57,925 bases of DNA, taken from the IMG/VR virus record IMGVR_UViG_3300009160_000051, positions 1 to 57,925 of that record; one strand, written 5' to 3'. This DNA comes from a virus. The translations under genes and the position numbers were made by a program. Below the pieces are notes generated by a model that saw only the letters and a program-made list of their open reading frames with translations, did not search any database and was not told the origin of the DNA. Every line of letters begins with the position of its first letter. The first letter of the stretch is position 1. This document shows, piece by piece, positions 1 to 57,925 of this stretch.

Positions 1-14
1 GCTGCTTGTGTCAT
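1..14 (-). CDS. Start of glycine-rich fibre protein (5' end, continues at 57925)
   Basis: The minus strand reads ATG ACA CAA GCA GC and runs off the window. It overlaps the stop of the gene at 11-277 as ATGA, the coupling used all through this arm. Joined to the other end of the window it stays in frame (14 + 301 = 315 bases) and would give one 104-residue protein starting MTQAAAGG. If the window is linear, this is only the first four codons of an unknown gene. Confidence 0.5.
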
Positions 15-277
15 AGGGTGCCTTTCAATGCACTGATTTCGTCATCAGTTAAACCGAGTTTTTTGAGTTTAGCTAGGGCAGATGCTTTATTTGTGGCTGC
101 ATTTTGTTGGTCAGAAATAGCTTTAGCTTGCAATCTAGTTAGTTCAGCATTAATCTGAGCATCTGTTACAGGAGCAGTTGTTGGTTTAATCCAAGTCACT
201 ACACCTGTGTCATTATTAAGTACATATTCAGCACCTTCAACCAAAGAAGAAATTGCTGTGGCTTTATCAATAATCAT
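11..277 (-). CDS. Small fibre-associated protein (88 aa)
   Basis: Not recognised by family. The N-terminal half holds a short YVLNNDTGVVTWIKP stretch, typical of small tail-fibre accessory proteins. The C-terminal half is helical with many Ala, Lys and Gln, ending in KLGLTDDEISALKG. It follows the fibre gene at 274-1266 with a 4-base overlap, as other small proteins follow the other fibre genes here. A role as fibre chaperone or fibre-tip partner is inferred from position only. Confidence 0.7.
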   Translation of the reverse strand: MIIDKATAISSLVEGAEYVLNNDTGVVTWIKPTTAPVTDAQINAELTRLQAKAISDQQNAATNKASALAKLKKLGLTDDEISALKGTL

Positions 278-1266
278 CCTGCAATCTCCATAAGAATAAT
301 AGTGTCTGTGTTAGCAATAGGTCTAAATTGTGAAGAAGCGTTACTTACATAACCATAAACTGTGTAAGTTGTTGCTGATGTAGTTGCTGGGGAATCATAA
401 AAATTAACCGCAATACTAAAACCTACGTTGCCACCCGGATTGTCATACATTGCATTTGGGTTAGCAGTTTTTAAATTAGTAGTGTTATTTCTATAAATAG
501 TTGCATAGGATTGGGCGTTGTCCTGACCATCTTGGGTCATACTAAATGTAGCCATTACATAAATTTTGCTAGTAGAAAACCTAGGGGTAATGCTTGCAGT
601 CAAACCTAATGAAGCAGGTGAAGTAGCAGTAATGGTTGTGTTTGACATAGTGTTGTTAGCACCAACTACTTGAATAATAGTTCCTGTCGGTGCCCATGCA
701 CCACTTGCTGCCATCTTAGCTGCTGTTACAGAACCATCTAACAGATACGCACTTGTTACTGCACCGCTAGTTGCGGGAATAGCTCCTACTACGCTAGATA
801 CATAAAAGCTCTCTGTAGTAATCAAGTCACCAGAAGATGCACCACTAGCCAGCACTACAGTAGTTCCGTTAGAAGCTGTGTAATCAGCAGAACCTAGCAA
901 TACACCGTTACGGTACACGCTAATATAGCCAGCAGTGTAGCTAGGAGGAGTAAAGGTTGTCTGACCAGCTGTGGCAGTAAATTCGGTTACGGTTCTATAG
1001 GCAGTTGTAGTTACACCAGATGCAGGGATACCTAAGTAACGTACAGATATATTGGCTGTAGCACTTGGAGGTGCAGCACTGAATGTGAGGGTTAAACCTG
1101 AAACAGAATAAGTGGTAGGATCTTGTAAGACACCTGAAACTGCTACAAGGATAGATGCAGTATTGGCAGGTGCAGCACTTAATGTGAAGGCTGTCTGTGA
1201 TCCAGTGCCACTGAACTGGTCGGTAAGGAATGCTACCGATGTGGGTTGATTACCAATATAGCTCAT
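274..1266 (-). CDS. Tail fibre / receptor-binding protein (330 aa)
   Basis: The N-terminal ~90 residues start MSYIGNQPTS and have a FSGTGSQTAFTLS beta-rich module also found at the start of the 450-residue fibre at 2340-3692, so this is probably the particle-attachment end. A second beta module (about 90-165) contains FTPPSYTAGYISVYRNG. The last ~135 residues start near PTGTIIQVV and end TIILMEIAG; the same C-terminal domain forms the bulk of the proteins at 1608-2150 and 56763-57269. Ser/Thr/Ala/Gly-rich composition with no long helices fits a trimeric beta fibre. Host receptor binding is inferred. Confidence 0.8.
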   Translation of the reverse strand: MSYIGNQPTSVAFLTDQFSGTGSQTAFTLSAAPANTASILVAVSGVLQDPTTYSVSGLTLTFSAAPPSATANISVRYLGIPASGVTTTAYRTVTEFTATAGQTTFTPPSYTAGYISVYRNGVLLGSADYTASNGTTVVLASGASSGDLITTESFYVSSVVGAIPATSGAVTSAYLLDGSVTAAKMAASGAWAPTGTIIQVVGANNTMSNTTITATSPASLGLTASITPRFSTSKIYVMATFSMTQDGQDNAQSYATIYRNNTTNLKTANPNAMYDNPGGNVGFSIAVNFYDSPATTSATTYTVYGYVSNASSQFRPIANTDTIILMEIAG

Positions 1267-1269
1267 AGA

Positions 1270-1611
1270 TTATTCCCAAACAGGAGTAGGTTCGACAGGG
1301 AAGTCGGGGGTTACTTGTGGTTGCGTAACTAAACCACGTAAGATGCCACGATAGGTTACAAAGTCAGCTGCATTAGCAAGACCTACATCGGAGAGTACAG
1401 ACCAATCTGAAGCAGCTAAGAGTGCTTTAGCTTGTTCTTTGCAACTAGCCTTAGCTACTGTGTCTTGTGTAGATTGCCATAAAGCATCGAGTTCAGCCTG
1501 TGTTGGTTTTGGTGATGCATCCAACCATGTTAAACCAGTATAAGAAGCTCCACTTAAGGACCATTGTTTTCCGACATAATTTTTTAAAAGTATTTGTGAG
1601 TAATCAATCAT
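1270..1611 (-). CDS. Small fibre-associated protein (113 aa)
   Basis: Resembles the small accessory proteins next to phage fibre genes: an N-terminal YSQILLKNYVGKQWSL segment, a proline-containing linker with PKPTQAELDALWQ, and a helical Ala-rich middle. It overlaps the fibre gene at 1608-2150 by four bases and is co-transcribed with it. The pairing of each fibre gene with one small downstream protein suggests a dedicated chaperone or tip protein. The exact function is unknown. Confidence 0.7.
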   Translation of the reverse strand: MIDYSQILLKNYVGKQWSLSGASYTGLTWLDASPKPTQAELDALWQSTQDTVAKASCKEQAKALLAASDWSVLSDVGLANAADFVTYRGILRGLVTQPQVTPDFPVEPTPVWE

Positions 1612-2150
1612 GCTGAAATCTCCATTGCAGTAATAGAAGATACAACCCTTTGGTCATAGTCTGTTGATGTTCTATCAGACTGTGTTCTATTAATGTATAC
1701 TGGCTGTCCAGCTTCATTCCATTGCCCAGACCACGCTTGCAGTTTATATGTAACTGCAGAAGTTGTTGCTGGGGAATCTAAATAAATTGCAACGCCTGTA
1801 TCCGTTGATTGACCTATTGCTGCAGAAATAGCTAATGTAGAATTAACTCTACCAGAAGAGGCATCACCCTTAAATATTTCTGTTCCATTTCTTAATAGAA
1901 ATACATAACCATGATTTGCATTGCCAGCAGTATTGTATGCAACAGAAATAAAAAGAAGAATCTTGCTGCTTGAACTTGACGGAGTAATAGTTACCGACAT
2001 ACCAGTAATATCAGTTTTTGTTTCTGATGAGATTACTTGTGTATCAGTTTTAGTTGCTTGTACAACTTGTAAAGTAGAACCTGCCGGCAGATTAGCTTTT
2101 GCAGGCACACCACTAGCCAAGCTGTTTGAGTTGATTTGACTAATAGCCAT
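1608..2150 (-). CDS. Short tail fibre with shared C-terminal domain (180 aa)
   Basis: Starts MAISQINSNSLASGV and passes within about 30 residues into the domain seen at the end of the fibre at 274-1266: STLQVVQ, a VTITPSSSSSKILL strand, YLDSPATTSAVTYKL and a final SSITAMEISA. It has no long shaft or obvious particle-attachment domain, so it may be a tip or an exchangeable head that joins another fibre. Overlaps its neighbours by one to four bases. Confidence 0.75.
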   Translation of the reverse strand: MAISQINSNSLASGVPAKANLPAGSTLQVVQATKTDTQVISSETKTDITGMSVTITPSSSSSKILLFISVAYNTAGNANHGYVFLLRNGTEIFKGDASSGRVNSTLAISAAIGQSTDTGVAIYLDSPATTSAVTYKLQAWSGQWNEAGQPVYINRTQSDRTSTDYDQRVVSSITAMEISA

Positions 2151-2353
2151 TATGCGTTCTCCGCTGGTAGGGGGACATTGCCTTCAGCCAGCCACTTAAG
2201 GTAGGCTTGGTAGTCGGTGTTGTCTAGATTAAACGGAAAAGACATCAATACACCGTTTTCTTCTTTGCAAGCTCCACACACTACTTCGGTAGTTGTGTTG
2301 TCAGAAAAATGTGTTGTTTTCTTTAATAATTTATACATTTTATAACTCCGCAC
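2150..2353 (-). CDS. Small fibre-associated protein (67 aa)
   Basis: Unrecognised. Has a CGACKEENGVLMSFPF segment and a C-terminal NTDYQAYLKWLAEGN helix; this YxxYLxWLAEGN-type ending is common in small proteins coded beside phage tail fibres. It starts inside the end of the 450-residue fibre gene (14-base overlap) and its stop shares a base with the next fibre start, so it is translationally coupled to both. Confidence 0.65.
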   Translation of the reverse strand: MRSYKMYKLLKKTTHFSDNTTTEVVCGACKEENGVLMSFPFNLDNTDYQAYLKWLAEGNVPLPAENA

Positions 2354-3692
2354 TAAAAGCTATTGAACCACTTGCATTATTGGTTTGATACATACCACAT
2401 TGACCAGCAGTAGCAGATGTATCTCCTGAGTTATACATAACTGCTATTTTTGTTGTAGTTCCGCTATCAAGCGTAAAACTATTAAATGTATGAGCAGTTC
2501 CAGCTTGATAAAAAACATAATATCCTGACCCTGTAGTTGCTACTAATGTTGGTACAGTTCTCATTTCGGTTGGGAAAAATGTCATACATTGAATAAATGT
2601 TGATGCATATCTATCACCAACACCAAGTCTTTGCCCTGTACCATTTGCATATCTGATGTAATATCGTTGGCAAAGAAGTGTTTCGGTACCAATGCTTCTG
2701 TAATCGAAAGTCGTTGCCTGTGTGCCTAGCTCAAGCTGAACTCCAGTAATTTGCCATGTGTTTCCATTGGTAGCAAATAGGTTTGTTTGACCGCTGACTG
2801 TGTAGTAATAGTTACCACTTACACCATTCGCTTGCCAAGTATTTGCTGTTAATCCGCTTGCAGAAGCTAAACCAAAATCTAAGTCAATACCACGATCATT
2901 GGTGCTTCCCCAAGTTCCACTTGTTGGACCCACAACAGTTATTGTTTTGTATTCCCAAGTGTTAGCAGTATTAATTGTGTATGAAAAACCAAAAGCATAC
3001 AGATTGTTTCCAGTTTGCATTGCACCACCAAATGTTCCTGTTACGGAACTACGCACCCAAAATGACAAAGTGACAGTTTTTGCGTCAGCAGTACCCCAGC
3101 CAAGGTCTGCCATGTTATAACCTTCAACATACTGACGAACGATGGCAAAATTAGTTCCAAGACTTGTTGCTTGGCTTGTAATTGTTGCTAATAACGAATT
3201 TTTAAAACCTGCGGGAGCGACAGATGATTGTTGGATAGTCATTGCCCCTGAGGTATTTTGGTAAGATGACCAACGATCTAATGTATAGTTATCTGAAATA
3301 GTACCGTTAAACGCTCTTTGATTTATTACCATCGCACCGTTGATAATACGGTTCTTGAAGCTAATACCTAAGTCTTGCTGTACATCAGCATTCAATGTGC
3401 TCCAGCTAACTGTGCCTTGGCTCGGTGTGATTGCCTGAGTCGTGGTGCTTAGATAGCGGACATAGACGTTGCTTGTACCAGCTGACGGGGCAGAGGTGAA
3501 GGTAATAGTCGTGCCACTAATAGTGTAAGCATCATTAGGTACTTGAACTACGTTATTAACTACTGCTTGAATGTCGTTAACGGAAGCTACTGTGCGTGAT
3601 AAGGTAAACGCAGTTGCTGAACCTGTGCCGTTAAAGTAGTCAGTACCTGAAATAAAGTTCTGACTTGTAGGAGTAGAACCGATGTAAGACAT
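2340..3692 (-). CDS. Tail fibre with carbohydrate-binding-type C-terminal region (450 aa)
   Basis: The N-terminal ~100 residues (MSYIGSTPTS, YFNGTGSATAFTLS, VYVRYLS) match the start of the fibre at 274-1266. From about residue 110 it changes to FKNRIINGAMVINQR followed by an all-beta region with YTLDRWSSYQN and LELGTQATTFDYRSI; this jelly-roll-like arrangement is common in phage fibres thought to bind sugars. The join between a shared N-terminus and a different C-terminus points to domain shuffling. Receptor binding is inferred. Confidence 0.8.
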   Translation of the reverse strand: MSYIGSTPTSQNFISGTDYFNGTGSATAFTLSRTVASVNDIQAVVNNVVQVPNDAYTISGTTITFTSAPSAGTSNVYVRYLSTTTQAITPSQGTVSWSTLNADVQQDLGISFKNRIINGAMVINQRAFNGTISDNYTLDRWSSYQNTSGAMTIQQSSVAPAGFKNSLLATITSQATSLGTNFAIVRQYVEGYNMADLGWGTADAKTVTLSFWVRSSVTGTFGGAMQTGNNLYAFGFSYTINTANTWEYKTITVVGPTSGTWGSTNDRGIDLDFGLASASGLTANTWQANGVSGNYYYTVSGQTNLFATNGNTWQITGVQLELGTQATTFDYRSIGTETLLCQRYYIRYANGTGQRLGVGDRYASTFIQCMTFFPTEMRTVPTLVATTGSGYYVFYQAGTAHTFNSFTLDSGTTTKIAVMYNSGDTSATAGQCGMYQTNNASGSIAFSAEL

Positions 3693-4018
3693 TATGCAAT
3701 CTCCAATAGAGAAGCAATAACGTCAGCACTAGATGCAGCAGAAGAAACTACCTTGAGTACATCAGCAGCCTCTAAGCAAAGCTTTTGATCTCCTCCGATA
3801 GGTACTAAAGAACCACCGACAGGTACTGTTGCACCCTTAACCAAGTAGTAATCTACAGCAGAAGAAGTAACATACACATCACAAGTAATAGGTGATGTTG
3901 TAGTGTTACCAATCGACATGCCGATGACAGTAGTTTGTGTTGACGAAGGGCAAGTATAAATCGTAGCAGCAGATGTGCCGACAGACTTGCTGAAGTAATT
4001 TTTAAAAGTATTAGCCAT
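3692..4018 (-). CDS. Small beta-rich virion protein (108 aa)
   Basis: Starts MANTFKNYFSKSVGTSAATIYTCP and continues as alternating short strands with Ser/Thr/Val-rich turns, ending VIASLLEIA. Its layout is like the 110-residue protein at 19419-19751 (small proteins with an IYT(C/V)P strand early and an Ile/Leu-rich end), so the two may be related small tail or head decoration proteins. It sits between two fibre genes. No enzymatic motif is seen. Confidence 0.7.
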   Translation of the reverse strand: MANTFKNYFSKSVGTSAATIYTCPSSTQTTVIGMSIGNTTTSPITCDVYVTSSAVDYYLVKGATVPVGGSLVPIGGDQKLCLEAADVLKVVSSAASSADVIASLLEIA

Positions 4019-4030
4019 GTGAGTTTGTCC

Positions 4031-5788
4031 TTATCCTAGTGCAATTGCTAAAGCTACTGCTGTTCCTGCTGGGTCACCAGAAGTAATAGTTGTAAATGAT
4101 ATAGTCCCAGATCCGTTTGTTTGTAACACTTGCCCGTTTGTACCATCAGTAGTAGGCAATGTGAATGCACCTACGAAAGAAGTTAAGTTACTGTCGTATG
4201 CTTGTATATCACTTCCGATAGTCAAGCCTAAAGATGTCTTTAGCGTGGCTCCAGATTCAGCTACAAAGTTAGTACCGTTACCGATAATGACTGCATTGTC
4301 AGTTGGAGTTAGTCCAGCTACATCAGCCAACTGTGCATCATAAGCCTGTACATCAGTACCAATTACTAAGCCCAAAGAAGTCTTCAGGGTAGCACCAGAC
4401 TCCACAACGAAGTTAGTACCATTGCCGATTATAACACCGTTATCTGTAGGTGTTAGTCCCGCTACGTCAGCTAACTGTGCATCGTAGCCTTGTACATCGG
4501 TACCGATAGCTAAACCTAAGAAGGAACGAGCAGAAGATCCACCTGCACCTAGGGTAGTTAAGTCTGCATCAAAAGCCTGTACATCGGTACCGATCACTAA
4601 GCCTAAAGCTGTTCTTGCTGCACCTGCTGAAGTAGCACCTGTACCACCATTAGCGATAGGCAGAGTGCCAGTGATATCAGCAGTACTGATATTCAAGTCA
4701 TCCCAAGAAGTATTAGTTCCGTCAGACTTTAAGTACTTACCTGATGCTGTTGTTTGTGCTGGTAGAAGATTGTTGATTGCAGCAGTAGCAGTAGAAGCAC
4801 CAGTACCACCGTCAGCAATAGCCAAGTCAGTAATGCCAGTGATAGATCCACCAGTAACACTTACGTTACTAGAATCTTGAGTAGCAATAGTACCAAGACC
4901 TAGAGATGTTCTAGCAGTAGCACCTGACTCAGCAACAAAGGCAGTACCATTACCTACAATAAAATTATTGTCAGTGGGAGTTAAAGCTGCAATAGCAGCC
5001 AAGTCAGCATCATAAGCCTGTACGTTAGTACCAATTACTAAACCTAAAGTTGTACGTGCTGTAGCTGCATCTGCATCATCAATTAAACTACGACCAAAGG
5101 TAGTGAGGTCTGCTACAGAAGCAGTACCTGATCCAGTAAAGTATGGGAGTTTATCTGCTGCAGAAGTTAGACCAGCTAAAGCTGCTAGCTCAGCATCATA
5201 GGCTTGTACATTAGTACCGATGGCTAAGCCAAGAGTAGTTCTTGCTGTAGCTGCATCTGCATCATCTACAAGAGTTCTACCAAATGCGGAGAAGTCAGCT
5301 ACTGCTGCTGTTCCTGAGCCAGTAAAGTATGGTAGCTTATTAGCTGCTGATGTAAGACCTGCAATTGCAGTTAAGTCAGCATCAAGAGGTTGCTTGCCAT
5401 CTATCTGAGTTTGAATAGCAGAGGTAACACCATCAACAAAGTTTAACTCAGTAGCTGTTGGAGTAAGGAGAGTACCATTCAGATCCAATGCATCGATGTA
5501 TGCAGTACCATCAATGTACAAATCTTTATACTGGTATGTAGCAGAACCCAAGTCTACAGTATTAGTAGTCTTAGGAATGGCACCACCTGTTGCTACTACG
5601 ATATCCTGAGCAGGACCAATCTTAGTGATAGGTGCACCTTCAGAAGTACTTCCGTCATGCGTATGACCTGAAGCTGCAACAAAGGCAGCAGCAACAGCAT
5701 CAAATTCTGCATCTAAATCCGATGCATTAATAATGTTACCGTCAGCAATATTGTTGACTGTATCGGCACGATTATAACCTGTAGACAT
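4031..5788 (-). CDS. Main tail fibre with tandem shaft repeats (585 aa)
   Basis: The N-terminus ([18 protein letters not shown], then GHTHDGS) is characteristic of podovirus tail fibres, where this end docks on the tail. The shaft holds tandem repeats: two ~61-residue units with [11 protein letters not shown] and FGR(T/S)L(V/I)[14 protein letters not shown], then ~41-residue units with [15 protein letters not shown] and SLGL(V/T)IG(T/S)D(V/I)QAYD. The end lacks a recognisable receptor domain, so tip domains may come from the downstream fibre genes. The DNA repeats make this gene prone to unequal recombination. Confidence 0.85.
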
Positions 5789-5797
5789 ATCTTTACC

Positions 5798-7777
5798 TTA
5801 TCGTCTGTCGAATGTTGCGTATTCTAAAGTTGCAGCATCAAGTGAGAATGGAGGATCTATACTCTCTGAAATAAACTGCAATGACACTGTAAATCCAGAA
5901 CCCACTACCTGTGTTTGAAATAACTTCTTTAATTTAGTTCCGTATCTAGCAGTACCGTAGGTAGCTGTAGGAGATCCATAAAAACCTACTGCACCTGTAT
6001 CATTTGATAGTGTTATCGTGTCAGGTTGTATCACACCTTCATCGTCAAAGTCAAGCTTTAAGTTAGCTGAAGTAGTTACGCTACCCGTAGGATCTGTATA
6101 CAAAAACATCTTATAAAATGTCTTACGTAATCTTGGGTCTGTCATTGGTACAAACGGAGTAGAGAATGTAGCTACAATGTCAGAACCATTAAAACTATTA
6201 CCTGACTCCATCCGATATACAAAGCCATCTGTATGAGCAAAGACTACTGTCTCAACTCTTGAGAAGTAATCACTGTCTGCTACAAAGGCTCTGATACCCC
6301 GTAACTCAGCCCAAGAGATTTCACCTGTCTCGTTACCGATGATCTGAGTACCTAAGATACCAACAGCATTCTGTGTAGTAACAGCAGTACTAAATCCAAA
6401 TAAACGATACTGTGACTTCTCTCGAATAACTACACTACAGAATGAAGTAGATGATCCAATGAAGCTAGTCACCTCACTCTGAATAGACTTCGATACTACA
6501 GCTAAACTAAAGTCACCAATCTTGTCTGTTGCACTTAATAGTCTTAGACCATCAGGACCTAAGAACATAATGTCAGAGCCAATCTCTTGGATGGTATCTG
6601 TATCAATACACCCAATGTTTAATGTGATTGGCTGTAGCTGAAAGTCAGCTAGTGTGTTTCCTACAAGCCGTGTAATCTTTTGTTGACTAAAGATAATCAA
6701 CTGTTCACGGAAAACAATCAATCCAGTGATTGCGCTACCTAGGTTAATATTGCCTGCACCATTAGCAGTACTAAAATCATTGTCAGTAAAAGGTGCAGTA
6801 AAAGTAAGTATGTCCCCTTTAGCAAAGAACATCTGATTCTTAAACCAGCAAATATGTTCTGCAGCTTGTACGTCACTTGGTGCAGAGTTTAATGCAGTGA
6901 AAGTAGTATTGTCATAAATGAAGGGGGCATTGACACTATCAACACCTGCAATCTTTTCTGTAGTACCAATACGATACTTCTCAAATCTATTCTTTGAACT
7001 ACCTGTTCTGTCAGCAGTTACAAATGTGATAGCTGCATTGTCTGCTGGACTAGATGCGAGGCTAGGGTTAATACTTAATGTTGCACCACCAGAAGTAACT
7101 GTTGCATCTGCTAGAACTGTGTAGATTAAATTTACACCTGCAATAGTAAATGTATCACCAGCTTGAGGTGCAGAAGTTAAACCATCTACAATTAAACTAG
7201 CACCTGTCTGTGCACCACCATTAACTAAGACAGTACCGTAGGTAGGAACATTTATCCTAGTCCACCCAGATCCTGTACTTTTAAATACAGAGTTATTACG
7301 TACTGCAATAGTGCTACCACGCCAAGCTGCTACACCAATAATATCACCAGCATTGCTAGTCACAGTTAATATAGCAGCATTAGCTGGGCTAGATGCAAGG
7401 CTAGTGGTTAAGGTTAATGTTGCACGTTTATATGTAGAGTTATATGAAACACCACCTGCTGCAATAGTATATGTACCTGTTACACCTGCAATAGTAAAGG
7501 TAGTACCTTCTGCAGGTGATGTATACAGACTACCTACTATAAGTGTAGTACCTGTCTGTCCACTACCGTGTACTCTTGGTGTACCATACGATGGAACATT
7601 AGCTGTGTCGTACTTAGTAAAGCCTTCAATCCTACGATAGCCACCCTCAATGGATGGTTCAAAATTACGTAGTACCCTAGCACTACCCGGCAAAGATATA
7701 CCGTGCTGTAGTGGAGGCAAGTTTGTTACTAGACCACCCCTAAACTCAAACGGGTACGTCTGCCATTTATCTGCCAT
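5798..7777 (-). CDS. Tail nozzle / tail tubular protein B-like (659 aa)
   Basis: The N-terminus (TYPFEFRGGLVTNLPP, then SARVLRNFEPS and GGYRRIEGF) is typical of the large beta-propeller nozzle protein of T7-like and related podovirus tails. It lies between the tail adaptor and the fibres, where gp12-type proteins lie. Residues ~65-145 and ~180-255 are two copies of one insert domain (TGTTLIVGSL / TFTIAGVTGTYT / SLASSPANAA versus TGASLIVDGL / TFTIAGVNLIYT / SLASSPADNA). The rest contains Trp/Gly strands such as VAAWRGSTIAVRNN. Sequence identity to T7 gp12 cannot be judged here. Confidence 0.75.
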   Translation of the reverse strand: MADKWQTYPFEFRGGLVTNLPPLQHGISLPGSARVLRNFEPSIEGGYRRIEGFTKYDTANVPSYGTPRVHGSGQTGTTLIVGSLYTSPAEGTTFTIAGVTGTYTIAAGGVSYNSTYKRATLTLTTSLASSPANAAILTVTSNAGDIIGVAAWRGSTIAVRNNSVFKSTGSGWTRINVPTYGTVLVNGGAQTGASLIVDGLTSAPQAGDTFTIAGVNLIYTVLADATVTSGGATLSINPSLASSPADNAAITFVTADRTGSSKNRFEKYRIGTTEKIAGVDSVNAPFIYDNTTFTALNSAPSDVQAAEHICWFKNQMFFAKGDILTFTAPFTDNDFSTANGAGNINLGSAITGLIVFREQLIIFSQQKITRLVGNTLADFQLQPITLNIGCIDTDTIQEIGSDIMFLGPDGLRLLSATDKIGDFSLAVVSKSIQSEVTSFIGSSTSFCSVVIREKSQYRLFGFSTAVTTQNAVGILGTQIIGNETGEISWAELRGIRAFVADSDYFSRVETVVFAHTDGFVYRMESGNSFNGSDIVATFSTPFVPMTDPRLRKTFYKMFLYTDPTGSVTTSANLKLDFDDEGVIQPDTITLSNDTGAVGFYGSPTATYGTARYGTKLKKLFQTQVVGSGFTVSLQFISESIDPPFSLDAATLEYATFDRR

Positions 7778-8499
7778 TAGTAAACCCTAAAGCCAGCAAT
7801 AGTACGTTTGTTAGTTGCTAGTGCAGTTCCTCTTACGTAGTCATACCGATTGATCAGCATGATACGCATGTGCTTAATACCATCTTCAAACTTTGCCTTA
7901 GCAATAGCTGCTGCTTGTTCATTACTACGGAACATATAAGCATAGTACATAGCCCCTTCGTCAATGATATGACGGTACATTTCAGGGATTATAGGGGTAT
8001 CTGTCGCATTCTCTAAAGCAGTAGTACTAGCATAGTATTCATATGCCAGAACAAAAGCTTCTTTAGGTGGAGGTACTAATCCAAATGTACGGTTAGGAGC
8101 TTGGAATACATATTGTGGTACATCACGGACACTAGTGTCGGTTGTGTACTCTTGGTCAGCAAACTTCTCTAAGTAATCTTCATAAGCAATGATACGAAGT
8201 TTAACTGTGTCGTTATTAAATGTAGAACTCTTCTTAATGCGGAAAGTATCGAAGTCAATAGTTTTTGCATTAGCAGGATAAGCATAGCGAGTAGTACCCG
8301 CAGTGAGTGTAGTTTCCTGTGTAGTATGATTCCAGTGCCATTGAAACTGCAACTGGTTGATATCTTGTATTGCTGAGTTTACTGCATCTTTAGCATGTGA
8401 ATAGAATCCTTTAGCACTAGCAAAGTTAGCACTTGTCAACTCTACTTCATTAAGACGTTTATTAACGTCATTAACTAAACCTAAGAAGTTATAAGCCAC
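7777..8499 (-). CDS. Tail adaptor / tail tubular protein A-like (240 aa)
   Basis: Mixed helical protein starting MAYNFLGLVNDVNKRLNEV, with a FQWHWNHTTQETTLTAG strand pair and a long C-terminal helix (RHIIDEGAMYYAYMFRSN, then AKAKFEDGIKHMR). Size, layout and position between capsid and nozzle fit the gp11-type adaptor that joins portal and nozzle. Start codon shares a base with the stop of neighbouring units, indicating coupling with the nozzle gene. Confidence 0.75.
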   Translation of the reverse strand: MAYNFLGLVNDVNKRLNEVELTSANFASAKGFYSHAKDAVNSAIQDINQLQFQWHWNHTTQETTLTAGTTRYAYPANAKTIDFDTFRIKKSSTFNNDTVKLRIIAYEDYLEKFADQEYTTDTSVRDVPQYVFQAPNRTFGLVPPPKEAFVLAYEYYASTTALENATDTPIIPEMYRHIIDEGAMYYAYMFRSNEQAAAIAKAKFEDGIKHMRIMLINRYDYVRGTALATNKRTIAGFRVY

Positions 8500-8566
8500 G
8501 CTATTGCCTTTATTCTAAAGAAAGAAAGATGGGGGCTTTTGACCCCCACCCTTATACATCAACTAC

Positions 8567-8974
8567 TTAAGCTAATTGCTCACGATCAACAGAAGATGCA
8601 GCATCTGCAGCTTTGTTTACGTCAACAACGATTGCAAAAACACGACCAGTGATAATGCCGGGTGAACCAGAGATAGAAGTTAATACATCAATGGTGTCAG
8701 CAGCAGGAATCAAACCAGCAGTACTGCCAGCCTTAACTGTGTTGATAGTAGCAGCATCAAAGCTAGTAGCAGACATGAAAGTAGTAGTACCATCTGTCAC
8801 TGCGACAGTATAGGTAGTAACATCAGGAACTGCAACTGTGTTTTGAAAACCAGCAGCCAATACCATAGTACCAGCAGGAACAGAGATTCCTACAGTAGTA
8901 CCAGAAGTAGCAGGCAAGCTAACAAACTTCTCGATTTTGTACGCATGATTACGTACTGATTGAACTAAAGCCAT
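8567..8974 (-). CDS. Capsid decoration-type protein (135 aa)
   Basis: All-beta, Val/Thr/Ala-rich protein directly downstream of the major capsid gene, with strands such as GTTVGISVPAGTMVLAAGF and TGRVFAIVVDVNK. A similar small beta protein commonly follows the capsid gene in podoviruses and coats the head. The role is inferred from fold impression and position. Confidence 0.65.
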   Translation of the reverse strand: MALVQSVRNHAYKIEKFVSLPATSGTTVGISVPAGTMVLAAGFQNTVAVPDVTTYTVAVTDGTTTFMSATSFDAATINTVKAGSTAGLIPAADTIDVLTSISGSPGIITGRVFAIVVDVNKAADAASSVDREQLA

Positions 8975-8991
8975 TTCTATTTCTCCTTAAA

Positions 8992-10062
8992 TTAAGCTGC
9001 GTTGTAACGGGCAACAGCGATTGCTTCTGGACGAAGAATCTTGCGACCATACAAGTGCATACCACGTACAATGTCAGCGAAGCTGTCTGGATCACGATAG
9101 CTTTCTGTCTTGGTGATTTGTTGAGCAGATGCAACAGCAGCATCTTGACCTGCAACGATAATACCGTAGTTAGAGGACTGAGCAGAAGAACCAGCTGTAC
9201 CGGGACCAGTACCAACTTTAGGTAGGTTGTTAGAAACGTATACACGGAAACCATGTAAGTTGTTCAAAATCAAACCATTCTGCAAGCCAGATCCACCGAA
9301 GTCACCATTCAATAAACGGCTATCTTCATCTTTCAACAACTCGATAAATACTGGATCAAGAACAATCCAACGACCTTGTGAGTCAACTAACTGTGTATCC
9401 AACAAGCGACCCATACGAGCAATCACTTGCAATGGAGATACAGTAGCTGTTGGCAATGCTGTTGCACCGGGAAGGCGTGGAGCCAAAGGAATAGAATCAC
9501 CTGTGGAACCAGCAGATGTCAATTGACCAAAAGATGGACGGCTTAACTTCATTGTGGACAACAACTCATCTGAACCAGCTTCTGTCAAAGCCTTAGTACC
9601 GGGGTAAGTAGTACGGACTGTGTCAGACTGAACGTGCTTAGCAGACTGGCTGTAGCCAGAGAGGTAACCCAAAACGTCTTGGTCATACTGGTCACGCAAG
9701 CGATAAGCTGCACGATCAGAAGCCATGCTCATGAAGTTAACGTGGCTATGGGCTGCTTCGATATCGTCAATCTTGAATGCGAAGTAGTTAGCTTGGTCAA
9801 CAGTCAATGTGAAGTCTTCGTCATTCAGGTCTTGTGCAGTGATTTGTGTACCACGAGCATATGACTGAACTGAAACTTCTGGCTCTTTGATGATCTTTAC
9901 AGAGTCACCCATGTTAGCGATCTCACCGAAGTAGTCGCTGTTAGTGATAGCTTCAACAGTAGAAGCTTTACGGAATGCAAGTTGTACTTGCTTGGAATAG
10001 ATTACTGGGCTAAAATTACCATTAGGTAAATTGCCGTAACCTGCTGCTGATGAAAATGCCAT
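8992..10062 (-). CDS. Major capsid protein (356 aa)
   Basis: Has the sequence layout of the HK97-fold coat protein of T7-like and P22-like podoviruses: N-terminal VIYSKQVQLAFRKAS, the GDSVKIIKEPEVSV strand pair, LTVDQANYFAFKIDDIE (spine helix/P-domain), RDQYDQDVLGYLSG, then WIVLDPVFIELLKD and GFRVYVSNNLP (A-domain). About 356 residues is the usual size. It follows the scaffold gene but has its own promoter and a ~270-base leader. The start has a clear AGGAGAA ribosome site. Confidence 0.92.
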   Translation of the reverse strand: MAFSSAAGYGNLPNGNFSPVIYSKQVQLAFRKASTVEAITNSDYFGEIANMGDSVKIIKEPEVSVQSYARGTQITAQDLNDEDFTLTVDQANYFAFKIDDIEAAHSHVNFMSMASDRAAYRLRDQYDQDVLGYLSGYSQSAKHVQSDTVRTTYPGTKALTEAGSDELLSTMKLSRPSFGQLTSAGSTGDSIPLAPRLPGATALPTATVSPLQVIARMGRLLDTQLVDSQGRWIVLDPVFIELLKDEDSRLLNGDFGGSGLQNGLILNNLHGFRVYVSNNLPKVGTGPGTAGSSAQSSNYGIIVAGQDAAVASAQQITKTESYRDPDSFADIVRGMHLYGRKILRPEAIAVARYNAA

Positions 10063-10368
10063 TTTAGATTTCTCCTAAATTGAATGAATGTATTGCTACA
10101 AAATACGCTTACATATATTCATGGAGCCTCGTCTATTAGGTGCATATAACTTAGAGTTCTAGATCCGCTAAGGTATATGGGCTAACGCTGTAGGGTAGTC
10201 CGTTGAAATACAATGCTGCGTTATACATACTACTAAGGTTTGTGCCTGACTTAGATGGTTGGCTTAGCTAAAGCGGCATCATTAGGCGATTTAAGAAGGG
10301 CAAGTAAGCGTAGGCTTACCTGTCCCTTTGTACTACAGTTATAAACTAAAACTTCTATTTGTCAAGAC
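10063..10368 (-). other. Structured leader of the capsid gene
   Basis: A 306-base gap without a gene, in an arm where genes otherwise overlap. It holds a promoter at its upstream end and then several inverted repeats on the minus strand: an interrupted hairpin (AAGGG and GTAAGC pairing with GCTTAC and CCCTT, 10296-10328) and a 12-bp stem with one mismatch (CATATAACTTAG / CTAAGGTATATG, 10143-10154 with 10168-10179). The hairpin at 10296-10328 has no T-run, so it is more likely a processing or stability element than a terminator. No tRNA-type T-arm is present. Confidence 0.6.
10338..10365 (-). promoter_or_regulatory. Sigma70-like promoter for the capsid gene
   Basis: Minus-strand TTGACA (10365-10360), 16-base spacer, TATAAC (10343-10338). 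The -35 box is perfect and the -10 box matches five of six. It lies immediately after the scaffold stop codon and points at the capsid gene, giving extra capsid mRNA beyond read-through. Confidence 0.7.
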
Positions 10369-11256
10369 TTATCTGGCAGAACCAGATTTGTCATAAATAA
10401 ACTTACCTGACTGAATAGCAGCTACAATAGCCTCTTGGTACTTCTCGTATTCTGCTGAAGACATGCGTTCTACGTCAGATTCACGGAAAGTACCCTGTGC
10501 ATCTGAGGCATCAAAGCCTGTACGCTTAGCTCCCTTGATTTCCTTGGCAGCTTCTTTATCGTCAGACTTCTTAGCCTTCTTAGTACCGATACCCTTGTCT
10601 GCTTTATACAGATCAATGGCACGAGCAGCTGATACGGCATCTGCTTCATTAGCATATAGGGCATCCTGAATCCACTTAGGCTGCTCATCTACCCAGTCAT
10701 GAAACTCAGATTGCTCACGAATCTCATCAAAGTCTGGGTGCAAACGCATTAAATCTGCTTCTGCTTTTTCCCGTAGAGTCTGAGCTTGCATCTCATCAAG
10801 CTGTTTAAAACGCTCTTCAATGGAGGCATTCTGTTCTTTAGCCTTCTTGATGGCAATTGTTTCTACAATCTTAGCCACATCAGGGAACTCTTTTGCCCAC
10901 TTGTCTAACTCTTCTTCAGAGGTAGGTAGTCTCATTTGCTTAGCTGTAGATGACTGTAGTTGTTCTTGCAGTGCATCAATCTGCTTTTGCAGATCCGTCT
11001 GTTGCTTCTGAGTGTGCCTACGTAAATCTCCGTACCGCTTCTTAAAGCTTTTCTCTTCTGCACTTAGGTTAGAATCATCTTCTTCCCCTTCAGCCGTTGC
11101 TTTTTGGGCTACGTCTGTTGCCTGTGCAGCAGCAGTATTCTCTTCTGTTAACTTCTTTAATTCTTCTTCTTCTTGTTTGATCCGAGCTTCACTGGCATTA
11201 CGTGTTGCAAATCCAGACATGACTTTCTTAGGTGTTTCTACTTGTGTAAGTTCCAT
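10369..11256 (-). CDS. Capsid scaffolding protein (295 aa)
   Basis: Highly charged, helical protein with a coiled coil at about residues 70-105 (SFKKRYGDLRRHTQKQQTDL, then IDALQEQL) and a Glu/Asp-rich N-terminal third. The middle (MRLPTSEEELDKWAKEFPDV) and a lysine-rich tail region (KKAKKSDDKEAAKEIKGAK) match scaffold proteins of marine podoviruses. Position just upstream of the capsid gene in transcription order is the standard place. It would guide procapsid assembly and leave before DNA packaging. Confidence 0.85.
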   Translation of the reverse strand: MELTQVETPKKVMSGFATRNASEARIKQEEEELKKLTEENTAAAQATDVAQKATAEGEEDDSNLSAEEKSFKKRYGDLRRHTQKQQTDLQKQIDALQEQLQSSTAKQMRLPTSEEELDKWAKEFPDVAKIVETIAIKKAKEQNASIEERFKQLDEMQAQTLREKAEADLMRLHPDFDEIREQSEFHDWVDEQPKWIQDALYANEADAVSAARAIDLYKADKGIGTKKAKKSDDKEAAKEIKGAKRTGFDASDAQGTFRESDVERMSSAEYEKYQEAIVAAIQSGKFIYDKSGSAR

Positions 11257-11327
11257 ACTTTCCTCGTTGTTGGGGCTAACAGTTGCCAGACTAGCTGGGG
11301 TATTAGGTAGCCATGATTAAGGGGGTA

Positions 11328-12680
11328 TTATGTTTTACGTACTGCTAGCCCCTTTCTGGCAGTAGCTTTCTTTTCTTTGGGTTTCTTGACTGTTTTACGA
11401 GGACCCATTAATGGCTTGTTACTATATTTTACCATAGTTGTAGAACTATTACCTATCAATCCACCCTCTGCTTTACCGATTGTTTCTGCTTCAGTATAGC
11501 CAGCAGGGATAGGTGCCTCTGGTTTGTTATCTTTAAATGGGATCAAGCGGCTATCACCTGTTGCATTTACAAACTTCTTAAGGTCATACTGAGATGGACT
11601 TACTGCAGTTAAGTCTACATTGGTAGTGCCCATTAAGTCACTACCATCCCCTGTGTTGCCATAGTCTATGCCTGTGTCCCCTGCATTTCTTTTCTGCCCA
11701 TACATGTTTGGATCATAGATAGGTGTTGGGAATACTTCATCAAGGATACTACTAGTAATTACTTTTGAGGCAAGCTTCTTACCTGCTTTTTCTAAGTCCG
11801 TATCTACTTGGATAGGTTTGTAGATCTCTCCCGGAGAGTAGGAGGCTGCAAGGTTTTGTGCAACAGCATCTTGACCGATACCTTGATTTGTTAATGTAGC
11901 AATATCTTGTGCTGCAAATTTATCAATTCCCTCACGAGACAGTGTGTCTGCCATCTGTGCATCACTAACTCCTCCGGACTGAGTACGTAAGCTTTCTGCC
12001 TGTGCTGCAGCGAACTCAGCATCTGCCTGAGCAGATGGAAGAGTAGGTTGACCAAAACCTAATTCACTCTTAAAAGCATCATAGCCTTGAGATACGCCTT
12101 GAGAAACACCTCCAGTAACACCGCCTACAACAGCACCTTTACCTGTGTTCTTTAGTACATCTTCAAAATTACCACCAGCAGCTACTGTTTTTGCAGCACC
12201 AGAAGCAGCACCCATAGTAGCACCCGCAGCTACAGCACCACCAAAGCCACCACCTGCAGCTTCAGAGATGCCGGGAGCAAACTGCCCACCTGCATAAGCA
12301 ATACCAAAAGAGGTTGCTATCTGTACAGGGCTACCCCCGTTAATAGCAGTATTAGCTGCAGCAATATAAGGAATGAGATAGTATTGTTGTGTAGCAATAG
12401 CAGCTACAGTAGCTACCGTACCTACGTCTACTTGTTGCAGTACCTCTTTATCAAACTTCTCACCAATATCCCCAAGAGCAGGACCGGGGTCTATCTTTGC
12501 TAGATCTTCACCTACTTGCTCTGTCCAGTTATCTGCTTTATCAAATGTATCACTTACAACATCAACAATATCAGATACTATAGGAATGCCGCCACCGCCA
12601 CCACCATACAGCTTAATCCTACCATTACCATAATGCTCAAACGCCCCCAGTGGGAGCATGCTGTCTAGGGTATATCTCAT
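11328..12680 (-). CDS. Gly/Ala-rich virion protein, possible ejection protein (450 aa)
   Basis: Begins MRYTLDSMLPLGAF, has a six-glycine run near residue 27, then a long hydrophobic Ala/Gly region (about 80-195: ATVAAIATQQYYLIPYIAAA, then GGGFGGAVAAGATMGAASGAA) that could insert in or cross a membrane. The C-terminus is strongly basic (KKPKEKKATARKGLAVRKT) and is preceded by KAEGGLIGNSS, one of the GG motifs found in several late proteins here. Family not recognised. A role in DNA ejection or as internal head protein is inferred. Confidence 0.65.
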   Translation of the reverse strand: MRYTLDSMLPLGAFEHYGNGRIKLYGGGGGGIPIVSDIVDVVSDTFDKADNWTEQVGEDLAKIDPGPALGDIGEKFDKEVLQQVDVGTVATVAAIATQQYYLIPYIAAANTAINGGSPVQIATSFGIAYAGGQFAPGISEAAGGGFGGAVAAGATMGAASGAAKTVAAGGNFEDVLKNTGKGAVVGGVTGGVSQGVSQGYDAFKSELGFGQPTLPSAQADAEFAAAQAESLRTQSGGVSDAQMADTLSREGIDKFAAQDIATLTNQGIGQDAVAQNLAASYSPGEIYKPIQVDTDLEKAGKKLASKVITSSILDEVFPTPIYDPNMYGQKRNAGDTGIDYGNTGDGSDLMGTTNVDLTAVSPSQYDLKKFVNATGDSRLIPFKDNKPEAPIPAGYTEAETIGKAEGGLIGNSSTTMVKYSNKPLMGPRKTVKKPKEKKATARKGLAVRKT

Positions 12681-14071
12681 TTACCGATCTCCATAGTCCA
12701 GTTGAATGTACCGTTATCTTCTTGCACAGACATTGGATATTGTAATTTCTTAAGCATATTTAACAAACTTTGATTTGTAGTAGTAGACTGAATGCGGGTT
12801 GTTCCTACATTTTGTAAAGTTTGAATGCCTGCTTTGATAGAGTCCTGTAATTTCTTTGGGTCATCCTTGGTAAACAGATGCACTTGCATTGTAGTTGGGT
12901 CTACTGGTACACCAACAAAGACAGTGTCAGAGAATCTAGCTACTGCAGCTTTCTTTTGAGCAGCACGAATAGCTAATGCACGTAAGAATACGTCTGGTTT
13001 ACCTTTGTATCCTTCTGCAGCTAGACTGTCAGTAACAATTGTAGAAGAAGATAAACCTTCAGTAGAAGGATGCAACAAGGTCTGGTCTATATCTATCTTT
13101 CGATTCTGCATATTCTTTGCAGTCTCTTGAATCTTAGACATCTGTTCTGGAGTTAGGGTAGGTGATTCAGTCGGAATAGCTTCAGGTGTCTGTTGCATTG
13201 CAGGAGTAGCAGGTTGTTCTACAGGAGCTTGTTCCATAGGCATTACATCACCACCTACAGCCATCTTCCTATCTTCACCTTCCATCTCACTCATAATGTC
13301 ATCTAGCTCTGATTCAAACTCAGAAGTATCTTCTTCTTCTGAACCATCTTCACCATTAGACATCTGACCCATGTCTTCCATCTGCATCAAGCCCTTCTTA
13401 GCAGCTTGTCGCATTTGCATGAGTCTCTCTAAGCCAATGTATCTTACTACGTCAGCTGGAAATACAAATTCACCTTCACTTAATTGTGCAGGTACATCAT
13501 CTCTTACTTCTTCTTTCATAGCACCGACAGGTACTTTGTTGCCACTAACAGGATCGACTGTGCCACCTTCTTGTAGCATACCGCCTTCTTTGAGCATACG
13601 TTGTGTTTGTGATCTCACTTGTCCACCTTTAGCCATGCCTGCTTGTTCTTTAGTTACGCCTTCTTCATCAGGATTCTTACCCGTCTTACGCATGTAATCT
13701 TCTTTCCATGCTGTTGGGTGATCTTTTGATTTAAGCATTTCTCCTGTCTTTGGATCAGAAGAACCCCAGTGATACTTGTTGTTATCATAAGGATCTCGTT
13801 CAGGTCTTACTCCTGCCTTCCATGCTTTTCTATAGTCGTACTCAGCAATATTTAAATCTGGTTCTTCGCCATACTCTTTTTTGTATTCTTTAAACCAGCC
13901 AGTTTCTCTGATGCCTTTTTGAAATTCTGCTTCTTCTTTACTGATTACAGCACCACCTGCCTGAAAAGTAGGCATCTTAATCATAGAAGAAGTAGGCTGC
14001 TGATGACCAATAGGTTCAGAGCTATCCAGTGTTACCTGCTGCATGTCTATCTTATTCAGCATTGACTTCAT
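12677..14071 (-). CDS. Conserved podovirus virion-module protein (464 aa)
   Basis: Residues ~55-130 contain AEYDYRKAWKAG and HPTAWKEDYMRKTGK, a block I know from proteins beside portal genes in marine phages. Residues ~190-230 contain DVPAQLSEGEFVFPAD and VRYIGLERLMQMR, another widely shared block. An acidic stretch (SEEEDTSEFESELDD) follows. GG motifs occur at FQAGGAV, MAKGGQV, LKEGGML, LQEGGTV and KMAVGGDV. Its function is not established; it is probably a head or internal protein. Overlaps both neighbours. Confidence 0.75.
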   Translation of the reverse strand: MKSMLNKIDMQQVTLDSSEPIGHQQPTSSMIKMPTFQAGGAVISKEEAEFQKGIRETGWFKEYKKEYGEEPDLNIAEYDYRKAWKAGVRPERDPYDNNKYHWGSSDPKTGEMLKSKDHPTAWKEDYMRKTGKNPDEEGVTKEQAGMAKGGQVRSQTQRMLKEGGMLQEGGTVDPVSGNKVPVGAMKEEVRDDVPAQLSEGEFVFPADVVRYIGLERLMQMRQAAKKGLMQMEDMGQMSNGEDGSEEEDTSEFESELDDIMSEMEGEDRKMAVGGDVMPMEQAPVEQPATPAMQQTPEAIPTESPTLTPEQMSKIQETAKNMQNRKIDIDQTLLHPSTEGLSSSTIVTDSLAAEGYKGKPDVFLRALAIRAAQKKAAVARFSDTVFVGVPVDPTTMQVHLFTKDDPKKLQDSIKAGIQTLQNVGTTRIQSTTTNQSLLNMLKKLQYPMSVQEDNGTFNWTMEIGK

Positions 14072-14279
14072 CCCTTAAGTACTTCAATTGACGTAGGGCA
14101 TGGATAGCCCCTTGTGCTTTATGCAATTCAACCATGTCAGCTGATTGCTCTAGCTTCTTTTGATACAGTTCAATATAAAAATCAAGGGACTCTGTGTAAG
14201 CATCCCATTGAGTCTTAGTATTTACAAACCCCTTAAGCTTGGGGAGGAACGGCTTGTTGTTGAGCTTGAGGTTGGACAT
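14052..14279 (-). CDS. Small helical protein coupled to the portal gene (75 aa)
   Basis: Starts MSNLKLNNKPFLPKLKGF and is otherwise one long helix (TQWDAYTESLDFYIELYQKK, then LHKAQGAIHALRQLKYL). The first 47 bases lie inside the end of the portal gene in another frame. Small helical proteins in this position are conserved in many podoviruses. No known activity. Confidence 0.75.
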   Translation of the reverse strand: MSNLKLNNKPFLPKLKGFVNTKTQWDAYTESLDFYIELYQKKLEQSADMVELHKAQGAIHALRQLKYLRDEVNAE

Positions 14280-16338
14280 TACCTGTGAATCCTTGTTCTT
14301 GTGGAGATGGGACTTGACCTATGCCGATGTTACCACCGCCTGTGCCTGCTGTATCTGATACACCCGGTACTGCTGGTGGACCACCTGCTGGTGCCATTGG
14401 TGCTGGAGGTTGCCCTTGTTGCATTAAAGCTGCTTGACGAGTTGCCTCATCTAAACTGTTAGTCACCTTGTCTGGATCAAGATCCATTGACTTAGCAATC
14501 TCACGAATGATGTAAGGGAACTTAGCGTATGGTGCAAGTGCAGGAGAGCTAGCTACTTGAACAAACTGCATCAAGCGTTGACTACGTACTTCATTAGCCA
14601 TCAAGCTTTCTGTACCACGAGCTTTAACTTCTAAGTCACCACGAGCATCTGGATCAAAGTCAAACTGCATGTTAAAGCTAAAGAATGCTTCACCTAGTGG
14701 ACGGAGTAAGTAGTCATCTACGTTCTTGATAACAGTCTTGATACCACCTGCAGCTGCATTCATTAGCATGCTGATACCACTGGCAGTACGACCTACTCCT
14801 GCTACACCTGTCTGACCATGTGCAAAGGAAGGCATACCTGTAGATTCATCTGCAAGTACACGAGCCTTATCAAATAACTGTAGGTTCTCTTGAGATACGT
14901 TAGGGAACTTAGTACCAAAGATAGCCTGACCGGGTGCTCCACCTTGTCTACGGAATACTTTGCCGGGGTAGACAGATAAGTCTTGACCGGGAGTTAAGTT
15001 GGTTTCATCAACTTCAAATACAAGGTTGCCAGATAAGACCGCATTATCTACCGCCATACGCATGAAACCGTTCATTAAGGTCTGGGTATCGTCCATGTTT
15101 TCTGCGATACCTATGCCAAACATAGAGTAGGGGTTTAGTTCGTAGGGGACAGCATAATACGGGATCTTAGCTGGCTTAAAGGGATTCAATACCATGCGAA
15201 GAATACGACCATTACAATACCAGATGTTGGCTTGTAACTCATCAGCAATAGCTAATTCTTTAGGGATCTTAACATCATTCTGTTCTAGTAACTCACGCTC
15301 TACTGAACCCCAGTACTCTAATACTTCAAAGCGATCAATGCCTTCGCTTACTTGGTAATCATTTAAATCATCTTCCCAGTACTTCTTAACATAAGATTCA
15401 CCACGAGAGATGACATCATCAATAACTTTACTACGGAAGAAAGGACGTTTCTTTAAAGCACGTACTTGACTACGAGACATCTTGTGTCTCTCGATAATGT
15501 ACTGTGACTCATCCATGTTAGTAGCATCAGGATCAGGATAGAAATTCCAGATACTTACATGTGATGTGGATGGTACTGTCTTGATGGTAGGGGTGTAATC
15601 ACCACCTTCATTCCAGTTAGCATACTCTTTATCAATAGCAAAAGGACCCTTCATGATACCTGTACCAAAGAGTGCCATCTCAAAAGCTGTAGATCTTAGC
15701 TGCTTACTTGCATTGCTTTCTTCAAGCTGATCTTTAATCTTCTTCTCCATCTTCTTAGCAGCAACCATAGCTGGGCTAAAGGTAGCAGAAGAAGGCGTTA
15801 GACCGGGACCTGAGTTAAGGTTATCTATGCCTGACAGTTCATCAGTAAGAGGACCTAGTCTATCTTGAAGTGTCTTGTATGTAGCACCGGGAGGTAGATC
15901 TTTACCATCGCCTTTGTATCCGTAAGGAGAAAAGTCAGGAGAAGCTTCACGAACTTTAGCTTCATTCATATCAAAGCTAACGTCTTCTTCTACACCTTCA
16001 GGTAATGTAGTAGGATCTACGCTGATAGGGAAACTGTTGTTAGAGAACAGTACATCAATAATCTGACCATAGGCAGCTAGAGTCTTAGTCTTAGTTACCT
16101 TGATAAAGACACGGCTCTTCTCTGTCTCTGTGAATTGGACATCAGGACCATACAAGCCACGATAGTTACGATAGGCACGAAGCCATCTCTCTTCATCGTT
16201 ACGTCTTGCAGTCTCAGCCTTAGTGTACTTATCCATCAATAACTGTACGATAGGACCAGCTACTGCATCCTCTTCGTTGATGTTAGACACATCACCTAAG
16301 TTAATTGACTCGTCTTCTAGGAACTTTTTTTCTATCAT
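14233..16338 (-). CDS. Portal (head-tail connector) protein (701 aa)
   Basis: Portal type: N-terminal RNDEERWLRAYRNYRGLYG, then FIKVTKTKTLAAYGQIIDVLF, IWNFYPDPDATN, FGIGIAENMDDTQTLMNG and RTASGISMLMNAA, all usual for large podovirus portals that form the DNA entry ring. The last ~65 residues are a Pro/Gln/Gly-rich disordered tail. Located between terminase and scaffold. Start has a purine-rich site upstream. Length is normal for this portal group. Confidence 0.92.
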   Translation of the reverse strand: MIEKKFLEDESINLGDVSNINEEDAVAGPIVQLLMDKYTKAETARRNDEERWLRAYRNYRGLYGPDVQFTETEKSRVFIKVTKTKTLAAYGQIIDVLFSNNSFPISVDPTTLPEGVEEDVSFDMNEAKVREASPDFSPYGYKGDGKDLPPGATYKTLQDRLGPLTDELSGIDNLNSGPGLTPSSATFSPAMVAAKKMEKKIKDQLEESNASKQLRSTAFEMALFGTGIMKGPFAIDKEYANWNEGGDYTPTIKTVPSTSHVSIWNFYPDPDATNMDESQYIIERHKMSRSQVRALKKRPFFRSKVIDDVISRGESYVKKYWEDDLNDYQVSEGIDRFEVLEYWGSVERELLEQNDVKIPKELAIADELQANIWYCNGRILRMVLNPFKPAKIPYYAVPYELNPYSMFGIGIAENMDDTQTLMNGFMRMAVDNAVLSGNLVFEVDETNLTPGQDLSVYPGKVFRRQGGAPGQAIFGTKFPNVSQENLQLFDKARVLADESTGMPSFAHGQTGVAGVGRTASGISMLMNAAAGGIKTVIKNVDDYLLRPLGEAFFSFNMQFDFDPDARGDLEVKARGTESLMANEVRSQRLMQFVQVASSPALAPYAKFPYIIREIAKSMDLDPDKVTNSLDEATRQAALMQQGQPPAPMAPAGGPPAVPGVSDTAGTGGGNIGIGQVPSPQEQGFTGNVQPQAQQQAVPPQA

Positions 16339-16347
16339 TCTTTACCT

Positions 16348-17763
16348 TCAATATCCAAATGTTGGATCAGCTACCGTTATTCCAGATTTCTGGTGCATCG
16401 GATTAAAATCAAATAAGCTACTTCTAGGTCTACTCATTATACCGTAACGCATAGCATCGTAGAGGTGATCCTCTGACTTCGTATCAATATCCTCTGGATT
16501 GTGTTTATCCAAAGGCAGGATAGGAAGTTGTGCAATTAGATTAGTACAGTTGCTAGTTATAACCAGTCTTGGCTCTTCTGTAAAGTCATCTACCTGTAAT
16601 CGTCTATGTATTTCATTCTTACCTGCTACACGACTACCAGCACTACGGTCTGATGGTCGCCATCTACACCCTTGCATGATCATTTGCTCTGCAAGTGATG
16701 GACCTGTATCACCACGCTTGTGCCAACAGGAACTATCCAGTACACCATAGCGAATAGTCCCATCATTCTGCTCAGCTTCTAGTACTTTTACTGCTAAATC
16801 CTTGGCAAGTACCTTACTAACGTACAATTCCCTGTAGATTACCAGCTGTTCGCTAGGACTTACAGCAAACCAGACAACGGCTGAGTAAGAACCGTAACCA
16901 TAGTCACACGCTCTGAACTTAACCCAGTTTTTAGGTATGTCCATCGGGTCAATAACATGAATCTGACGGTTAAACTCTGGAAAAGCTGCACCTTCTGATA
17001 CATCCCAGTTACCTTCCAACAATTGCTTACGTTGATGCTCTGGTAAAGAGAGAAGCATCGTCTCATAATCACCCTGATCAGCAAGATACGGGTTATCTGT
17101 CAGCATTGCAGGTATAAACCTACGCTTAAACAGGGGTTGACCATCCTTACTATGACCTTTAGGGTAGGCTAATGTTTGCCCTGTCTCAATATCTGTAGCC
17201 CAAAACGCTTTTCCTGCAGGTGATGGGTCAATAAACATCTTTTTAACCCATGCATGACCCGGTCCACCGGGGTTAGTTGTAGCTCTCATGAAGATTGGTA
17301 GGTCTGGAGCAGTACTACGTAGACGAGAACGCATATAGTTCCACGCAAATGGGGTAGACCACTGCGTTAACTCGTCAAATCCTACCCAACTAAACGCTAA
17401 ACCTTGGTATCTGAGTACGTCTTCGTCTCTATCAAGGTATGAAAACCACAATCTAGCCCCACTTGGAGCTACCCACTGCATCTTTCTTTCTGACCACTTG
17501 ATACCCGGATAGATCTTCGGGTACATTTCCTGTGATTTCCAGATTAATTCTCGAAGTTCTTCAGTAGTATGACGTAACAGAAGACCGCTAAAAGCATTAT
17601 GCCCCATATATCGTAGGGGGTCAGCAAGCATAGCATAAGATTTTCCTCCTCCTGCTGCACCTCCGTACAATACTTCACGTTCTGGTGCTGCTAAAAAGTA
17701 AGTCTGTGGTCCTACATTCGGTTTAAAGATAATGTTCTGACCTTCTAAGTCAGTAATATGCAT
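16348..17763 (-). CDS. terL: Terminase large subunit (471 aa)
   Basis: ATP-driven DNA packaging motor and nuclease. Walker A GGAAGGGKS at residues 34-42, Walker B WVGFDE (Asp130-Glu131), the TTNPGGPGHAWVKK coupling segment, and a C-terminal RNase H-type nuclease beginning RACDYGYGS. The frame stays open to an ATG at 17922 (524 aa), but that would overlap the previous gene by 146 bases with a low-complexity extension. I chose the ATG at 17763 because it follows the previous stop and has a GAAGAAGAAGAGA ribosome site. Confidence 0.93.
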   Translation of the reverse strand: MHITDLEGQNIIFKPNVGPQTYFLAAPEREVLYGGAAGGGKSYAMLADPLRYMGHNAFSGLLLRHTTEELRELIWKSQEMYPKIYPGIKWSERKMQWVAPSGARLWFSYLDRDEDVLRYQGLAFSWVGFDELTQWSTPFAWNYMRSRLRSTAPDLPIFMRATTNPGGPGHAWVKKMFIDPSPAGKAFWATDIETGQTLAYPKGHSKDGQPLFKRRFIPAMLTDNPYLADQGDYETMLLSLPEHQRKQLLEGNWDVSEGAAFPEFNRQIHVIDPMDIPKNWVKFRACDYGYGSYSAVVWFAVSPSEQLVIYRELYVSKVLAKDLAVKVLEAEQNDGTIRYGVLDSSCWHKRGDTGPSLAEQMIMQGCRWRPSDRSAGSRVAGKNEIHRRLQVDDFTEEPRLVITSNCTNLIAQLPILPLDKHNPEDIDTKSEDHLYDAMRYGIMSRPRSSLFDFNPMHQKSGITVADPTFGY

Positions 17764-17776
17764 TATCTCTTCTTCT

Positions 17777-18208
17777 TCACTTGACTGCATCAGCTGTATC
17801 GGTGCTGGTGTCTCTTTTACTTCCGAGTCTTTGTTCGAGCTTCTCCGCTTCTTCAATCGCTTTTTTGTACCTTGTAGCCCATCCTCTGAGCGTAGAAGCT
17901 TTTGTCTTGTTTCGCTGCTCATTTTTTATTCTTTTTAGTAATCCAGCGTGTGATATCTCTCTGCCTGTTATCTTGGTTAACCATGCTGCCACTTGCCTAG
18001 ACGGATATTGCTTTAAGTATTTCTTTGCTTGCTCTAGTGATTCTAATTCCAAAGGAATGGGATCTAACATTGTCTCATCTGTCTCGGATACTTTGTACCC
18101 AAAAGGTACCCATATCTTAGCAATCCTTGGGATTGAAACATATTCCCCAGTACTCTTAGCTTCTTCAGGCTGGGGTAGTATCCACTTTCCAACCGCAGCA
18201 CGTACCAT
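17777..18208 (-). CDS. Protein between small and large terminase genes (143 aa)
   Basis: Basic, mostly helical. It has an IPRIAKIWVPFGYKV segment and a QVAAWLTKITGREISHAGLL segment that reads like a helix-turn-helix (resolvase/terS-type), followed by a lysine/arginine-rich coiled coil (RYKKAIEEAEKLEQRLGSK). DNA binding in packaging is plausible: it could be part of, or a partner of, the small terminase. Family not recognised with certainty. Confidence 0.65.
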   Translation of the reverse strand: MVRAAVGKWILPQPEEAKSTGEYVSIPRIAKIWVPFGYKVSETDETMLDPIPLELESLEQAKKYLKQYPSRQVAAWLTKITGREISHAGLLKRIKNEQRNKTKASTLRGWATRYKKAIEEAEKLEQRLGSKRDTSTDTADAVK

Positions 18209-18210
18209 AG

Positions 18211-18585
18211 TTAATCTTGTTCAGGTTCTTTTTCTTTAGGTGGAAGAATCATTAAACCGTTAGTAGCTTCGACTTGTACCTTCTCTGTCTTAACTAAACC
18301 TACACGATCTAAAAGATCCTTAGCTGCTGACAGTTTATCACGTAATCCTAATTCTGTTGGGTCTACCATGCCAGATACAATTGACATAGCAGCACGAGGA
18401 GCATTACGTGCCATGTATAGTTGAGTACGTTCCATGATCTCATCTTTAAGTCCTTTAATGATTTCAGAAGTAGGACTATTGGCTGAGTAGCCAGCTAGTT
18501 CTTTTGCACGTACAACATCTCCATGAGCTTGTTCAAATAGAACCTCAAGGAACATAGACTGTTTTTCTGTTAGCTCTCTTGCCAT
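18211..18585 (-). CDS. Terminase small subunit-like protein (124 aa)
   Basis: Begins MARELTEKQSMFLEVLFE and HGDVVRAKELAGYS, an N-terminal helix-turn-helix typical of small terminases (the 'LT.KQ..Fl' start). The middle AMSIVSGMVDPTELGLRDKLSAAKDLLDRVG matches the oligomerisation region of such proteins. It recognises phage DNA for packaging. Stop and start share bases with the neighbouring genes. Confidence 0.75.
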   Translation of the reverse strand: MARELTEKQSMFLEVLFEQAHGDVVRAKELAGYSANSPTSEIIKGLKDEIMERTQLYMARNAPRAAMSIVSGMVDPTELGLRDKLSAAKDLLDRVGLVKTEKVQVEATNGLMILPPKEKEPEQD

Positions 18586-18986
18586 TAGTCTTCTTCACTT
18601 TCATATTCTTTACGTTCCCATGCTTGGCATACACGTAAGTTATGGCAGATAAAATCAAACTTAGTACACCAACCCTTACCGCCACCATCTGCATCGAAAT
18701 GATTAAAAGGAACACTCTCCATTGCTTCTTGTTGTTCTGGTGTATTATCAAAGTACTCACAGTTAGCACATAGCATACGTCTTGCTTCTGGTTCTTCTAC
18801 ACCCCAGATATCTGCCATCATGACCCAGTACTCTTTATTATCTCCGGGTTTGGGAGAAGCTACTTCAGGACCTAGATTCCAATCCTTAATAGTTTTTTCT
18901 AGATTTATTTTATTTTGCTTTGGATCTACAGAGGGAATTACCTCATAGCAACAATCCATCTCGGGGGACATTAGACCTTTTTTCAT
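18585..18986 (-). CDS. Cysteine-cluster protein upstream of terminase (133 aa)
   Basis: The N-terminus (KKGLMSPEMDCCYEVIPS) is followed from about residue 50 by YWVMMADIWGV and a cysteine set: MLCANCEYF, KGWCTKFDFICHNLRVCQAW. Five closely placed cysteines in C-x2-C and C-x5-C-x5-C spacing fit a metal or Fe-S site. Similar proteins are present in aquatic phages near packaging genes. Function unknown; metal binding is inferred from spacing only. Confidence 0.75.
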   Translation of the reverse strand: MKKGLMSPEMDCCYEVIPSVDPKQNKINLEKTIKDWNLGPEVASPKPGDNKEYWVMMADIWGVEEPEARRMLCANCEYFDNTPEQQEAMESVPFNHFDADGGGKGWCTKFDFICHNLRVCQAWERKEYESEED

Positions 18987-19234
18987 ACTGTTTTCCTAAA
19001 TGGTTTGACCTTCTTTGCTACTGTCTTTGGCTGGGCTACAAACTGCTTACCAGCTTTAGTACCCTCACGCTTAGCCTTAGTTGTTGCTGCGTATTCTGCA
19101 GAGCTTAATGCCTTAATTGCTTTCTCAGGTAAGTAACGCTCCCCTGTCTCAGAAGACTTCTTACCAGACTTAGTAGTCCACTTTTGTTTACCCCAAGCCT
19201 TTAAGGATTCCTGTGGTTTCTTTAGTGCACTCAC
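18983..19234 (-). CDS. Small basic protein (83 aa), DUF5872-like
   Basis: Very basic. Carries SLKAWGKQKWTTKSGKKSS, TGERYLPEKAIKALSSAEYA and a KAGKQFVAQPKTVAKK tail, the pattern of a short family in phages and bacteria that I recall as DUF5872. Overlaps both neighbours by four bases. Strong charge suggests nucleic-acid binding; no experimental role is known to me. Confidence 0.7.
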   Translation of the reverse strand: MSALKKPQESLKAWGKQKWTTKSGKKSSETGERYLPEKAIKALSSAEYAATTKAKREGTKAGKQFVAQPKTVAKKVKPFRKTV

Positions 19235-19416
19235 TTGTATCCTCCACCAGCAGCTTTATACTTCTTAGCTACTAGCTGTGCTTTTCTAGCAGACCACTCT
19301 CCAGCACCAGTTCCCTGCGTAGCTGAAGACTTTACTGCTGACACAATACGCTTGCGTAGTTCAGGCTTTGTGTAGTTACATGCAGCATTAACGGTTGATT
19401 TCTTTTTAGTTGCCAT
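19231..19416 (-). CDS. Small basic protein (61 aa)
   Basis: Has CNYTKPELRKRIVSAVKSSA and the ending GEWSARKAQLVAKKYKAAGG, a pattern shared by many small phage proteins. Basic and likely helical. It is part of the run of small basic genes between terminase and the control region. Confidence 0.7.
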   Translation of the reverse strand: MATKKKSTVNAACNYTKPELRKRIVSAVKSSATQGTGAGEWSARKAQLVAKKYKAAGGGYK

Positions 19417-19418
19417 AG

Positions 19419-19751
19419 TTATAGAGCCGTAGCGAAGTCTTCAAATAGTTTAATTGTTACTGTAACACTAGAATCAACACTAGCTAACCCACGAATCTGA
19501 TCGGTTGCAATAAGATACAAAGGTTCTTCAATTTGTAATACACTATTAGGTACTAGTACCGTATCTTTCATAATGTAGTACCAAGTGGTATTGACAGAGT
19601 CATACCATTCAATTGAGACTTGTTTAGAAGAACTTGTAGTGTTAGCTACAATAATACTAGTAACTGCAGAATTCCATCTTGTAGGTACTGTGTAGATATC
19701 GCTGTTAGATGTCGTTAAGACTTTTCCAAGTGTTCTATTTTTAGTTGGCAT
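19419..19751 (-). CDS. Small beta-rich virion protein (110 aa)
   Basis: Starts MPTKNRTLGKVLTTSNSDIYTVP and continues as alternating strands (QVSIEWYDSVNTTWYYIM, SVLQIEEPLYLIATDQIRG). Similar in plan to the protein at 3692-4018. Probably a head decoration or head-tail protein, as it pairs with the 258-residue beta protein that precedes it. Confidence 0.7.
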   Translation of the reverse strand: MPTKNRTLGKVLTTSNSDIYTVPTRWNSAVTSIIVANTTSSSKQVSIEWYDSVNTTWYYIMKDTVLVPNSVLQIEEPLYLIATDQIRGLASVDSSVTVTIKLFEDFATAL

Positions 19752-19756
19752 AGTCT

Positions 19757-20533
19757 TTACGCAGCAGTATTACTAATTAAAACACCTTGCAAAATTAAAC
19801 CCACAGAATGTGTTCCACTAGCGGTAGAAAATTGCCATTGGATATCTGTCTTTTGCGTGTAAGGGAATGGATTATTGCGTATTACTTGATATTTTGAATC
19901 CCATGCTGTTTGCAATACAGTAAGGGTTACAGGGTTGGTTTGGGCATTATTTGTGCTTTTTACTTGATAATTGATTGCATTACCAGCCGCAGCGTCACCA
20001 TTAAAAGCATTGATTGACCCAAGATACATTGTGTACCCATTTGGTACAGAGTACACAGCGGCTTGTGACCTTCCTACACCTGCTGAAATTTGAGAATAAG
20101 TAATACCACCATTTTTTGCCGTGATCGAACCTACGTTAGTAGTTTGACCTGTACCTGTGCTAGTCAGAATCATGCTATTAATACGTAGAAACTGGTTTGT
20201 TGTAGTTACATTCGATGTTCCATTTAGAGTTACCGTTTCAGATAGCAGATTCCAACTGGAGTCTAGCCCATTAATTAGAACAGTAGCTCTTGTATTATCA
20301 GAAGCAGACGTACTGGCAAGAGTCATAGTTACTGCAGATGCAGGAAAAGCGAATTGTGTAGTTCCTGTTAATTCCCACAGTGTGTAAAATGTAGTTTTAA
20401 CATTATCTGAAAAGGCAAAAATATTAACCTGACTAACATCGGCTACTTTACCACGAGCAACCTGCATCTCCCAAGGGGCTGCAAGGGAAGATCCAGTATT
20501 ACTAGCTAATGGTGGATAGGATGTAATACTCAC
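19757..20533 (-). CDS. Beta-rich structural protein (258 aa)
   Basis: N-terminus has APWEMQVARGKVADVSQVN, a start I associate with virion structural proteins of marine podoviruses. The rest is a regular series of Thr/Ser-rich strands (VTMTLASTSASDNTRATVLI, GNAINYQVKSTNN, HSVGLILQGVLI). No enzyme motif. A head-fibre or decoration role is inferred. Confidence 0.7.
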   Translation of the reverse strand: MSITSYPPLASNTGSSLAAPWEMQVARGKVADVSQVNIFAFSDNVKTTFYTLWELTGTTQFAFPASAVTMTLASTSASDNTRATVLINGLDSSWNLLSETVTLNGTSNVTTTNQFLRINSMILTSTGTGQTTNVGSITAKNGGITYSQISAGVGRSQAAVYSVPNGYTMYLGSINAFNGDAAAGNAINYQVKSTNNAQTNPVTLTVLQTAWDSKYQVIRNNPFPYTQKTDIQWQFSTASGTHSVGLILQGVLISNTAA

Positions 20534-20977
20534 TTACTTCTTCTTCACTTTGCGTGCTTCAGATAAAGCAATGGCAATAGCCTGCTTTGGATTCTTAACT
20601 ACAGGACCACCCTTACCAGAGTGTAATGACTTGTCTTTGAACTCGCCCATAACTTTACCGACCTTAGCAGTTTGCTTTTTAGTCAAACCCTTGCTCGCTG
20701 TCGCTACGCCACCATCAGCCATCTTCTTAGTTTTTACTGGGGAGAATTTAGTAACACCTGCCTTAGCAGCTTTAGAACCAGATTTTTTAATCACAGAACC
20801 ACCTTTACGCATTCCGGGAGTTGATAGAGTAGCAGACTTCTTTTGTTGTATCGCATTTTGTAAATCTTGAATCTGCTTATTTAACCTAGAGTCAGGAACA
20901 GATCTACCCGCTGCAGCTTTCTTAGCAGCAATTAATTCCTGAGTTAAAGAGTTAATTTCTAAATCATCTTGAGTCAT
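20534..20977 (-). CDS. Basic protein with DUF6496-type C-terminus and GG motifs (147 aa)
   Basis: An N-terminal coiled coil (LNKQIQDLQNAIQQKK) precedes MRKGGSVIKK and KKMADGGVA, two copies of the GG motif of this phage. The C-terminus (KVMGEFKDKSLHSGKGG, then KQAIAIALSEARK) matches the small DUF6496 family. Very lysine-rich, so DNA or RNA contact is likely. Which protein the GG motif contacts is unknown. Confidence 0.75.
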   Translation of the reverse strand: MTQDDLEINSLTQELIAAKKAAAGRSVPDSRLNKQIQDLQNAIQQKKSATLSTPGMRKGGSVIKKSGSKAAKAGVTKFSPVKTKKMADGGVATASKGLTKKQTAKVGKVMGEFKDKSLHSGKGGPVVKNPKQAIAIALSEARKVKKK

Positions 20978-20980
20978 GAC

Positions 20981-21265
20981 TTAGCACTTCTTCTTGCTCA
21001 TACCACCTTTGTTCATCTTTGGCTTACCTACGGCAATCATCACTGCCAGTGTAGGTTTCTTAGAAGCTGTTTTCTTAGCTGGTGCTTTCTTAGCTACTGC
21101 ACCACCTTTAGCCATTTTAGTCTTCTTAGCTTCTTCAGCAGCCTTCTCTTTAGCCTTAGATTCTTTGTACTTAGCGATATCTTTCTCTGCTTGGGCATTC
21201 TCTTCTTTAGTACCCATTACATTCTCTTTAATACGGGTAAAGAAGTTATCTGATTTAGATGGCAT
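20981..21265 (-). CDS. Lysine/alanine-rich protein with GG motifs (94 aa)
   Basis: Begins MPSKSDNFFTRIKENVMG, continues as a charged helix (AEKDIAKYKESKAKEKAAEE), then KMAKGGAVAKKAPAKK and a C-terminal KPKMNKGGMSKKKC. The Lys/Ala/Pro repeats are like the tails of histone H1-type proteins. Probably packaged or DNA-condensing; unproven. Confidence 0.75.
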   Translation of the reverse strand: MPSKSDNFFTRIKENVMGTKEENAQAEKDIAKYKESKAKEKAAEEAKKTKMAKGGAVAKKAPAKKTASKKPTLAVMIAVGKPKMNKGGMSKKKC

Positions 21266-21266
21266 G

Positions 21267-21446
21267 TTATTTTCCTAATGTCTTTAATGTCTTAGCTAGT
21301 CGAGCACGTTGCCCCATCTTACCGGGTGCTTTAGCTGCCTTGTCTAGTTTTTTAGCAGGGATAGTTTCACCCTCTTTTACTTTTAAGGACTTACGCAAAG
21401 CACCGGGTTTCTTGATAGCTTCTTGAATCCAGTTCTTAGTAGCCAT
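21267..21446 (-). CDS. Small conserved basic protein (59 aa)
   Basis: Read directly from the sequence: starts MATKNWIQEAIKKPGALRKS, with KVKEGETIPAKKLDKAA and GKMGQRARLAKTLK. This KKPGALR ... KLxxAAK ... RARLA(K/Q)TL pattern is common in small phage proteins. It fills the gap between two lysine-rich genes. Function unknown. Confidence 0.8.
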   Translation of the reverse strand: MATKNWIQEAIKKPGALRKSLKVKEGETIPAKKLDKAAKAPGKMGQRARLAKTLKTLGK

Positions 21447-21450
21447 AGTA

Positions 21451-21876
21451 TTACTTCTTCTTCATAGCCATGCCACCACAAGCCATAGCAGGTTTAACAG
21501 AAGCACCACAGTTAGCATAGCCACCTTTGTTCATCTTAACTACAGAACCACCCTTAGCCATAGCTACTTTCTTTTTAGACACATAGCCACCACTCTTGTA
21601 ATCCAAAGATTGCTGTAGGTCTTTCTTTTCTTTCTCAGTCAAAGCACCCTTCTTAGCTGCAGGCTTATCTTTGCCCATAGCAGAAGCATAGGCTTCTTTA
21701 TCTGCAGCAGCTTCTTCTTTCTTAGTTAACTTCTTAGAAGCTTCTGCTTTCTTTTCTTTAGCAAATTCTTTCTGAGCCATTGCTGTCTCTTCATCATAGC
21801 CGGGGCTACCTGTGAATTTCTTAGCTGCCTTGTCCATTGCTTCTAATTGCTTAGTTAAAAATTTAGCGAGTGCCAT
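21451..21876 (-). CDS. Lysine-rich protein with several GG motifs (141 aa)
   Basis: A charged helical N-terminal two thirds (TAMAQKEFAKEKKAEASKK, then TEKEKKDLQQSL) is followed by a dense set of motifs: KSGGYV, AMAKGGSV, KMNKGGYA and AMACGGMA, ending in MKKK. It carries the most motif copies of any protein in the window and two cysteines near the end. Function unknown. Confidence 0.75.
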   Translation of the reverse strand: MALAKFLTKQLEAMDKAAKKFTGSPGYDEETAMAQKEFAKEKKAEASKKLTKKEEAAADKEAYASAMGKDKPAAKKGALTEKEKKDLQQSLDYKSGGYVSKKKVAMAKGGSVVKMNKGGYANCGASVKPAMACGGMAMKKK

Positions 21877-21900
21877 TGCTGTGTTTCCTTTAGTTAAAAA

Positions 21901-22239
21901 TTACTTACCGTAAAACTTGTTGAGGGGATGACTACGTGATTTTGTTACCATACCACCGCTATTAAAGTCTTCTCTAAGATCTTTGTAGTCTGGTGCTTTA
22001 GTTTCAGCTTCGCCTGCTTTTCTTTTTTCTTTATTCTTTTCTCTACGGATCATTTCTTCATCAGCAGCAAGACGGTCATTGATTGACTTAGAAGCTGTAG
22101 AATTTGCTTCTAGCTCAGCTTTAGATTTCTTAGCCATTTCAACTTTCTTTGCAGCTAGCTCTACCTTACCCTGTTCTTCCTTCGGATACTTTTTAGAAAG
22201 CCTACCTACAAACTCCGCTGCTTTTTTTGATACTGGCAT
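21901..22239 (-). CDS. Charged helical late protein (112 aa)
   Basis: Almost entirely Lys/Glu-rich helix (KVELAAKKVEMAKKSKAEL, EEMIRREKNKEKRKAGE) with a C-terminal NSGGMVTKSRSHPLNKF. The GG element is again near the end. Part of the early-late run of small basic proteins; no recognised family. Confidence 0.7.
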   Translation of the reverse strand: MPVSKKAAEFVGRLSKKYPKEEQGKVELAAKKVEMAKKSKAELEANSTASKSINDRLAADEEMIRREKNKEKRKAGEAETKAPDYKDLREDFNSGGMVTKSRSHPLNKFYGK

Positions 22240-22266
22240 GTCCCTACTCCGTAATTAAAATTAAGA

Positions 22267-22536
22267 TTACCACTTAACCTTGTCAGCCCAGTATGCAGCT
22301 GATAGCTTACCCTTTGAAATATTCTTAGCGTGTCTTGCCTTGAATGACTTTTGTCTAGCTTTCTCTGCAGGTGTCGAAGGATTAGATCCAGCACCTGATA
22401 CACCTTGTTGTCCAAATCGGATAAGCTTCTCTGTACTGCCTTCCTTAGCTAGCACAGCATGTGACTTAGTAGGATGTTGGGGAGTTCTCTTCGGTTTATT
22501 ATAACCAGCAAACTCTTCCTTACCTTTTTTAATCAT
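22267..22536 (-). CDS. Conserved basic protein (89 aa)
   Basis: Contains EEFAGYNKPKRTPQHPTKSH, KLIRFGQQGVSGAG and KARHAKNISKGKLSAAYWA, a pattern found in many phages and some bacteria, although its activity is not known to me. The conserved Trp-containing end (AAYWADKVKW) argues for a real folded protein. Overlaps the next gene by four bases. Confidence 0.8.
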   Translation of the reverse strand: MIKKGKEEFAGYNKPKRTPQHPTKSHAVLAKEGSTEKLIRFGQQGVSGAGSNPSTPAEKARQKSFKARHAKNISKGKLSAAYWADKVKW

Positions 22537-22805
22537 ACGAACTTGTATCTCTTAGGTTTAAGAACTCTGGATTCACTCCAGCCTTCGGCTCTCATGGCAG
22601 CTTCGACATCTGCTAGTTTGAATTTCATTTGCTTGTGATGCTCCATAGCTGCCTTCACAAAGAATACATCACTATGGGGTACATGTATAGAGTCTAGTCT
22701 ATTGTTCCTAACTGCAGCATAGAAATCTTCCAATACGAAATCATCACGGAGAAGTGTCTTCTTTTTCTTTCGTTTAAGTACGGATAGGTTTACTTGTTTT
22801 TCCAT
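22533..22805 (-). CDS. First gene of the leftward arm (90 aa)
   Basis: Starts MEKQVNLSVLKRKKKKTLLR and contains FVLEDFYAAVRNN and MKFKLADVEAAMRAEGWSES. Basic N-terminus, mixed helix. It is the first gene after the divergent control region, so it would be the first leftward product made. There is no strong ribosome site (ACAAAAG only). Family not recognised. Confidence 0.7.
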   Translation of the reverse strand: MEKQVNLSVLKRKKKKTLLRDDFVLEDFYAAVRNNRLDSIHVPHSDVFFVKAAMEHHKQMKFKLADVEAAMRAEGWSESRVLKPKRYKFV

Positions 22806-22906
22806 CTTTTGTCAACTGTTATTATTTTTCTGTTGTCTTGCTCTTGCCCTTGCTCGGATACAAGATCCTCGCATTTAGGAAGTACAGATGGTATGTACTT
22901 ATGTGT

Positions 22907-23071
22907 TCACTTTAAGTGAGGCATTTAAATGTCATTCAAAGGTAAATGAATTTTACTTGACAAATGTACATTTAACTGTATACATTTAACTGTTTTTATA
23001 TATCTATGTTATATAGTTATATATGTTTTTATAGTTTAACTATAACACTTTAACTGTATCACTTTAAGTGA
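22907..23071. repeat. Paired palindromes flanking TTTAACTGTA repeats
   Basis: TCACTTTAAGTGA occurs twice, at 22907-22919 and 23059-23071. Between them are TTTAACTGTA at 22971 and 23049 and TTTAACTGTT at 22985, within an AT-rich core. Identical palindromes at both ends of a promoter-bearing core suggest dimer binding sites with looping. Confidence 0.65.
22957..22984 (+). promoter_or_regulatory. Candidate rightward sigma70 promoter
   Basis: TTGACA (22957-22962), 16-base spacer, TATACA (22979-22984). It sits between the two palindromes, so a protein bound there could block it. It points to the early arm, whose first gene is about 1.2 kb away. Confidence 0.5.
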
Positions 23072-23086
23072 CTGTCTGTTAGACGT

Positions 23087-23116
23087 AGTTTAACCGTACT
23101 TTGCTATTCTTGTCAA
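23087..23116 (-). promoter_or_regulatory. Candidate leftward sigma70 promoter
   Basis: Minus-strand TTGACA (23116-23111), 18-base spacer, TAAACT (23092-23087; four of six). It is about 280 bases upstream of the first leftward gene and next to the second palindrome. Confidence 0.45.
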
Positions 23117-23720
23117 GCTTTTTCTGAACTATCTTCTCTATCATAACTAAAGTATCTAAAGACTAAAGTTCTATATACGAATTATAGCATAAGTAAATTA
23201 AACTGTCTAGAACAAGCTGTAAGCTGCTTTGCACAGTAGATAGTAGGTAGCTGTCACCTTCAGTGAGATCACTTGCTATGAGGCTTCCTATGCCCTCACA
23301 GAAGGTGTTACACACAAACCCTAGCATTGTATGTGAGTACATCATGTGATTACAGTTTACGTGAGGTAGGGCATGTGAGACACTGAAAGTGCATAGCATT
23401 GTTAGTGTGTACTAACCTATATAAATACCTGATCTGTGTAAGAAGCCATATACAACTAACGCACCACCCCCGCATGGCGCACGCCCGCCCCCAGATGTGC
23501 AGGTAATGCGATATGTGACACGCATCATGCAACACAGTGCAAATGCTATGCAAGGTGATGCATAAATCTGTATACAGATCAACGACTTACAGATTATATG
23601 CAACTGATAAAGTATCAGTTAGTGGGGTAATAGTGCCTAAAAAATAGGCAGTTTATGACTCTGTGAAACAGATATCCCCTTCGGTGTATGGTCACTTTTA
23701 ACCCAACACTCAAACTGTTA

Positions 23721-23850
23721 TCACCTTTGGTGTTTCACTCATCCTGTTTTTCACCTTTGGTGTTTCACAATCATGTCGATTATTCCGTATTTCATCGACA
23801 TGTTTCACCTTCGGTGTTTTCACTTTAGCTACTTCACCTTTGGTGTTTTA
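23721..23850. repeat. Iteron-like repeats TCACCTTTGGTGTTTCAC
   Basis: Two identical 18-base copies at 23721-23738 and 23751-23768, a variant with TTCGG at 23805-23823 and a shorter one at 23834-23850; a degenerate copy lies near 23676. Spacing is about 30, 54 and 29 bases. Each contains a CACC-TTT/TTC-GGTG hairpin core, so they could act as DNA protein sites or as RNA hairpins. Confidence 0.7.
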
Positions 23851-23868
23851 GTGTCGAATGTTCGGCAC
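23851..23868. promoter_or_regulatory. Operator-like palindrome GTGTCGAATGTTCGGCAC
   Basis: A copy of the TGTCGAATGTTCG palindrome found downstream of two promoters in the early arm. Its arms (GTG.CGAA / TTCG.CAC) differ at one position. No promoter box could be placed at the same spacing upstream. Confidence 0.5.
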
Positions 23869-24058
23869 AAAAATGTCATCCAAAGGCTCACATGGTTTTA
23901 ATAGACAGTCTTCAAGCGAAGCTTGAAAAAATATATTAAATAAAGAAAAGTGAAAACTGGCATGGAACTTTTACTAAAGTAACTTTTTCCCGATCAAAAA
24001 TTCCTCGTCAAACAATACCTTTAGCCTTTAGGCTAATTTAAGGGGAAGCCCCAGAAAT

Positions 24059-24148
24059 AGTTTATCTTATTTACGAGAATATATTTACCCTTTACTGAAA
24101 GTGAAAGGGGATATAAATATATTCTCTTTTAAGTAAATAAGATAAACT
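24059..24148. repeat. 90-bp imperfect hairpin before the first early genes
   Basis: AGTTTATCTTATTTAC (24059-24074) pairs with GTAAATAAGATAAACT (24133-24148), and GAGAATATATTTA (24075-24087) with TAAATATATTCTC (24114-24126), separated by a TTTTAA bulge. The tip has CCCTTT pairing with AAAGGG around a 10-base loop. About 35 base pairs in all. It would form a long RNA stem in the early leader, or a DNA cruciform, just 18 bases before a start codon. Confidence 0.85.
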
Positions 24149-24166
24149 AAATAAGGAAAAACCATC

Positions 24167-24319
24167 ATGGCAAAATCGATTCTCAGCATCAAAACTTCAC
24201 TCGAATCCTTCGGATTTTGGTATACCCTTCAACGATGTGGAGTATCTTTCGATACCCTATGGTTGATCTTTGTTGCTCACCAATCAAATAAATTTGATAG
24301 CAAGAAATACTCGGCTTAA
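24167..24319 (+). CDS. Small early protein (50 aa)
   Basis: Read from the sequence: MAKSILSIKTSLESFGFWYT, then LWLIFVAHQSNKF. Starts with the same MAKSI as the next gene, suggesting a duplicated start region. An AAGGAAAA ribosome site precedes it. The coding sequence contains three short hairpins (24204-24216, 24242-24255, 24283-24298). Partly hydrophobic, but no convincing membrane helix. Family unknown. Confidence 0.55.
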   Translation: MAKSILSIKTSLESFGFWYTLQRCGVSFDTLWLIFVAHQSNKFDSKKYSA

Positions 24320-24371
24320 ACTTTAGTTTACTTACAACTTTACTCACAACTATCCTGAAAGGATAAATATC

Positions 24372-25202
24372 ATGGCAAAATCAATCCGCTCCGCTTTACT
24401 GGCTAACGAAGTTAAGAACTTGGGCATCTTCCAAGCCAAAGGCTTAATCCCTGAAACTCCAGTCGTAGCAAACTGGAAAACAGAGCTTAACGCTCTGAAA
24501 CAAGCCGAGGTGAAAACATCAACTGTTAAAGTTGATAGCAAACTGAAACCTACGAAACAGTCGAAGACTGTACCAACCAAGAAAGCTGAAAAGCCTACCA
24601 AGGCAGAATTAGCGAAAGACTCTAAGAGTCGGCATCAATTCAGCGAGATTATGAATCGACAATTCGGTAGTGAGAAGGGTTATACCCTTGGTCAAGCTAT
24701 TGAACATTCAGCTAGTGTTTACACTAGTATCGTCAAACAAAAGCGTGGTCAGCTTGAAAAGCTGAATGAGATCGGTAAGGTACTGCAAGAGCTTCGCTCT
24801 GTTATCGGCAAATCGGATAAGGAATTCGGTCAAGCAGTTAAGGCAACAGCCTTAAAGAATATGTCTAGACAAGATCGTAGCGATGCTATGTGGTTATCCG
24901 AGAATTGGATTGAGGTGAAGGGCAAAATGAAAGAGTTAGATATTAACTCTTGTTCTGCTAGTTACCTTCGTCAGTTACTTCGTAAAGAAGCGAAATCTGC
25001 TGATAGCAAAGCTACTGTTAGCGAAGCTACTGAGTCAGATTCTGATTCTAGCGAAGCTAGTTCTACTGTCGAACCTTCGACACTACAACTCTCAGGGAAT
25101 GATGCTGAAAGCATTGCTAGTGCCGTTATCCATCTAGCTAAAGCTAAGGGCATTTCACTTGCTGAAATAGCTACGCTAATCCTTGCTGAATCTGCCGAAT
25201 AA
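24372..25202 (+). CDS. Hairpin-rich early gene, unknown protein (276 aa)
   Basis: Lysine-rich N-terminal part (residues 1-85), a helical centre (GQAIEHSASVYTSIVKQKR, KEFGQAVKATALKNMSRQDR, ASYLRQLLRKEAKS) and a Ser/Thr/Glu-rich linker before a C-terminal hydrophobic helix (ESIASAVIHLAKAKGISLAE). The centre resembles plasmid or phage replication and partition helper proteins in flavour only; I do not recognise the family. The coding DNA carries ten perfect hairpins with 6-8 bp stems and 2-5 base loops (for example 24518-24536, 24749-24765, 24838-24855, 24931-24951). Its ribosome site lies in the stem TATCC/GGATA (24351-24365). Confidence 0.75.
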   Translation: MAKSIRSALLANEVKNLGIFQAKGLIPETPVVANWKTELNALKQAEVKTSTVKVDSKLKPTKQSKTVPTKKAEKPTKAELAKDSKSRHQFSEIMNRQFGSEKGYTLGQAIEHSASVYTSIVKQKRGQLEKLNEIGKVLQELRSVIGKSDKEFGQAVKATALKNMSRQDRSDAMWLSENWIEVKGKMKELDINSCSASYLRQLLRKEAKSADSKATVSEATESDSDSSEASSTVEPSTLQLSGNDAESIASAVIHLAKAKGISLAEIATLILAESAE

Positions 25203-25236
25203 CCTTCGGTTAACTGTTGTATGTAGTATCGTCATT

Positions 25237-25255
25237 AGCCCCTAACGGGGCTTTT
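25237..25255 (+). terminator. Rho-independent terminator
   Basis: AGCCCC (25237-25242), loop TAAC, GGGGCT (25247-25252), then TTT. Short but GC-rich stem, 35 bases after the stop of the 276-residue gene. The T-run is short, so termination may be partial. Confidence 0.65.
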
Positions 25256-25301
25256 GGCGTTAGTAGTACCCGTTTTGTGTAATGCAAATGTACTTGCTAT
25301 G

Positions 25302-25383
25302 CCCTGTGCCTTGTGATGTATATGCTGTATGTATGTGTCACGCCATGATGTTATGTATGTGTATGTATGGAACTGGCACAGGG
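25302..25383. repeat. 9-bp inverted repeat in the gap between early genes
   Basis: CCCTGTGCC (25302-25310) pairs with GGCACAGGG (25375-25383), enclosing 64 bases rich in TATGTATG. It lies between the terminator and the next small gene, in a 209-base gap that holds no gene I can support. Confidence 0.6.
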
Positions 25384-25411
25384 TTCATGGCACTTAATTC
25401 GGAGATTATTT

Positions 25412-25534
25412 ATGCCAACTTATCAAGATTATGTAGCTTATGCTAAAGCCAAAGGCTTTATTCCTTTCACAGAAAAAACTTTCAATGCTTTTATTAAAGC
25501 GAAGATAAACCCCATCACTTCAACCTCACTTTAA
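25412..25534 (+). CDS. Small early protein (40 aa)
   Basis: MPTYQDYVAYAKAKGFIPF followed by KTFNAFIKAKINP. The ribosome site TTCGGAG lies seven bases before the start. Two hairpins lie inside it: TAAAGCC/GGCTTTA (25444-25460) and GCTTT/AAAGC (25487-25500). Its stop overlaps the TTAATCGGAGATTAA element of the next gene. Unknown function. Confidence 0.6.
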   Translation: MPTYQDYVAYAKAKGFIPFTEKTFNAFIKAKINPITSTSL

Positions 25535-25545
25535 TCGGAGATTAA
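25531..25545 (+). promoter_or_regulatory. Hairpin ribosome-binding element TTAATCGGAGATTAA
   Basis: Perfect 6-bp inverted repeat (TTAATC / GATTAA) with the ribosome site GGAG at its loop, two bases before the start at 25548. The same element precedes the genes at 25735 and 26838. Confidence 0.7.
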
Positions 25546-25547
25546 CC

Positions 25548-25721
25548 ATGACACATGTATTCGTAGTCACCTCGCATGTAGAGGTCGAGAAAAACAATTG
25601 GAGTAGCGAAATAGTCGGAGCTTTCACCCTACGGAAGGATGCGGAAGCACTTGCTAAAGCACTGGGCGAACAAGCCGAGTCCAATGAAACCATTGAGCTT
25701 CAAGAAGTTGCCCTTAACTAA
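25548..25721 (+). CDS. Small early protein (57 aa)
   Basis: MTHVFVVTSHVEVEKNNWSS, then AFTLRKDAEALAKALGEQAE. A strand-strand-helix plan, typical of many small phage accessory proteins that describe a single ββα unit. Contains short hairpins (ACCTC/GAGGT 25569-25585; CAATG/CATTG 25682-25695). No known function. Confidence 0.7.
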   Translation: MTHVFVVTSHVEVEKNNWSSEIVGAFTLRKDAEALAKALGEQAESNETIELQEVALN

Positions 25722-25732
25722 TCGGAGATTAA
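25718..25732 (+). promoter_or_regulatory. Hairpin ribosome-binding element CTAATCGGAGATTAA
   Basis: Second copy of the element, with a 5-bp perfect stem (TAATC / GATTA) and GGAG in the centre, two bases before the start at 25735. It overlaps the stop of the preceding gene. Confidence 0.7.
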
Positions 25733-25734
25733 CT

Positions 25735-25968
25735 ATGTTAAATGAAATTGAAATAGCAGATCTCAGCGTAGCTGATAAATCACATGGCAGTCTATGGGAC
25801 AGGGGTAGTGCTGATAGCTACTATGGTAGACCTCGTGATCCCCATTACTATCCACAGGGTACATACAATGGGGATCGTGTCACAGACCTTACCCCAGAGC
25901 AAGTAAGAGTGTACCTCGCAGGGTATGCATGGAATCAGAAGCATGGGGACAAGAAATCTTGGTACTAG
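25735..25968 (+). CDS. Small conserved accessory protein (77 aa)
   Basis: Contains WDRGSADSYYGRPRDPHYYP and VTDLTPEQVRVYLAGYAWN, a pattern shared by small proteins of plasmids and phages. I chose the ATG at 25735 because of the ribosome element just before it; an upstream ATG in frame would overlap the previous gene. The sequence holds a 10-bp inverted repeat (GATCCCCATT/AATGGGGATC, 25837-25876) and its stop codon sits in TAGTAC/GTACTA (25966-25980). Confidence 0.75.
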   Translation: MLNEIEIADLSVADKSHGSLWDRGSADSYYGRPRDPHYYPQGTYNGDRVTDLTPEQVRVYLAGYAWNQKHGDKKSWY

Positions 25969-25981
25969 TACATAGTACTAA

Positions 25982-26058
25982 GGGAAAGTCCCTATTTACA
26001 AGCCAATCCCTATGCCTTGATACTGGAAATGTTTTATAGCGGTACTGTCGAATGTTCG
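25982..26058 (+). promoter_or_regulatory. Promoter/operator module, copy 1
   Basis: GGGAAAGTCCC hairpin (25982-25992), -35 TTTACA (25995-26000), 18-base spacer, -10 GATACT (26019-26024), 22 bases, then the palindrome GTCGAATGTTCG (26047-26058). A second copy with the same spacings lies at 29100-29180. It would drive the gene at 26081 and those after it. Confidence 0.65.
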
Positions 26059-26080
26059 TCACTAACTAAACGGAGTTTAT

Positions 26081-26800
26081 ATGTCATCACAAATCACCCT
26101 GTTATCCACAGTAGCTAACGCTAAGATCGAGAAAACGAATGCCGTTGTCGGTGGCAATCATCTGTATGCAGAAATGTCCCTGATGCCTAACAACACAATC
26201 TGTGCAGGTAGTAAGGCTGCACAGTGTATGACCCCATGCCTGAAGAATGCAGGTCGTGGTGTCTTCTCGAATGTTCAATTGTCCCGTCAAAGGAAGACTG
26301 ATTTTTGGATGTCCAATCCTACTGAATTCAAAGCACAATTAGTGACTGAATTAGAAGCCCTTGTAAAGAAGGCTAGCAAACAGGGTAAAACGGCTCGTGT
26401 AAGGCTTAATTGCTTCTCGGATATATCTTGGGAGCTTCAAGTTTGCAATCGTAATGGCAAGCCATTTAAGGGCATTCCACAGGCTTTCCCTGAAATCGAG
26501 TTCTACGATTACACCAAGCATGCATCACGATTAGGTAAGACACCTGAGAATTACTCACTCACATTCTCATACTCTGGTGTAGATACCTACAAGAATCAGG
26601 TCAAATTGGCACAGACTTCTAGTGCAAATATGGCAGTAGTTTTCCATGGTAAGGAATTGCCAGTCACTTTCATGTCCCGAAGGGTAATTGATGGTGACTT
26701 GCATGATGCTCGTATCGATGACCCGAAGGGTGTGATTGTGGGTCTTCGTGCTAAAGGACCTGCTCGTAAGGATGTATCAGGTTTTGTAGTGAGGGTATAA
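26081..26800 (+). CDS. GP88-like cysteine-motif protein (239 aa)
   Basis: Residues ~38-62 hold NTICAGSKAAQCMTPCLKNAGRG, followed by a VQLSRQRKTDFWMSNP helix, VRLNCFSDISWEL and FPEIEFYDYTKHASRLG. This order (three cysteines, AGRG, then a nucleic-acid or sugar-type FYDYTK strand) resembles the phage GP88-like family, whose activity is not known to me. It follows promoter module 1 with a CGGAG ribosome site. A TTATCCACA DnaA-type box lies inside it at 26102-26110, possibly by chance. Confidence 0.7.
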   Translation: MSSQITLLSTVANAKIEKTNAVVGGNHLYAEMSLMPNNTICAGSKAAQCMTPCLKNAGRGVFSNVQLSRQRKTDFWMSNPTEFKAQLVTELEALVKKASKQGKTARVRLNCFSDISWELQVCNRNGKPFKGIPQAFPEIEFYDYTKHASRLGKTPENYSLTFSYSGVDTYKNQVKLAQTSSANMAVVFHGKELPVTFMSRRVIDGDLHDARIDDPKGVIVGLRAKGPARKDVSGFVVRV

Positions 26801-26821
26801 GACCCGAATGTTGGTTCACAT

Positions 26822-26836
26822 TTAATCGGAGATTAA
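26822..26836 (+). promoter_or_regulatory. Hairpin ribosome-binding element TTAATCGGAGATTAA
   Basis: Exact copy of the element at 25531-25545, one base before the ATG of the next gene. Confidence 0.7.
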
Positions 26837-26837
26837 T

Positions 26838-27173
26838 ATGATTATCGTTATTCGTACTCAATACATGGAGAATTACGGAGCACATGACTGGGATGGTGAG
26901 GGTGTGTGTCCACAATACTGGAAGTATAAGGGTGGCTCAGAGTACAAGGTTCGGAATATCCCTAGTGATGTTGACACATACCCTAGCATTGTAGGTATGG
27001 TAAGCAAGGATATCTCACGAAGTGATGACTATTGCAGAGAGTATGTACTGGAATGGTTCGTAGAATCAGATGACTATATGTCATGGTTCGAGAAGTCTCA
27101 GCTTGAGCATGATGGATCTATCACCTATGGTGAACCAGAGATTGACTATCGCAGTTTAACTTGCACTATTTAA
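26838..27173 (+). CDS. Conserved phage accessory protein (111 aa)
   Basis: Begins MIIVIRTQYMENYGAHDWDG with CPQYWKYKGGSEY and a YCREYVLEWFVESDD helix. The RTQYMENYGAHDWDG start is a pattern I have seen in other phage early genes. No catalytic motif. Followed by a CGGAGG ribosome site for the next gene. Confidence 0.75.
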   Translation: MIIVIRTQYMENYGAHDWDGEGVCPQYWKYKGGSEYKVRNIPSDVDTYPSIVGMVSKDISRSDDYCREYVLEWFVESDDYMSWFEKSQLEHDGSITYGEPEIDYRSLTCTI

Positions 27174-27183
27174 CGGAGGATAT

Positions 27184-27381
27184 ATGGATATCACTAAAGC
27201 AATCGAGATCATCAAGGAGTACGGCAATGGCATAGGTGAGACAGACATGCTATGCATTCTGAATGCAATGCTAGATGACGAGGACATCTCTAACAGGGAT
27301 CGTGCTGCAAGGAACCTGTTTATGCACGAAGGTCGGAAGATGTTTGAATCTGTGAAAATTAAACTGGAGGTTGGTGTATGA
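27184..27381 (+). CDS. Small helical protein (65 aa)
   Basis: MDITKAIEIIKEYGNGIGET, then LCILNAMLDDEDISNRDRAA. An all-helical acidic protein, opening a train of genes with four-base overlaps. GGAGGATAT ribosome site. Unknown function. Confidence 0.65.
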   Translation: MDITKAIEIIKEYGNGIGETDMLCILNAMLDDEDISNRDRAARNLFMHEGRKMFESVKIKLEVGV

Positions 27382-27572
27382 AAATCACAATCACAATCGA
27401 GCAATACAATGCCATCAGTCAACTGAAACAGTTTGCCCAGTGGTACATCGATGAGCACGAAGGTGCATCAGGTAGCCGTGAATCCATCGAGCAATGGGAA
27501 ACGGACAGGGATGAGGTTGAGAGGGGCATCAAGGCTCTCGATGAAATCGATTCCATGTTGCAGTACTCATGA
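27378..27572 (+). CDS. Small acidic helical protein (64 aa)
   Basis: MKITITIEQYNAISQLKQFA then YIDEHEGASGSRES and a long charged helix. Starts at ATGA over the stop of the gene before it. Resembles small phage proteins of the strand-helix type; function unknown. Confidence 0.65.
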   Translation: MKITITIEQYNAISQLKQFAQWYIDEHEGASGSRESIEQWETDRDEVERGIKALDEIDSMLQYS

Positions 27573-27991
27573 AGATTACACCAGTAGCACCCGTCTACCC
27601 TGTGTCCAAGTTCAATAGGCACAGGGAACAAGCAGTCTATGCACCTAAACCCAAGGAGAAAATTGTGCAATATATTACACATAATGAGGATGATTCCATC
27701 AACACAAACATGACCTGCCTACGAGGTCACATCACTACTAGCTACGCTAATCTAGTGGATGCATTCGGTGAGCCATTGAAGGAAGGCTTCGATGACTACA
27801 AGTCAGATGCCGAGTGGGTAGTGCAGTTTGAGGATGGTCTTGTGGCTACAATTTATAACTATAAAAATGGTATCAATTACTGTGGCTCAGAGCATGGCAC
27901 ACCTACACATCGGATCCATGATTGGAACATAGGTGGACATGATGTAGCCGTAGTTGCCTACATTATTGATGCACTGAAGGAGTTAGCATGA
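27569..27991 (+). CDS. Conserved phage accessory protein (140 aa)
   Basis: The C-terminal ~100 residues contain CLRGHITTSYANLVDAFGEPL, DAEWVVQFEDGLVATIYNYKNG and IHDWNIGGHD, a pattern I know from a family widespread in phages, including those of aquatic bacteria. It forms a beta-rich domain of unknown activity. Overlaps both neighbours by four bases. Confidence 0.8.
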   Translation: MKITPVAPVYPVSKFNRHREQAVYAPKPKEKIVQYITHNEDDSINTNMTCLRGHITTSYANLVDAFGEPLKEGFDDYKSDAEWVVQFEDGLVATIYNYKNGINYCGSEHGTPTHRIHDWNIGGHDVAVVAYIIDALKELA

Positions 27992-28224
27992 ATGCAACAC
28001 AATTATTTAAACAAGCCAAAAGCAAGGCGGATCAATTGCCTATGATAGTTAGAACACCATTGCTCATAAGCTCAGTAATGATGGCTGATGTGGCTCAGTG
28101 GGTATCAAATCAAGACTATTCGATGAGCCTTGGCTACAACGGAGATAAAGCCGTTGCCATCCTTAAAACAGCCAACGATGCAATTGACATGATTGGCAAC
28201 TACATGCGAGAGGAAATACTGTGA
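27988..28224 (+). CDS. Small protein (78 aa)
   Basis: MNATQLFKQAKSKADQLPMI then SSVMMADVAQWVSNQDYSMS and a C-terminal helix. Coupled by ATGA to the gene before and by GTGA to the next. No family seen. Confidence 0.6.
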   Translation: MNATQLFKQAKSKADQLPMIVRTPLLISSVMMADVAQWVSNQDYSMSLGYNGDKAVAILKTANDAIDMIGNYMREEIL

Positions 28225-28355
28225 CCAAGCAAGAGTTAATCAAAATGATTAGGGAACTAATCGAACCTGAGACTACCCCTGACCCTGACAATATGTCAGA
28301 CGGGGAGTTGTTAGACATTATCTACGATCTTGTAAGAGCAGAGGAGGGAGTATGA
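28221..28355 (+). CDS. Small GTG-start protein (44 aa)
   Basis: Starts with GTG overlapping the previous stop (GTGA): MTKQELIKMIRELIEPETTP, then DNMSDGELLDIIYDLVRAEE. Ends in ATGA over the next start. Fits exactly between its neighbours, so it is very likely real despite its size. Acidic, two helices; unknown. Confidence 0.7.
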   Translation: MTKQELIKMIRELIEPETTPDPDNMSDGELLDIIYDLVRAEEGV

Positions 28356-28552
28356 AAGTCAGAGACTTAGTTAAGTTGCTATTCGATTGTGATCAAGAGA
28401 AGACAGTCTTCCTATGGGAAGATTCCTACATTAGTCAGATCTCCACAGTAGATGAACTCACAGATAGGGTAGACCTGCAGACAAACGATCTTGCTAAGCA
28501 CGATGAATGGCTAAAGCAAACCAACAAGGAAATCAGGGAGGGGAATGTATGA
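28352..28552 (+). CDS. Small accessory protein (66 aa)
   Basis: MKVRDLVKLLFDCDQEKTVF then ISTVDELTDRVDLQTNDLAK. The VKxLxxxDQExxVF start is a common phage accessory pattern. GAGGGAG ribosome site inside the previous gene. Confidence 0.65.
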   Translation: MKVRDLVKLLFDCDQEKTVFLWEDSYISQISTVDELTDRVDLQTNDLAKHDEWLKQTNKEIREGNV

Positions 28553-28719
28553 AAAATACAATCGATGAGTTAGTTGCTCACAGAAATACTGCACTTGAAG
28601 TACTAGCACAGATAGCAGATGACACAGAAGATGTAGCTAGAACAGGAGATCATGCCTTGTTCTATGAACGGATGGTAGCGAATCTTGAGAGTATCCGTAG
28701 TGTATTAGACACACAATAG
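28549..28719 (+). CDS. Small helical protein (56 aa)
   Basis: MKNTIDELVAHRNTALEVLA and TGDHALFYERMVANLESIRS. I chose the ATG that overlaps the previous stop; an upstream in-frame ATG would overlap that gene by 46 bases. GGGAGGGG ribosome site. Unknown. Confidence 0.6.
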   Translation: MKNTIDELVAHRNTALEVLAQIADDTEDVARTGDHALFYERMVANLESIRSVLDTQ

Positions 28720-28727
28720 GAGGATGT

Positions 28728-29093
28728 ATGAAAGTATATGTATACCGCAACTTACACAAGGACTGTTGGTCAATCAAGGCACTCGAAGGTAACAACAAGG
28801 GCAAGGTCGTATACCATGCACAGACTGTGACCCTATCGAACTGCACATTCAAGGTGTCCAAGGCAGGCAGAGAGCGTGTGCTGCGGGACAAGCGTAAGAA
28901 TGTACATGCAGGTGTAGCAGGTGAACTAATCAGGGTCAACATTCCCCTTAGCTACATGCCACAGATGACTGCAGTTACCTACAATCCATACAAGTATGAA
29001 TCATTTGTCCGTAAGTACAACGACTTCATGCCAGTACACAATGCTAGTTGGGTATACATGGCAGATGACAAAAGTGTAGGGGCTATCCTGTAA
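28728..29093 (+). CDS. Accessory protein (121 aa)
   Basis: Begins with strands MKVYVYRNLHKDCWSIKALE and KVVYHAQTVTLSNC, then KAGRERVLRDKRKNVHAGV, a basic middle. The N-terminal KxxVYRNLHKxxxSI form recurs in many phage accessory proteins. Ribosome site AGGAGG. Last gene before promoter module 2. Confidence 0.7.
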   Translation: MKVYVYRNLHKDCWSIKALEGNNKGKVVYHAQTVTLSNCTFKVSKAGRERVLRDKRKNVHAGVAGELIRVNIPLSYMPQMTAVTYNPYKYESFVRKYNDFMPVHNASWVYMADDKSVGAIL

Positions 29094-29099
29094 GGATAA

Positions 29100-29180
29100 G
29101 GGTTTGTCCCTATTGACAGCAGTTTAATGTAGCTACGATACTAGCAAGGCTTTATGGTTCTAGTGTCGAATGTTCGACAG
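29100..29180 (+). promoter_or_regulatory. Promoter/operator module, copy 2
   Basis: GGGTTTGTCCC hairpin (29100-29110), -35 TTGACA (29113-29118), 18-base spacer, -10 GATACT (29137-29142), 22 bases, then GTCGAATGTTCGAC (29165-29178) within TGTCGAA-TG-TTCGACA. All spacings match copy 1. It lies just after the stop at 29093 and drives the gene at 29196. Confidence 0.7.
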
Positions 29181-29195
29181 TACAAGGAGATCGTT

Positions 29196-29618
29196 ATGAA
29201 ATTATGCAAAGTAGAAGTGGAAGTACCAGCAGGTCAGTACATCTTAGGTGACCCATGCTATGCAGTACCTGATAGTGAATGGATGGAGTTGCTAGAGTCT
29301 TGTGATTACTTTGATAATCCTATTGGCAAAATTACAAGGCACGATAAATCTTACTATCGTATCGTGGCATTCAGTACCCGTTGGGGTGATGGTTGCTACG
29401 ATGGTACAGATGGCAACATGTACCCTGTAGATGCAGGCTTGATAGGTCTGGTGCCTGTAGAGCTATTGGGCAGTGATGTCCATAACTTAAGGGGTGACCT
29501 GTCTAAGATTGTCACATTCGATAAGCCGACTAAGTGTAGCACTGATGGTTCAGGCAAGCTACGCTTCGGTCACATCACAATCGACACAGATCCTGCAGAT
29601 GAGGAGGAAGAAGAATGA
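29196..29618 (+). CDS. Conserved phage/bacterial protein (140 aa)
   Basis: YILGDPCYAVPDSEW, RWGDGCYDGTDGNMYPVDAG and IGLVPVELL form a pattern I know from a widely spread small family in phages and bacteria; function not established. The C-terminus is a poly-Glu tail. Chosen start has the AAGGAG site; an upstream ATG lies in the operator and is unlikely. Confidence 0.8.
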   Translation: MKLCKVEVEVPAGQYILGDPCYAVPDSEWMELLESCDYFDNPIGKITRHDKSYYRIVAFSTRWGDGCYDGTDGNMYPVDAGLIGLVPVELLGSDVHNLRGDLSKIVTFDKPTKCSTDGSGKLRFGHITIDTDPADEEEEE

Positions 29619-29827
29619 AAGGGCTACGACTAACCATAGAGATAACAGCAGACGATGGTCTTGCATTAGGCGAAGCAATCCAAGCAGTGGTAGATAAGAT
29701 AGGCACAGGAACTACGGACACTGCAAGTGCAACAGATGAGTGGTTCTACAGATACACACTAGAAAATCATGGGAGTATTGATGAGAATGAGGCTCAGGAA
29801 ATTGATGATGCATCTTGGAGGGCATGA
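29615..29827 (+). CDS. Small protein (70 aa)
   Basis: MKGLRLTIEITADDGLALGE then AIQAVVDKIGTG: strand followed by helix. Acidic second half. Coupled by ATGA to the gene before. Unknown function. Confidence 0.65.
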   Translation: MKGLRLTIEITADDGLALGEAIQAVVDKIGTGTTDTASATDEWFYRYTLENHGSIDENEAQEIDDASWRA

Positions 29828-29922
29828 TGAGTAGGCTAGAGATTGGATGCAGTCTGATCTTCACAGGAATGGCAATAAGTGCCTGCCTTATGGCACTGTA
29901 TGTGATGGTGTTCATGCTATGA
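29827..29922 (+). CDS. Mini membrane protein (31 aa)
   Basis: MSRLEIGCSLIFTGMAISAC then LMALYVMVFML: one transmembrane helix almost end to end. Start overlaps the previous stop (TGATG) and its end overlaps the next start (ATGA). Possible role in inner-membrane interference; inferred. Confidence 0.6.
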   Translation: MSRLEIGCSLIFTGMAISACLMALYVMVFML

Positions 29923-30095
29923 AAAAAGATATTTGGTTAGTTGCAATGATAGTTTTATTCGGTATGACAATTCTGATTGGCGGTTTAACTGTAGGTTACA
30001 CAATAGGAGAATTACTATGGACAGCACAAGATCTACCAGAGGTAGCACAGACACTCAAATGTACGGATGTACCGAGGTTCAAGTGCATGGCATGA
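29919..30095 (+). CDS. Small membrane protein (58 aa)
   Basis: MKKDIWLVAMIVLFGMTILI then GGLTVGYTIGELLW: a single N-terminal membrane helix and a short polar tail with two cysteines. Coupled to the neighbouring mini membrane gene. Function unknown. Confidence 0.7.
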   Translation: MKKDIWLVAMIVLFGMTILIGGLTVGYTIGELLWTAQDLPEVAQTLKCTDVPRFKCMA

Positions 30096-30286
30096 TTGAG
30101 AACAACCTGTATGCCAAGCTACTAGGCAAGGATGCAGGTGACCTGATGCTAGCGATGAGCATACTCAGTGATGCACAGGAAGTAATGGCACATGGTGATA
30201 CCGAATGTGCAAGACAGTTTATTAACAAGTCGAAGTACATCTTGAGTGAATGTATGGACAGATTAAATGAGAGGGATAAGTCATGA
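30092..30286 (+). CDS. Small helical protein (64 aa)
   Basis: MIENNLYAKLLGKDAGDLML, AMSILSDAQEVMAHG and KYILSECMDRLNERDK: repeated amphipathic helices. The chosen ATG overlaps the previous stop. Unknown function. Confidence 0.65.
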   Translation: MIENNLYAKLLGKDAGDLMLAMSILSDAQEVMAHGDTECARQFINKSKYILSECMDRLNERDKS

Positions 30287-30510
30287 GCAGAGAGATACAT
30301 TTTAATGGTCGTAAGCCAAGCAAGCAACAGGTAATGAAGCATGTCCGTAAGCTAGTGCAAGAAGGCTGGTATCACATCGAAGTATTTTGGGGTGAGAATT
30401 GGATAGAGCTTGAGAATATTAATGGTGACTGGTATGGCAGTGGATGGATCAGGGACATCTCTGGTCAGGACATAGCTAGGTTTGAATTGAATGAACGGAG
30501 GGTAGCATAA
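30283..30510 (+). CDS. Small accessory protein (75 aa)
   Basis: MSREIHFNGRKPSKQQVMKH then VQEGWYHIEVFWGENWIELE and WYGSGWIRDISG. A helix-strand-strand protein, with Trp-rich strands. Coupled on both sides. No recognised family. Confidence 0.65.
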   Translation: MSREIHFNGRKPSKQQVMKHVRKLVQEGWYHIEVFWGENWIELENINGDWYGSGWIRDISGQDIARFELNERRVA

Positions 30511-30827
30511 TGGGTACATATGTATACAGAGTGACAGGTGTCAAGGTTAAGTGTAGCGATGGAGTGCTAGCTAATGTAGCTAAGTTTGCATACAAACCAT
30601 ACTGGGGTATGGGTTCTAATGTAGCTAACGCAAAGCTACACTTCAGGTCTGGTGCTACATCAAGTGATGCACAAGCATGGAAGGGCAAGATCACTGAGCG
30701 ATTCGTGATAGAAGATACAGTGTATCTGAATACAAGTAGACGAGGTACATTCTATGATGACTACCTAGGTTCCGATCAATACCCAGTACTCAAGGGTGTA
30801 ACAGTAGAGGAGAATGTAAATGGATGA
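30510..30827 (+). CDS. Accessory protein (105 aa)
   Basis: MGTYVYRVTGVKVKCSDGVL and VAKFAYKPYWGMGSN, YLNTSRRGTFYDDY. The YVYRVTGxxVxxxDG start is a pattern of small phage proteins. Beta-rich. Coupled by a one-base overlap to the gene before. Confidence 0.7.
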   Translation: MGTYVYRVTGVKVKCSDGVLANVAKFAYKPYWGMGSNVANAKLHFRSGATSSDAQAWKGKITERFVIEDTVYLNTSRRGTFYDDYLGSDQYPVLKGVTVEENVNG

Positions 30828-31101
30828 GCTAACACTCAAAGCAAACATGGCTATGGCATGGCAGTACGATGGCAGTGATGACTGGTGGCATGCAGTCACA
30901 GTCGATGGGGTTACATGGGACATCAATGTATGGGATGCCTGTGTGTATGGAGATGAGGAGCGATCAGGATTACAGATGACTGCATACCCCCTTACTACAG
31001 AGGGTACGACAGACACAATGAATTACATTCCATTGGAAATTAGTAGTATCACTATGAAAATTTCCCAGCTAAAACAAAAGGTTAAGGAGCTAGTGCAATG
31101 A
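30820..31101 (+). CDS. Accessory protein (93 aa)
   Basis: MDELTLKANMAMAWQYDGSD then WHAVTVDGVTWDINVWDACV and a C-terminal helix (ISQLKQKVKELVQ). Trp-rich centre. GAGGAGAAT ribosome site. Unknown. Confidence 0.65.
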   Translation: MDELTLKANMAMAWQYDGSDDWWHAVTVDGVTWDINVWDACVYGDEERSGLQMTAYPLTTEGTTDTMNYIPLEISSITMKISQLKQKVKELVQ

Positions 31102-31316
31102 GAACAGATCTATGCATATCGCATGACGATAACGATGGCATACACTACATCAACTTTGATCGCATCATAGGTGATGGGTTAGGTGTCGAGACAGGTGGGT
31201 ACATCTCGGTAAGGCAAGATGCAGATGGCAATGTGTATGTCATTTGCATTGACACAGAAGGTGATCTACTAGCAGAGGTAGCACTTCCAGTCAACGCTTT
31301 AATAGGAGGTAAGTAA
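31098..31316 (+). CDS. Small protein (72 aa)
   Basis: MRTDLCISHDDNDGIHYINF, GGYISVRQDADGNVYVICID. All-beta, acidic. Coupled by ATGA. No family recognised. Confidence 0.6.
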   Translation: MRTDLCISHDDNDGIHYINFDRIIGDGLGVETGGYISVRQDADGNVYVICIDTEGDLLAEVALPVNALIGGK

Positions 31317-31504
31317 TGAGCAAGCAAGTATTGTGGGTAATTAAAGAGAAGCATACGGATCACATCTTCCCAACACTTAAGGAAGCTAGAGCTTCTACTG
31401 TAGGATTTGATGACTGGGTACATACTAGTACTAACATCCGTATCATTTCCCGTGTAGTACTAGATAGATTTCGTAAACGTAAACAGAAAGGAACTAATGG
31501 ATGA
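31316..31504 (+). CDS. Small basic protein (62 aa)
   Basis: MSKQVLWVIKEKHTDHIFPT, ARASTVGFDDWVHTSTN and FRKRKQKG. The HT.N region resembles the start of the next gene (DWVHTNIK). One-base overlap with the previous stop. Confidence 0.6.
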   Translation: MSKQVLWVIKEKHTDHIFPTLKEARASTVGFDDWVHTSTNIRIISRVVLDRFRKRKQKGTNG

Positions 31505-31967
31505 TGCACTTGAAGTGGTAATCCCTAATCACCCCCAAGCTAGGGAGCGTAACAAGTTTGGTGCTCCAGTTGATATCAAGACACATGACTGGGTACATAC
31601 CAACATAAAGTTTGTAGGTACAGCACAGCAGTATGCTACTATATATACTGCATTCAAAGGTACTAGCCCATTCACTAGCCTAGGATACAAGGCACAGGCT
31701 GATTGCCCCACTCATACCATCAGTAGATGGTCAGTAAGGGAATGTCCTGTAGCTAAGTACGATGGGGATAGTTTGTGGGTAGCATTGGAATCAAGGGGTA
31801 GTACACCCTATGTATTCCTGCAGCATGTAGCAGACACACAAAGTATTACAGTTGTAGGTACACATTTACCTGTGTATTCAATGAAGTGGAAGCAAACGAT
31901 TTATACTAAGGGTAATCCCCCATTGACAAAGCAATATGGGAAGCCTGATACTAGCAGTGCAATTTAA
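31497..31967 (+). CDS. Accessory protein (156 aa)
   Basis: Contains KTHDWVHTNIKFVGTAQQYA, SRWSVRECPVAKYDGDSLWV and VVGTHLPVYSMKW: a mostly beta protein. Last member of the coupled train that begins at 27184. No recognised family; a host-takeover role would be usual for this position. Confidence 0.65.
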   Translation: MDDALEVVIPNHPQARERNKFGAPVDIKTHDWVHTNIKFVGTAQQYATIYTAFKGTSPFTSLGYKAQADCPTHTISRWSVRECPVAKYDGDSLWVALESRGSTPYVFLQHVADTQSITVVGTHLPVYSMKWKQTIYTKGNPPLTKQYGKPDTSSAI

Positions 31968-31998
31968 TTTCAACCATACATATCTATAAGGAAATAAT

Positions 31999-32874
31999 AT
32001 GTTAATCAAATCAGCAAACGGCATTCCATCTTTACCTGAGTTCTTGGATTTCAATCCAGTGCGTGAGCAACAAACTCGCAATGGTATTGCAGTACCTAAC
32101 AAGTTTTGGACAATCAACCCACTCACTGACACAGTCATCGGAGATGGTAAGTCTGTGCATAACCCAAAGAACTTCCGTGTTGTATGGGATAACATGCGTG
32201 AAGGCTTAGCGATTGCTAAGTTAGACACAAGCAATGTGGATGTAGAGTTCAATGCCATGAACAATGGTGCTGCATTCTCAGCCAAGATTATTCTCAAGCA
32301 ATACAACTTCGAGAAGAAGTTAGGTGAGCCTGCAAAGATGGTGATGCATGTTCGTGACTCACATGACCAGTCAGTCAAGATGCAGATCAGTGCAATGATC
32401 TATCGCTTAGCTTGCTTGAATGGAATGATTGCTCCTCGTGAGAAGGTAGGTATCTCACAGAAGCACACTACATTCTATGACCCAGAGGTGATCGGTAAGG
32501 TAGCATCACAGTTCCCTGAGCGATTAGAGCGTGATGCAGAGGTGATGTATCAGATGCAAGGCATCAAAGTTAATCGTGACTTTGCATTGGACTTCTTCCG
32601 TAGGAATGTAGCTACCTACATGACCAAGACAGGTCAGAAGGTAAACAACAAATGGCTTGAGCGTATCATCGGTATCTACGATAGCTACGACACAATGCGT
32701 GGTACTGCATACCAAGTGTACAACACACTGACACACATCAGTACTCACGTTGAAGCACAGCGTGATGGTACCGAGGTGGAGCGTAAGCGTATCCGTATTG
32801 AACAGGACATCGAGTCTGTCATTCAGGGTGCTGAATTCCAGCAGTTGATTACCCCTGAGTTAGAGTACGCTTAA
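31999..32874 (+). CDS. DUF932-like phage protein (291 aa)
   Basis: The middle reads MVMHVRDSHDQSVKMQIS, then YRLACLNGMI, the signature of DUF932-type proteins of phages and plasmids (function poorly known). N-terminal LPEFLDFNPVREQQTRNGI and a helical C-terminal third are also typical. Clear AAGGAAAT ribosome site; a terminator follows directly. Codon use looks like strongly expressed genes (few rare codons), fitting an abundant early protein. Confidence 0.7.
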   Translation: MLIKSANGIPSLPEFLDFNPVREQQTRNGIAVPNKFWTINPLTDTVIGDGKSVHNPKNFRVVWDNMREGLAIAKLDTSNVDVEFNAMNNGAAFSAKIILKQYNFEKKLGEPAKMVMHVRDSHDQSVKMQISAMIYRLACLNGMIAPREKVGISQKHTTFYDPEVIGKVASQFPERLERDAEVMYQMQGIKVNRDFALDFFRRNVATYMTKTGQKVNNKWLERIIGIYDSYDTMRGTAYQVYNTLTHISTHVEAQRDGTEVERKRIRIEQDIESVIQGAEFQQLITPELEYA

Positions 32875-32880
32875 TGATAG

Positions 32881-32906
32881 GGGAGGGTAACACCTCCCTT
32901 ATTTTT
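32881..32906 (+). terminator. Rho-independent terminator
   Basis: GGGAGG (32881-32886), loop GTAACA, CCTCCC (32893-32898), then TTATTTTT. Follows the 291-residue gene by seven bases. Good stem and T-run. Confidence 0.85.
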
Positions 32907-32931
32907 CTTCAATGAAATCAAGGAGTTACGA

Positions 32932-33279
32932 GTGAAAAAAGTTAAGGATTCATGCACATTAACAGATAGAATAGAGCAATTTGCAGCTAAGAAATACATA
33001 GCTATCAAAGATAAGTACGATGTAGAAGATGGTATACAAAGTATACGCAATACAATCGATGATCTAAATTCATTCATTGATCTGTATGTGGACTCACCTA
33101 CTGTACTCACAGAGGATGAGGTGTGGAACTACCTAGAGGGTATCAAGTCCGTGCTCACACTGCGAGTAGAGCAGCTATGGAATGCATATATACAGCGTGA
33201 ACACTTGGATGGATACGGTGACATAGATGAAGTGATGGCATGCAAGGCACTACCACAGAAGAAAGCTAAAAAGAAATGA
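32932..33279 (+). CDS. Small helical protein with GTG start (115 aa)
   Basis: Starts with GTG after an AAGGAG site: MKKVKDSCTLTDRIEQFAAK, then QSIRNTIDDLNSFIDLYVDS and SVLTLRVEQLWNAYIQREHL. Two long helices and a basic end. First gene after the terminator. Unknown. Confidence 0.7.
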   Translation: MKKVKDSCTLTDRIEQFAAKKYIAIKDKYDVEDGIQSIRNTIDDLNSFIDLYVDSPTVLTEDEVWNYLEGIKSVLTLRVEQLWNAYIQREHLDGYGDIDEVMACKALPQKKAKKK

Positions 33280-33491
33280 ACATCACCATCAAGGTAACTA
33301 AAGAACATAAGGATGGATCTGCTGATGCACAGGTAACCTTTGACAAGGAAGCACTAGAGTACATGGTTGAGTATGCAGTAGTAGGTATGCTCAAGGAATA
33401 CTGTGACAAGAAAGAGAAGGAATGGAAACCCGATGCCGAAACAAAGCCAACAAGAAAAACCAGCACCAAGAAAGTACATCGAGGGACATGA
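33276..33491 (+). CDS. Small basic protein (71 aa)
   Basis: MNITIKVTKEHKDGSADAQV, LEYMVEYAVVGMLKEYCDKK and a lysine-rich tail. Strand-helix plan with coupled ends (ATGA). May bind nucleic acid through the tail (inference). Confidence 0.6.
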   Translation: MNITIKVTKEHKDGSADAQVTFDKEALEYMVEYAVVGMLKEYCDKKEKEWKPDAETKPTRKTSTKKVHRGT

Positions 33492-33492
33492 C

Positions 33493-33627
33493 ATGTCTCT
33501 TGAGGAGGTAGCTCAAGTGTTTGGTGTGCATAGGAACAGCATACACGACACAGAGAAACGAGCACTTCGTAAGTTCAAGGCAGGCATAGAAGCACGAGGG
33601 TACAAGCTAGAGGATTTCTTTAGATGA
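33493..33627 (+). CDS. Sigma region 4-like helix-turn-helix protein (44 aa)
   Basis: MSLEEVAQVFGVHRNSIHDT then EKRALRKFKAGIEARG: the pattern of sigma70 region 4, the part that reads -35 boxes and touches RNA polymerase. The ATG at 33493 follows the previous stop and has GAGGG before it; a longer form from 33433 (64 aa, MPKQSQQEKPAPRKY start) overlaps the previous gene by 59 bases. With no phage RNA polymerase, it may help redirect host RNA polymerase. Confidence 0.65.
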   Translation: MSLEEVAQVFGVHRNSIHDTEKRALRKFKAGIEARGYKLEDFFR

Positions 33628-33842
33628 GTTGGCTAGTAAAGAGTCTCTTGATTTTTGTGTTTGCATTTGGGATTTTAGTGGGACATACGATGGGTAGGAT
33701 GGAGTGGTCACACTCAGAATGTAATGACATCCCAGATCATACGGCTTGGCTGTCAGTACGGGATGGTATCTATAGATGTTTTTGGATTCAGAATAGCTAC
33801 CCGTGGAGGGTTAAACTACAAGGAGTTATTGATGTCAGATAA
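33624..33842 (+). CDS. Small membrane protein (72 aa)
   Basis: MSWLVKSLLIFVFAFGILVG and HTMGRMEWSHSECNDIPDHT: one N-terminal membrane helix (about 5-22) and a cysteine-containing outer or periplasmic part. Coupled to the HTH gene. Unknown. Confidence 0.65.
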   Translation: MSWLVKSLLIFVFAFGILVGHTMGRMEWSHSECNDIPDHTAWLSVRDGIYRCFWIQNSYPWRVKLQGVIDVR

Positions 33843-34197
33843 TGTTGGGGATATTAACAGTGATGCCAAGGGTACTGGTGCTAGGTACATCAGTGGCAAG
33901 GCAGACCTTAGTCTCATACCTCTGAGTACATTAGAGGAAGAGGCAAGGGTATGGATGTATGGTACTAAGAAGTACAAGGCATTCAACTGGATGAAGGGTA
34001 TGCCTTGGTCTGTGCCGCTTGGCTGTGCGTTAAGGCACATAGCTGCATGGCAGGAAGGCGAGGACCTAGACCAAGAGTCTGGACACCATCACCTTGCACA
34101 TGCAATGTGTAACCTGCGTATGCTCATGCTATACAGCAAAGCCTACAAGGAAGGCGATGACAGACCTCCGAAGGAATACTTTAGTGAAGGCAGTTAA
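33832..34197 (+). CDS. dATP/dGTP diphosphohydrolase-type protein (121 aa)
   Basis: Carries TGARYISGKADLSLIPL, MYGTKKYKAFNW, ALRHIAAWQEGEDLDQESG and HHHLAHAMCNLRMLM, which match the phage DUF5664 group described as an N-terminal dATP/dGTP diphosphohydrolase domain. It would hydrolyse purine dNTPs and adjust pools for replication. The Glu/Asp/His-rich EGED..ESGHHH segment is the likely metal site. Start at 33832 has AAGGAG; overlaps the membrane gene by 11 bases. Confidence 0.7.
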   Translation: MSDNVGDINSDAKGTGARYISGKADLSLIPLSTLEEEARVWMYGTKKYKAFNWMKGMPWSVPLGCALRHIAAWQEGEDLDQESGHHHLAHAMCNLRMLMLYSKAYKEGDDRPPKEYFSEGS

Positions 34198-34399
34198 GTG
34201 GATAGGAACTATACTGTGCTTGACTGGTATATGTCTAACCAGTTTTAACGTGTACCCACTCAACATATTCCTAAGCCTGATTGGTAGTGGGCTATGGACA
34301 TGGGCAGGGTACATGCAGAAAGATATGCCACTCATCTTGGTCGAAGCAGTGGCTGTAGTTTTATACACAACAGGAGCAATTACATGGATGATGCAATGA
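34157..34399 (+). CDS. Membrane protein, DUF6552-like (80 aa)
   Basis: VKWIGTILCLTGICLTSFNV, PLNIFLSLIGSGLWTWAG and LILVEAVAVVLYTTGAI give three membrane helices. This NxYPLNxxxxxxGSxLW pattern is known from small phage membrane proteins that I recall as DUF6552. Overlaps the previous gene by 41 bases. Confidence 0.6.
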   Translation: MTDLRRNTLVKAVKWIGTILCLTGICLTSFNVYPLNIFLSLIGSGLWTWAGYMQKDMPLILVEAVAVVLYTTGAITWMMQ

Positions 34400-34602
34400 A
34401 GGATGCAATGAAGCTAACTAAGATGCCACAGTTTGTACCACCTAAGCCTAAGCGTACTAAGCCCAAGGCAGAGGAGCCAGTGGTAGTCAAGGACTATGTA
34501 GCACTAACAGATGAGCAGATTGAATCCTGCCGTAAGGGTCAGGACATCTTTGACTTTGCTCGTGACATTGAAGAACTAGTACGACTTAACAATCAGATAT
34601 AG
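34396..34602 (+). CDS. Small charged protein (68 aa)
   Basis: MKDAMKLTKMPQFVPPKPKR then EEPVVVKDYVALTDEQIESC and FARDIEELVRLNNQ. ATGA start; an alternative ATG lies 12 bases upstream. Proline-lysine linker then helix. Unknown. Confidence 0.6.
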   Translation: MKDAMKLTKMPQFVPPKPKRTKPKAEEPVVVKDYVALTDEQIESCRKGQDIFDFARDIEELVRLNNQI

Positions 34603-34611
34603 GAGATGCAT

Positions 34612-34890
34612 ATGAAATATACTTTTGACTTAGTACCAGAGCAGTTAGATGAGATCCTTATTACCAATCTTAAACAGATGTATGAGTACTGCATCAAATC
34701 AATCCTCCATGCAGAGCATCGTCACCATGAAGACCTTGAAGAACTATTCAAAAGATACGATGCCATGAATGTTATCCTTGAGTACTACATGATCTACAAA
34801 GACTGGGTAAAGTACACAAGAGAATGGCAAGATGCGATCACAAAGGTAAGGGATGAATTCTATGCGAACAAAGATAGCAAAACTGATTGA
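34612..34890 (+). CDS. Helical protein before the integrase (92 aa)
   Basis: MKYTFDLVPEQLDEILITNL, YEYCIKSILHAEHRHHEDL and a C-terminal helix. AGGAG lies at the right distance for the ATG at 34612. It overlaps the integrase gene by 38 bases, so they are linked in translation. Unknown. Confidence 0.65.
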   Translation: MKYTFDLVPEQLDEILITNLKQMYEYCIKSILHAEHRHHEDLEELFKRYDAMNVILEYYMIYKDWVKYTREWQDAITKVRDEFYANKDSKTD

Positions 34891-35767
34891 TGAGTACTAC
34901 GAATCACTAGACTTTAGATCACTAGCACCAGTAACACAGAAGGACTATCGTTACTGTATCAACACCCTGCTTGCTACATCTGTACGTGGTAAGCTAATCT
35001 CCACGATGTACCTTGAATCCTTAGATACCCCTCGTGCTCAGGCTGCTTACAACAGATGGGCTGAGAGGGGTGTTCCCTTTGCTAACCACACTCATGCTGT
35101 ATCCAGTAAGCTGTACAACTTTGGAATACAGCTAGGCTATACACAGATCAATCCGTTCAGCAAGGTATCTAAACACGCTCACAGGGCACGTAAGGTGGTG
35201 TGGACAAGGGAGCATATCAAGTTGTTCTTGGACACCGCCTATGGACGTTTTAGATGGCGTAGCGTGGGTCTTATAGTACAGATGGCATACGAGTGGTGCC
35301 AGAGGCTAGGCGATATGGCTAACCTGCAATGGGATAACTACGATGCACAGGCTAGGGTCTTATACCTAGAACAGTCTAAGCGTAGGGCTAAGGTTGAGTT
35401 ACCTACAACAGATGAGTTGCATGAGATGTTAATGCAGCAGAAGGATGACGTAGACTTTCAGTCTTACATTGCACCGTACTGTATGGACAGAAGGATAGTA
35501 GCTAAGCCTTATGACAAGCACCAGTTATCACAGGTAGCTAGGCAGATCATCAAGGCTGCAGGTTTGCCTAATGAGCTACAGATCATGGACATGAGACGTA
35601 CTGGTACGATGGAGATGGTAGATGCCGGAGTACCCTTGCCTCAGATCATGAGTATTACTGGGCACAGTTGTCCTAGCTCAGTAAGACCTTACATAAAAAA
35701 TACATTGACAAGTGCAAGAAAAGCTGCTAAGCTTCGCTTTACTACACCCGCCAGTGATACAGTATAA
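34853..35767 (+). CDS. int: Tyrosine recombinase / integrase (304 aa)
   Basis: N-terminal core-binding region (~10-100) followed by a catalytic domain with Arg151 (EWCQRLGDM), a basic beta-hairpin (QSKRRAKVELP), Arg248 in IMDMRRTG, His271 in ITGHS and Tyr280 in RPYIKN. In the usual H-x-x-R motif the His position is Met245, a known type of variation. It would recombine the phage with the host chromosome, or resolve genome ends. Codons match neighbours. No attachment site could be identified nearby. Confidence 0.85.
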   Translation: MNSMRTKIAKLIDEYYESLDFRSLAPVTQKDYRYCINTLLATSVRGKLISTMYLESLDTPRAQAAYNRWAERGVPFANHTHAVSSKLYNFGIQLGYTQINPFSKVSKHAHRARKVVWTREHIKLFLDTAYGRFRWRSVGLIVQMAYEWCQRLGDMANLQWDNYDAQARVLYLEQSKRRAKVELPTTDELHEMLMQQKDDVDFQSYIAPYCMDRRIVAKPYDKHQLSQVARQIIKAAGLPNELQIMDMRRTGTMEMVDAGVPLPQIMSITGHSCPSSVRPYIKNTLTSARKAAKLRFTTPASDTV

Positions 35768-35777
35768 GGATACTGAT

Positions 35778-35903
35778 ATGAGTTTCAAAGTCTATACACA
35801 TGATGGTAAGGCACCACACGAGGCTTGGTTCTTTACAATAGATCAGCTACTCAAGAGTATGCTATCTAATCCTACTCACACCTACCATAGGATAAACAAA
35901 TGA
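35778..35903 (+). CDS. Small protein (41 aa)
   Basis: MSFKVYTHDGKAPHEAWFFT, then IDQLLKSMLSNP. AAGGATA ribosome site at the correct distance; an in-frame upstream ATG would overlap the integrase end. A small strand-helix protein of unknown role. Confidence 0.55.
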   Translation: MSFKVYTHDGKAPHEAWFFTIDQLLKSMLSNPTHTYHRINK

Positions 35904-35970
35904 CATGGCATGGAAGTGTCCACCCCTACACCTAACTAACTGGAATAACTTTTGGAAATGGAAAGAACAG

Positions 35971-36126
35971 ATGAATGCAAATGAACTAGCAAATTTATTA
36001 GAGACGGACTGTTGGTACAAACTAATTACAAGAGAAGAGATAGCTACCATGCTACGCAAACAACATGAAGAGATTGAGTACTGGAAACGGATGTTTGATA
36101 AGGCTATGGAGGCACAAGAGAAATGA
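35971..36126 (+). CDS. Small protein of the MNANELA type (51 aa)
   Basis: MNANELANLLETDCWYKLIT, then ATMLRKQHEEIEYWKRMFD. Short phage proteins with this MNANELADxLE ... AxMLRxQ layout are common. I prefer this start over 35905 because of the typical N-terminus and the GGAAAGAA site. Confidence 0.65.
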   Translation: MNANELANLLETDCWYKLITREEIATMLRKQHEEIEYWKRMFDKAMEAQEK

Positions 36127-36353
36127 TTAATGAACACGACATAGCAGACCACGAGTGTGCACTGTATGACCTACACAAAGGTGATCACTTCGTGATTGTA
36201 GATGAAGACCTAAAGGTACCACCTGCACATGATGCAGTAGACCTAACTGCCAAGTACTGGTTCGGTCACATCGATGGCATGTACAGTTACTGTAAGGATA
36301 TGGAAGGTAACGTAGTACACTTTGCAGCATGGACTAAGGTAAAGAAAGCATGA
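36123..36353 (+). CDS. Small accessory protein (76 aa)
   Basis: MINEHDIADHECALYDLHKG, VIVDEDLKVPPAHDAVDLTA and WFGHIDGMYSYCKDMEGN. Beta-rich. ATGA coupling to both sides. No recognised family. Confidence 0.65.
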   Translation: MINEHDIADHECALYDLHKGDHFVIVDEDLKVPPAHDAVDLTAKYWFGHIDGMYSYCKDMEGNVVHFAAWTKVKKA

Positions 36354-36532
36354 CCAAACTACAGACATACAGGCTGAGCTATTGCATACTAACTGCAGCA
36401 GTTGTATGGTGGTCAATTAGCATTACGAAAGATACAAGTTGCTTTGAACTCATGGCATGGTGCTTCTTCATAATCCTTGCTATGAATTGTTGGGTAGCTG
36501 ACATGCTTACGAAAGATAAAGATGGATGCTAA
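36350..36532 (+). CDS. Small membrane protein (60 aa)
   Basis: YRLSYCILTAAVVWWSISIT and FELMAWCFFIILAMNCWVAD: two membrane helices. Its end overlaps the primase start by 11 bases. Unknown. Confidence 0.65.
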   Translation: MTKLQTYRLSYCILTAAVVWWSISITKDTSCFELMAWCFFIILAMNCWVADMLTKDKDGC

Positions 36533-37292
36533 GAAACATGTAGTAGATTTAAACTTGTCCCTTGGACAGTCATACCGTGGCAGTTGTCCTGTATGTAAAA
36601 GATACAACACCTTTACTGCAATCAATGACAATGGCAAGTTGATGTGGAATTGTTATTCCCTCAATTGCAAAGCAACAGGTATGACTACCACTCACCTATC
36701 AGCAGAGGAACTACGCAAGGTAATGTTCTTAGAAGTACTACACAAGGACTTACCTATCCAGTTTGATTTACCTGACTGGGTTGTAGTGGACTATGACAAG
36801 TTACACTTACAGAATCTCTGTCGTAGGTATGAACTAGATCCACATTGGCTAGACTTGAGGTACGACATACGAGAAGATCGTATCGTATTCCCGATTAGGT
36901 TTGAAGGTAAGCTAGCTGATGCAGCAGGCAGGGCAGGGCATGCAGGTGTAACACCTAAGTGGAGAAGGTATGGTGAAGCACGAACACCCTATGTAGTGGG
37001 TGATACAGATGTAGCTATAGTCGTAGAGGATTGTATAAGTGCAGCAGTTGTAGATACGATAGGTGGCACAGGCTTCGCCCTCTTAGGTACTGCACTTCTA
37101 GAAGAACACAAGGTATTACTTGCCAAGTACCGTAAGGTTGTGGTAGCATTAGATCCTGATGCAATGAGTAAGACACTAGCGTACACCAGAGATCTTAAGG
37201 CAATTGGAATTAAAGCAATTGCATTGAAGTTACTGGATGATATTAAGTACCGTGTCCCAGATGATATAGATAGTTTGAAGAAGTTATTATAG
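36522..37292 (+). CDS. DNA primase (256 aa)
   Basis: N-terminal zinc-ribbon with Cys22, Cys25, Cys44 and Cys49 (CPVC, NCYSLNC), then a TOPRIM-like part with VVEDCISAAVV and VVALDPDAM, which hold the acidic residues for primer synthesis. About half the length of the T7 gp4 primase-helicase; the helicase is coded by the next gene, so here the two activities are separate polypeptides. It makes RNA primers at the fork. Confidence 0.85.
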   Translation: MDAKKHVVDLNLSLGQSYRGSCPVCKRYNTFTAINDNGKLMWNCYSLNCKATGMTTTHLSAEELRKVMFLEVLHKDLPIQFDLPDWVVVDYDKLHLQNLCRRYELDPHWLDLRYDIREDRIVFPIRFEGKLADAAGRAGHAGVTPKWRRYGEARTPYVVGDTDVAIVVEDCISAAVVDTIGGTGFALLGTALLEEHKVLLAKYRKVVVALDPDAMSKTLAYTRDLKAIGIKAIALKLLDDIKYRVPDDIDSLKKLL

Positions 37293-37300
37293 GAGAAAGC

Positions 37301-38524
37301 ATGGAACTTACCTTGATTAGAAGTCTGATGGATAAAGGCTTCTACGATGAGACAAGAGGTAACAGGTGTCCTGAGAAGTTGTTCACTAAAGATGTAAGAA
37401 AGATCAAAGCCATCATCGATTCAGCGATGGATCAGTATCAAAGAGATTTAACAGTAGACGAAGTACAAGCACTATTCTTTGCAGCAAACCCCACCCTCAC
37501 TACAGCACAGAAGCAAGCATACGAATTGCAGTTCAATAAGATTCGTAAGGAAGATATTATGGGTGCTGATGTTGCAACAGAAGTACTAAGCAACATGTTC
37601 CGGCAGGTAGTAGGTGAAGAGGTAGCTAACCTTGGATTCCAGTATGTCAATGGTGACCAGACTACGATGGAACCACTGAGACATATCCTTGATATGTACC
37701 AAGATGATTTCACACCAAGCATTCGTATCAAGTACGTAGACAATAGCATTGAGAACTTGATAGAGAGTGCAGCAAACAATACTAAGTGGCAGTTTAATAT
37801 CCCATCACTACACCATTCAGTCAATGGCTTAGACAATGGAATGTTATTTGTGATCGGTGCACGTAGTAACGTAGGTAAGTCTAGCTTTCACTCCACCTTA
37901 TGTGCAGGTCCTAATGGATGGGCATATCAAGGTGCAAAGATACTTGTGCTATGTAACGAAGAAAAGCCGGAGCGTGTAGCATCACGTTACATGACTGCTT
38001 GTACGGGCATGACGATCCAGCAGATCGTGTCTGACAAGATCACTGCACACAGATCATACGATCCCATCAAGGATAACTTGAAGTTTGTAGATGCAACTGG
38101 CAAGACAATGAAGTGGGCTGAGTCAGTCATCAAGAAGCACAAGCCTGACATTGTGGTACTGGACATTGGTAGCAAGTTCTCAGAGGATGGTGCTTCAACT
38201 AATAACCATGAGACACTCAAAGCTAATGCAGTCTATGCTCGTAACATCGGTAAGATCTATGGCTGCTTAGTTGTGTATTGCACACAGCTATCGGCAGAAG
38301 CAGAAGGTAAGATTGTATTGTCACAAGCAATGATTGAAGGCAGTAAGACTGGCTTAGCAGGTGAGTCAGACTTGATGATCCTCATTGCACGTAACCCACC
38401 AATGAATGATCAGACAGAGGATGATGGTATGCGTTACTTAAACATTGTGAAGAACAAGATCAGTGGCATACATCGTATTGTGAATTGTGAGTTTGACTAT
38501 CACACTGGTGCGTACTCATCATGA
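37301..38524 (+). CDS. DnaB-type replicative helicase (407 aa)
   Basis: Walker A GARSNVGKSS at residues 186-195, then KILVLCNEEKPERVASRY and DIVVLDIGSKFSED (Walker B-like) and VVYCTQLSAEA. This is the RecA-like motor of T7 gp4/DnaB-type helicases; residues 1-170 form an accessory helical N-terminal part. It unwinds DNA ahead of the polymerase with the primase next door. GGAGAAAGC ribosome site. Confidence 0.85.
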   Translation: MELTLIRSLMDKGFYDETRGNRCPEKLFTKDVRKIKAIIDSAMDQYQRDLTVDEVQALFFAANPTLTTAQKQAYELQFNKIRKEDIMGADVATEVLSNMFRQVVGEEVANLGFQYVNGDQTTMEPLRHILDMYQDDFTPSIRIKYVDNSIENLIESAANNTKWQFNIPSLHHSVNGLDNGMLFVIGARSNVGKSSFHSTLCAGPNGWAYQGAKILVLCNEEKPERVASRYMTACTGMTIQQIVSDKITAHRSYDPIKDNLKFVDATGKTMKWAESVIKKHKPDIVVLDIGSKFSEDGASTNNHETLKANAVYARNIGKIYGCLVVYCTQLSAEAEGKIVLSQAMIEGSKTGLAGESDLMILIARNPPMNDQTEDDGMRYLNIVKNKISGIHRIVNCEFDYHTGAYSS

Positions 38525-40566
38525 TCATCACACTTGACGTTGAGAACACAATCAGCAATAGGAACAATAAGAAACACTTAGATCCCTTTGAGACTGGCAA
38601 TACACTAGTGATGGTTGGATACAAAGAGTTAGATGGTGTATCTCACATCTATACATTCGATCACTCCGAAGTTAAGGAAGATGGAGAGAAGAACCATAAG
38701 GACTTACAGGCTGTACTAGATAAGACTACCCTGATGATTGGGCATAACATCTCATACGATTTGTTATGGCTGTGGGAGTCTGGCTTTAAGTACGATGGAG
38801 AAGTCTTTGATACCATGCTAGGTGAGTACGTCTTACTGCGTGGTGTATCTATGCCATTGGACTTAGGCTCAGTTGCCATGAGGCACAAGTGTGAGGTACT
38901 TAAGCAAGACACACTGAAGGATTACTTCAAGCGTGGGTATAGCACTCGTGATATTCCACATGCAGAGTTATCACTGTACCTTGAACATGACTTAGGTTCC
39001 ACTGAAGGTATCTACAAATCTATTGTAGCTAAGCTAGAGACACCTGCTGATTCAGGATTACGTCAGACAATCGAGATGACTAACGAAGTTTCAATTGTGC
39101 TAGCTCGTATCTATCAGACAGGTATCAAGGTAGATCTCGATGCACTGGATGCAGTACGTCTTGAGTTTGAGACAGAGCGAGATGACATAGTCAAGCTGCT
39201 GCAGTCTCATGTACGTACACTCATGGGTGATACACCTATCAACCTCAATAGCCCTGAGCAGTTGTCATGGGTTGTGTACAGTCGTAAGCCTCGCAACAAA
39301 GCTGCATGGTCTACTGCTATCACACCTTACATGAAAGACACAGAGTTTAAAGAGGCAGTCAAGAAACACTTTGACTATGTGTACAGAACTAAGGCAGTTA
39401 AGTGTGCACCCTGTGATGGTAAGGGATTTAACTACAAGACTAAGAAGGATGGTAGCCCATTCAAGAAGTCTACTAAGTGTGTTACATGTAACGGTGGTGG
39501 CTTTGAATTCAAGGCAACTAAGGATGTAGCAGGATTGAAGTTCACTGCACCTAATGCTAAGTGGGCTAGTGCTAATGGCTTTGGTACATCCAAGGGTAAC
39601 CTTGAAACACTTGAGCGTGTGGCACTGTCTAAGAGTATGCCGGATGCAGTAGAGTTCTTAGGTAAGTTACGTAGACTATCAGCATTGGATAGCTACCTCA
39701 GTAACTTCGTAGAAGGCATCTCTACATTCATCAAGCCTGATGGTCTGTTACATGTACGGTTGAATCAGCACATCACTGCAACTGGTAGGTTCAGTGGGTC
39801 TAATCCTAACATGCAGAACATGCCTCGTGGTGGTACGTTCCCAGTTAAGCGTGTGTTCATATCTCGCTGGGAAGGGGGCAAGATTATGGAAGCAGACTTT
39901 GCACAGCTAGAGTTTCGTGTAGCTGCATTCCTATCCCAAGATCCTGTAGCCATGAAGGAAGTAGAGGATGGCTTTGATGTGCACTCGTATACGGCTAAGG
40001 TTATTACGGATGCAGGTCAGCCTACCTCTAGGCAGGTAGCTAAGACACACACCTTTGCCCCACTGTACGGTGCTACTGGGTATGGCAGGACACCTTCTGA
40101 AGCTGCGTACTACACACACTTCATGGAGAAGTATCAGGGCATAGCTAACTGGCACAAGGTACTAGCCAAGCAAGCATTGAATTATAAGTACATTAAAATC
40201 CCTAGCAACAGGGAGTTTGCATTCACTGAAGTACAGAGGAAACGTGATGGCACTGTGACACACTTCACTGCTATCAAGAACTATCCAGTTCAATCCTTTG
40301 CTACTGCAGACATCGTACCTTTGGCACTAGTCGAGATCTACAAAAGACTAGTCCAGTACAAGAGCAAGGTAGTAAATTCTGTCCACGATTCTATCGTTAT
40401 AGATGTTCACCCAGATGAGATAGGGGATATGGTCAGAGTAATAGATGAAGTACAGGCAGAACTTGTTGAATTGATTAATAAAAAGTGGTCAATTAATTTC
40501 AATGTTCCCCTTGCACTTGAGTCCAAATTGGGTGATAATTGGTTAGAGCAAAAAGATGTACGTTAA
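38521..40566 (+). CDS. Family A DNA polymerase with 3'-5' exonuclease and zinc insert (681 aa)
   Basis: Exonuclease: LDVEN, GHNISYDLL and YLEHDLGS supply DxE, NxxxD and YxxxD. Polymerase: motif A EADFAQLEFR (Asp459), motif B KTHTFAPLYGATGYG, motif C VHDS (His622-Asp623-Ser624) in place of the usual HDE. An insert at about residues 297-335 holds two CxxCxGxG pairs (CAPCDGKGF, CVTCNGGGF), like DnaJ zinc ribbons. Such a cysteine pair insert is also seen in some marine phage polymerases. The replicative enzyme of the phage. Confidence 0.9.
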   Translation: MIITLDVENTISNRNNKKHLDPFETGNTLVMVGYKELDGVSHIYTFDHSEVKEDGEKNHKDLQAVLDKTTLMIGHNISYDLLWLWESGFKYDGEVFDTMLGEYVLLRGVSMPLDLGSVAMRHKCEVLKQDTLKDYFKRGYSTRDIPHAELSLYLEHDLGSTEGIYKSIVAKLETPADSGLRQTIEMTNEVSIVLARIYQTGIKVDLDALDAVRLEFETERDDIVKLLQSHVRTLMGDTPINLNSPEQLSWVVYSRKPRNKAAWSTAITPYMKDTEFKEAVKKHFDYVYRTKAVKCAPCDGKGFNYKTKKDGSPFKKSTKCVTCNGGGFEFKATKDVAGLKFTAPNAKWASANGFGTSKGNLETLERVALSKSMPDAVEFLGKLRRLSALDSYLSNFVEGISTFIKPDGLLHVRLNQHITATGRFSGSNPNMQNMPRGGTFPVKRVFISRWEGGKIMEADFAQLEFRVAAFLSQDPVAMKEVEDGFDVHSYTAKVITDAGQPTSRQVAKTHTFAPLYGATGYGRTPSEAAYYTHFMEKYQGIANWHKVLAKQALNYKYIKIPSNREFAFTEVQRKRDGTVTHFTAIKNYPVQSFATADIVPLALVEIYKRLVQYKSKVVNSVHDSIVIDVHPDEIGDMVRVIDEVQAELVELINKKWSINFNVPLALESKLGDNWLEQKDVR

Positions 40567-40590
40567 TAAACTTTATATATAAGGAATGAT

Positions 40591-41484
40591 ATGTCAGAAA
40601 TTACATTAGCAAACAGCAGTAACTTCGCAATGATGGCAGATGCAATGGGCATGGGTGCAGACCTAGCCAAGCCAAAGAAGCAGAACAATCTTGCACGTTT
40701 AAAGCTTGATCACAAAGGTATCATGGGTGAGCAAGTTGTAAGTGGTAAGAAGAAGAAGGTTGAGATCGTAGCTGCAGGTAGCTATGTACTTGATCGTACT
40801 AACATGGAGCCAGTGTATGGCACTGATGTAACGATTCGTTTATTCAATCAGCGTTTTATGTACAAGAAATATATTCAAGGTAATGGCGATGTTAAGTCTA
40901 AGTATGTAAAGACTATCATGGCTAAGGATCTGAATGGTGACTTGCGTGATAACGATGGTGGCTTTAATTGTGGTAAGCCATCAGGTTGGATCGAAGACTA
41001 TGCTGCATTGCCACAGGAAACTAAGACACTGCTCAAGGCTATCAAGCGTGTACGTGTACTGTTCGGTGAAGTTACTATGAAGGATGCAGTCAATGCTAAG
41101 GGCGAGGCTGTAGACGGAACGGTAGCTGTACCATTTATTTGGGAGATTGATAATCGTGATGCATTCAAAACACTTGGTGCACCTATTGCACAGATGGCAA
41201 AGCAGAATCGTATCCTGCCACAGCACAATATTACGTTGGGTTCAGACGAGCAGTCTCTACCTACTGGTGCAGTATATTTCTTGCCTACTGCTGTACTGGA
41301 TCTATCTAAGACAAACGACTTGAATGATGCAGATCAAGCTATGTTTGCAGACTTCAATGCTTGGATTGATAACTACAATGAATACATTGTTAAAGAGTTC
41401 AACAAGTTATCTGTATCAGCACCAGTAGATGCAGCGTTAGCTGATGTGGTTAATGAGTTTGTAGACGTAGAAGTAGAAGCCTAA
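40591..41484 (+). CDS. Probable single-stranded DNA-binding protein (297 aa)
   Basis: Located between polymerase and nuclease genes, where T7 has gp2.5. Lysine-rich start (SGKKKKVEIVAAGSYVL, RLFNQRFMYKKYI) and an acidic C-terminal end (DVVNEFVDVEVEA), as in phage SSBs whose acidic tail contacts polymerase and helicase. I see no certain OB-fold signature, so the assignment is by position and composition. Confidence 0.6.
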   Translation: MSEITLANSSNFAMMADAMGMGADLAKPKKQNNLARLKLDHKGIMGEQVVSGKKKKVEIVAAGSYVLDRTNMEPVYGTDVTIRLFNQRFMYKKYIQGNGDVKSKYVKTIMAKDLNGDLRDNDGGFNCGKPSGWIEDYAALPQETKTLLKAIKRVRVLFGEVTMKDAVNAKGEAVDGTVAVPFIWEIDNRDAFKTLGAPIAQMAKQNRILPQHNITLGSDEQSLPTGAVYFLPTAVLDLSKTNDLNDADQAMFADFNAWIDNYNEYIVKEFNKLSVSAPVDAALADVVNEFVDVEVEA

Positions 41485-42332
41485 TGAATCATCCTGCCGA
41501 ATTAAAGATACATCAGTATCTCAGTAAGGTAAGGCACGGAGATAGTACACTTAGCCCTGAAGTTGTAGAGCAGGTAGTTGAGGATGTTCGTGCTGCCCTT
41601 ACTCGGCAGTTTGTAGACAAACGTGACAATGCATTTAGCTATCGCATGTCTAACGTGGGCAGGGAATACTGCCAGTTATGGTTCGATAAGAATGAACCTG
41701 AAGCTGCAGTACCCCACTCTACAAACTTTATTATCAACATGATGATGGGTGACATAGCAGAAGCAGTGTTTAAAGGGCTTCTAACACAGGCAGGAGTAGC
41801 GTATAGCGATGGGGATATGGTGACCCTCACTGCAGGTGATCACACGATCTACGGTACACCAGATTTGATTACAGAGGGTGCTGTAGATGACGTTAAATCT
41901 GCTAGCCCTTGGTCTTATACCAATAAGTTTGTTGACTTTGAAACCCTCAATGCCAATGATTCATTCGGCTATGTAGGTCAGCTTGCTGGCTATGCTAAGG
42001 CAATGGATGTGAAGGCAGGTGGGTGGTGGGTAATCAACAAGGCTAACGGTGAGTTCAAGTACGTACCTGCTGATGGCATTGATGTAGATGCTGAGGTCAA
42101 GAAGATTGCAGCTAAAGGTGATGAGCTTAAGGCTAATACTTTTAGACGTTGCTTTGAAGCTGAGAAAGAAACCTATCGTAAGAAAGAAACAGGTAACTTA
42201 ATCTTAGGTAAGGAATGTAGTTGGTGTTCTTATAGGTACAAGTGTTGGGAAGGTTTAGAAGAACGACCATCCCTAGTATCTAAAGCTGCTAACCCACCAA
42301 TGGTGTCTTACATAAAGATTGCTGAGGCATAA
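41484..42332 (+). CDS. RecB/Cas4-like exonuclease (282 aa)
   Basis: PD-(D/E)xK nuclease core: GTPDLI (Asp127), VDDVKSA (Asp136, Lys138) and GQLAGYA (Gln166). Four cysteines (Cys63, Cys245, Cys248, Cys254; the last three in GKECSWCSYRYKCW) match the [4Fe-4S] cluster of Cas4/AddB proteins. Start shares a base with the stop of the SSB gene. It probably trims or recombines DNA in replication, like T7 gp6 in role. Confidence 0.8.
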   Translation: MNHPAELKIHQYLSKVRHGDSTLSPEVVEQVVEDVRAALTRQFVDKRDNAFSYRMSNVGREYCQLWFDKNEPEAAVPHSTNFIINMMMGDIAEAVFKGLLTQAGVAYSDGDMVTLTAGDHTIYGTPDLITEGAVDDVKSASPWSYTNKFVDFETLNANDSFGYVGQLAGYAKAMDVKAGGWWVINKANGEFKYVPADGIDVDAEVKKIAAKGDELKANTFRRCFEAEKETYRKKETGNLILGKECSWCSYRYKCWEGLEERPSLVSKAANPPMVSYIKIAEA

Positions 42333-42788
42333 GTGGCATTTGGTAAGAAGAACTTTATGCCTGCTCATGTCAAGGGATATCGCAGTGGTCTTGAAGCGAT
42401 AGTACAAGCAGACTTAGAAGAAGCTTCTATAGATGTAGAGTATGAGTCCATTAAGATTGAGTGGGAAGACTTGTGTTATAGAAGGTACACACCCGACTTC
42501 CTACTTCCTAATGGCATCATCATTGAAACAAAGGGATTGTTCACGGCTGAAGATAGACGTAAGCATACCCTAGTAAAGAAGCAACATCCAAATCTAGACA
42601 TTAGATTTGTATTCAGTAGTAGCAAACGTAAGTTAAGTAAGCAATCTAAGACTACGTATGCAGAGTGGTGCACCAAGCAAGGCTTCTTGTATGCAGATAA
42701 AAAGATACCTGAAGATTGGCTAGTAGAAAAACCTAAAAAAGAAATGCCTCTAAAATTTAATCCATACAAAGGAACCAAGCATGACTAA
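42333..42788 (+). CDS. Endonuclease I, Holliday-junction resolvase (151 aa)
   Basis: Matches T7 endonuclease I: SGLE (Glu21), RYTPDFLLPNG (Asp55), IIETKG (Glu65, Lys67), with nearly the same residue numbers as the T7 enzyme (20, 55, 65, 67). It cuts branched DNA and, in T7, degrades host DNA. Starts with GTG and has no gap from the nuclease gene. Confidence 0.88.
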   Translation: MAFGKKNFMPAHVKGYRSGLEAIVQADLEEASIDVEYESIKIEWEDLCYRRYTPDFLLPNGIIIETKGLFTAEDRRKHTLVKKQHPNLDIRFVFSSSKRKLSKQSKTTYAEWCTKQGFLYADKKIPEDWLVEKPKKEMPLKFNPYKGTKHD

Positions 42789-43110
42789 CCCTATCAAGAA
42801 GGATGACATTGTCCTTATCATTCGACCTAACTTTGAAGGAAAGCAATGGAATGGCACAGTAGATCTGAACATGATCTGTATGCCATCGGATAGTCTAGAC
42901 GAAGAAGCATACACAGAGATTGTAGGTTTAGCTCAGGGCGTAGTGACTTGCTTTCATTTACTTAACACAGATGAGAAGTTTGGTAAGATTGTGTCTGACA
43001 AGATGGATGAGATGGTTAACTCTGGTGAACTAAAGTTTGATCCGCAGTCAGGTCTGTTTGATTCAACCTTTGATCTCACACAGTGGACACCAACACAGGG
43101 GAATGCATAA
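42781..43110 (+). CDS. Conserved phage accessory protein (109 aa)
   Basis: Contains KKDDIVLIIRPNFEGKQWNG, EEAYTEIVGLAQGVVTCFHL and LLNTDEKFGK. A strand-helix protein present in similar position in some marine podoviruses. No catalytic motif. Overlaps neighbours by eight bases and one base. Confidence 0.7.
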   Translation: MTNPIKKDDIVLIIRPNFEGKQWNGTVDLNMICMPSDSLDEEAYTEIVGLAQGVVTCFHLLNTDEKFGKIVSDKMDEMVNSGELKFDPQSGLFDSTFDLTQWTPTQGNA

Positions 43111-43520
43111 TGGAAACACGCAAATCAATAGACGAATGTTCCGGTGAGGAGTGGAATGCTGCAGCTAAAGGGCATTGGGATTTCCTTAAGAAAGACATTA
43201 AGAAAGACAGAGTGTACGAAGAAGATCCTGTGTATTCAAAGTACGATGAAGATATCTTTGAGGGTAGTTTGTTTGATGAGGCAGATGAGGATCAAGGAGA
43301 TGTAGAGTCTGTGTACTTGATGCTTAAGGAAGAGGATGCCTTTGAACAAATCGTACAAGTGTTAGGACCATGGGATGCTATCAGCTTCTGTCATGGCACA
43401 GTGTTATCGATTCTGTTAGATAAAGAAAGCCACACTAGCTCTAGAGAAATTGAGAAAGCCAAGACATACCTTAGCCGTATGGCTCGACTGATCAATGAGA
43501 CTGAAGGGGTTAACTGGTGA
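43110..43520 (+). CDS. Accessory protein (136 aa)
   Basis: METRKSIDECSGEEWNAAAK, an acidic middle (EDPVYSKYDEDIFEGSLFDE) and DAISFCHGTVLSILLDKESH. Helical, acidic. TAATG overlap with the gene before. Unknown. Confidence 0.65.
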   Translation: METRKSIDECSGEEWNAAAKGHWDFLKKDIKKDRVYEEDPVYSKYDEDIFEGSLFDEADEDQGDVESVYLMLKEEDAFEQIVQVLGPWDAISFCHGTVLSILLDKESHTSSREIEKAKTYLSRMARLINETEGVNW

Positions 43521-43708
43521 GTACATCTTCCCCTATCTTTGTTGAGGTCAGGTTTGAATTAGTCTTAGACTACGACACTGCACCTCCTACTTATCAAGAC
43601 CCTGAATATCTTCAAGAGGTATTGCAAGAAGCAATTAAAGATGCTGTGTATGACTTAGGTGCAGAAGAAGTCAACGAGTTCTTTATAGAACTGGAGACGG
43701 ATATATGA
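43517..43708 (+). CDS. Small GTG-start protein (63 aa)
   Basis: MSTSSPIFVEVRFELVLDYD, then QEVLQEAIKDAVYDLGA. GTGA overlap with the stop before it and ATGA with the next gene. A strand-helix fold of unknown role. Confidence 0.65.
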   Translation: MSTSSPIFVEVRFELVLDYDTAPPTYQDPEYLQEVLQEAIKDAVYDLGAEEVNEFFIELETDI

Positions 43709-44151
43709 CTTCTCCCATCCGCAAACGATTTGATAGAGAACTATTCAACGAAACAGATGGGACAGCAAGAGATTCAGCCAAGAAGTATTGGATATCTTTA
43801 GGACATACAGTAGAGGATCATCCTGATAGATACGCAGTAGATTTAATTGTAGATACAGGACTAGAGACATTCTATTGTGAAGTAGAGATAAAGAAAGTAT
43901 GGAAGGGTGTAGAGTTTAAGTACGATACACTACAGATACCAGAACGTAAGTCTAAGTTTGCTAAGCTGGATAAGCCTGCATACTTTATGATATTTAATAA
44001 TGAACGTAGTCATGCATTCATATGTAGTCACACAGACCTGTTAGATTCCCCCGTAGTTGAGGTGCCTAACAAGTATGTGTACAAAGGGGAGATGTTCTTC
44101 CAAGTACCGATAGCTAAACTACAATTAGTGGAGATACCAAGTGGCACGTAA
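43705..44151 (+). CDS. PD-(D/E)xK-like nuclease-fold protein (148 aa)
   Basis: AVDLIVDT followed by FYCEVEIKKVWKGVEFKY gives the D...E-x-K order of restriction-endonuclease-fold enzymes, with a helical N-terminus. It may be a repair or host-DNA nuclease or an inactive relative. It fits next to other nucleases in this arm. Assignment by motif order only. Confidence 0.55.
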   Translation: MTSPIRKRFDRELFNETDGTARDSAKKYWISLGHTVEDHPDRYAVDLIVDTGLETFYCEVEIKKVWKGVEFKYDTLQIPERKSKFAKLDKPAYFMIFNNERSHAFICSHTDLLDSPVVEVPNKYVYKGEMFFQVPIAKLQLVEIPSGT

Positions 44152-44722
44152 ACATGATCAGACAGCAGAAGACAGGATAGATAATCTCCTGCTGGATAGT
44201 CACATGTTCTTTCTTCATGGTGACATAGAGGAGGAGAACATAGATCGTTGTATCAAATGGATTGAATATGAAAACATTGATCCAAAAGATAAGCTACTCA
44301 CTCTCTATGTAAACACAGGTGGTGGTGAGTTGTATCAAGCACTAGCACTGATTGATATCATGAAAGCAAGTAAGCATCCTATCCGTACCATAGGACTAGG
44401 CAGCATCATGAGTGGTGGCTTCTTGATCTTTGTGTGTGGCACTAAGGGTGAGCGATACATTGCACCTAATGCAGGCATCATGTGTCATCAACTATCAGAT
44501 GACATTAACAACAAGTATCACGATATCAAGTCAGCATTCAAAGAAGTAGAGAACTGCAATGCAAGAATGATTAAGATACTGCGTGAAGCAACAGGCTTGA
44601 GTGCATTAAAGATACAAGCTAAACTCTTACCAGCAAGTGATGTATACTTGACTGCTAAGGAATTGATTCAACTTAAGGCAGCAGACTATATACTAGGAGA
44701 AGATAATGGCACAGGTGCCTGA
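44141..44722 (+). CDS. ClpP-like serine protease (193 aa)
   Basis: YVNTGGGELYQALALIDIM, GSIMSGGF, APNAGIMCHQLS and ASDVYLTAKEL match ClpP. The catalytic triad can be placed at Ser91, His116 and Asp167. GTG start, 11-base overlap with the gene before. ClpP-like proteases in phages usually process capsid, but here it is in the early/nucleotide region, far from the head genes. Size matches ClpP. Confidence 0.85.
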   Translation: MARKHDQTAEDRIDNLLLDSHMFFLHGDIEEENIDRCIKWIEYENIDPKDKLLTLYVNTGGGELYQALALIDIMKASKHPIRTIGLGSIMSGGFLIFVCGTKGERYIAPNAGIMCHQLSDDINNKYHDIKSAFKEVENCNARMIKILREATGLSALKIQAKLLPASDVYLTAKELIQLKAADYILGEDNGTGA

Positions 44723-45065
44723 TGAAGTGTTAGATAATAGTTTAGTAAAACTAAAGAGAGCACTTGGTATTGCCACTTGTGCTATGGTTGCAGCTAAAGA
44801 TTCTGAATGGTTTGACCATCGACCAGAGATCGAGTATGCTTTGTGGCAGGTGCAAGAGAATTTGTGTGATGCTATACTGGATCTTGAAGAAGAAGTAGAA
44901 CACTTTGAAATGTTCGGATCAGCAGATAGAATGAATGCTCTTGAAGAAGCAGCACAGTTAGTAGAAAGATTTAACGATGCACCCGTAGTAATACCACCCA
45001 CTGAAAGTTTTGCAACGGTCATAGCTAGGGCAATCAGGCAACTAGCTACCAACAAGGAGAGTTAA
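44706..45065 (+). CDS. Accessory protein (119 aa)
   Basis: MAQVPDEVLDNSLVKLKRAL, then YALWQVQENLCDAILDLEEE and FATVIARAIRQLA. All-helical, acidic. It begins within the ClpP-like gene. Unknown. Confidence 0.65.
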   Translation: MAQVPDEVLDNSLVKLKRALGIATCAMVAAKDSEWFDHRPEIEYALWQVQENLCDAILDLEEEVEHFEMFGSADRMNALEEAAQLVERFNDAPVVIPPTESFATVIARAIRQLATNKES

Positions 45066-45066
45066 C

Positions 45067-45327
45067 ATGAAACTAGTAATTGCTATAGCAGTAGCAGTCG
45101 CAACAGTAGGTTGCTCGTCTAGCTACTATGGTACCGAGACTAAGTTGTATGTACCTAAAAGAGCACAGCCTATGGGAAGACAAGAAGTTATTCAAGCTAT
45201 CACTGACTGTGAAGCTGCTATGACTAGACCTATTCTGATTATGGGTAAACAAAGAATCAATGATTGGGATACCGACATTGTCTTGAATGTTACCTGTGCC
45301 CCTATGAGACAGGCATACTATAAATAA
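45067..45327 (+). CDS. Small lipoprotein (86 aa)
   Basis: Signal peptide with lipobox ending VATVGC (Cys16) followed by SSSYYGT. The mature part is charged with two more cysteines (Cys at TDCEAA and VTCAPM) and could form a disulfide. The small size and its place in an early operon suggest a cell-envelope role such as superinfection exclusion; an outer-membrane spanin is less likely away from the lysis genes. Confidence 0.75.
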   Translation: MKLVIAIAVAVATVGCSSSYYGTETKLYVPKRAQPMGRQEVIQAITDCEAAMTRPILIMGKQRINDWDTDIVLNVTCAPMRQAYYK

Positions 45328-45358
45328 TTCCAATAAAAACAAAGAGATACAAAGGCAG

Positions 45359-45386
45359 TTGCTTTAGGTGGAATTTTAAGTATAAC
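45359..45386 (+). promoter_or_regulatory. Candidate promoter before the reductase gene
   Basis: TTGCTT (45359-45364), 16-base spacer, TATAAC (45381-45386). Start of transcription would be near 45394, just before a terminator-like hairpin, so this short leader could be an attenuator. Confidence 0.4.
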
Positions 45387-45401
45387 TAAAGTCCCCCCAC
45401 G

Positions 45402-45434
45402 GGAGTACAGATTCTACTGTGCTCCTATTTTTTT
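45402..45434 (+). terminator. Rho-independent terminator before the reductase gene
   Basis: GGAGTACAG (45402-45410) pairs with CTGTGCTCC (45417-45425) with one G-U pair; then TATTTTTTT. It ends the replication operon or attenuates entry into the reductase gene, which starts 29 bases later. Confidence 0.8.
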
Positions 45435-45463
45435 CAACAAAATCAACAACATAGGTATACTTC

Positions 45464-47371
45464 ATGACGAAATACACAATGACTCCCTACAATGACTTCA
45501 TTGCCAAGAGCAGGTACTCCCGTTACATAGACGATCTTGGCAGACGAGAGCATTGGAGTGAGACAGTAACAAGATACTTTGACTTTATGACAGAGCATCT
45601 AAAAGATAAAAAGAATTACACGCTGACTCCTGAGCTACGTGCAGAGTTAGAACAAGCAGTAAAAGATTTAGATGTAGTGCCATCCATGAGAGCCGTCATG
45701 ACCTCTGGACCAGCACTAGAGAGACAGAACGTAGCAGCATTTAATTGTTCCTACTTACCTATCGATGACCCTAAAGCATTCGATGAAGCCATGTATATAC
45801 TCCTGTGTGGTACAGGTGTAGGATTTAGTGTGGAGAAAAAGTATGTATCTAGATTACCTGAAGTCCCTGATCGCATGTTCAGTAGTCAAACTACTATTGT
45901 TGTTTCGGATTCTAAAGAAGGATGGGCTAAATCACTTAGACAACTCATTGCTCTTCTGTACTCTGGCGAAGTTCCACAGTACGACTTACATAAAGTCCGT
46001 GAGGCAGGTGCAAGGCTTAAGACCTTTGGAGGCAGGGCATCTGGACCAAAACCCTTGGAAGACTTATTTAAGTTCGTCATTCTCAAATTCAAAGCTGCAG
46101 CTGGTAGACGTTTATCTTCCCTCGAATGCCATGACATTCTGTGCAAGATCGGGGAAGTTGTTGTTGTGGGTGGAGTACGCAGGTCAGCAATGATATCCCT
46201 GTCTGATTTGACAGACGATAACATGGCACATGCTAAAGCAGGTAACTGGTGGGATGGTCAAGGGCAACGTGCCTTGGCTAACAACTCTGCTGTGTATGAG
46301 GAGAAACCAAGCATTGGACACTTCATGAGGGAGTGGACATCAATTTACGAATCACATTCAGGTGAGAGAGGAATATTCAGCCGTGATGCATCTCAAAGAC
46401 AAGCTGCAAAAAATGGAAGGCGTGACAGTACGTATGAGTTTGGTACTAATCCTTGCTCAGAAATTATTCTTAGACCTTATCAGTTCTGTAATCTTTCTAG
46501 TTGCATTGTGCGTAGCAGTGATAGCATTGATACTCTATCCACCAAGATTCGCTTGGCAACTATTCTCGGAACATTTCAAGCGACCTTAACAGACTTCCCG
46601 TATCTACGTAAGATCTGGCAGAAGAACACAGAAGAAGAAGCATTGCTTGGTGTGTCAATGACTGGTATCCTTGACAATGCTTTATTAAATAATCCAGATG
46701 ATCTGGAACTACCTAAACGATTGGAGACACTCCGTGATATTGCTATTGCTACTAATGCTGAATACGCTGCTGCCATTGGAATTAATCAGAGTGTGGCTGT
46801 CACAGCTGTTAAACCCGAAGGTACAGTGTCACAGCTTTGTAGTACTGCCTCTGGCATTCATCCTCAGCACAGTCAATATTACATACGTAGGGTACGTGCT
46901 GATAACAAGGACCCTTTAACACAGTTTATGATTCAGGCTGGATTCGTAGCAGAGCCATGCTTCATGAAACCTGAGAGCACTACTGTGTTTAGTTTCCCTG
47001 TGAAGGTTGCAGATGGTGCACTGTTACGTGAAGACTTATCTGCTATCCAACACTTGAAACTGTGGCTACTATTCCAACGTCACTACTGTGAACACAAGCC
47101 GTCTGTCACAATCTCTGTGAAGGAAGACGAGTGGATGCAGGTAGGTGCTTGGGTATATGAACACTTTGATGAGGTCACAGGGGTATCTTTCCTGCCTATG
47201 GATGGTGGCACATACAAGCAAGCCCCGTATGAAGAGTGTACAGAAGAGGAGTACAATAAGTTGAAGCTGTTAGTACCTGAGTCAGTAGACTGGGGTAACT
47301 TCAAAGAGTATGACGATAACGTAGAAGGTGCACAGATGTTGTCTTGCACTGCAGGTGGTTGCAGTATCTAA
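45464..47371 (+). CDS. Adenosylcobalamin-dependent (class II) ribonucleotide reductase (635 aa)
   Basis: Reduces ribonucleotides to deoxyribonucleotides with coenzyme B12. Active-site motifs: AFNCSYLP (Cys95), TNPCSEI (Cys331, Glu333), FCNLSSC (Cys342), and the C-terminal redox pair LSCTAGGCS (Cys628/Cys633). This is the monomeric type of the Lactobacillus leichmannii enzyme, somewhat shorter (635 versus about 739). Cyanophages and other aquatic phages often carry it. It needs B12 from the host. The start has only a weak ribosome site. Confidence 0.92.
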   Translation: MTKYTMTPYNDFIAKSRYSRYIDDLGRREHWSETVTRYFDFMTEHLKDKKNYTLTPELRAELEQAVKDLDVVPSMRAVMTSGPALERQNVAAFNCSYLPIDDPKAFDEAMYILLCGTGVGFSVEKKYVSRLPEVPDRMFSSQTTIVVSDSKEGWAKSLRQLIALLYSGEVPQYDLHKVREAGARLKTFGGRASGPKPLEDLFKFVILKFKAAAGRRLSSLECHDILCKIGEVVVVGGVRRSAMISLSDLTDDNMAHAKAGNWWDGQGQRALANNSAVYEEKPSIGHFMREWTSIYESHSGERGIFSRDASQRQAAKNGRRDSTYEFGTNPCSEIILRPYQFCNLSSCIVRSSDSIDTLSTKIRLATILGTFQATLTDFPYLRKIWQKNTEEEALLGVSMTGILDNALLNNPDDLELPKRLETLRDIAIATNAEYAAAIGINQSVAVTAVKPEGTVSQLCSTASGIHPQHSQYYIRRVRADNKDPLTQFMIQAGFVAEPCFMKPESTTVFSFPVKVADGALLREDLSAIQHLKLWLLFQRHYCEHKPSVTISVKEDEWMQVGAWVYEHFDEVTGVSFLPMDGGTYKQAPYEECTEEEYNKLKLLVPESVDWGNFKEYDDNVEGAQMLSCTAGGCSI

Positions 47372-47382
47372 GTAACACTGGT

Positions 47383-47410
47383 TGTGGGGTACCAGCACAG
47401 AAACCCCACA
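47383..47410 (+). other. GC-rich hairpin after the reductase gene
   Basis: TGTGGGGT (47383-47390) pairs with ACCCCACA (47403-47410), 12-base loop. No T-run follows, so it is more likely an mRNA stability or processing element than a terminator. Confidence 0.5.
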
Positions 47411-47432
47411 CACTTCTTATGAAAGAGATATC

Positions 47433-47690
47433 ATGAACCGCTATAGAATTGCAGAAGAATACCCAGACGTAAGGCTTATGATGCTAGAGCCTAGTTACTT
47501 TGACAAAGCTATTGTGGGTGTAGTACAGAGAACCAATCAGGTACAAGCCATTTGTTATGATGCAGATAAGTGCATTAAACTATTAGCTAAGTACGAGAAG
47601 ATATCGGAGGATGATGCAGTAGAGTACTTCGAGTACAACACACAGGGTTCATACGTAGGTGAACACACCCCTGTGTTTCTTTATCGATAG
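47433..47690 (+). CDS. Last rightward gene, small protein (85 aa)
   Basis: MNRYRIAEEYPDVRLMMLEP, then CYDADKCIKLLAKYEKISED. I chose the ATG at 47433 after the AAGAGAT site. The stop codon lies in TTATCGATAG together with the stop of the opposing virion gene. Its position beside the reductase may point to a role in nucleotide metabolism, but no motif shows it. Confidence 0.65.
   Translation: MNRYRIAEEYPDVRLMMLEPSYFDKAIVGVVQRTNQVQAICYDADKCIKLLAKYEKISEDDAVEYFEYNTQGSYVGEHTPVFLYR
47640..47684 (+). terminator. Terminator-like hairpin at the convergence point
   Basis: ACACAGGG (47640-47647) pairs with CCCTGTGT (47669-47676), then TTTCTTTAT. It lies inside the end of the last rightward gene. No T-run follows on the minus strand, so leftward transcripts may not stop here. 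Confidence 0.45.
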
Positions 47691-50600
47691 CGTTGGATGA
47701 TAGCTTCGTACTTGTATACTTGTCCGTAGTCTTTAGTAGCATCCATTGATTTACCATCATGCTCTGCAGCATATAGTTCATTTATAGCTCTACGGGCAAC
47801 GGCAGGTAACTTGTTAAAGCGTAGTTGATTTACACGATCACGATCCGATACAGTCATCTTAGCCTGTGTAATCTCTCGTGAGATACCTAGTGTCTCTTGC
47901 ATGGTAGTGATAGCAGCTAGTCTCTTCTGATCCAGTGTATAACCTTTGTATCTATCACTGTTAATCAAGTCAGTCATGCGTTTCTCTACCAAAGGTACTG
48001 ACTCTTTAATAAAGGCACGATCATATACTTTATCACCTGTGCTACCAAAGATCGCATACGGATCTAAGTTAAGTTTGACAAACTCTTTTTCAACTAGGGG
48101 TTTAGATGGGACAAGTCTCATACCAGTTAGTGTGTTAAAGAATTCACCAGCACGAACAGGTGCCTTGTTAGAGAAGTAAGGTTGGAACTCAGGCAACTCT
48201 TCTTTGAGTTCAGGTAACTTAGCCATCACCCTTTGAACAGCAGCTTGCTGGAATTTATCATCTGATGTAATCACATTAGGATCTCTAGCAATCTGTCCCT
48301 CAGCATCAAACAAATCTAGATACTCAAACACAGGCTTGCCGGGTGTAGTAAACCTACCCATGAAATCACCAAGCAATCTACCTAATGCAACAGATACTTT
48401 GTCTGCATCCTTACCCTCAGAACCCGCAATGTATTGTGGTAACTGGTCTAGCAAATAAGACTGAGTACCAGCAGGCATCTTCATACCTGCAATAGTAGAA
48501 GCTAGTTCTGATAGCTTAGCATCTTCAGGTCTACCTGTCTTTTGCTTAGCAATAAAATCCCCTACAGCTAAGTATGGACCTAGTGGGAATAGTGCTCTTG
48601 TGTCTGTCGTACTTCCATCAGCATTCTTAATGTTGTACCATTCTTCATCTTGATGATCCATACGATACTTGTATGCAGCATAGATAGCAGCAGTACCTAC
48701 AACACCTTTACTGGTCTTCTCTAAGCCTTGGTTTAACAGGGCATACCCACCCTCTTCACCTTTAGCTAACTTAGCTGCACCACTTGCCATATCCACAGCA
48801 CCTGATGCAGTACCCAGTGGGCTATGCCTATACTGGAATGCAATGGCATTAGACATGAATCTAGGGAAGGTTACGATTAAAGAACCACCGGGAAGCTTCT
48901 CAAAGAAACTAACAAAGTCATGTGCCAAGTTCTCTGAGACTGCTTCTAAGCTCTTGTCACCTGCTTTCTGTTGCTTAGGCATGTAGGAGAAGGTAGCCTT
49001 TAAAGTCTCGTCTGTGGCGTTTTTAAGTATGTCTACGGGGATGTCTTTGTTATTGGCTAACAGATCCATCATGTCTATACCCACACGGTTAAGCTGTCTC
49101 TGTACGCTTGATGCAAAGATAGCCCGTCTAAAGAAAGCATCCTGTGCTACGTTAAGTGTATTCACAGTACGTGCTACCTTACTGAGATCACTTGTTGTGC
49201 TCTCTTGAAGTGCACTGAATAGCTGGTTCTGTAAACGTGGGTTATTCTTAAGGATAGCATCTACAGTTTCTGCAGTTAAACCTGCATTAGACATATATCC
49301 AATAGTAGCAAAGGAGTCCTTGACTGTGTCTACTAAACCCTTGGAGATATCACCTTTTTGATATGTTCCTGTAGCCATACCTGTGATAGCTTTACCTGTG
49401 GTATAGATAGCACCATCGATTAAATTAGCTGCAGCATCCATTGTCATAGCACCACTAGTGCCTAACACGTTACGTATAGTAGTGCCAAGACCTGATACTA
49501 CAATAGCCTTAGACTCTCGCTCTAAACGATTGATAGCACGTAAGGCATTACCCATAATAGACGGGGCTTCAATGTCCTTACCATACAATTCATTGACTAG
49601 CTTCTCTGCTTCAGGATCTAGCTGTGCTACCTTCTTGAGAGTACGAGCAAGTGCAGAGTATCCCTGCATCACATTAGCTGCATCAGCTACAGTAGTACGA
49701 GTAGCCTTAGCAAAATCTTCTGGAGTTAAGTTAGCCTTCTTAAGTGCAGCATCGATGACATCATTGTCAATGTTATCCATTGAACTAAATACATTCTTAA
49801 CTGCATCACTTACCTTCTGCCCATTGACAGGTCTAAACTCAGGAGCTAGCATCATGACATACTTAGCTACATCAATAGCCTTACGATTAATGTCAGTACG
49901 GATTTGTGATTGAGTTAAGTCTGTAGGTGCAGATAAGTCATCGAGTATCTTACGACCTTCAAAAATATCAAACTCATTTAATAAATCTTCTTGTGATTTA
50001 TCAAAGGATTCATTTAACTTCTTAGTTGCAGGATCTACAATACCAGTTTTAGATTTCTTACCTGCAAGAATATCTTCTAGTTCTTTTTTAGTAGTAGTAA
50101 TCTTACCCTTAATTGCAGTAGCAGCTTCAGCACCACCACCGAATGCACTCAGTGCAGAGGCAATACCTAACTGTAGGTAGTCTAACTCATCCTTTTGAAC
50201 ACCAGTCTTACGCTTCACATCCTGATCAATTACATTCTGACCAGCACCGATAACTGTTTCAGCACCTGCTGCGGCACCAATGGTCTTTAGTTTAGAGCTA
50301 AGCACATTCTTGATTGCTTGTCTTGCTACTGCATACCTAGCACTAGCACCAATACCAGCACTAAGAATATTAGTAGGTTCACTGACTGCAGATAAAACAC
50401 TTTCTGCAAAAGGTCTAACACCCGGCTGTCCACCTGACTCATAGAAAGATGGAACAGCATCATACAAATTGTGAGCACGAGCAGCTTTAATTACATCCTC
50501 TGGCTTAGCATTGTTTAACCAGTTTAATTCAGGAACAGCATTCAGGGAAGTGTTCCACTCTACCTGTCTCATGGATGTCATGAAACGCTTAGCATAGTCC

Positions 50601-50950
50601 TCGTCAGATTCTTTAGGAAGTTGCTTACCTTCTTCACCGAAACGAGCTTCGGCATAATCACGAATGACTTTGAGATTCTCAGGTTGCTTATACAGGTCTT
50701 CAAACTTAATCTTAGATTCCTTACCTGCAGCACGTTCTTCTGGGGTACCCTTGATGCGTTGAATTTCTACATCAGACTGATACTTGTATTCTGCTGGTGG
50801 TTTAGCTACAGGTAAATCAAACTCAGAAGTAGGAATAGCTTCCCTAGTATTGTCTGTCTGTAAAGGAATAGCAGGTGCATTCTCAAATTCCTTTGGGGCA
50901 CCTTCTATCTGTACTTGTCCTGCTATAGGTAAATCGAATTCACTAGCCAT
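47681..50950 (-). CDS. Large internal virion / ejection protein (1089 aa)
   Basis: A very long, mostly helical protein with Ala-rich hydrophobic stretches (GASARYAVARQAIKNVLSSK, GLASALSAFGGGAEAATAIKGK) and a C-terminal SDRDRVNQLRFNK region. Residues ~2-10 (ASEFDLPIAG) are repeated at ~43-48 (SEFDLPV). Its length and position fit the largest ejection proteins of T7-like phages, which form a channel across the cell envelope. I see no lytic transglycosylase motif (no clear ES-type catalytic pair). Convergent overlap with the last rightward gene. Confidence 0.7.
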   Translation of the reverse strand: MASEFDLPIAGQVQIEGAPKEFENAPAIPLQTDNTREAIPTSEFDLPVAKPPAEYKYQSDVEIQRIKGTPEERAAGKESKIKFEDLYKQPENLKVIRDYAEARFGEEGKQLPKESDEDYAKRFMTSMRQVEWNTSLNAVPELNWLNNAKPEDVIKAARAHNLYDAVPSFYESGGQPGVRPFAESVLSAVSEPTNILSAGIGASARYAVARQAIKNVLSSKLKTIGAAAGAETVIGAGQNVIDQDVKRKTGVQKDELDYLQLGIASALSAFGGGAEAATAIKGKITTTKKELEDILAGKKSKTGIVDPATKKLNESFDKSQEDLLNEFDIFEGRKILDDLSAPTDLTQSQIRTDINRKAIDVAKYVMMLAPEFRPVNGQKVSDAVKNVFSSMDNIDNDVIDAALKKANLTPEDFAKATRTTVADAANVMQGYSALARTLKKVAQLDPEAEKLVNELYGKDIEAPSIMGNALRAINRLERESKAIVVSGLGTTIRNVLGTSGAMTMDAAANLIDGAIYTTGKAITGMATGTYQKGDISKGLVDTVKDSFATIGYMSNAGLTAETVDAILKNNPRLQNQLFSALQESTTSDLSKVARTVNTLNVAQDAFFRRAIFASSVQRQLNRVGIDMMDLLANNKDIPVDILKNATDETLKATFSYMPKQQKAGDKSLEAVSENLAHDFVSFFEKLPGGSLIVTFPRFMSNAIAFQYRHSPLGTASGAVDMASGAAKLAKGEEGGYALLNQGLEKTSKGVVGTAAIYAAYKYRMDHQDEEWYNIKNADGSTTDTRALFPLGPYLAVGDFIAKQKTGRPEDAKLSELASTIAGMKMPAGTQSYLLDQLPQYIAGSEGKDADKVSVALGRLLGDFMGRFTTPGKPVFEYLDLFDAEGQIARDPNVITSDDKFQQAAVQRVMAKLPELKEELPEFQPYFSNKAPVRAGEFFNTLTGMRLVPSKPLVEKEFVKLNLDPYAIFGSTGDKVYDRAFIKESVPLVEKRMTDLINSDRYKGYTLDQKRLAAITTMQETLGISREITQAKMTVSDRDRVNQLRFNKLPAVARRAINELYAAEHDGKSMDATKDYGQVYKYEAIIQRYR

Positions 50951-50968
50951 CTGACTTCCTTGTTGTTA

Positions 50969-52234
50969 TTATTGCCAGCTTGTACCATTCCAAGATTTGA
51001 TACTGCCATCAGCAGATTTATACTTTTGTCCCGGTACCAGCTTAGTGCCATCAATCTTGCCGTCTGCTGTTTTAGGAATAGCAATAGCTTCTTTAGATAC
51101 AGCTGCAGGTTTAGGTGGAGTAGCAGGTGTTTCTTCTTTCTTAATGGTAGGTTCTGTAGCTCCAGACTTCCAAGACTTTACCTTACCATCTTCAATGTTG
51201 GCATATGGTAATAGAGCATCCATTGAATTACGACCACCTATGATCTTGTTATCTTTGTCTAAGATACCTAAAGCAATAGCTTGTGCTTGGATTAGTTTAT
51301 TCTTATGCTCTTGATATCCTTTAACTGCTTCAGCATCACCAGAGATAACGATAGGTTCATTAGTCTGTGGGTCAATTCGTATAACACCCTTAACAACAAA
51401 TGGCTCTAAGCCAACACGTAGTGATGTATTAAACACAGAGTTAATCTGTGCTGCAGTACGAGGCTTACCATCATCCCCTTTTTCTTTATCAAACATGTTT
51501 TCAATGACAGCATTAGCACGTAGCTTAGCTAAAAGATTCTTGCTAGCAGTAGAGTTAATGTCTTCACCATTTGCAATACGATCACGTAACTGTGCTTGAA
51601 CATTTGCAAGGGTATCTGGGTTTTTAAACTGAGACAGATCAGCAGTACCTTCAATCTTAGCACCAGAATACTCTGGCATGTTACCTCTTAGTGCAGCCTT
51701 AGCACGTAACTCTTTTAGGTCTGCCCCAGTAGCTGTTGTAAACTCTTCTTGAGCTTGAGCATATGCAGGTGATTCAAATCCAAATGCACCTCTGACTACC
51801 TTCTGTGGTGCTTCTGCATCTGGCACAGCAACAGATGTAGCTTCTGTTATGTACTTATCAATAGCTTCTCTCTTTAATTCAGGAGTATCTTTAGCTAATC
51901 TAAATACTGTAGAGAAGTCAACTAGTTCTAAGTCTTTCTTTTCTTTTAAACTAGATACAACTTCTTTTGCTATTGCTGGTTTCTGTAGTAGTCCTACAAT
52001 CTGAGTAGGAGTAAAGCTACCACCTTTACTGTTAGTAAAGCCTGACAGCACTTCAGCAGTAGCCTTTAACTCATCTCGCTTAGTCCTAAGCTTTTCATCT
52101 TGCTCTCCTGCTGTCTTTTGTAATGTATCAAAGTCACGCAAAGCAGATTGACGAATCTCTTTATTTCGTTTATCAATGGCAGTAGCTGCACCCTCAGATG
52201 CTCCAGCTATTAATGCTCCAAAATCAAATCCCAT
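50969..52234 (-). CDS. Virion/ejection-type protein (421 aa)
   Basis: Begins MGFDFGALIAGASEGAATAI (hydrophobic Ala/Gly start) then a long coiled coil (KTAGEQDEKLRTKRDELKAT). Ends PGQKYKSADGSIKSWNGTSW, a small beta segment repeated inside (KSWKSGATEPT, KSADGSIKSWNG). Helical with alanine-rich parts, like the middle-sized ejection proteins. Family not recognised. Confidence 0.65.
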   Translation of the reverse strand: MGFDFGALIAGASEGAATAIDKRNKEIRQSALRDFDTLQKTAGEQDEKLRTKRDELKATAEVLSGFTNSKGGSFTPTQIVGLLQKPAIAKEVVSSLKEKKDLELVDFSTVFRLAKDTPELKREAIDKYITEATSVAVPDAEAPQKVVRGAFGFESPAYAQAQEEFTTATGADLKELRAKAALRGNMPEYSGAKIEGTADLSQFKNPDTLANVQAQLRDRIANGEDINSTASKNLLAKLRANAVIENMFDKEKGDDGKPRTAAQINSVFNTSLRVGLEPFVVKGVIRIDPQTNEPIVISGDAEAVKGYQEHKNKLIQAQAIALGILDKDNKIIGGRNSMDALLPYANIEDGKVKSWKSGATEPTIKKEETPATPPKPAAVSKEAIAIPKTADGKIDGTKLVPGQKYKSADGSIKSWNGTSWQ

Positions 52235-52235
52235 A

Positions 52236-52739
52236 TTATTCCACCATATCTTTCATCGGTTTAGCCATTAGACCTGTTGGTTTTTTAGGTTGTTCTTGAA
52301 CTGGCATTTCTGCCTTACTATTTTTACTTGCTAACATTTCTTGAACAGCTAGTTTAGCTTGACGTTGGGGGACAATATTCTCTTTGAGAATGTCTGTAAT
52401 GTTTTCTACATACGGAGTATTGTGCTCATCAGCTACAGCCATAATCAATTCTTCAATCACTGGCAGTACAAGAATACCTACGTCAATAGTATGTATGCCT
52501 TGCATAACACTAGTCTTCTGTAAGATACTAGCAATGTTACGAACAGGTAATCCAGACTCAACTAGATTTAATACTTCTTCATGATTCTCAGAAGTACCTA
52601 AAATTCTTTTAGTGTAGAACTCCATAGCATCTTCTATGGTAGTTAAGCTTGGAGGATTTTCCCAAGGTCTATTACCCGGCTCTGTCGTTAAAGACATACC
52701 GGGTATTGGTGCATTTACATACGAAGCATCTGCTGGCAT
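52236..52739 (-). CDS. Virion-module protein (167 aa)
   Basis: NRPWENPPSLTTIEDAMEFY and RNIASILQKTSVMQGIHTID, then VLPVIEELIMAVAD. A conserved layout in aquatic podovirus genomes next to ejection-type proteins. The C-terminus carries GLMAKPMKDM. Unknown activity. Confidence 0.7.
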   Translation of the reverse strand: MPADASYVNAPIPGMSLTTEPGNRPWENPPSLTTIEDAMEFYTKRILGTSENHEEVLNLVESGLPVRNIASILQKTSVMQGIHTIDVGILVLPVIEELIMAVADEHNTPYVENITDILKENIVPQRQAKLAVQEMLASKNSKAEMPVQEQPKKPTGLMAKPMKDMVE

Positions 52740-52957
52740 TATTCTTTACCTCTTTGCTTTTTAGTTTCCATTCTTCTCTGTCTTAGTGCATACACAAACT
52801 CACCCACATTCTCGATAGCATCTCTTTGCTTACCTGTTTCTTTTTCTATCATTCCCTTGGGTGCTAATAGTCCTTTAGCCATATCAGCTTTGTCAGAAGT
52901 ATTGGACTTCTTACTCACGTACTCTTCAATTTTCTTTTTGTATATATCAAGGCTCAT
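52739..52957 (-). CDS. Small charged virion-module protein (72 aa)
   Basis: MSLDIYKKKIEEYVSKKSNT, then KADMAKGLLAPKGMIEKETG and VYALRQRRMETKKQ. Helical and basic. One-base overlap with the next gene. The MAKGLLAPKGM part recalls the GG motif but lacks paired glycines. Confidence 0.65.
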   Translation of the reverse strand: MSLDIYKKKIEEYVSKKSNTSDKADMAKGLLAPKGMIEKETGKQRDAIENVGEFVYALRQRRMETKKQRGKE

Positions 52958-53001
52958 TTTAAATACCTTTTAAATTTAAACTGTTCTGTCGTATTCGTCT
53001 G

Positions 53002-55131
53002 TTATCTGTCATATTCGTCTGTTATTTGATCAGAGGGCAAAGCACCAGAAGGGGTAAAGGTATCTCTCTCAAACAGACCACCAGCCCAGTTAATAATTCC
53101 CTTACCTGCGTTACCAGCAACACTGAAGATGTCACCTAAGAACTTACCACCTGTAGTGCCACTTAAAATGGTAGCAGCTGAAGTGCCAATGGTCTTAGTA
53201 ATCTCAGCATCCTTAGCCATAGTAGCTGCTAGGATTTGAGCATTAGCTGAGATCTCAGAAGTTGCAATCTTATTAACACGATCAGCAGCGGACTCAGCAG
53301 ACTTCCATGAGTATTCAATCTCATCACGGAACTGTTGCCACATGTTATTGTATTCTACCATAGTTACTTCCATTGCCTTGGTAGCATTGAACTCATTAGC
53401 TCTGTTAATAGCTGCAGTGTTAGCAGTAGAAATCTCTCTACGCCACTGAGCATTAGACTGATCAATCACTAAACGATTCTGTGCATTAAAGCTATCACGT
53501 TGATTCTGTACCTCAGCATTGAACTGCGAGACTGCATTTGTCTGCTGTGTATTAAACTGTGACATAGCATTTGTCTGTGTGGAGTTAAACTGTCCCACTT
53601 GTGTAGTCAAGTTAGCAAAGAACTGATCTGTCTGGTTCTGACTGCTAGCATTAAACTGACGAGAAGCATTCTCTGCAGCTGCATCTGTTAGGATAGACTG
53701 TACATTAGACTGTGCCTTGAACATCTCTGTCTGTTGCTCGTTAGCTAAGTTAGTCATGTCCATCTGTAGGAAAGACTGAGCATTAACTACAGCAGACTGT
53801 TGTCTATTGTTTAAGTTAGCAGTCTCTAAGTTAGCTATCTGTGCAGCATTAGCCATAACTAAAGCTTGATTGTTACTTAGATTAGCTAGGTCCATAGACT
53901 GAGCAAGTCTTGCATTCTCTAAAGCAATCTGCTGCTGGGCAGTAAAGTTTACATTAGCAATGTCAGCTACACGAGCAGCATTAGTTACACGAGTCTGAAA
54001 CTCTTGATCAAAGGATTGACCTAAGAATGCAGCACGTTGCTGTGCACTTAATACAGCTACTTGCTGTCTGTTAGATAGATTCTGTAATCCCATCTGCTGG
54101 TATGCTTGAGCATCTGCAGAAGCGATAGGTGTAGCAGCTTCGAGTGTAGCTTGAATGATAGCTTGACCTGCTAGGCTAGAAGCACCTAAACCTCTAGCTG
54201 CCATCTGTGCAGTAGCATTACGTAATGAAGCAGCAGCCCAAGCTGGAGGATTACCTGTTTCAAAGTTAGTCATCAGATTATCAAGCTGACCTTGAACTGT
54301 CATCTCTTTTGTAACTACTCCCTGTGCAGCTTCATTCTTAGCAAGGTTAGCTTCTACAGTAGCCATGTCTACAGCAGGACCAGTAACTAATTCACCAGTC
54401 TGTAGAGTACGACTTGGTGCATTCTGTACTTGTCCTGTGATACCTTGTGCAGCTTGTAGCTGACCTACCTGAGTTGCAGCAGGAGTAACTTGAGCAGCTT
54501 GAACCTGAGCCTGATCTGATACAGTACCCTGTGCAGCTTGAGTAGCAGCAGTTACAGCTTGCACTGTAGGTGCAGTAGATACAGATTGCATTGTAGCTGC
54601 AGGAGTTACAGTGGGTGCAGTAACTGTGGAGACTGTAGGTGCAGTAGCAGCAGTGACTGTGTTTGCCTGTGTAGGGGCTAACTGTGTATCAAGTGTCTGC
54701 CCAGCTTGAACTGCTTGTAATGCAGGTGCTACTTGAGCAACTTGGGGTTGAATAGGAATACCAGTAGTTGCATTGATAGTAGTCTTACCTGCAGGCGTAT
54801 TTGTTGTAGGTGTATTTGTCGGAGCAAAATTATCAACAGGACTAGGCATAGCACCTACAACAGAATCCGCAGGCATCCATTCACCTCTAGTTTCACTCCA
54901 AACAGTTCCCGGAGGAGGTCCATTACCCGGCTCAAATTTACTTACTGCCCCACCATCAGCCATCTTTACCATGCCACCACGAGCCATGAACTTCTCTACG
55001 ATAGTGCCATACTTCTGTGCATCAGAAGGAGTAGATTTAAGATACTCATCAAACATATTCATAGGACCTTCGTAACCCATCCTACGGGCTACTACTTCCT
55101 TTTGTTTTGATGTAAATGATTTATCTGCCAT
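53002..55131 (-). CDS. Gln/Ala-rich virion protein with long helical repeats (709 aa)
   Basis: N-terminal ~70 residues contain VARRMGYEGPMNMFDEYLKS, KFMARGGMVKMADGGAVSKF with two GG motifs. Residues ~100-260 are a Pro/Thr/Val/Ala/Gln low-complexity region. Residues ~300-600 are a regular series of heptad-like helices with NLSNRQQVAVLSAQQR, NLSNNQALVMANAAQ, NLNNRQQSAVVNAQSF, NLANEQQTEMFKAQSN, a ~33-residue repeat. The protein could be a tail needle, internal or fibre-network protein. Family not known to me. Confidence 0.65.
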   Translation of the reverse strand: MADKSFTSKQKEVVARRMGYEGPMNMFDEYLKSTPSDAQKYGTIVEKFMARGGMVKMADGGAVSKFEPGNGPPPGTVWSETRGEWMPADSVVGAMPSPVDNFAPTNTPTTNTPAGKTTINATTGIPIQPQVAQVAPALQAVQAGQTLDTQLAPTQANTVTAATAPTVSTVTAPTVTPAATMQSVSTAPTVQAVTAATQAAQGTVSDQAQVQAAQVTPAATQVGQLQAAQGITGQVQNAPSRTLQTGELVTGPAVDMATVEANLAKNEAAQGVVTKEMTVQGQLDNLMTNFETGNPPAWAAASLRNATAQMAARGLGASSLAGQAIIQATLEAATPIASADAQAYQQMGLQNLSNRQQVAVLSAQQRAAFLGQSFDQEFQTRVTNAARVADIANVNFTAQQQIALENARLAQSMDLANLSNNQALVMANAAQIANLETANLNNRQQSAVVNAQSFLQMDMTNLANEQQTEMFKAQSNVQSILTDAAAENASRQFNASSQNQTDQFFANLTTQVGQFNSTQTNAMSQFNTQQTNAVSQFNAEVQNQRDSFNAQNRLVIDQSNAQWRREISTANTAAINRANEFNATKAMEVTMVEYNNMWQQFRDEIEYSWKSAESAADRVNKIATSEISANAQILAATMAKDAEITKTIGTSAATILSGTTGGKFLGDIFSVAGNAGKGIINWAGGLFERDTFTPSGALPSDQITDEYDR

Positions 55132-55143
55132 AATGTGAAAACC

Positions 55144-55578
55144 CTAAGAGAATATTCTAGTACCAGCTTTGTCTATAATTAATGCTTGTTTACGTGGTTT
55201 AGTTTCAATAGTGTTAGGAACGCTTATATGAGTCCATGACGAAAATTCTTCTATGACTTGATCATACCCTATGTCAGATGCAATGATAGCCTCTACGACC
55301 TGTTTAGGGGTCATGCCGGGGACACGGATATCTGCAGCACAGCCTATACGATGTTGGCTGGAGTCTTTCGATCCAACAGAATCATTCACAGGCTTAGACC
55401 TAAAGCCGGAGTTTAACATAATAGGTTTATTAAGTAAAGATCTTACCTGTTCTAATAGGGCAGCTAGCCTAGTTAAGTTAGCTATCTCACTAGCGTTAGG
55501 AGTGTTATCTAAGTTCTTACGCTCAGCTACTTCAGAGCGAGTTAGTTCTTCAAGACTAAAGTGTTCACTTAGTTGCAT
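55144..55578 (-). CDS. Endolysin, peptidase M15 family (144 aa)
   Basis: Cuts peptide bonds in the cell wall. Zinc-site motif SQHRIGCAAD (His76, Asp83) and WTHISV (His117), the layout of M15A peptidases (PF08291). It has no signal peptide, so it needs the holin next door. Length about 144 is typical. Confidence 0.88.
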   Translation of the reverse strand: MQLSEHFSLEELTRSEVAERKNLDNTPNASEIANLTRLAALLEQVRSLLNKPIMLNSGFRSKPVNDSVGSKDSSQHRIGCAADIRVPGMTPKQVVEAIIASDIGYDQVIEEFSSWTHISVPNTIETKPRKQALIIDKAGTRIFS

Positions 55579-55978
55579 CTTTATCCTTAGATCTCATGTC
55601 CATTATCTTCTCCAGAGTACGACCCCCGAAATAGAATGACATAATTAACATACCCCATTGACCTAGTAACTGTACATATTCTCCTGTAACTTCAATCTTT
55701 GCAGCAGACAAACCAGCAAAGATAAAGTACCCAGCAAGAATAGCAATCAAAGTCATAGGTCTAATGTTCTTAGATAGCCATGAGTCACTAGCCATGTCAG
55801 CTTGGAGTCTAGCTGTGAGTTCATGCTGCTCTGCCATATCTGCATTGATCTGGGCTAACTCACCATTCTGTTGCATCTCTAAGAGTTTTAGTTTAGCCTG
55901 CTCTGCCTGTGCTGGATCAGGGAATACTTTGTCTAAAATCTTACCACCAATATCTAGTAACGCACCTAATGGAAACAT
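55565..55978 (-). CDS. Holin, GTA/3TM type (137 aa)
   Basis: N-terminal LGALLDIGGKILDKVFPDP, AEQAKLKLLEMQQNGELAQ and ASDSWLSKNIRPMTLIAIL are characteristic of the 3TM holin family (PF11351). Two clear membrane segments (LIAILAGYFIFAGLS, GQWGMLIMSFYFGG) and a charged tail. Forms membrane holes at lysis. 14-base overlap with the endolysin gene. Confidence 0.85.
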   Translation of the reverse strand: MFPLGALLDIGGKILDKVFPDPAQAEQAKLKLLEMQQNGELAQINADMAEQHELTARLQADMASDSWLSKNIRPMTLIAILAGYFIFAGLSAAKIEVTGEYVQLLGQWGMLIMSFYFGGRTLEKIMDMRSKDKDATK

Positions 55979-55987
55979 TATCTTCTC

Positions 55988-56440
55988 CTAAATTTTATAA
56001 CCCCAAGTGAGGTACCATGCAATAACTGCAGCAGCTGCAAAGCAATAGAACTGAACTCTACGAACTGCTTTGAGATCATGCTGATACTCTTCGTTGTTCT
56101 TTCTTTCAAGATTTTCTATATCTAATTTAATTTTGAGTACCGCTTCCCATTCTTTAGCACCATGTTTTTTAACAAAGTCTATCTTTAATCTTGCCTCTTC
56201 ATCAGAGATTTGTTTCTTATGCTTCCACTGATTTAGTGCTTTGAGCAATGCTTGCTCTTTCTTAAACTCTGCTTCTCTTCTTGCTCTATTTCTTTCTTGT
56301 GCTTGCTTCTGGGCTACATCGATAACATCATGCTGTATGTTCTCTATACTTTTAGATAAGCCCTTAGTTGCTTCTCTAGTAGAATCTAAAGATCCACTAA
56401 GAGCCTTTACTCCTTCGGATAAACCATATGGATCTGGCAT
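55988..56440 (-). CDS. Coiled-coil, tail-anchored membrane protein in the lysis group (150 aa)
   Basis: Long charged coiled coil (about 25-120) and a C-terminal membrane helix (VQFYCFAAAAVIAWYLTWG). Layout resembles small spanin-like or holin-partner proteins. Next to the holin and upstream small membrane genes. Unknown family. Confidence 0.7.
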   Translation of the reverse strand: MPDPYGLSEGVKALSGSLDSTREATKGLSKSIENIQHDVIDVAQKQAQERNRARREAEFKKEQALLKALNQWKHKKQISDEEARLKIDFVKKHGAKEWEAVLKIKLDIENLERKNNEEYQHDLKAVRRVQFYCFAAAAVIAWYLTWGYKI

Positions 56441-56446
56441 TATTCA

Positions 56447-56617
56447 TCAGTGTATTTTAAGTACGATGGTAAGTAGGGTCACAATGATAAAGCCTGCGGA
56501 GCCAACGAGGATCTGTTCAAGACGCTTTAGTCTGGCACAGATGGACTCGTAGCGTACCTCACAGATTTGCTCGTGGGCAGATAACGCTGCCTCGTTTTTG
56601 TCAATTAATTCGCTCAT
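56447..56617 (-). CDS. Small membrane protein (56 aa), possible second holin
   Basis: Read from the sequence: MSELIDKNEAALSAHEQICE, ARLKRLEQILVGSAGFIIV and a C-terminal single membrane helix. N-terminal coiled part, one membrane span. This ARLxRLExxLxGS...G pattern is common in short proteins beside fibre and holin genes. Its start overlaps the previous stop (ATGA). Confidence 0.75.
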   Translation of the reverse strand: MSELIDKNEAALSAHEQICEVRYESICARLKRLEQILVGSAGFIIVTLLTIVLKIH

Positions 56618-56766
56618 TGTGTGTCTTTTATAGCTTCCGCTTCTGCAGCAGCTTTATTATATTCAACAACATTTTCATCTTTGTCGTATGCAATATCACC
56701 TCGAATAGTAGCTACTGTTGGGTTTAATTTGCGGATTGCTTCATCTAATTTCCATAATTCAATCAT
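56614..56766 (-). CDS. Small fibre-associated protein (50 aa)
   Basis: Read from the sequence: MIELWKLDEAIRKLNPTVAT, then GDIAYDKDENVVEYN and KAAAEAEAIK. Follows the short fibre at 56763-57269 with ATGA overlap. The LxxxxxAIRxLxPxVxT segment is seen in other fibre-associated proteins. Pairs with that fibre as other small genes do with theirs. Confidence 0.7.
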   Translation of the reverse strand: MIELWKLDEAIRKLNPTVATIRGDIAYDKDENVVEYNKAAAEAEAIKDTQ

Positions 56767-57269
56767 GGTGCTATCTCCATTACAGTAATAGAACTTGCCG
56801 TACTGTCTTGGTTTATTCCAACAGTTCCAACAGTATTAGTTTTAAAGTAAATTTCGTAAGTAATAGCACTTGTTCCGCCTGAAGCATTTGTAATCTCTAT
56901 TGGAATTCCAACTCTAAATGGGTTGGAAAAACTAGCGTTTGAATACATTGTGCTATATCCATTTGCACCAGCTAGATTTGAACCATTTTTGTAAATAGTA
57001 AAATATCCACCGCCATTTGAAGCACTTTGACTAGCTGATATAGAGCAAGTTATAAGCATTGTGCTAGATGCAGATTTTGGGGTAATAGTTACCGCATAAC
57101 CTGTAGCAGTAAAACTGCTATTTGTAGTTGAAGCATAAGTGTAGTTTAAGTATTGAGCAACTTGAATGATGCTACCTGAAACTGCTTGTGCCGCAGGTAA
57201 AGTTCCAGTAGTTACGCTAGAAGCAGATACCGAACCAATCATTCCCGACTGTACTTGTGTTAACGCCAT
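56763..57269 (-). CDS. Short tail fibre with shared C-terminal domain (168 aa)
   Basis: Begins MALTQVQSGMIGSVSASSVT, then SIIQVAQYLNY, AVTITPKSASSTMLITCSI and a final SSITVMEIAP. The C-terminal domain matches those at 274-1266 and 1608-2150. Like the 180-residue fibre, it has no shaft. Probably a tip protein of host-range importance. Confidence 0.75.
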   Translation of the reverse strand: MALTQVQSGMIGSVSASSVTTGTLPAAQAVSGSIIQVAQYLNYTYASTTNSSFTATGYAVTITPKSASSTMLITCSISASQSASNGGGYFTIYKNGSNLAGANGYSTMYSNASFSNPFRVGIPIEITNASGGTSAITYEIYFKTNTVGTVGINQDSTASSITVMEIAP

Positions 57270-57628
57270 TATGCTGCTCCTTCATCTGCTAGAACCCAAG
57301 ACAAAGTAGGTTCATCCCAATTATATTTTTTGCCGTCAGTTGGATGTGCTGTTGGTGCTTCCCATAGCCAAGTAGATTCATTTAGTACCCAACTTGCGTA
57401 GGGTGATGGTGCATAAAACACATCGTTCTGATAGTCGTAAGTAAAACCTACTCCAGCGTAATTACCACGCAATGGTGTACCATTTAATTTATGGATATTA
57501 CCAAGTGTGTTATATGAAGTCTGAATCCAAGTACCGGGACTGGAATCAACAAATGTTTGAAAAAACTCTGGTTCGGCTACAATAACTTGTGTAACCTTAC
57601 CATCTAATACTTTTGCAAAATGACTCAT
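57269..57628 (-). CDS. Conserved phage tail-region protein (119 aa)
   Basis: Known pattern in aquatic phages: MSHFAKVLDGKVTQVIVAEP, FVDSSPGTWIQTSYNT and KKYNWDEPTLSWV near the end. Contains aromatic-rich strands (ASWVLNESTWLWEAP). Usually located in fibre modules. Function unknown. ATGA overlap with the glycine-rich gene. Confidence 0.8.
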   Translation of the reverse strand: MSHFAKVLDGKVTQVIVAEPEFFQTFVDSSPGTWIQTSYNTLGNIHKLNGTPLRGNYAGVGFTYDYQNDVFYAPSPYASWVLNESTWLWEAPTAHPTDGKKYNWDEPTLSWVLADEGAA

Positions 57629-57925
57629 GATATATATGTTCCAGAAGTTGTGAACGTATGATAAGTGTATCCACCAGATGATGTAATAGTCCCGCCTGAT
57701 CCACGAGTAGAACCAGCATAGCGAATAATTACCACACCTGATCCGCCATTTCCAGCTACACGGTTGCCACCGCTTAATGAACAGTTTCCACCACCACCGC
57801 CACCCGTGTTAGCTGTACCAGCACTTCCAACTGCACTATTAGTTCCGCCATTACCACCGCCGCCATTACCACCAAGGGGTGCAGTTGCTGTCGTTGCATC
57901 AGTACCGCCACCGCCACCGCCAGCA
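57625..57925 (-). CDS. Glycine-rich tail fibre C-terminal region (partial; continues at 1-14)
   Basis: Runs off the right end of the window. The C-terminal 99 residues seen are glycine-rich (GGNGGGGNGG, NTGGGGGG), then SGGNRVAGNGGSGVVIIRYA and a beta segment ending TTSGTYIS. The GGSGVVIIRY piece is a standard end in glycine-rich phage fibre proteins. Joined to base 14 it starts MTQAAAGG. The low-complexity repeat at the very edge could have limited assembly, so the N-terminus may be incomplete. Confidence 0.7.
   Translation of the reverse strand, partial: AGGGGGGTDATTATAPLGGNGGGGNGGTNSAVGSAGTANTGGGGGGNCSLSGGNRVAGNGGSGVVIIRYAGSTRGSGGTITSSGGYTYHTFTTSGTYIS

Follow-up and report, generated by a model that had tools for sequence, protein, structure and literature searches.

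An island of small DNA-like hairpins set by position at the early junction of HMO-2011-like phages

The window, a virus contig of 57,925 nucleotides (57.9 kb), encodes a terminase, a portal protein, a DNA polymerase and a ribonucleotide reductase that match those of Puniceispirillum phage HMO-2011 and of the Roseobacter phages CRP-1 and CRP-345. Judged by these four proteins, the window phage is HMO-2011-like. Its leftward genes, including terminase and portal, lie left of ~22.8 kb, and its rightward early and replication genes span 24.2-47 kb. A zone dense in short hairpins is located at the divergent junction of these two gene groups. Neither a DNA-level search of phage records with the zone region nor a search of Rfam at gathering thresholds for RNA families returned a match for it. 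The features mapped in and next to the zone are listed below.

23000..26080, no strand assigned: hairpin-dense zone, core 23400-25300, from shuffle tests and density profiles
23722-23732, 23752-23762, 23806-23816 and 23835-23845, no strand assigned: four leader minihairpins CACC-TTT/TTC-GGTG, pairs ~30 bp apart
23911..23927, + strand: hairpin TTCAAGC-GAA-GCTTGAA
24058..24149, no strand assigned: 92-nt long quasi-palindrome in the leader, from a self-match
24167..24319, + strand: 50-aa ORF, kept only in L004/L103
24283-24298: hairpin ATCAAAT-AA-ATTTGAT inside the 50-aa ORF
24372..25202, + strand: 276-aa orphan gene of the p276 family, all-helical
24557..24571, + strand: hairpin ACAGTC-GAA-GACTGT in p276
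24712..24727, + strand: hairpin CTAGTGT-TT-ACACTAG; the L010 version is CCAGTGTTTACACTGG
24931..24951, + strand: hairpin AAGAGTTA-GATAT-TAACTCTT, invariant across L004-L009
25067..25082, + strand: hairpin TGTCGAA-CC-TTCGACA
25412..25534, + strand: 40-aa ORF in the zone
25531..25545, + strand: ribosome-binding-site hairpin TTAATC-GGA-GATTAA, preceding the ORF at 25548
25548..25721, + strand: 57-aa ORF in the zone
25719-25731, 26067-26079 and 26822-26836: further hairpins of the ribosome-binding-site GGA design
25735..25968, + strand: 77-aa ORF in the zone
26081..26800, + strand: GP88 gene (PF17338), internal control, at chance level in the window

We defined a hairpin as a perfect stem with a loop of 2-6 nt, applied stem cut-offs of at least 5, 6 and 7 bp, and compared the counts with 300 dinucleotide shuffles. 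The first-pass annotation had described positions 23566-26050 as packed with such hairpins, and the counts bore this out: 45 against 12.5 ± 3.7 for stems of at least 5 bp, 23 against 3.2 ± 1.8 for at least 6 bp, and 11 against 0.86 for at least 7 bp, with none of the 300 shuffles equalling the zone at any cut-off. The proposed density of one hairpin every 40-60 bases agreed with the measured one per 55 nt (stems of at least 5 bp), but the spacing had no regularity or periodicity (CV 0.64 vs 0.68 for random placement). Enrichment began a little further left than proposed, at ~23.0 kb, and was weaker after 25.3 kb; the 2.5 kb before the zone (20500-23000) were at chance (12 vs 11.7, stems of at least 5 bp), and the 2.5 kb after it showed a much weaker enrichment. 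Hairpins had also been claimed within the 276-residue gene, which indeed contained 17 (stems of at least 5 bp) against 4.3 in synonymous-codon shuffles, and seven relatives of this gene contained 13-20 against 3.2-5.6 in codon shuffles. Because the enrichment survived both dinucleotide and codon shuffles, chance and base composition were ruled out as its cause. Intrinsic terminators (GC-rich stem plus T run) numbered 3 against 1.9 expected, which does not make the zone a terminator cluster.

The island was found at the same junction in cultured phages, with 29 hairpins in 2.5 kb in HMO-2011 (4.0 elsewhere), 29 in CRP-1 (4.5 elsewhere) and 21 in CRP-345 (4.6 elsewhere). Hairpin profiles revealed no island in CRP-2, CRP-235 and CRP-3, nor in CRP-207, HTVC033P and MW202701, the last three having been profiled mostly, not wholly, in one piece. 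The related phages CRP-2, CRP-207, CRP-235, CRP-3 and HTVC033P must therefore start replication and transcription without an island, an observation that counts against the explanation proposed further below. An apparent zone in CRP-9, which has no p276 homologue, was rejected as an AT-rich set of GTTTAA-NN-TTAAAC. Seven close contigs recruited via the downstream GP88 gene had the same hairpin peak, and in 45 of the 47 contigs with a p276 relative and data, the initial 500 nt of this gene contained 3 or more hairpins, where ~0.6 would be expected; the two without this load were L111 and L141. Averaged over 21 non-redundant loci, the density began to rise ~1 kb upstream of p276, peaked in the p276 gene at ~20 times the left-hand background and fell off over ~4 kb to the right. 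Since the leftward side of the junction has almost no hairpins, a symmetric origin is not indicated. The text of the comparative paper on HMO-2011-type phages mentions no hairpins, stem-loops or inverted repeats (PMC9038755), and our literature searches found no description of such an island, which thus appears not to have been described before.

At first, an effect of p276 itself, whether gene or protein, was favoured as the cause, since nearly all p276 contigs have the island. This was ruled out by three contigs of HMO type recruited through terminase (L179, L184 and L187), in which the island is present without p276. In these three contigs the GP88 gene lies near the junction and holds 20-21 hairpins against 5.2-5.7 in codon shuffles. 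In the window, where 1.7 kb separate GP88 from the upstream p276 start, the GP88 gene holds 3 against 2.8 in synonymous shuffles; most of the other GP88 genes tested were at chance level or close to it, those of HMO-2011 and L057 being slightly higher. GP88 is therefore hairpin-rich near the junction and close to chance elsewhere, so that position, not the gene, sets the burden, and the hairpin load is independent of gene content. A gene of the L5 gp82 family was also considered as a correlated factor and rejected, because Goose, phiNIT1 and phiT1 bear gp82 without a comparable island. These data bear as well on the idea that a protein recognizing the structure, conceivably p276, which is encoded in the same place, binds the hairpins as an array. 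We regard such an array as improbable: p276 does sit in the density peak of the contigs found through it, and its helical core was modelled confidently (pLDDT 88), but the island occurs without p276, stem and loop sequences vary freely, and the hairpins are irregularly spaced. Moreover, sequence and structure look-ups of p276 gave no family, no fold and no DNA-binding fold match, and the modelled core resembles no solved structure.

The first-pass annotation had asked whether relatives keep the hairpins while the bases differ, and they do, with covarying stems. In the p276 codon alignment, entire stems are swapped at one site (GACTC-TAA-GAGTC, GATAC-GAA-GTATC and TCATC-GAA-GATGA), and the exchange of CTAGC-GAA-GCTAG for CTACC-GAA-GGTAG turns Ser-Ser-Glu-Ala into Ser-Thr-Glu-Gly; stem covariation thus sometimes costs amino-acid changes. 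The hairpin TTCAAGC-GAA-GCTTGAA, given as an example in the first-pass annotation and located here at 23911-23927, is replaced in relatives by TTCAAGC-AAA-GCTTGAA or TTAGATC-TAC-GATCTAA. In the leader, the arms of the quasi-palindrome covary at one pair among L101-L107 (GAG/CTC, GTG/CAC and GGG/CCC), and the CACC-TTY-GGTG repeats, which might be the conserved units of an iteron-type origin, occur in 2-6 copies in L101-L110 and L113; outside the window clade and L113, the island phages lack them. Where both members of a pair had changed, 64.6% remained Watson-Crick, compared with 16-29% in slid-register controls.

We then compared the rate of change of stems with that of other sites, with hairpins that arise by chance in these contigs' leftward genes as the control. 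In these comparisons, which depend on MAFFT alignments of related sequences and on simple pair counts rather than a tree, the divergence rate of zone stems was 0.58 times that of the remaining zone sites (control 0.99); the ratio was 0.57 for the leader, which is non-coding, 0.70 for p276 and within 0.57-0.70 for the small genes. Hairpins were retained in 57% of comparisons in the zone and 21% in the control, and double changes were Watson-Crick in 68% and 35%, respectively. Excess, conservation, covariation and slower stem evolution together show that selection acts on the hairpins. A mainly mutational island, in which template switching from arm to arm perfects short quasi-palindromes in single-stranded or highly transcribed DNA, would account for the exclusively perfect pairing, the short loops and the concerted double changes. 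Template switching creates and maintains perfect stems (PMC8794818), and RNA-DNA hybrids favour such mutations in highly transcribed DNA (PMC3820800). However, copying between arms would not by itself be expected to reduce the rate of substitution, so the slower stems count against mutation alone, and loop inversions, the footprint of template switching, were rare (2 of 86 distinct loop changes). We therefore consider a mainly mutational origin unlikely.

The form of the hairpins points to the molecule that folds. Perfect hairpins with a 6-bp stem and a 3-nt loop numbered 166 against 13.4 expected, a 12-fold enrichment, whereas such stems with one G.T were at chance (25 vs 23.5) and those with one A.C reached 41 vs 22.5. 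Among singly broken stems of related sequences, taken as simple pair counts rather than on a tree, 24 had G.T and 38 had A.C, so G.T was not favoured, and its tolerance does not exceed chance. Two-base loops, which to our knowledge RNA cannot close, numbered 139 against 15.1 expected. The main loop classes were G..A triloops (117 vs 4.7 expected), A..A and T..C, with C-G or T-A as the closing pair, and RNA tetraloops were not in excess. The recurring GAA and TTC loops of the first-pass annotation were thus recovered, and GGA, AAA and TAC proved strongly enriched too. The remark made there that GNA triloops matter as DNA also held: such loops are known to give DNA minihairpins extraordinary stability (Yoshizawa et al. 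1997, cited in PMC6479982). From the absence of G.T tolerance, the two-base loops and the GNA triloops, we infer that the folding molecule is probably DNA rather than RNA, and that the zone contains hairpins of DNA instead of conventional RNA structure.

In the interval from -250 to +750 relative to the gene start, GAA and TTC loops stood at 57:12, with GAA chiefly on the coding strand, which suggests that the relevant strand is the coding one or else that codons produce the bias. This sense-strand bias would fit RNA equally well and to that extent counts against our explanation. If the early mRNA were the working molecule, the hairpins could shield it from host RNases, keep R-loops from forming or Rho from loading, or adjust translation. 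Several features agree with this, namely the decay of density along the rightward operon over ~4 kb, the sense-biased loops and a median RNA folding energy of -3.8 kcal/mol, which is sufficient for folding. Moreover, 33 of the 38 GGA-loop hairpins are followed within 19 nt by an ATG or GTG, with the Shine-Dalgarno core in the triloop and a variable stem (TTAATC-GGA-GATTAA, TAAAC-GGA-GTTTA and others). However, an RNA element is at odds with the chance level of G.U-containing stems, an evolution without G.U preference, the selected two-base loops, the lack of tetraloop excess and the lack of an Rfam match, and we attach little probability to it. Protection of early mRNA by structure, one of the meanings offered in the first-pass annotation, is weakened by the missing G.U pairs; structure-based control of translation, another, applies to the GGA subset but not to the remaining hairpins. 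In our reading, the ribosome-binding site has been fitted into a general hairpin constraint and does not explain why the island as a whole exists.

We tentatively favour, with rather less than even confidence, a position-locked island of DNA minihairpins that would help to open or mark the early junction for the start of transcription and/or replication. Selection retains perfect Watson-Crick self-pairing in any coding or non-coding sequence that opens the rightward early operon, with a favoured form of 5-8 bp stems and loops of 2-5, best as GNA triloops closed by C-G or T-A. Most probably the hairpins form in DNA, either extruding, much as in N4, upon negative supercoiling of the incoming genome or folding in the coding strand once early transcription or a replication bubble has displaced it. 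Once folded, they could, more speculatively, keep the junction open or marked, so that early transcription and/or replication starts. A replication role for the hairpins would fit, as far as the sequence goes, and a packaging region, also offered in the first-pass annotation, found no support. Minihairpins might instead take up negative supercoils between the diverging early and late units as a torsional buffer. The island does lie at a divergent junction, and N4 hairpins extrude at sub-physiological superhelical density (PMC4496689), but the strong asymmetry, with almost no hairpins on the leftward side, and the strand bias of the loops make a buffer very improbable.

The favoured reading, a position-locked DNA island, may represent a cis-acting phage element of a new class, a possibility that we put forward with reserve: an early-operon island of 2-5 kb in which coding and non-coding DNA, regardless of gene, is selected to form dense minihairpins on the coding strand that act, single-stranded or extruded, to start early transcription or replication. 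In the ocean, HMO-2011-type phages are reportedly dominant and widespread (PMC9038755), and if our reading is true, the start of their infection would involve an undescribed structural signal. If a whole operon start must fold as DNA, DNA shape would partly dictate protein evolution there. HMO-2011, CRP-1 and CRP-345 are cultured, which allows direct testing, and the island-free CRP-2 and CRP-207 are natural controls.

Several known systems share traits with the island. Template-switch (quasi-palindrome) mutation likewise yields perfect stems and concerted arm changes, but the stems here evolve more slowly than their flanks, pointing to selection. Conserved structured RNA also has covarying stems, whereas here G.U is not accepted on the transcribed strand and no Rfam family applies. 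The coding palindromes of Nematomorpha mitochondria are perfect inverted repeats inside functional genes, with protein and structure both preserved (PMC6649704); those repeats reach 284 bp, while the stems here measure 5-8 bp, occur solely where one operon begins and do not depend on gene identity. The DNA minihairpin d(GCGAAGC) represents the loop class most enriched here, GAA, GGA and GTA triloops closed by C-G, but it has been known for its stability and as a component of aptamers, not as a selected array of kilobase length. The promoters of the N4 virion RNA polymerase resemble the island in their short perfect stems, small loops, location in a phage early region and variable stem bases. 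In N4, the small hairpins of the promoters are extruded in vivo through the action of host gyrase, and stem bases other than the conserved ones are free to change provided that they still pair (PMC4496689). N4 possesses no more than three such early promoters, with hairpins immediately ahead of the transcription starts. The island instead has dozens of hairpins, most of them inside ORFs and apparently not at transcription starts, and searches of Pfam and PHROGs with the large window proteins found no RNA polymerase, hence no N4-like polymerase system among them. For these two reasons, we do not file the island as N4-type. N4 provides the closest working model for it.

Whole-genome hairpin counts were below those of the shuffled controls in the island-free relatives CRP-2, CRP-207 and MW202701 (0.71–0.75) and above them in the relatives bearing the hairpin-dense island (1.76–1.86). 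In the window, the DUF932 gene (31999-32874) carried a slight surplus, with 14 hairpins versus 4.8 in synonymous shuffles.

The window also contains the following gene:

28728-29093, homologue of mycobacteriophage L5 gp82 (PF25735)

Homologues of this gene were found in 920 phage records as well as in the complete island phages, while none was found in CRP-2, CRP-3, CRP-9 or CRP-235. A gp82 homologue, together with one of GP88, is also among the early genes of L049, a distantly related, GC-rich contig (61%). Very strong hairpins, with stems of up to 11 bp, lie 5' of these early genes (L049 2884-3800); the hairpin phenomenon may extend outside HMO-2011-type phages. The AT-rich phage contig L025, which likewise encodes a homologue of GP88, has a cluster of hairpins (884-1640) spanning a minus-strand 93-aa ORF with the N-terminus MANSK.

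Several related contigs have a boundary inside the gene of the 276-aa orphan protein p276, where L105 starts and L109, L116, L127 and L142-L144 end; these assemblies may have been broken by the hairpins.

The leader of the 50-aa ORF contains a long quasi-palindrome of 92 nt with a GAA apex (window 24058-24149), which is retained with covarying arms in the related contigs L101-L107 and is absent from L110. At window 23722-23845 there are four CACC-TTY-GGTG minihairpins, grouped in pairs with a spacing of about 30 bp, and close relatives have 2-6 copies at the same location; in appearance, these minihairpins resemble iterons.
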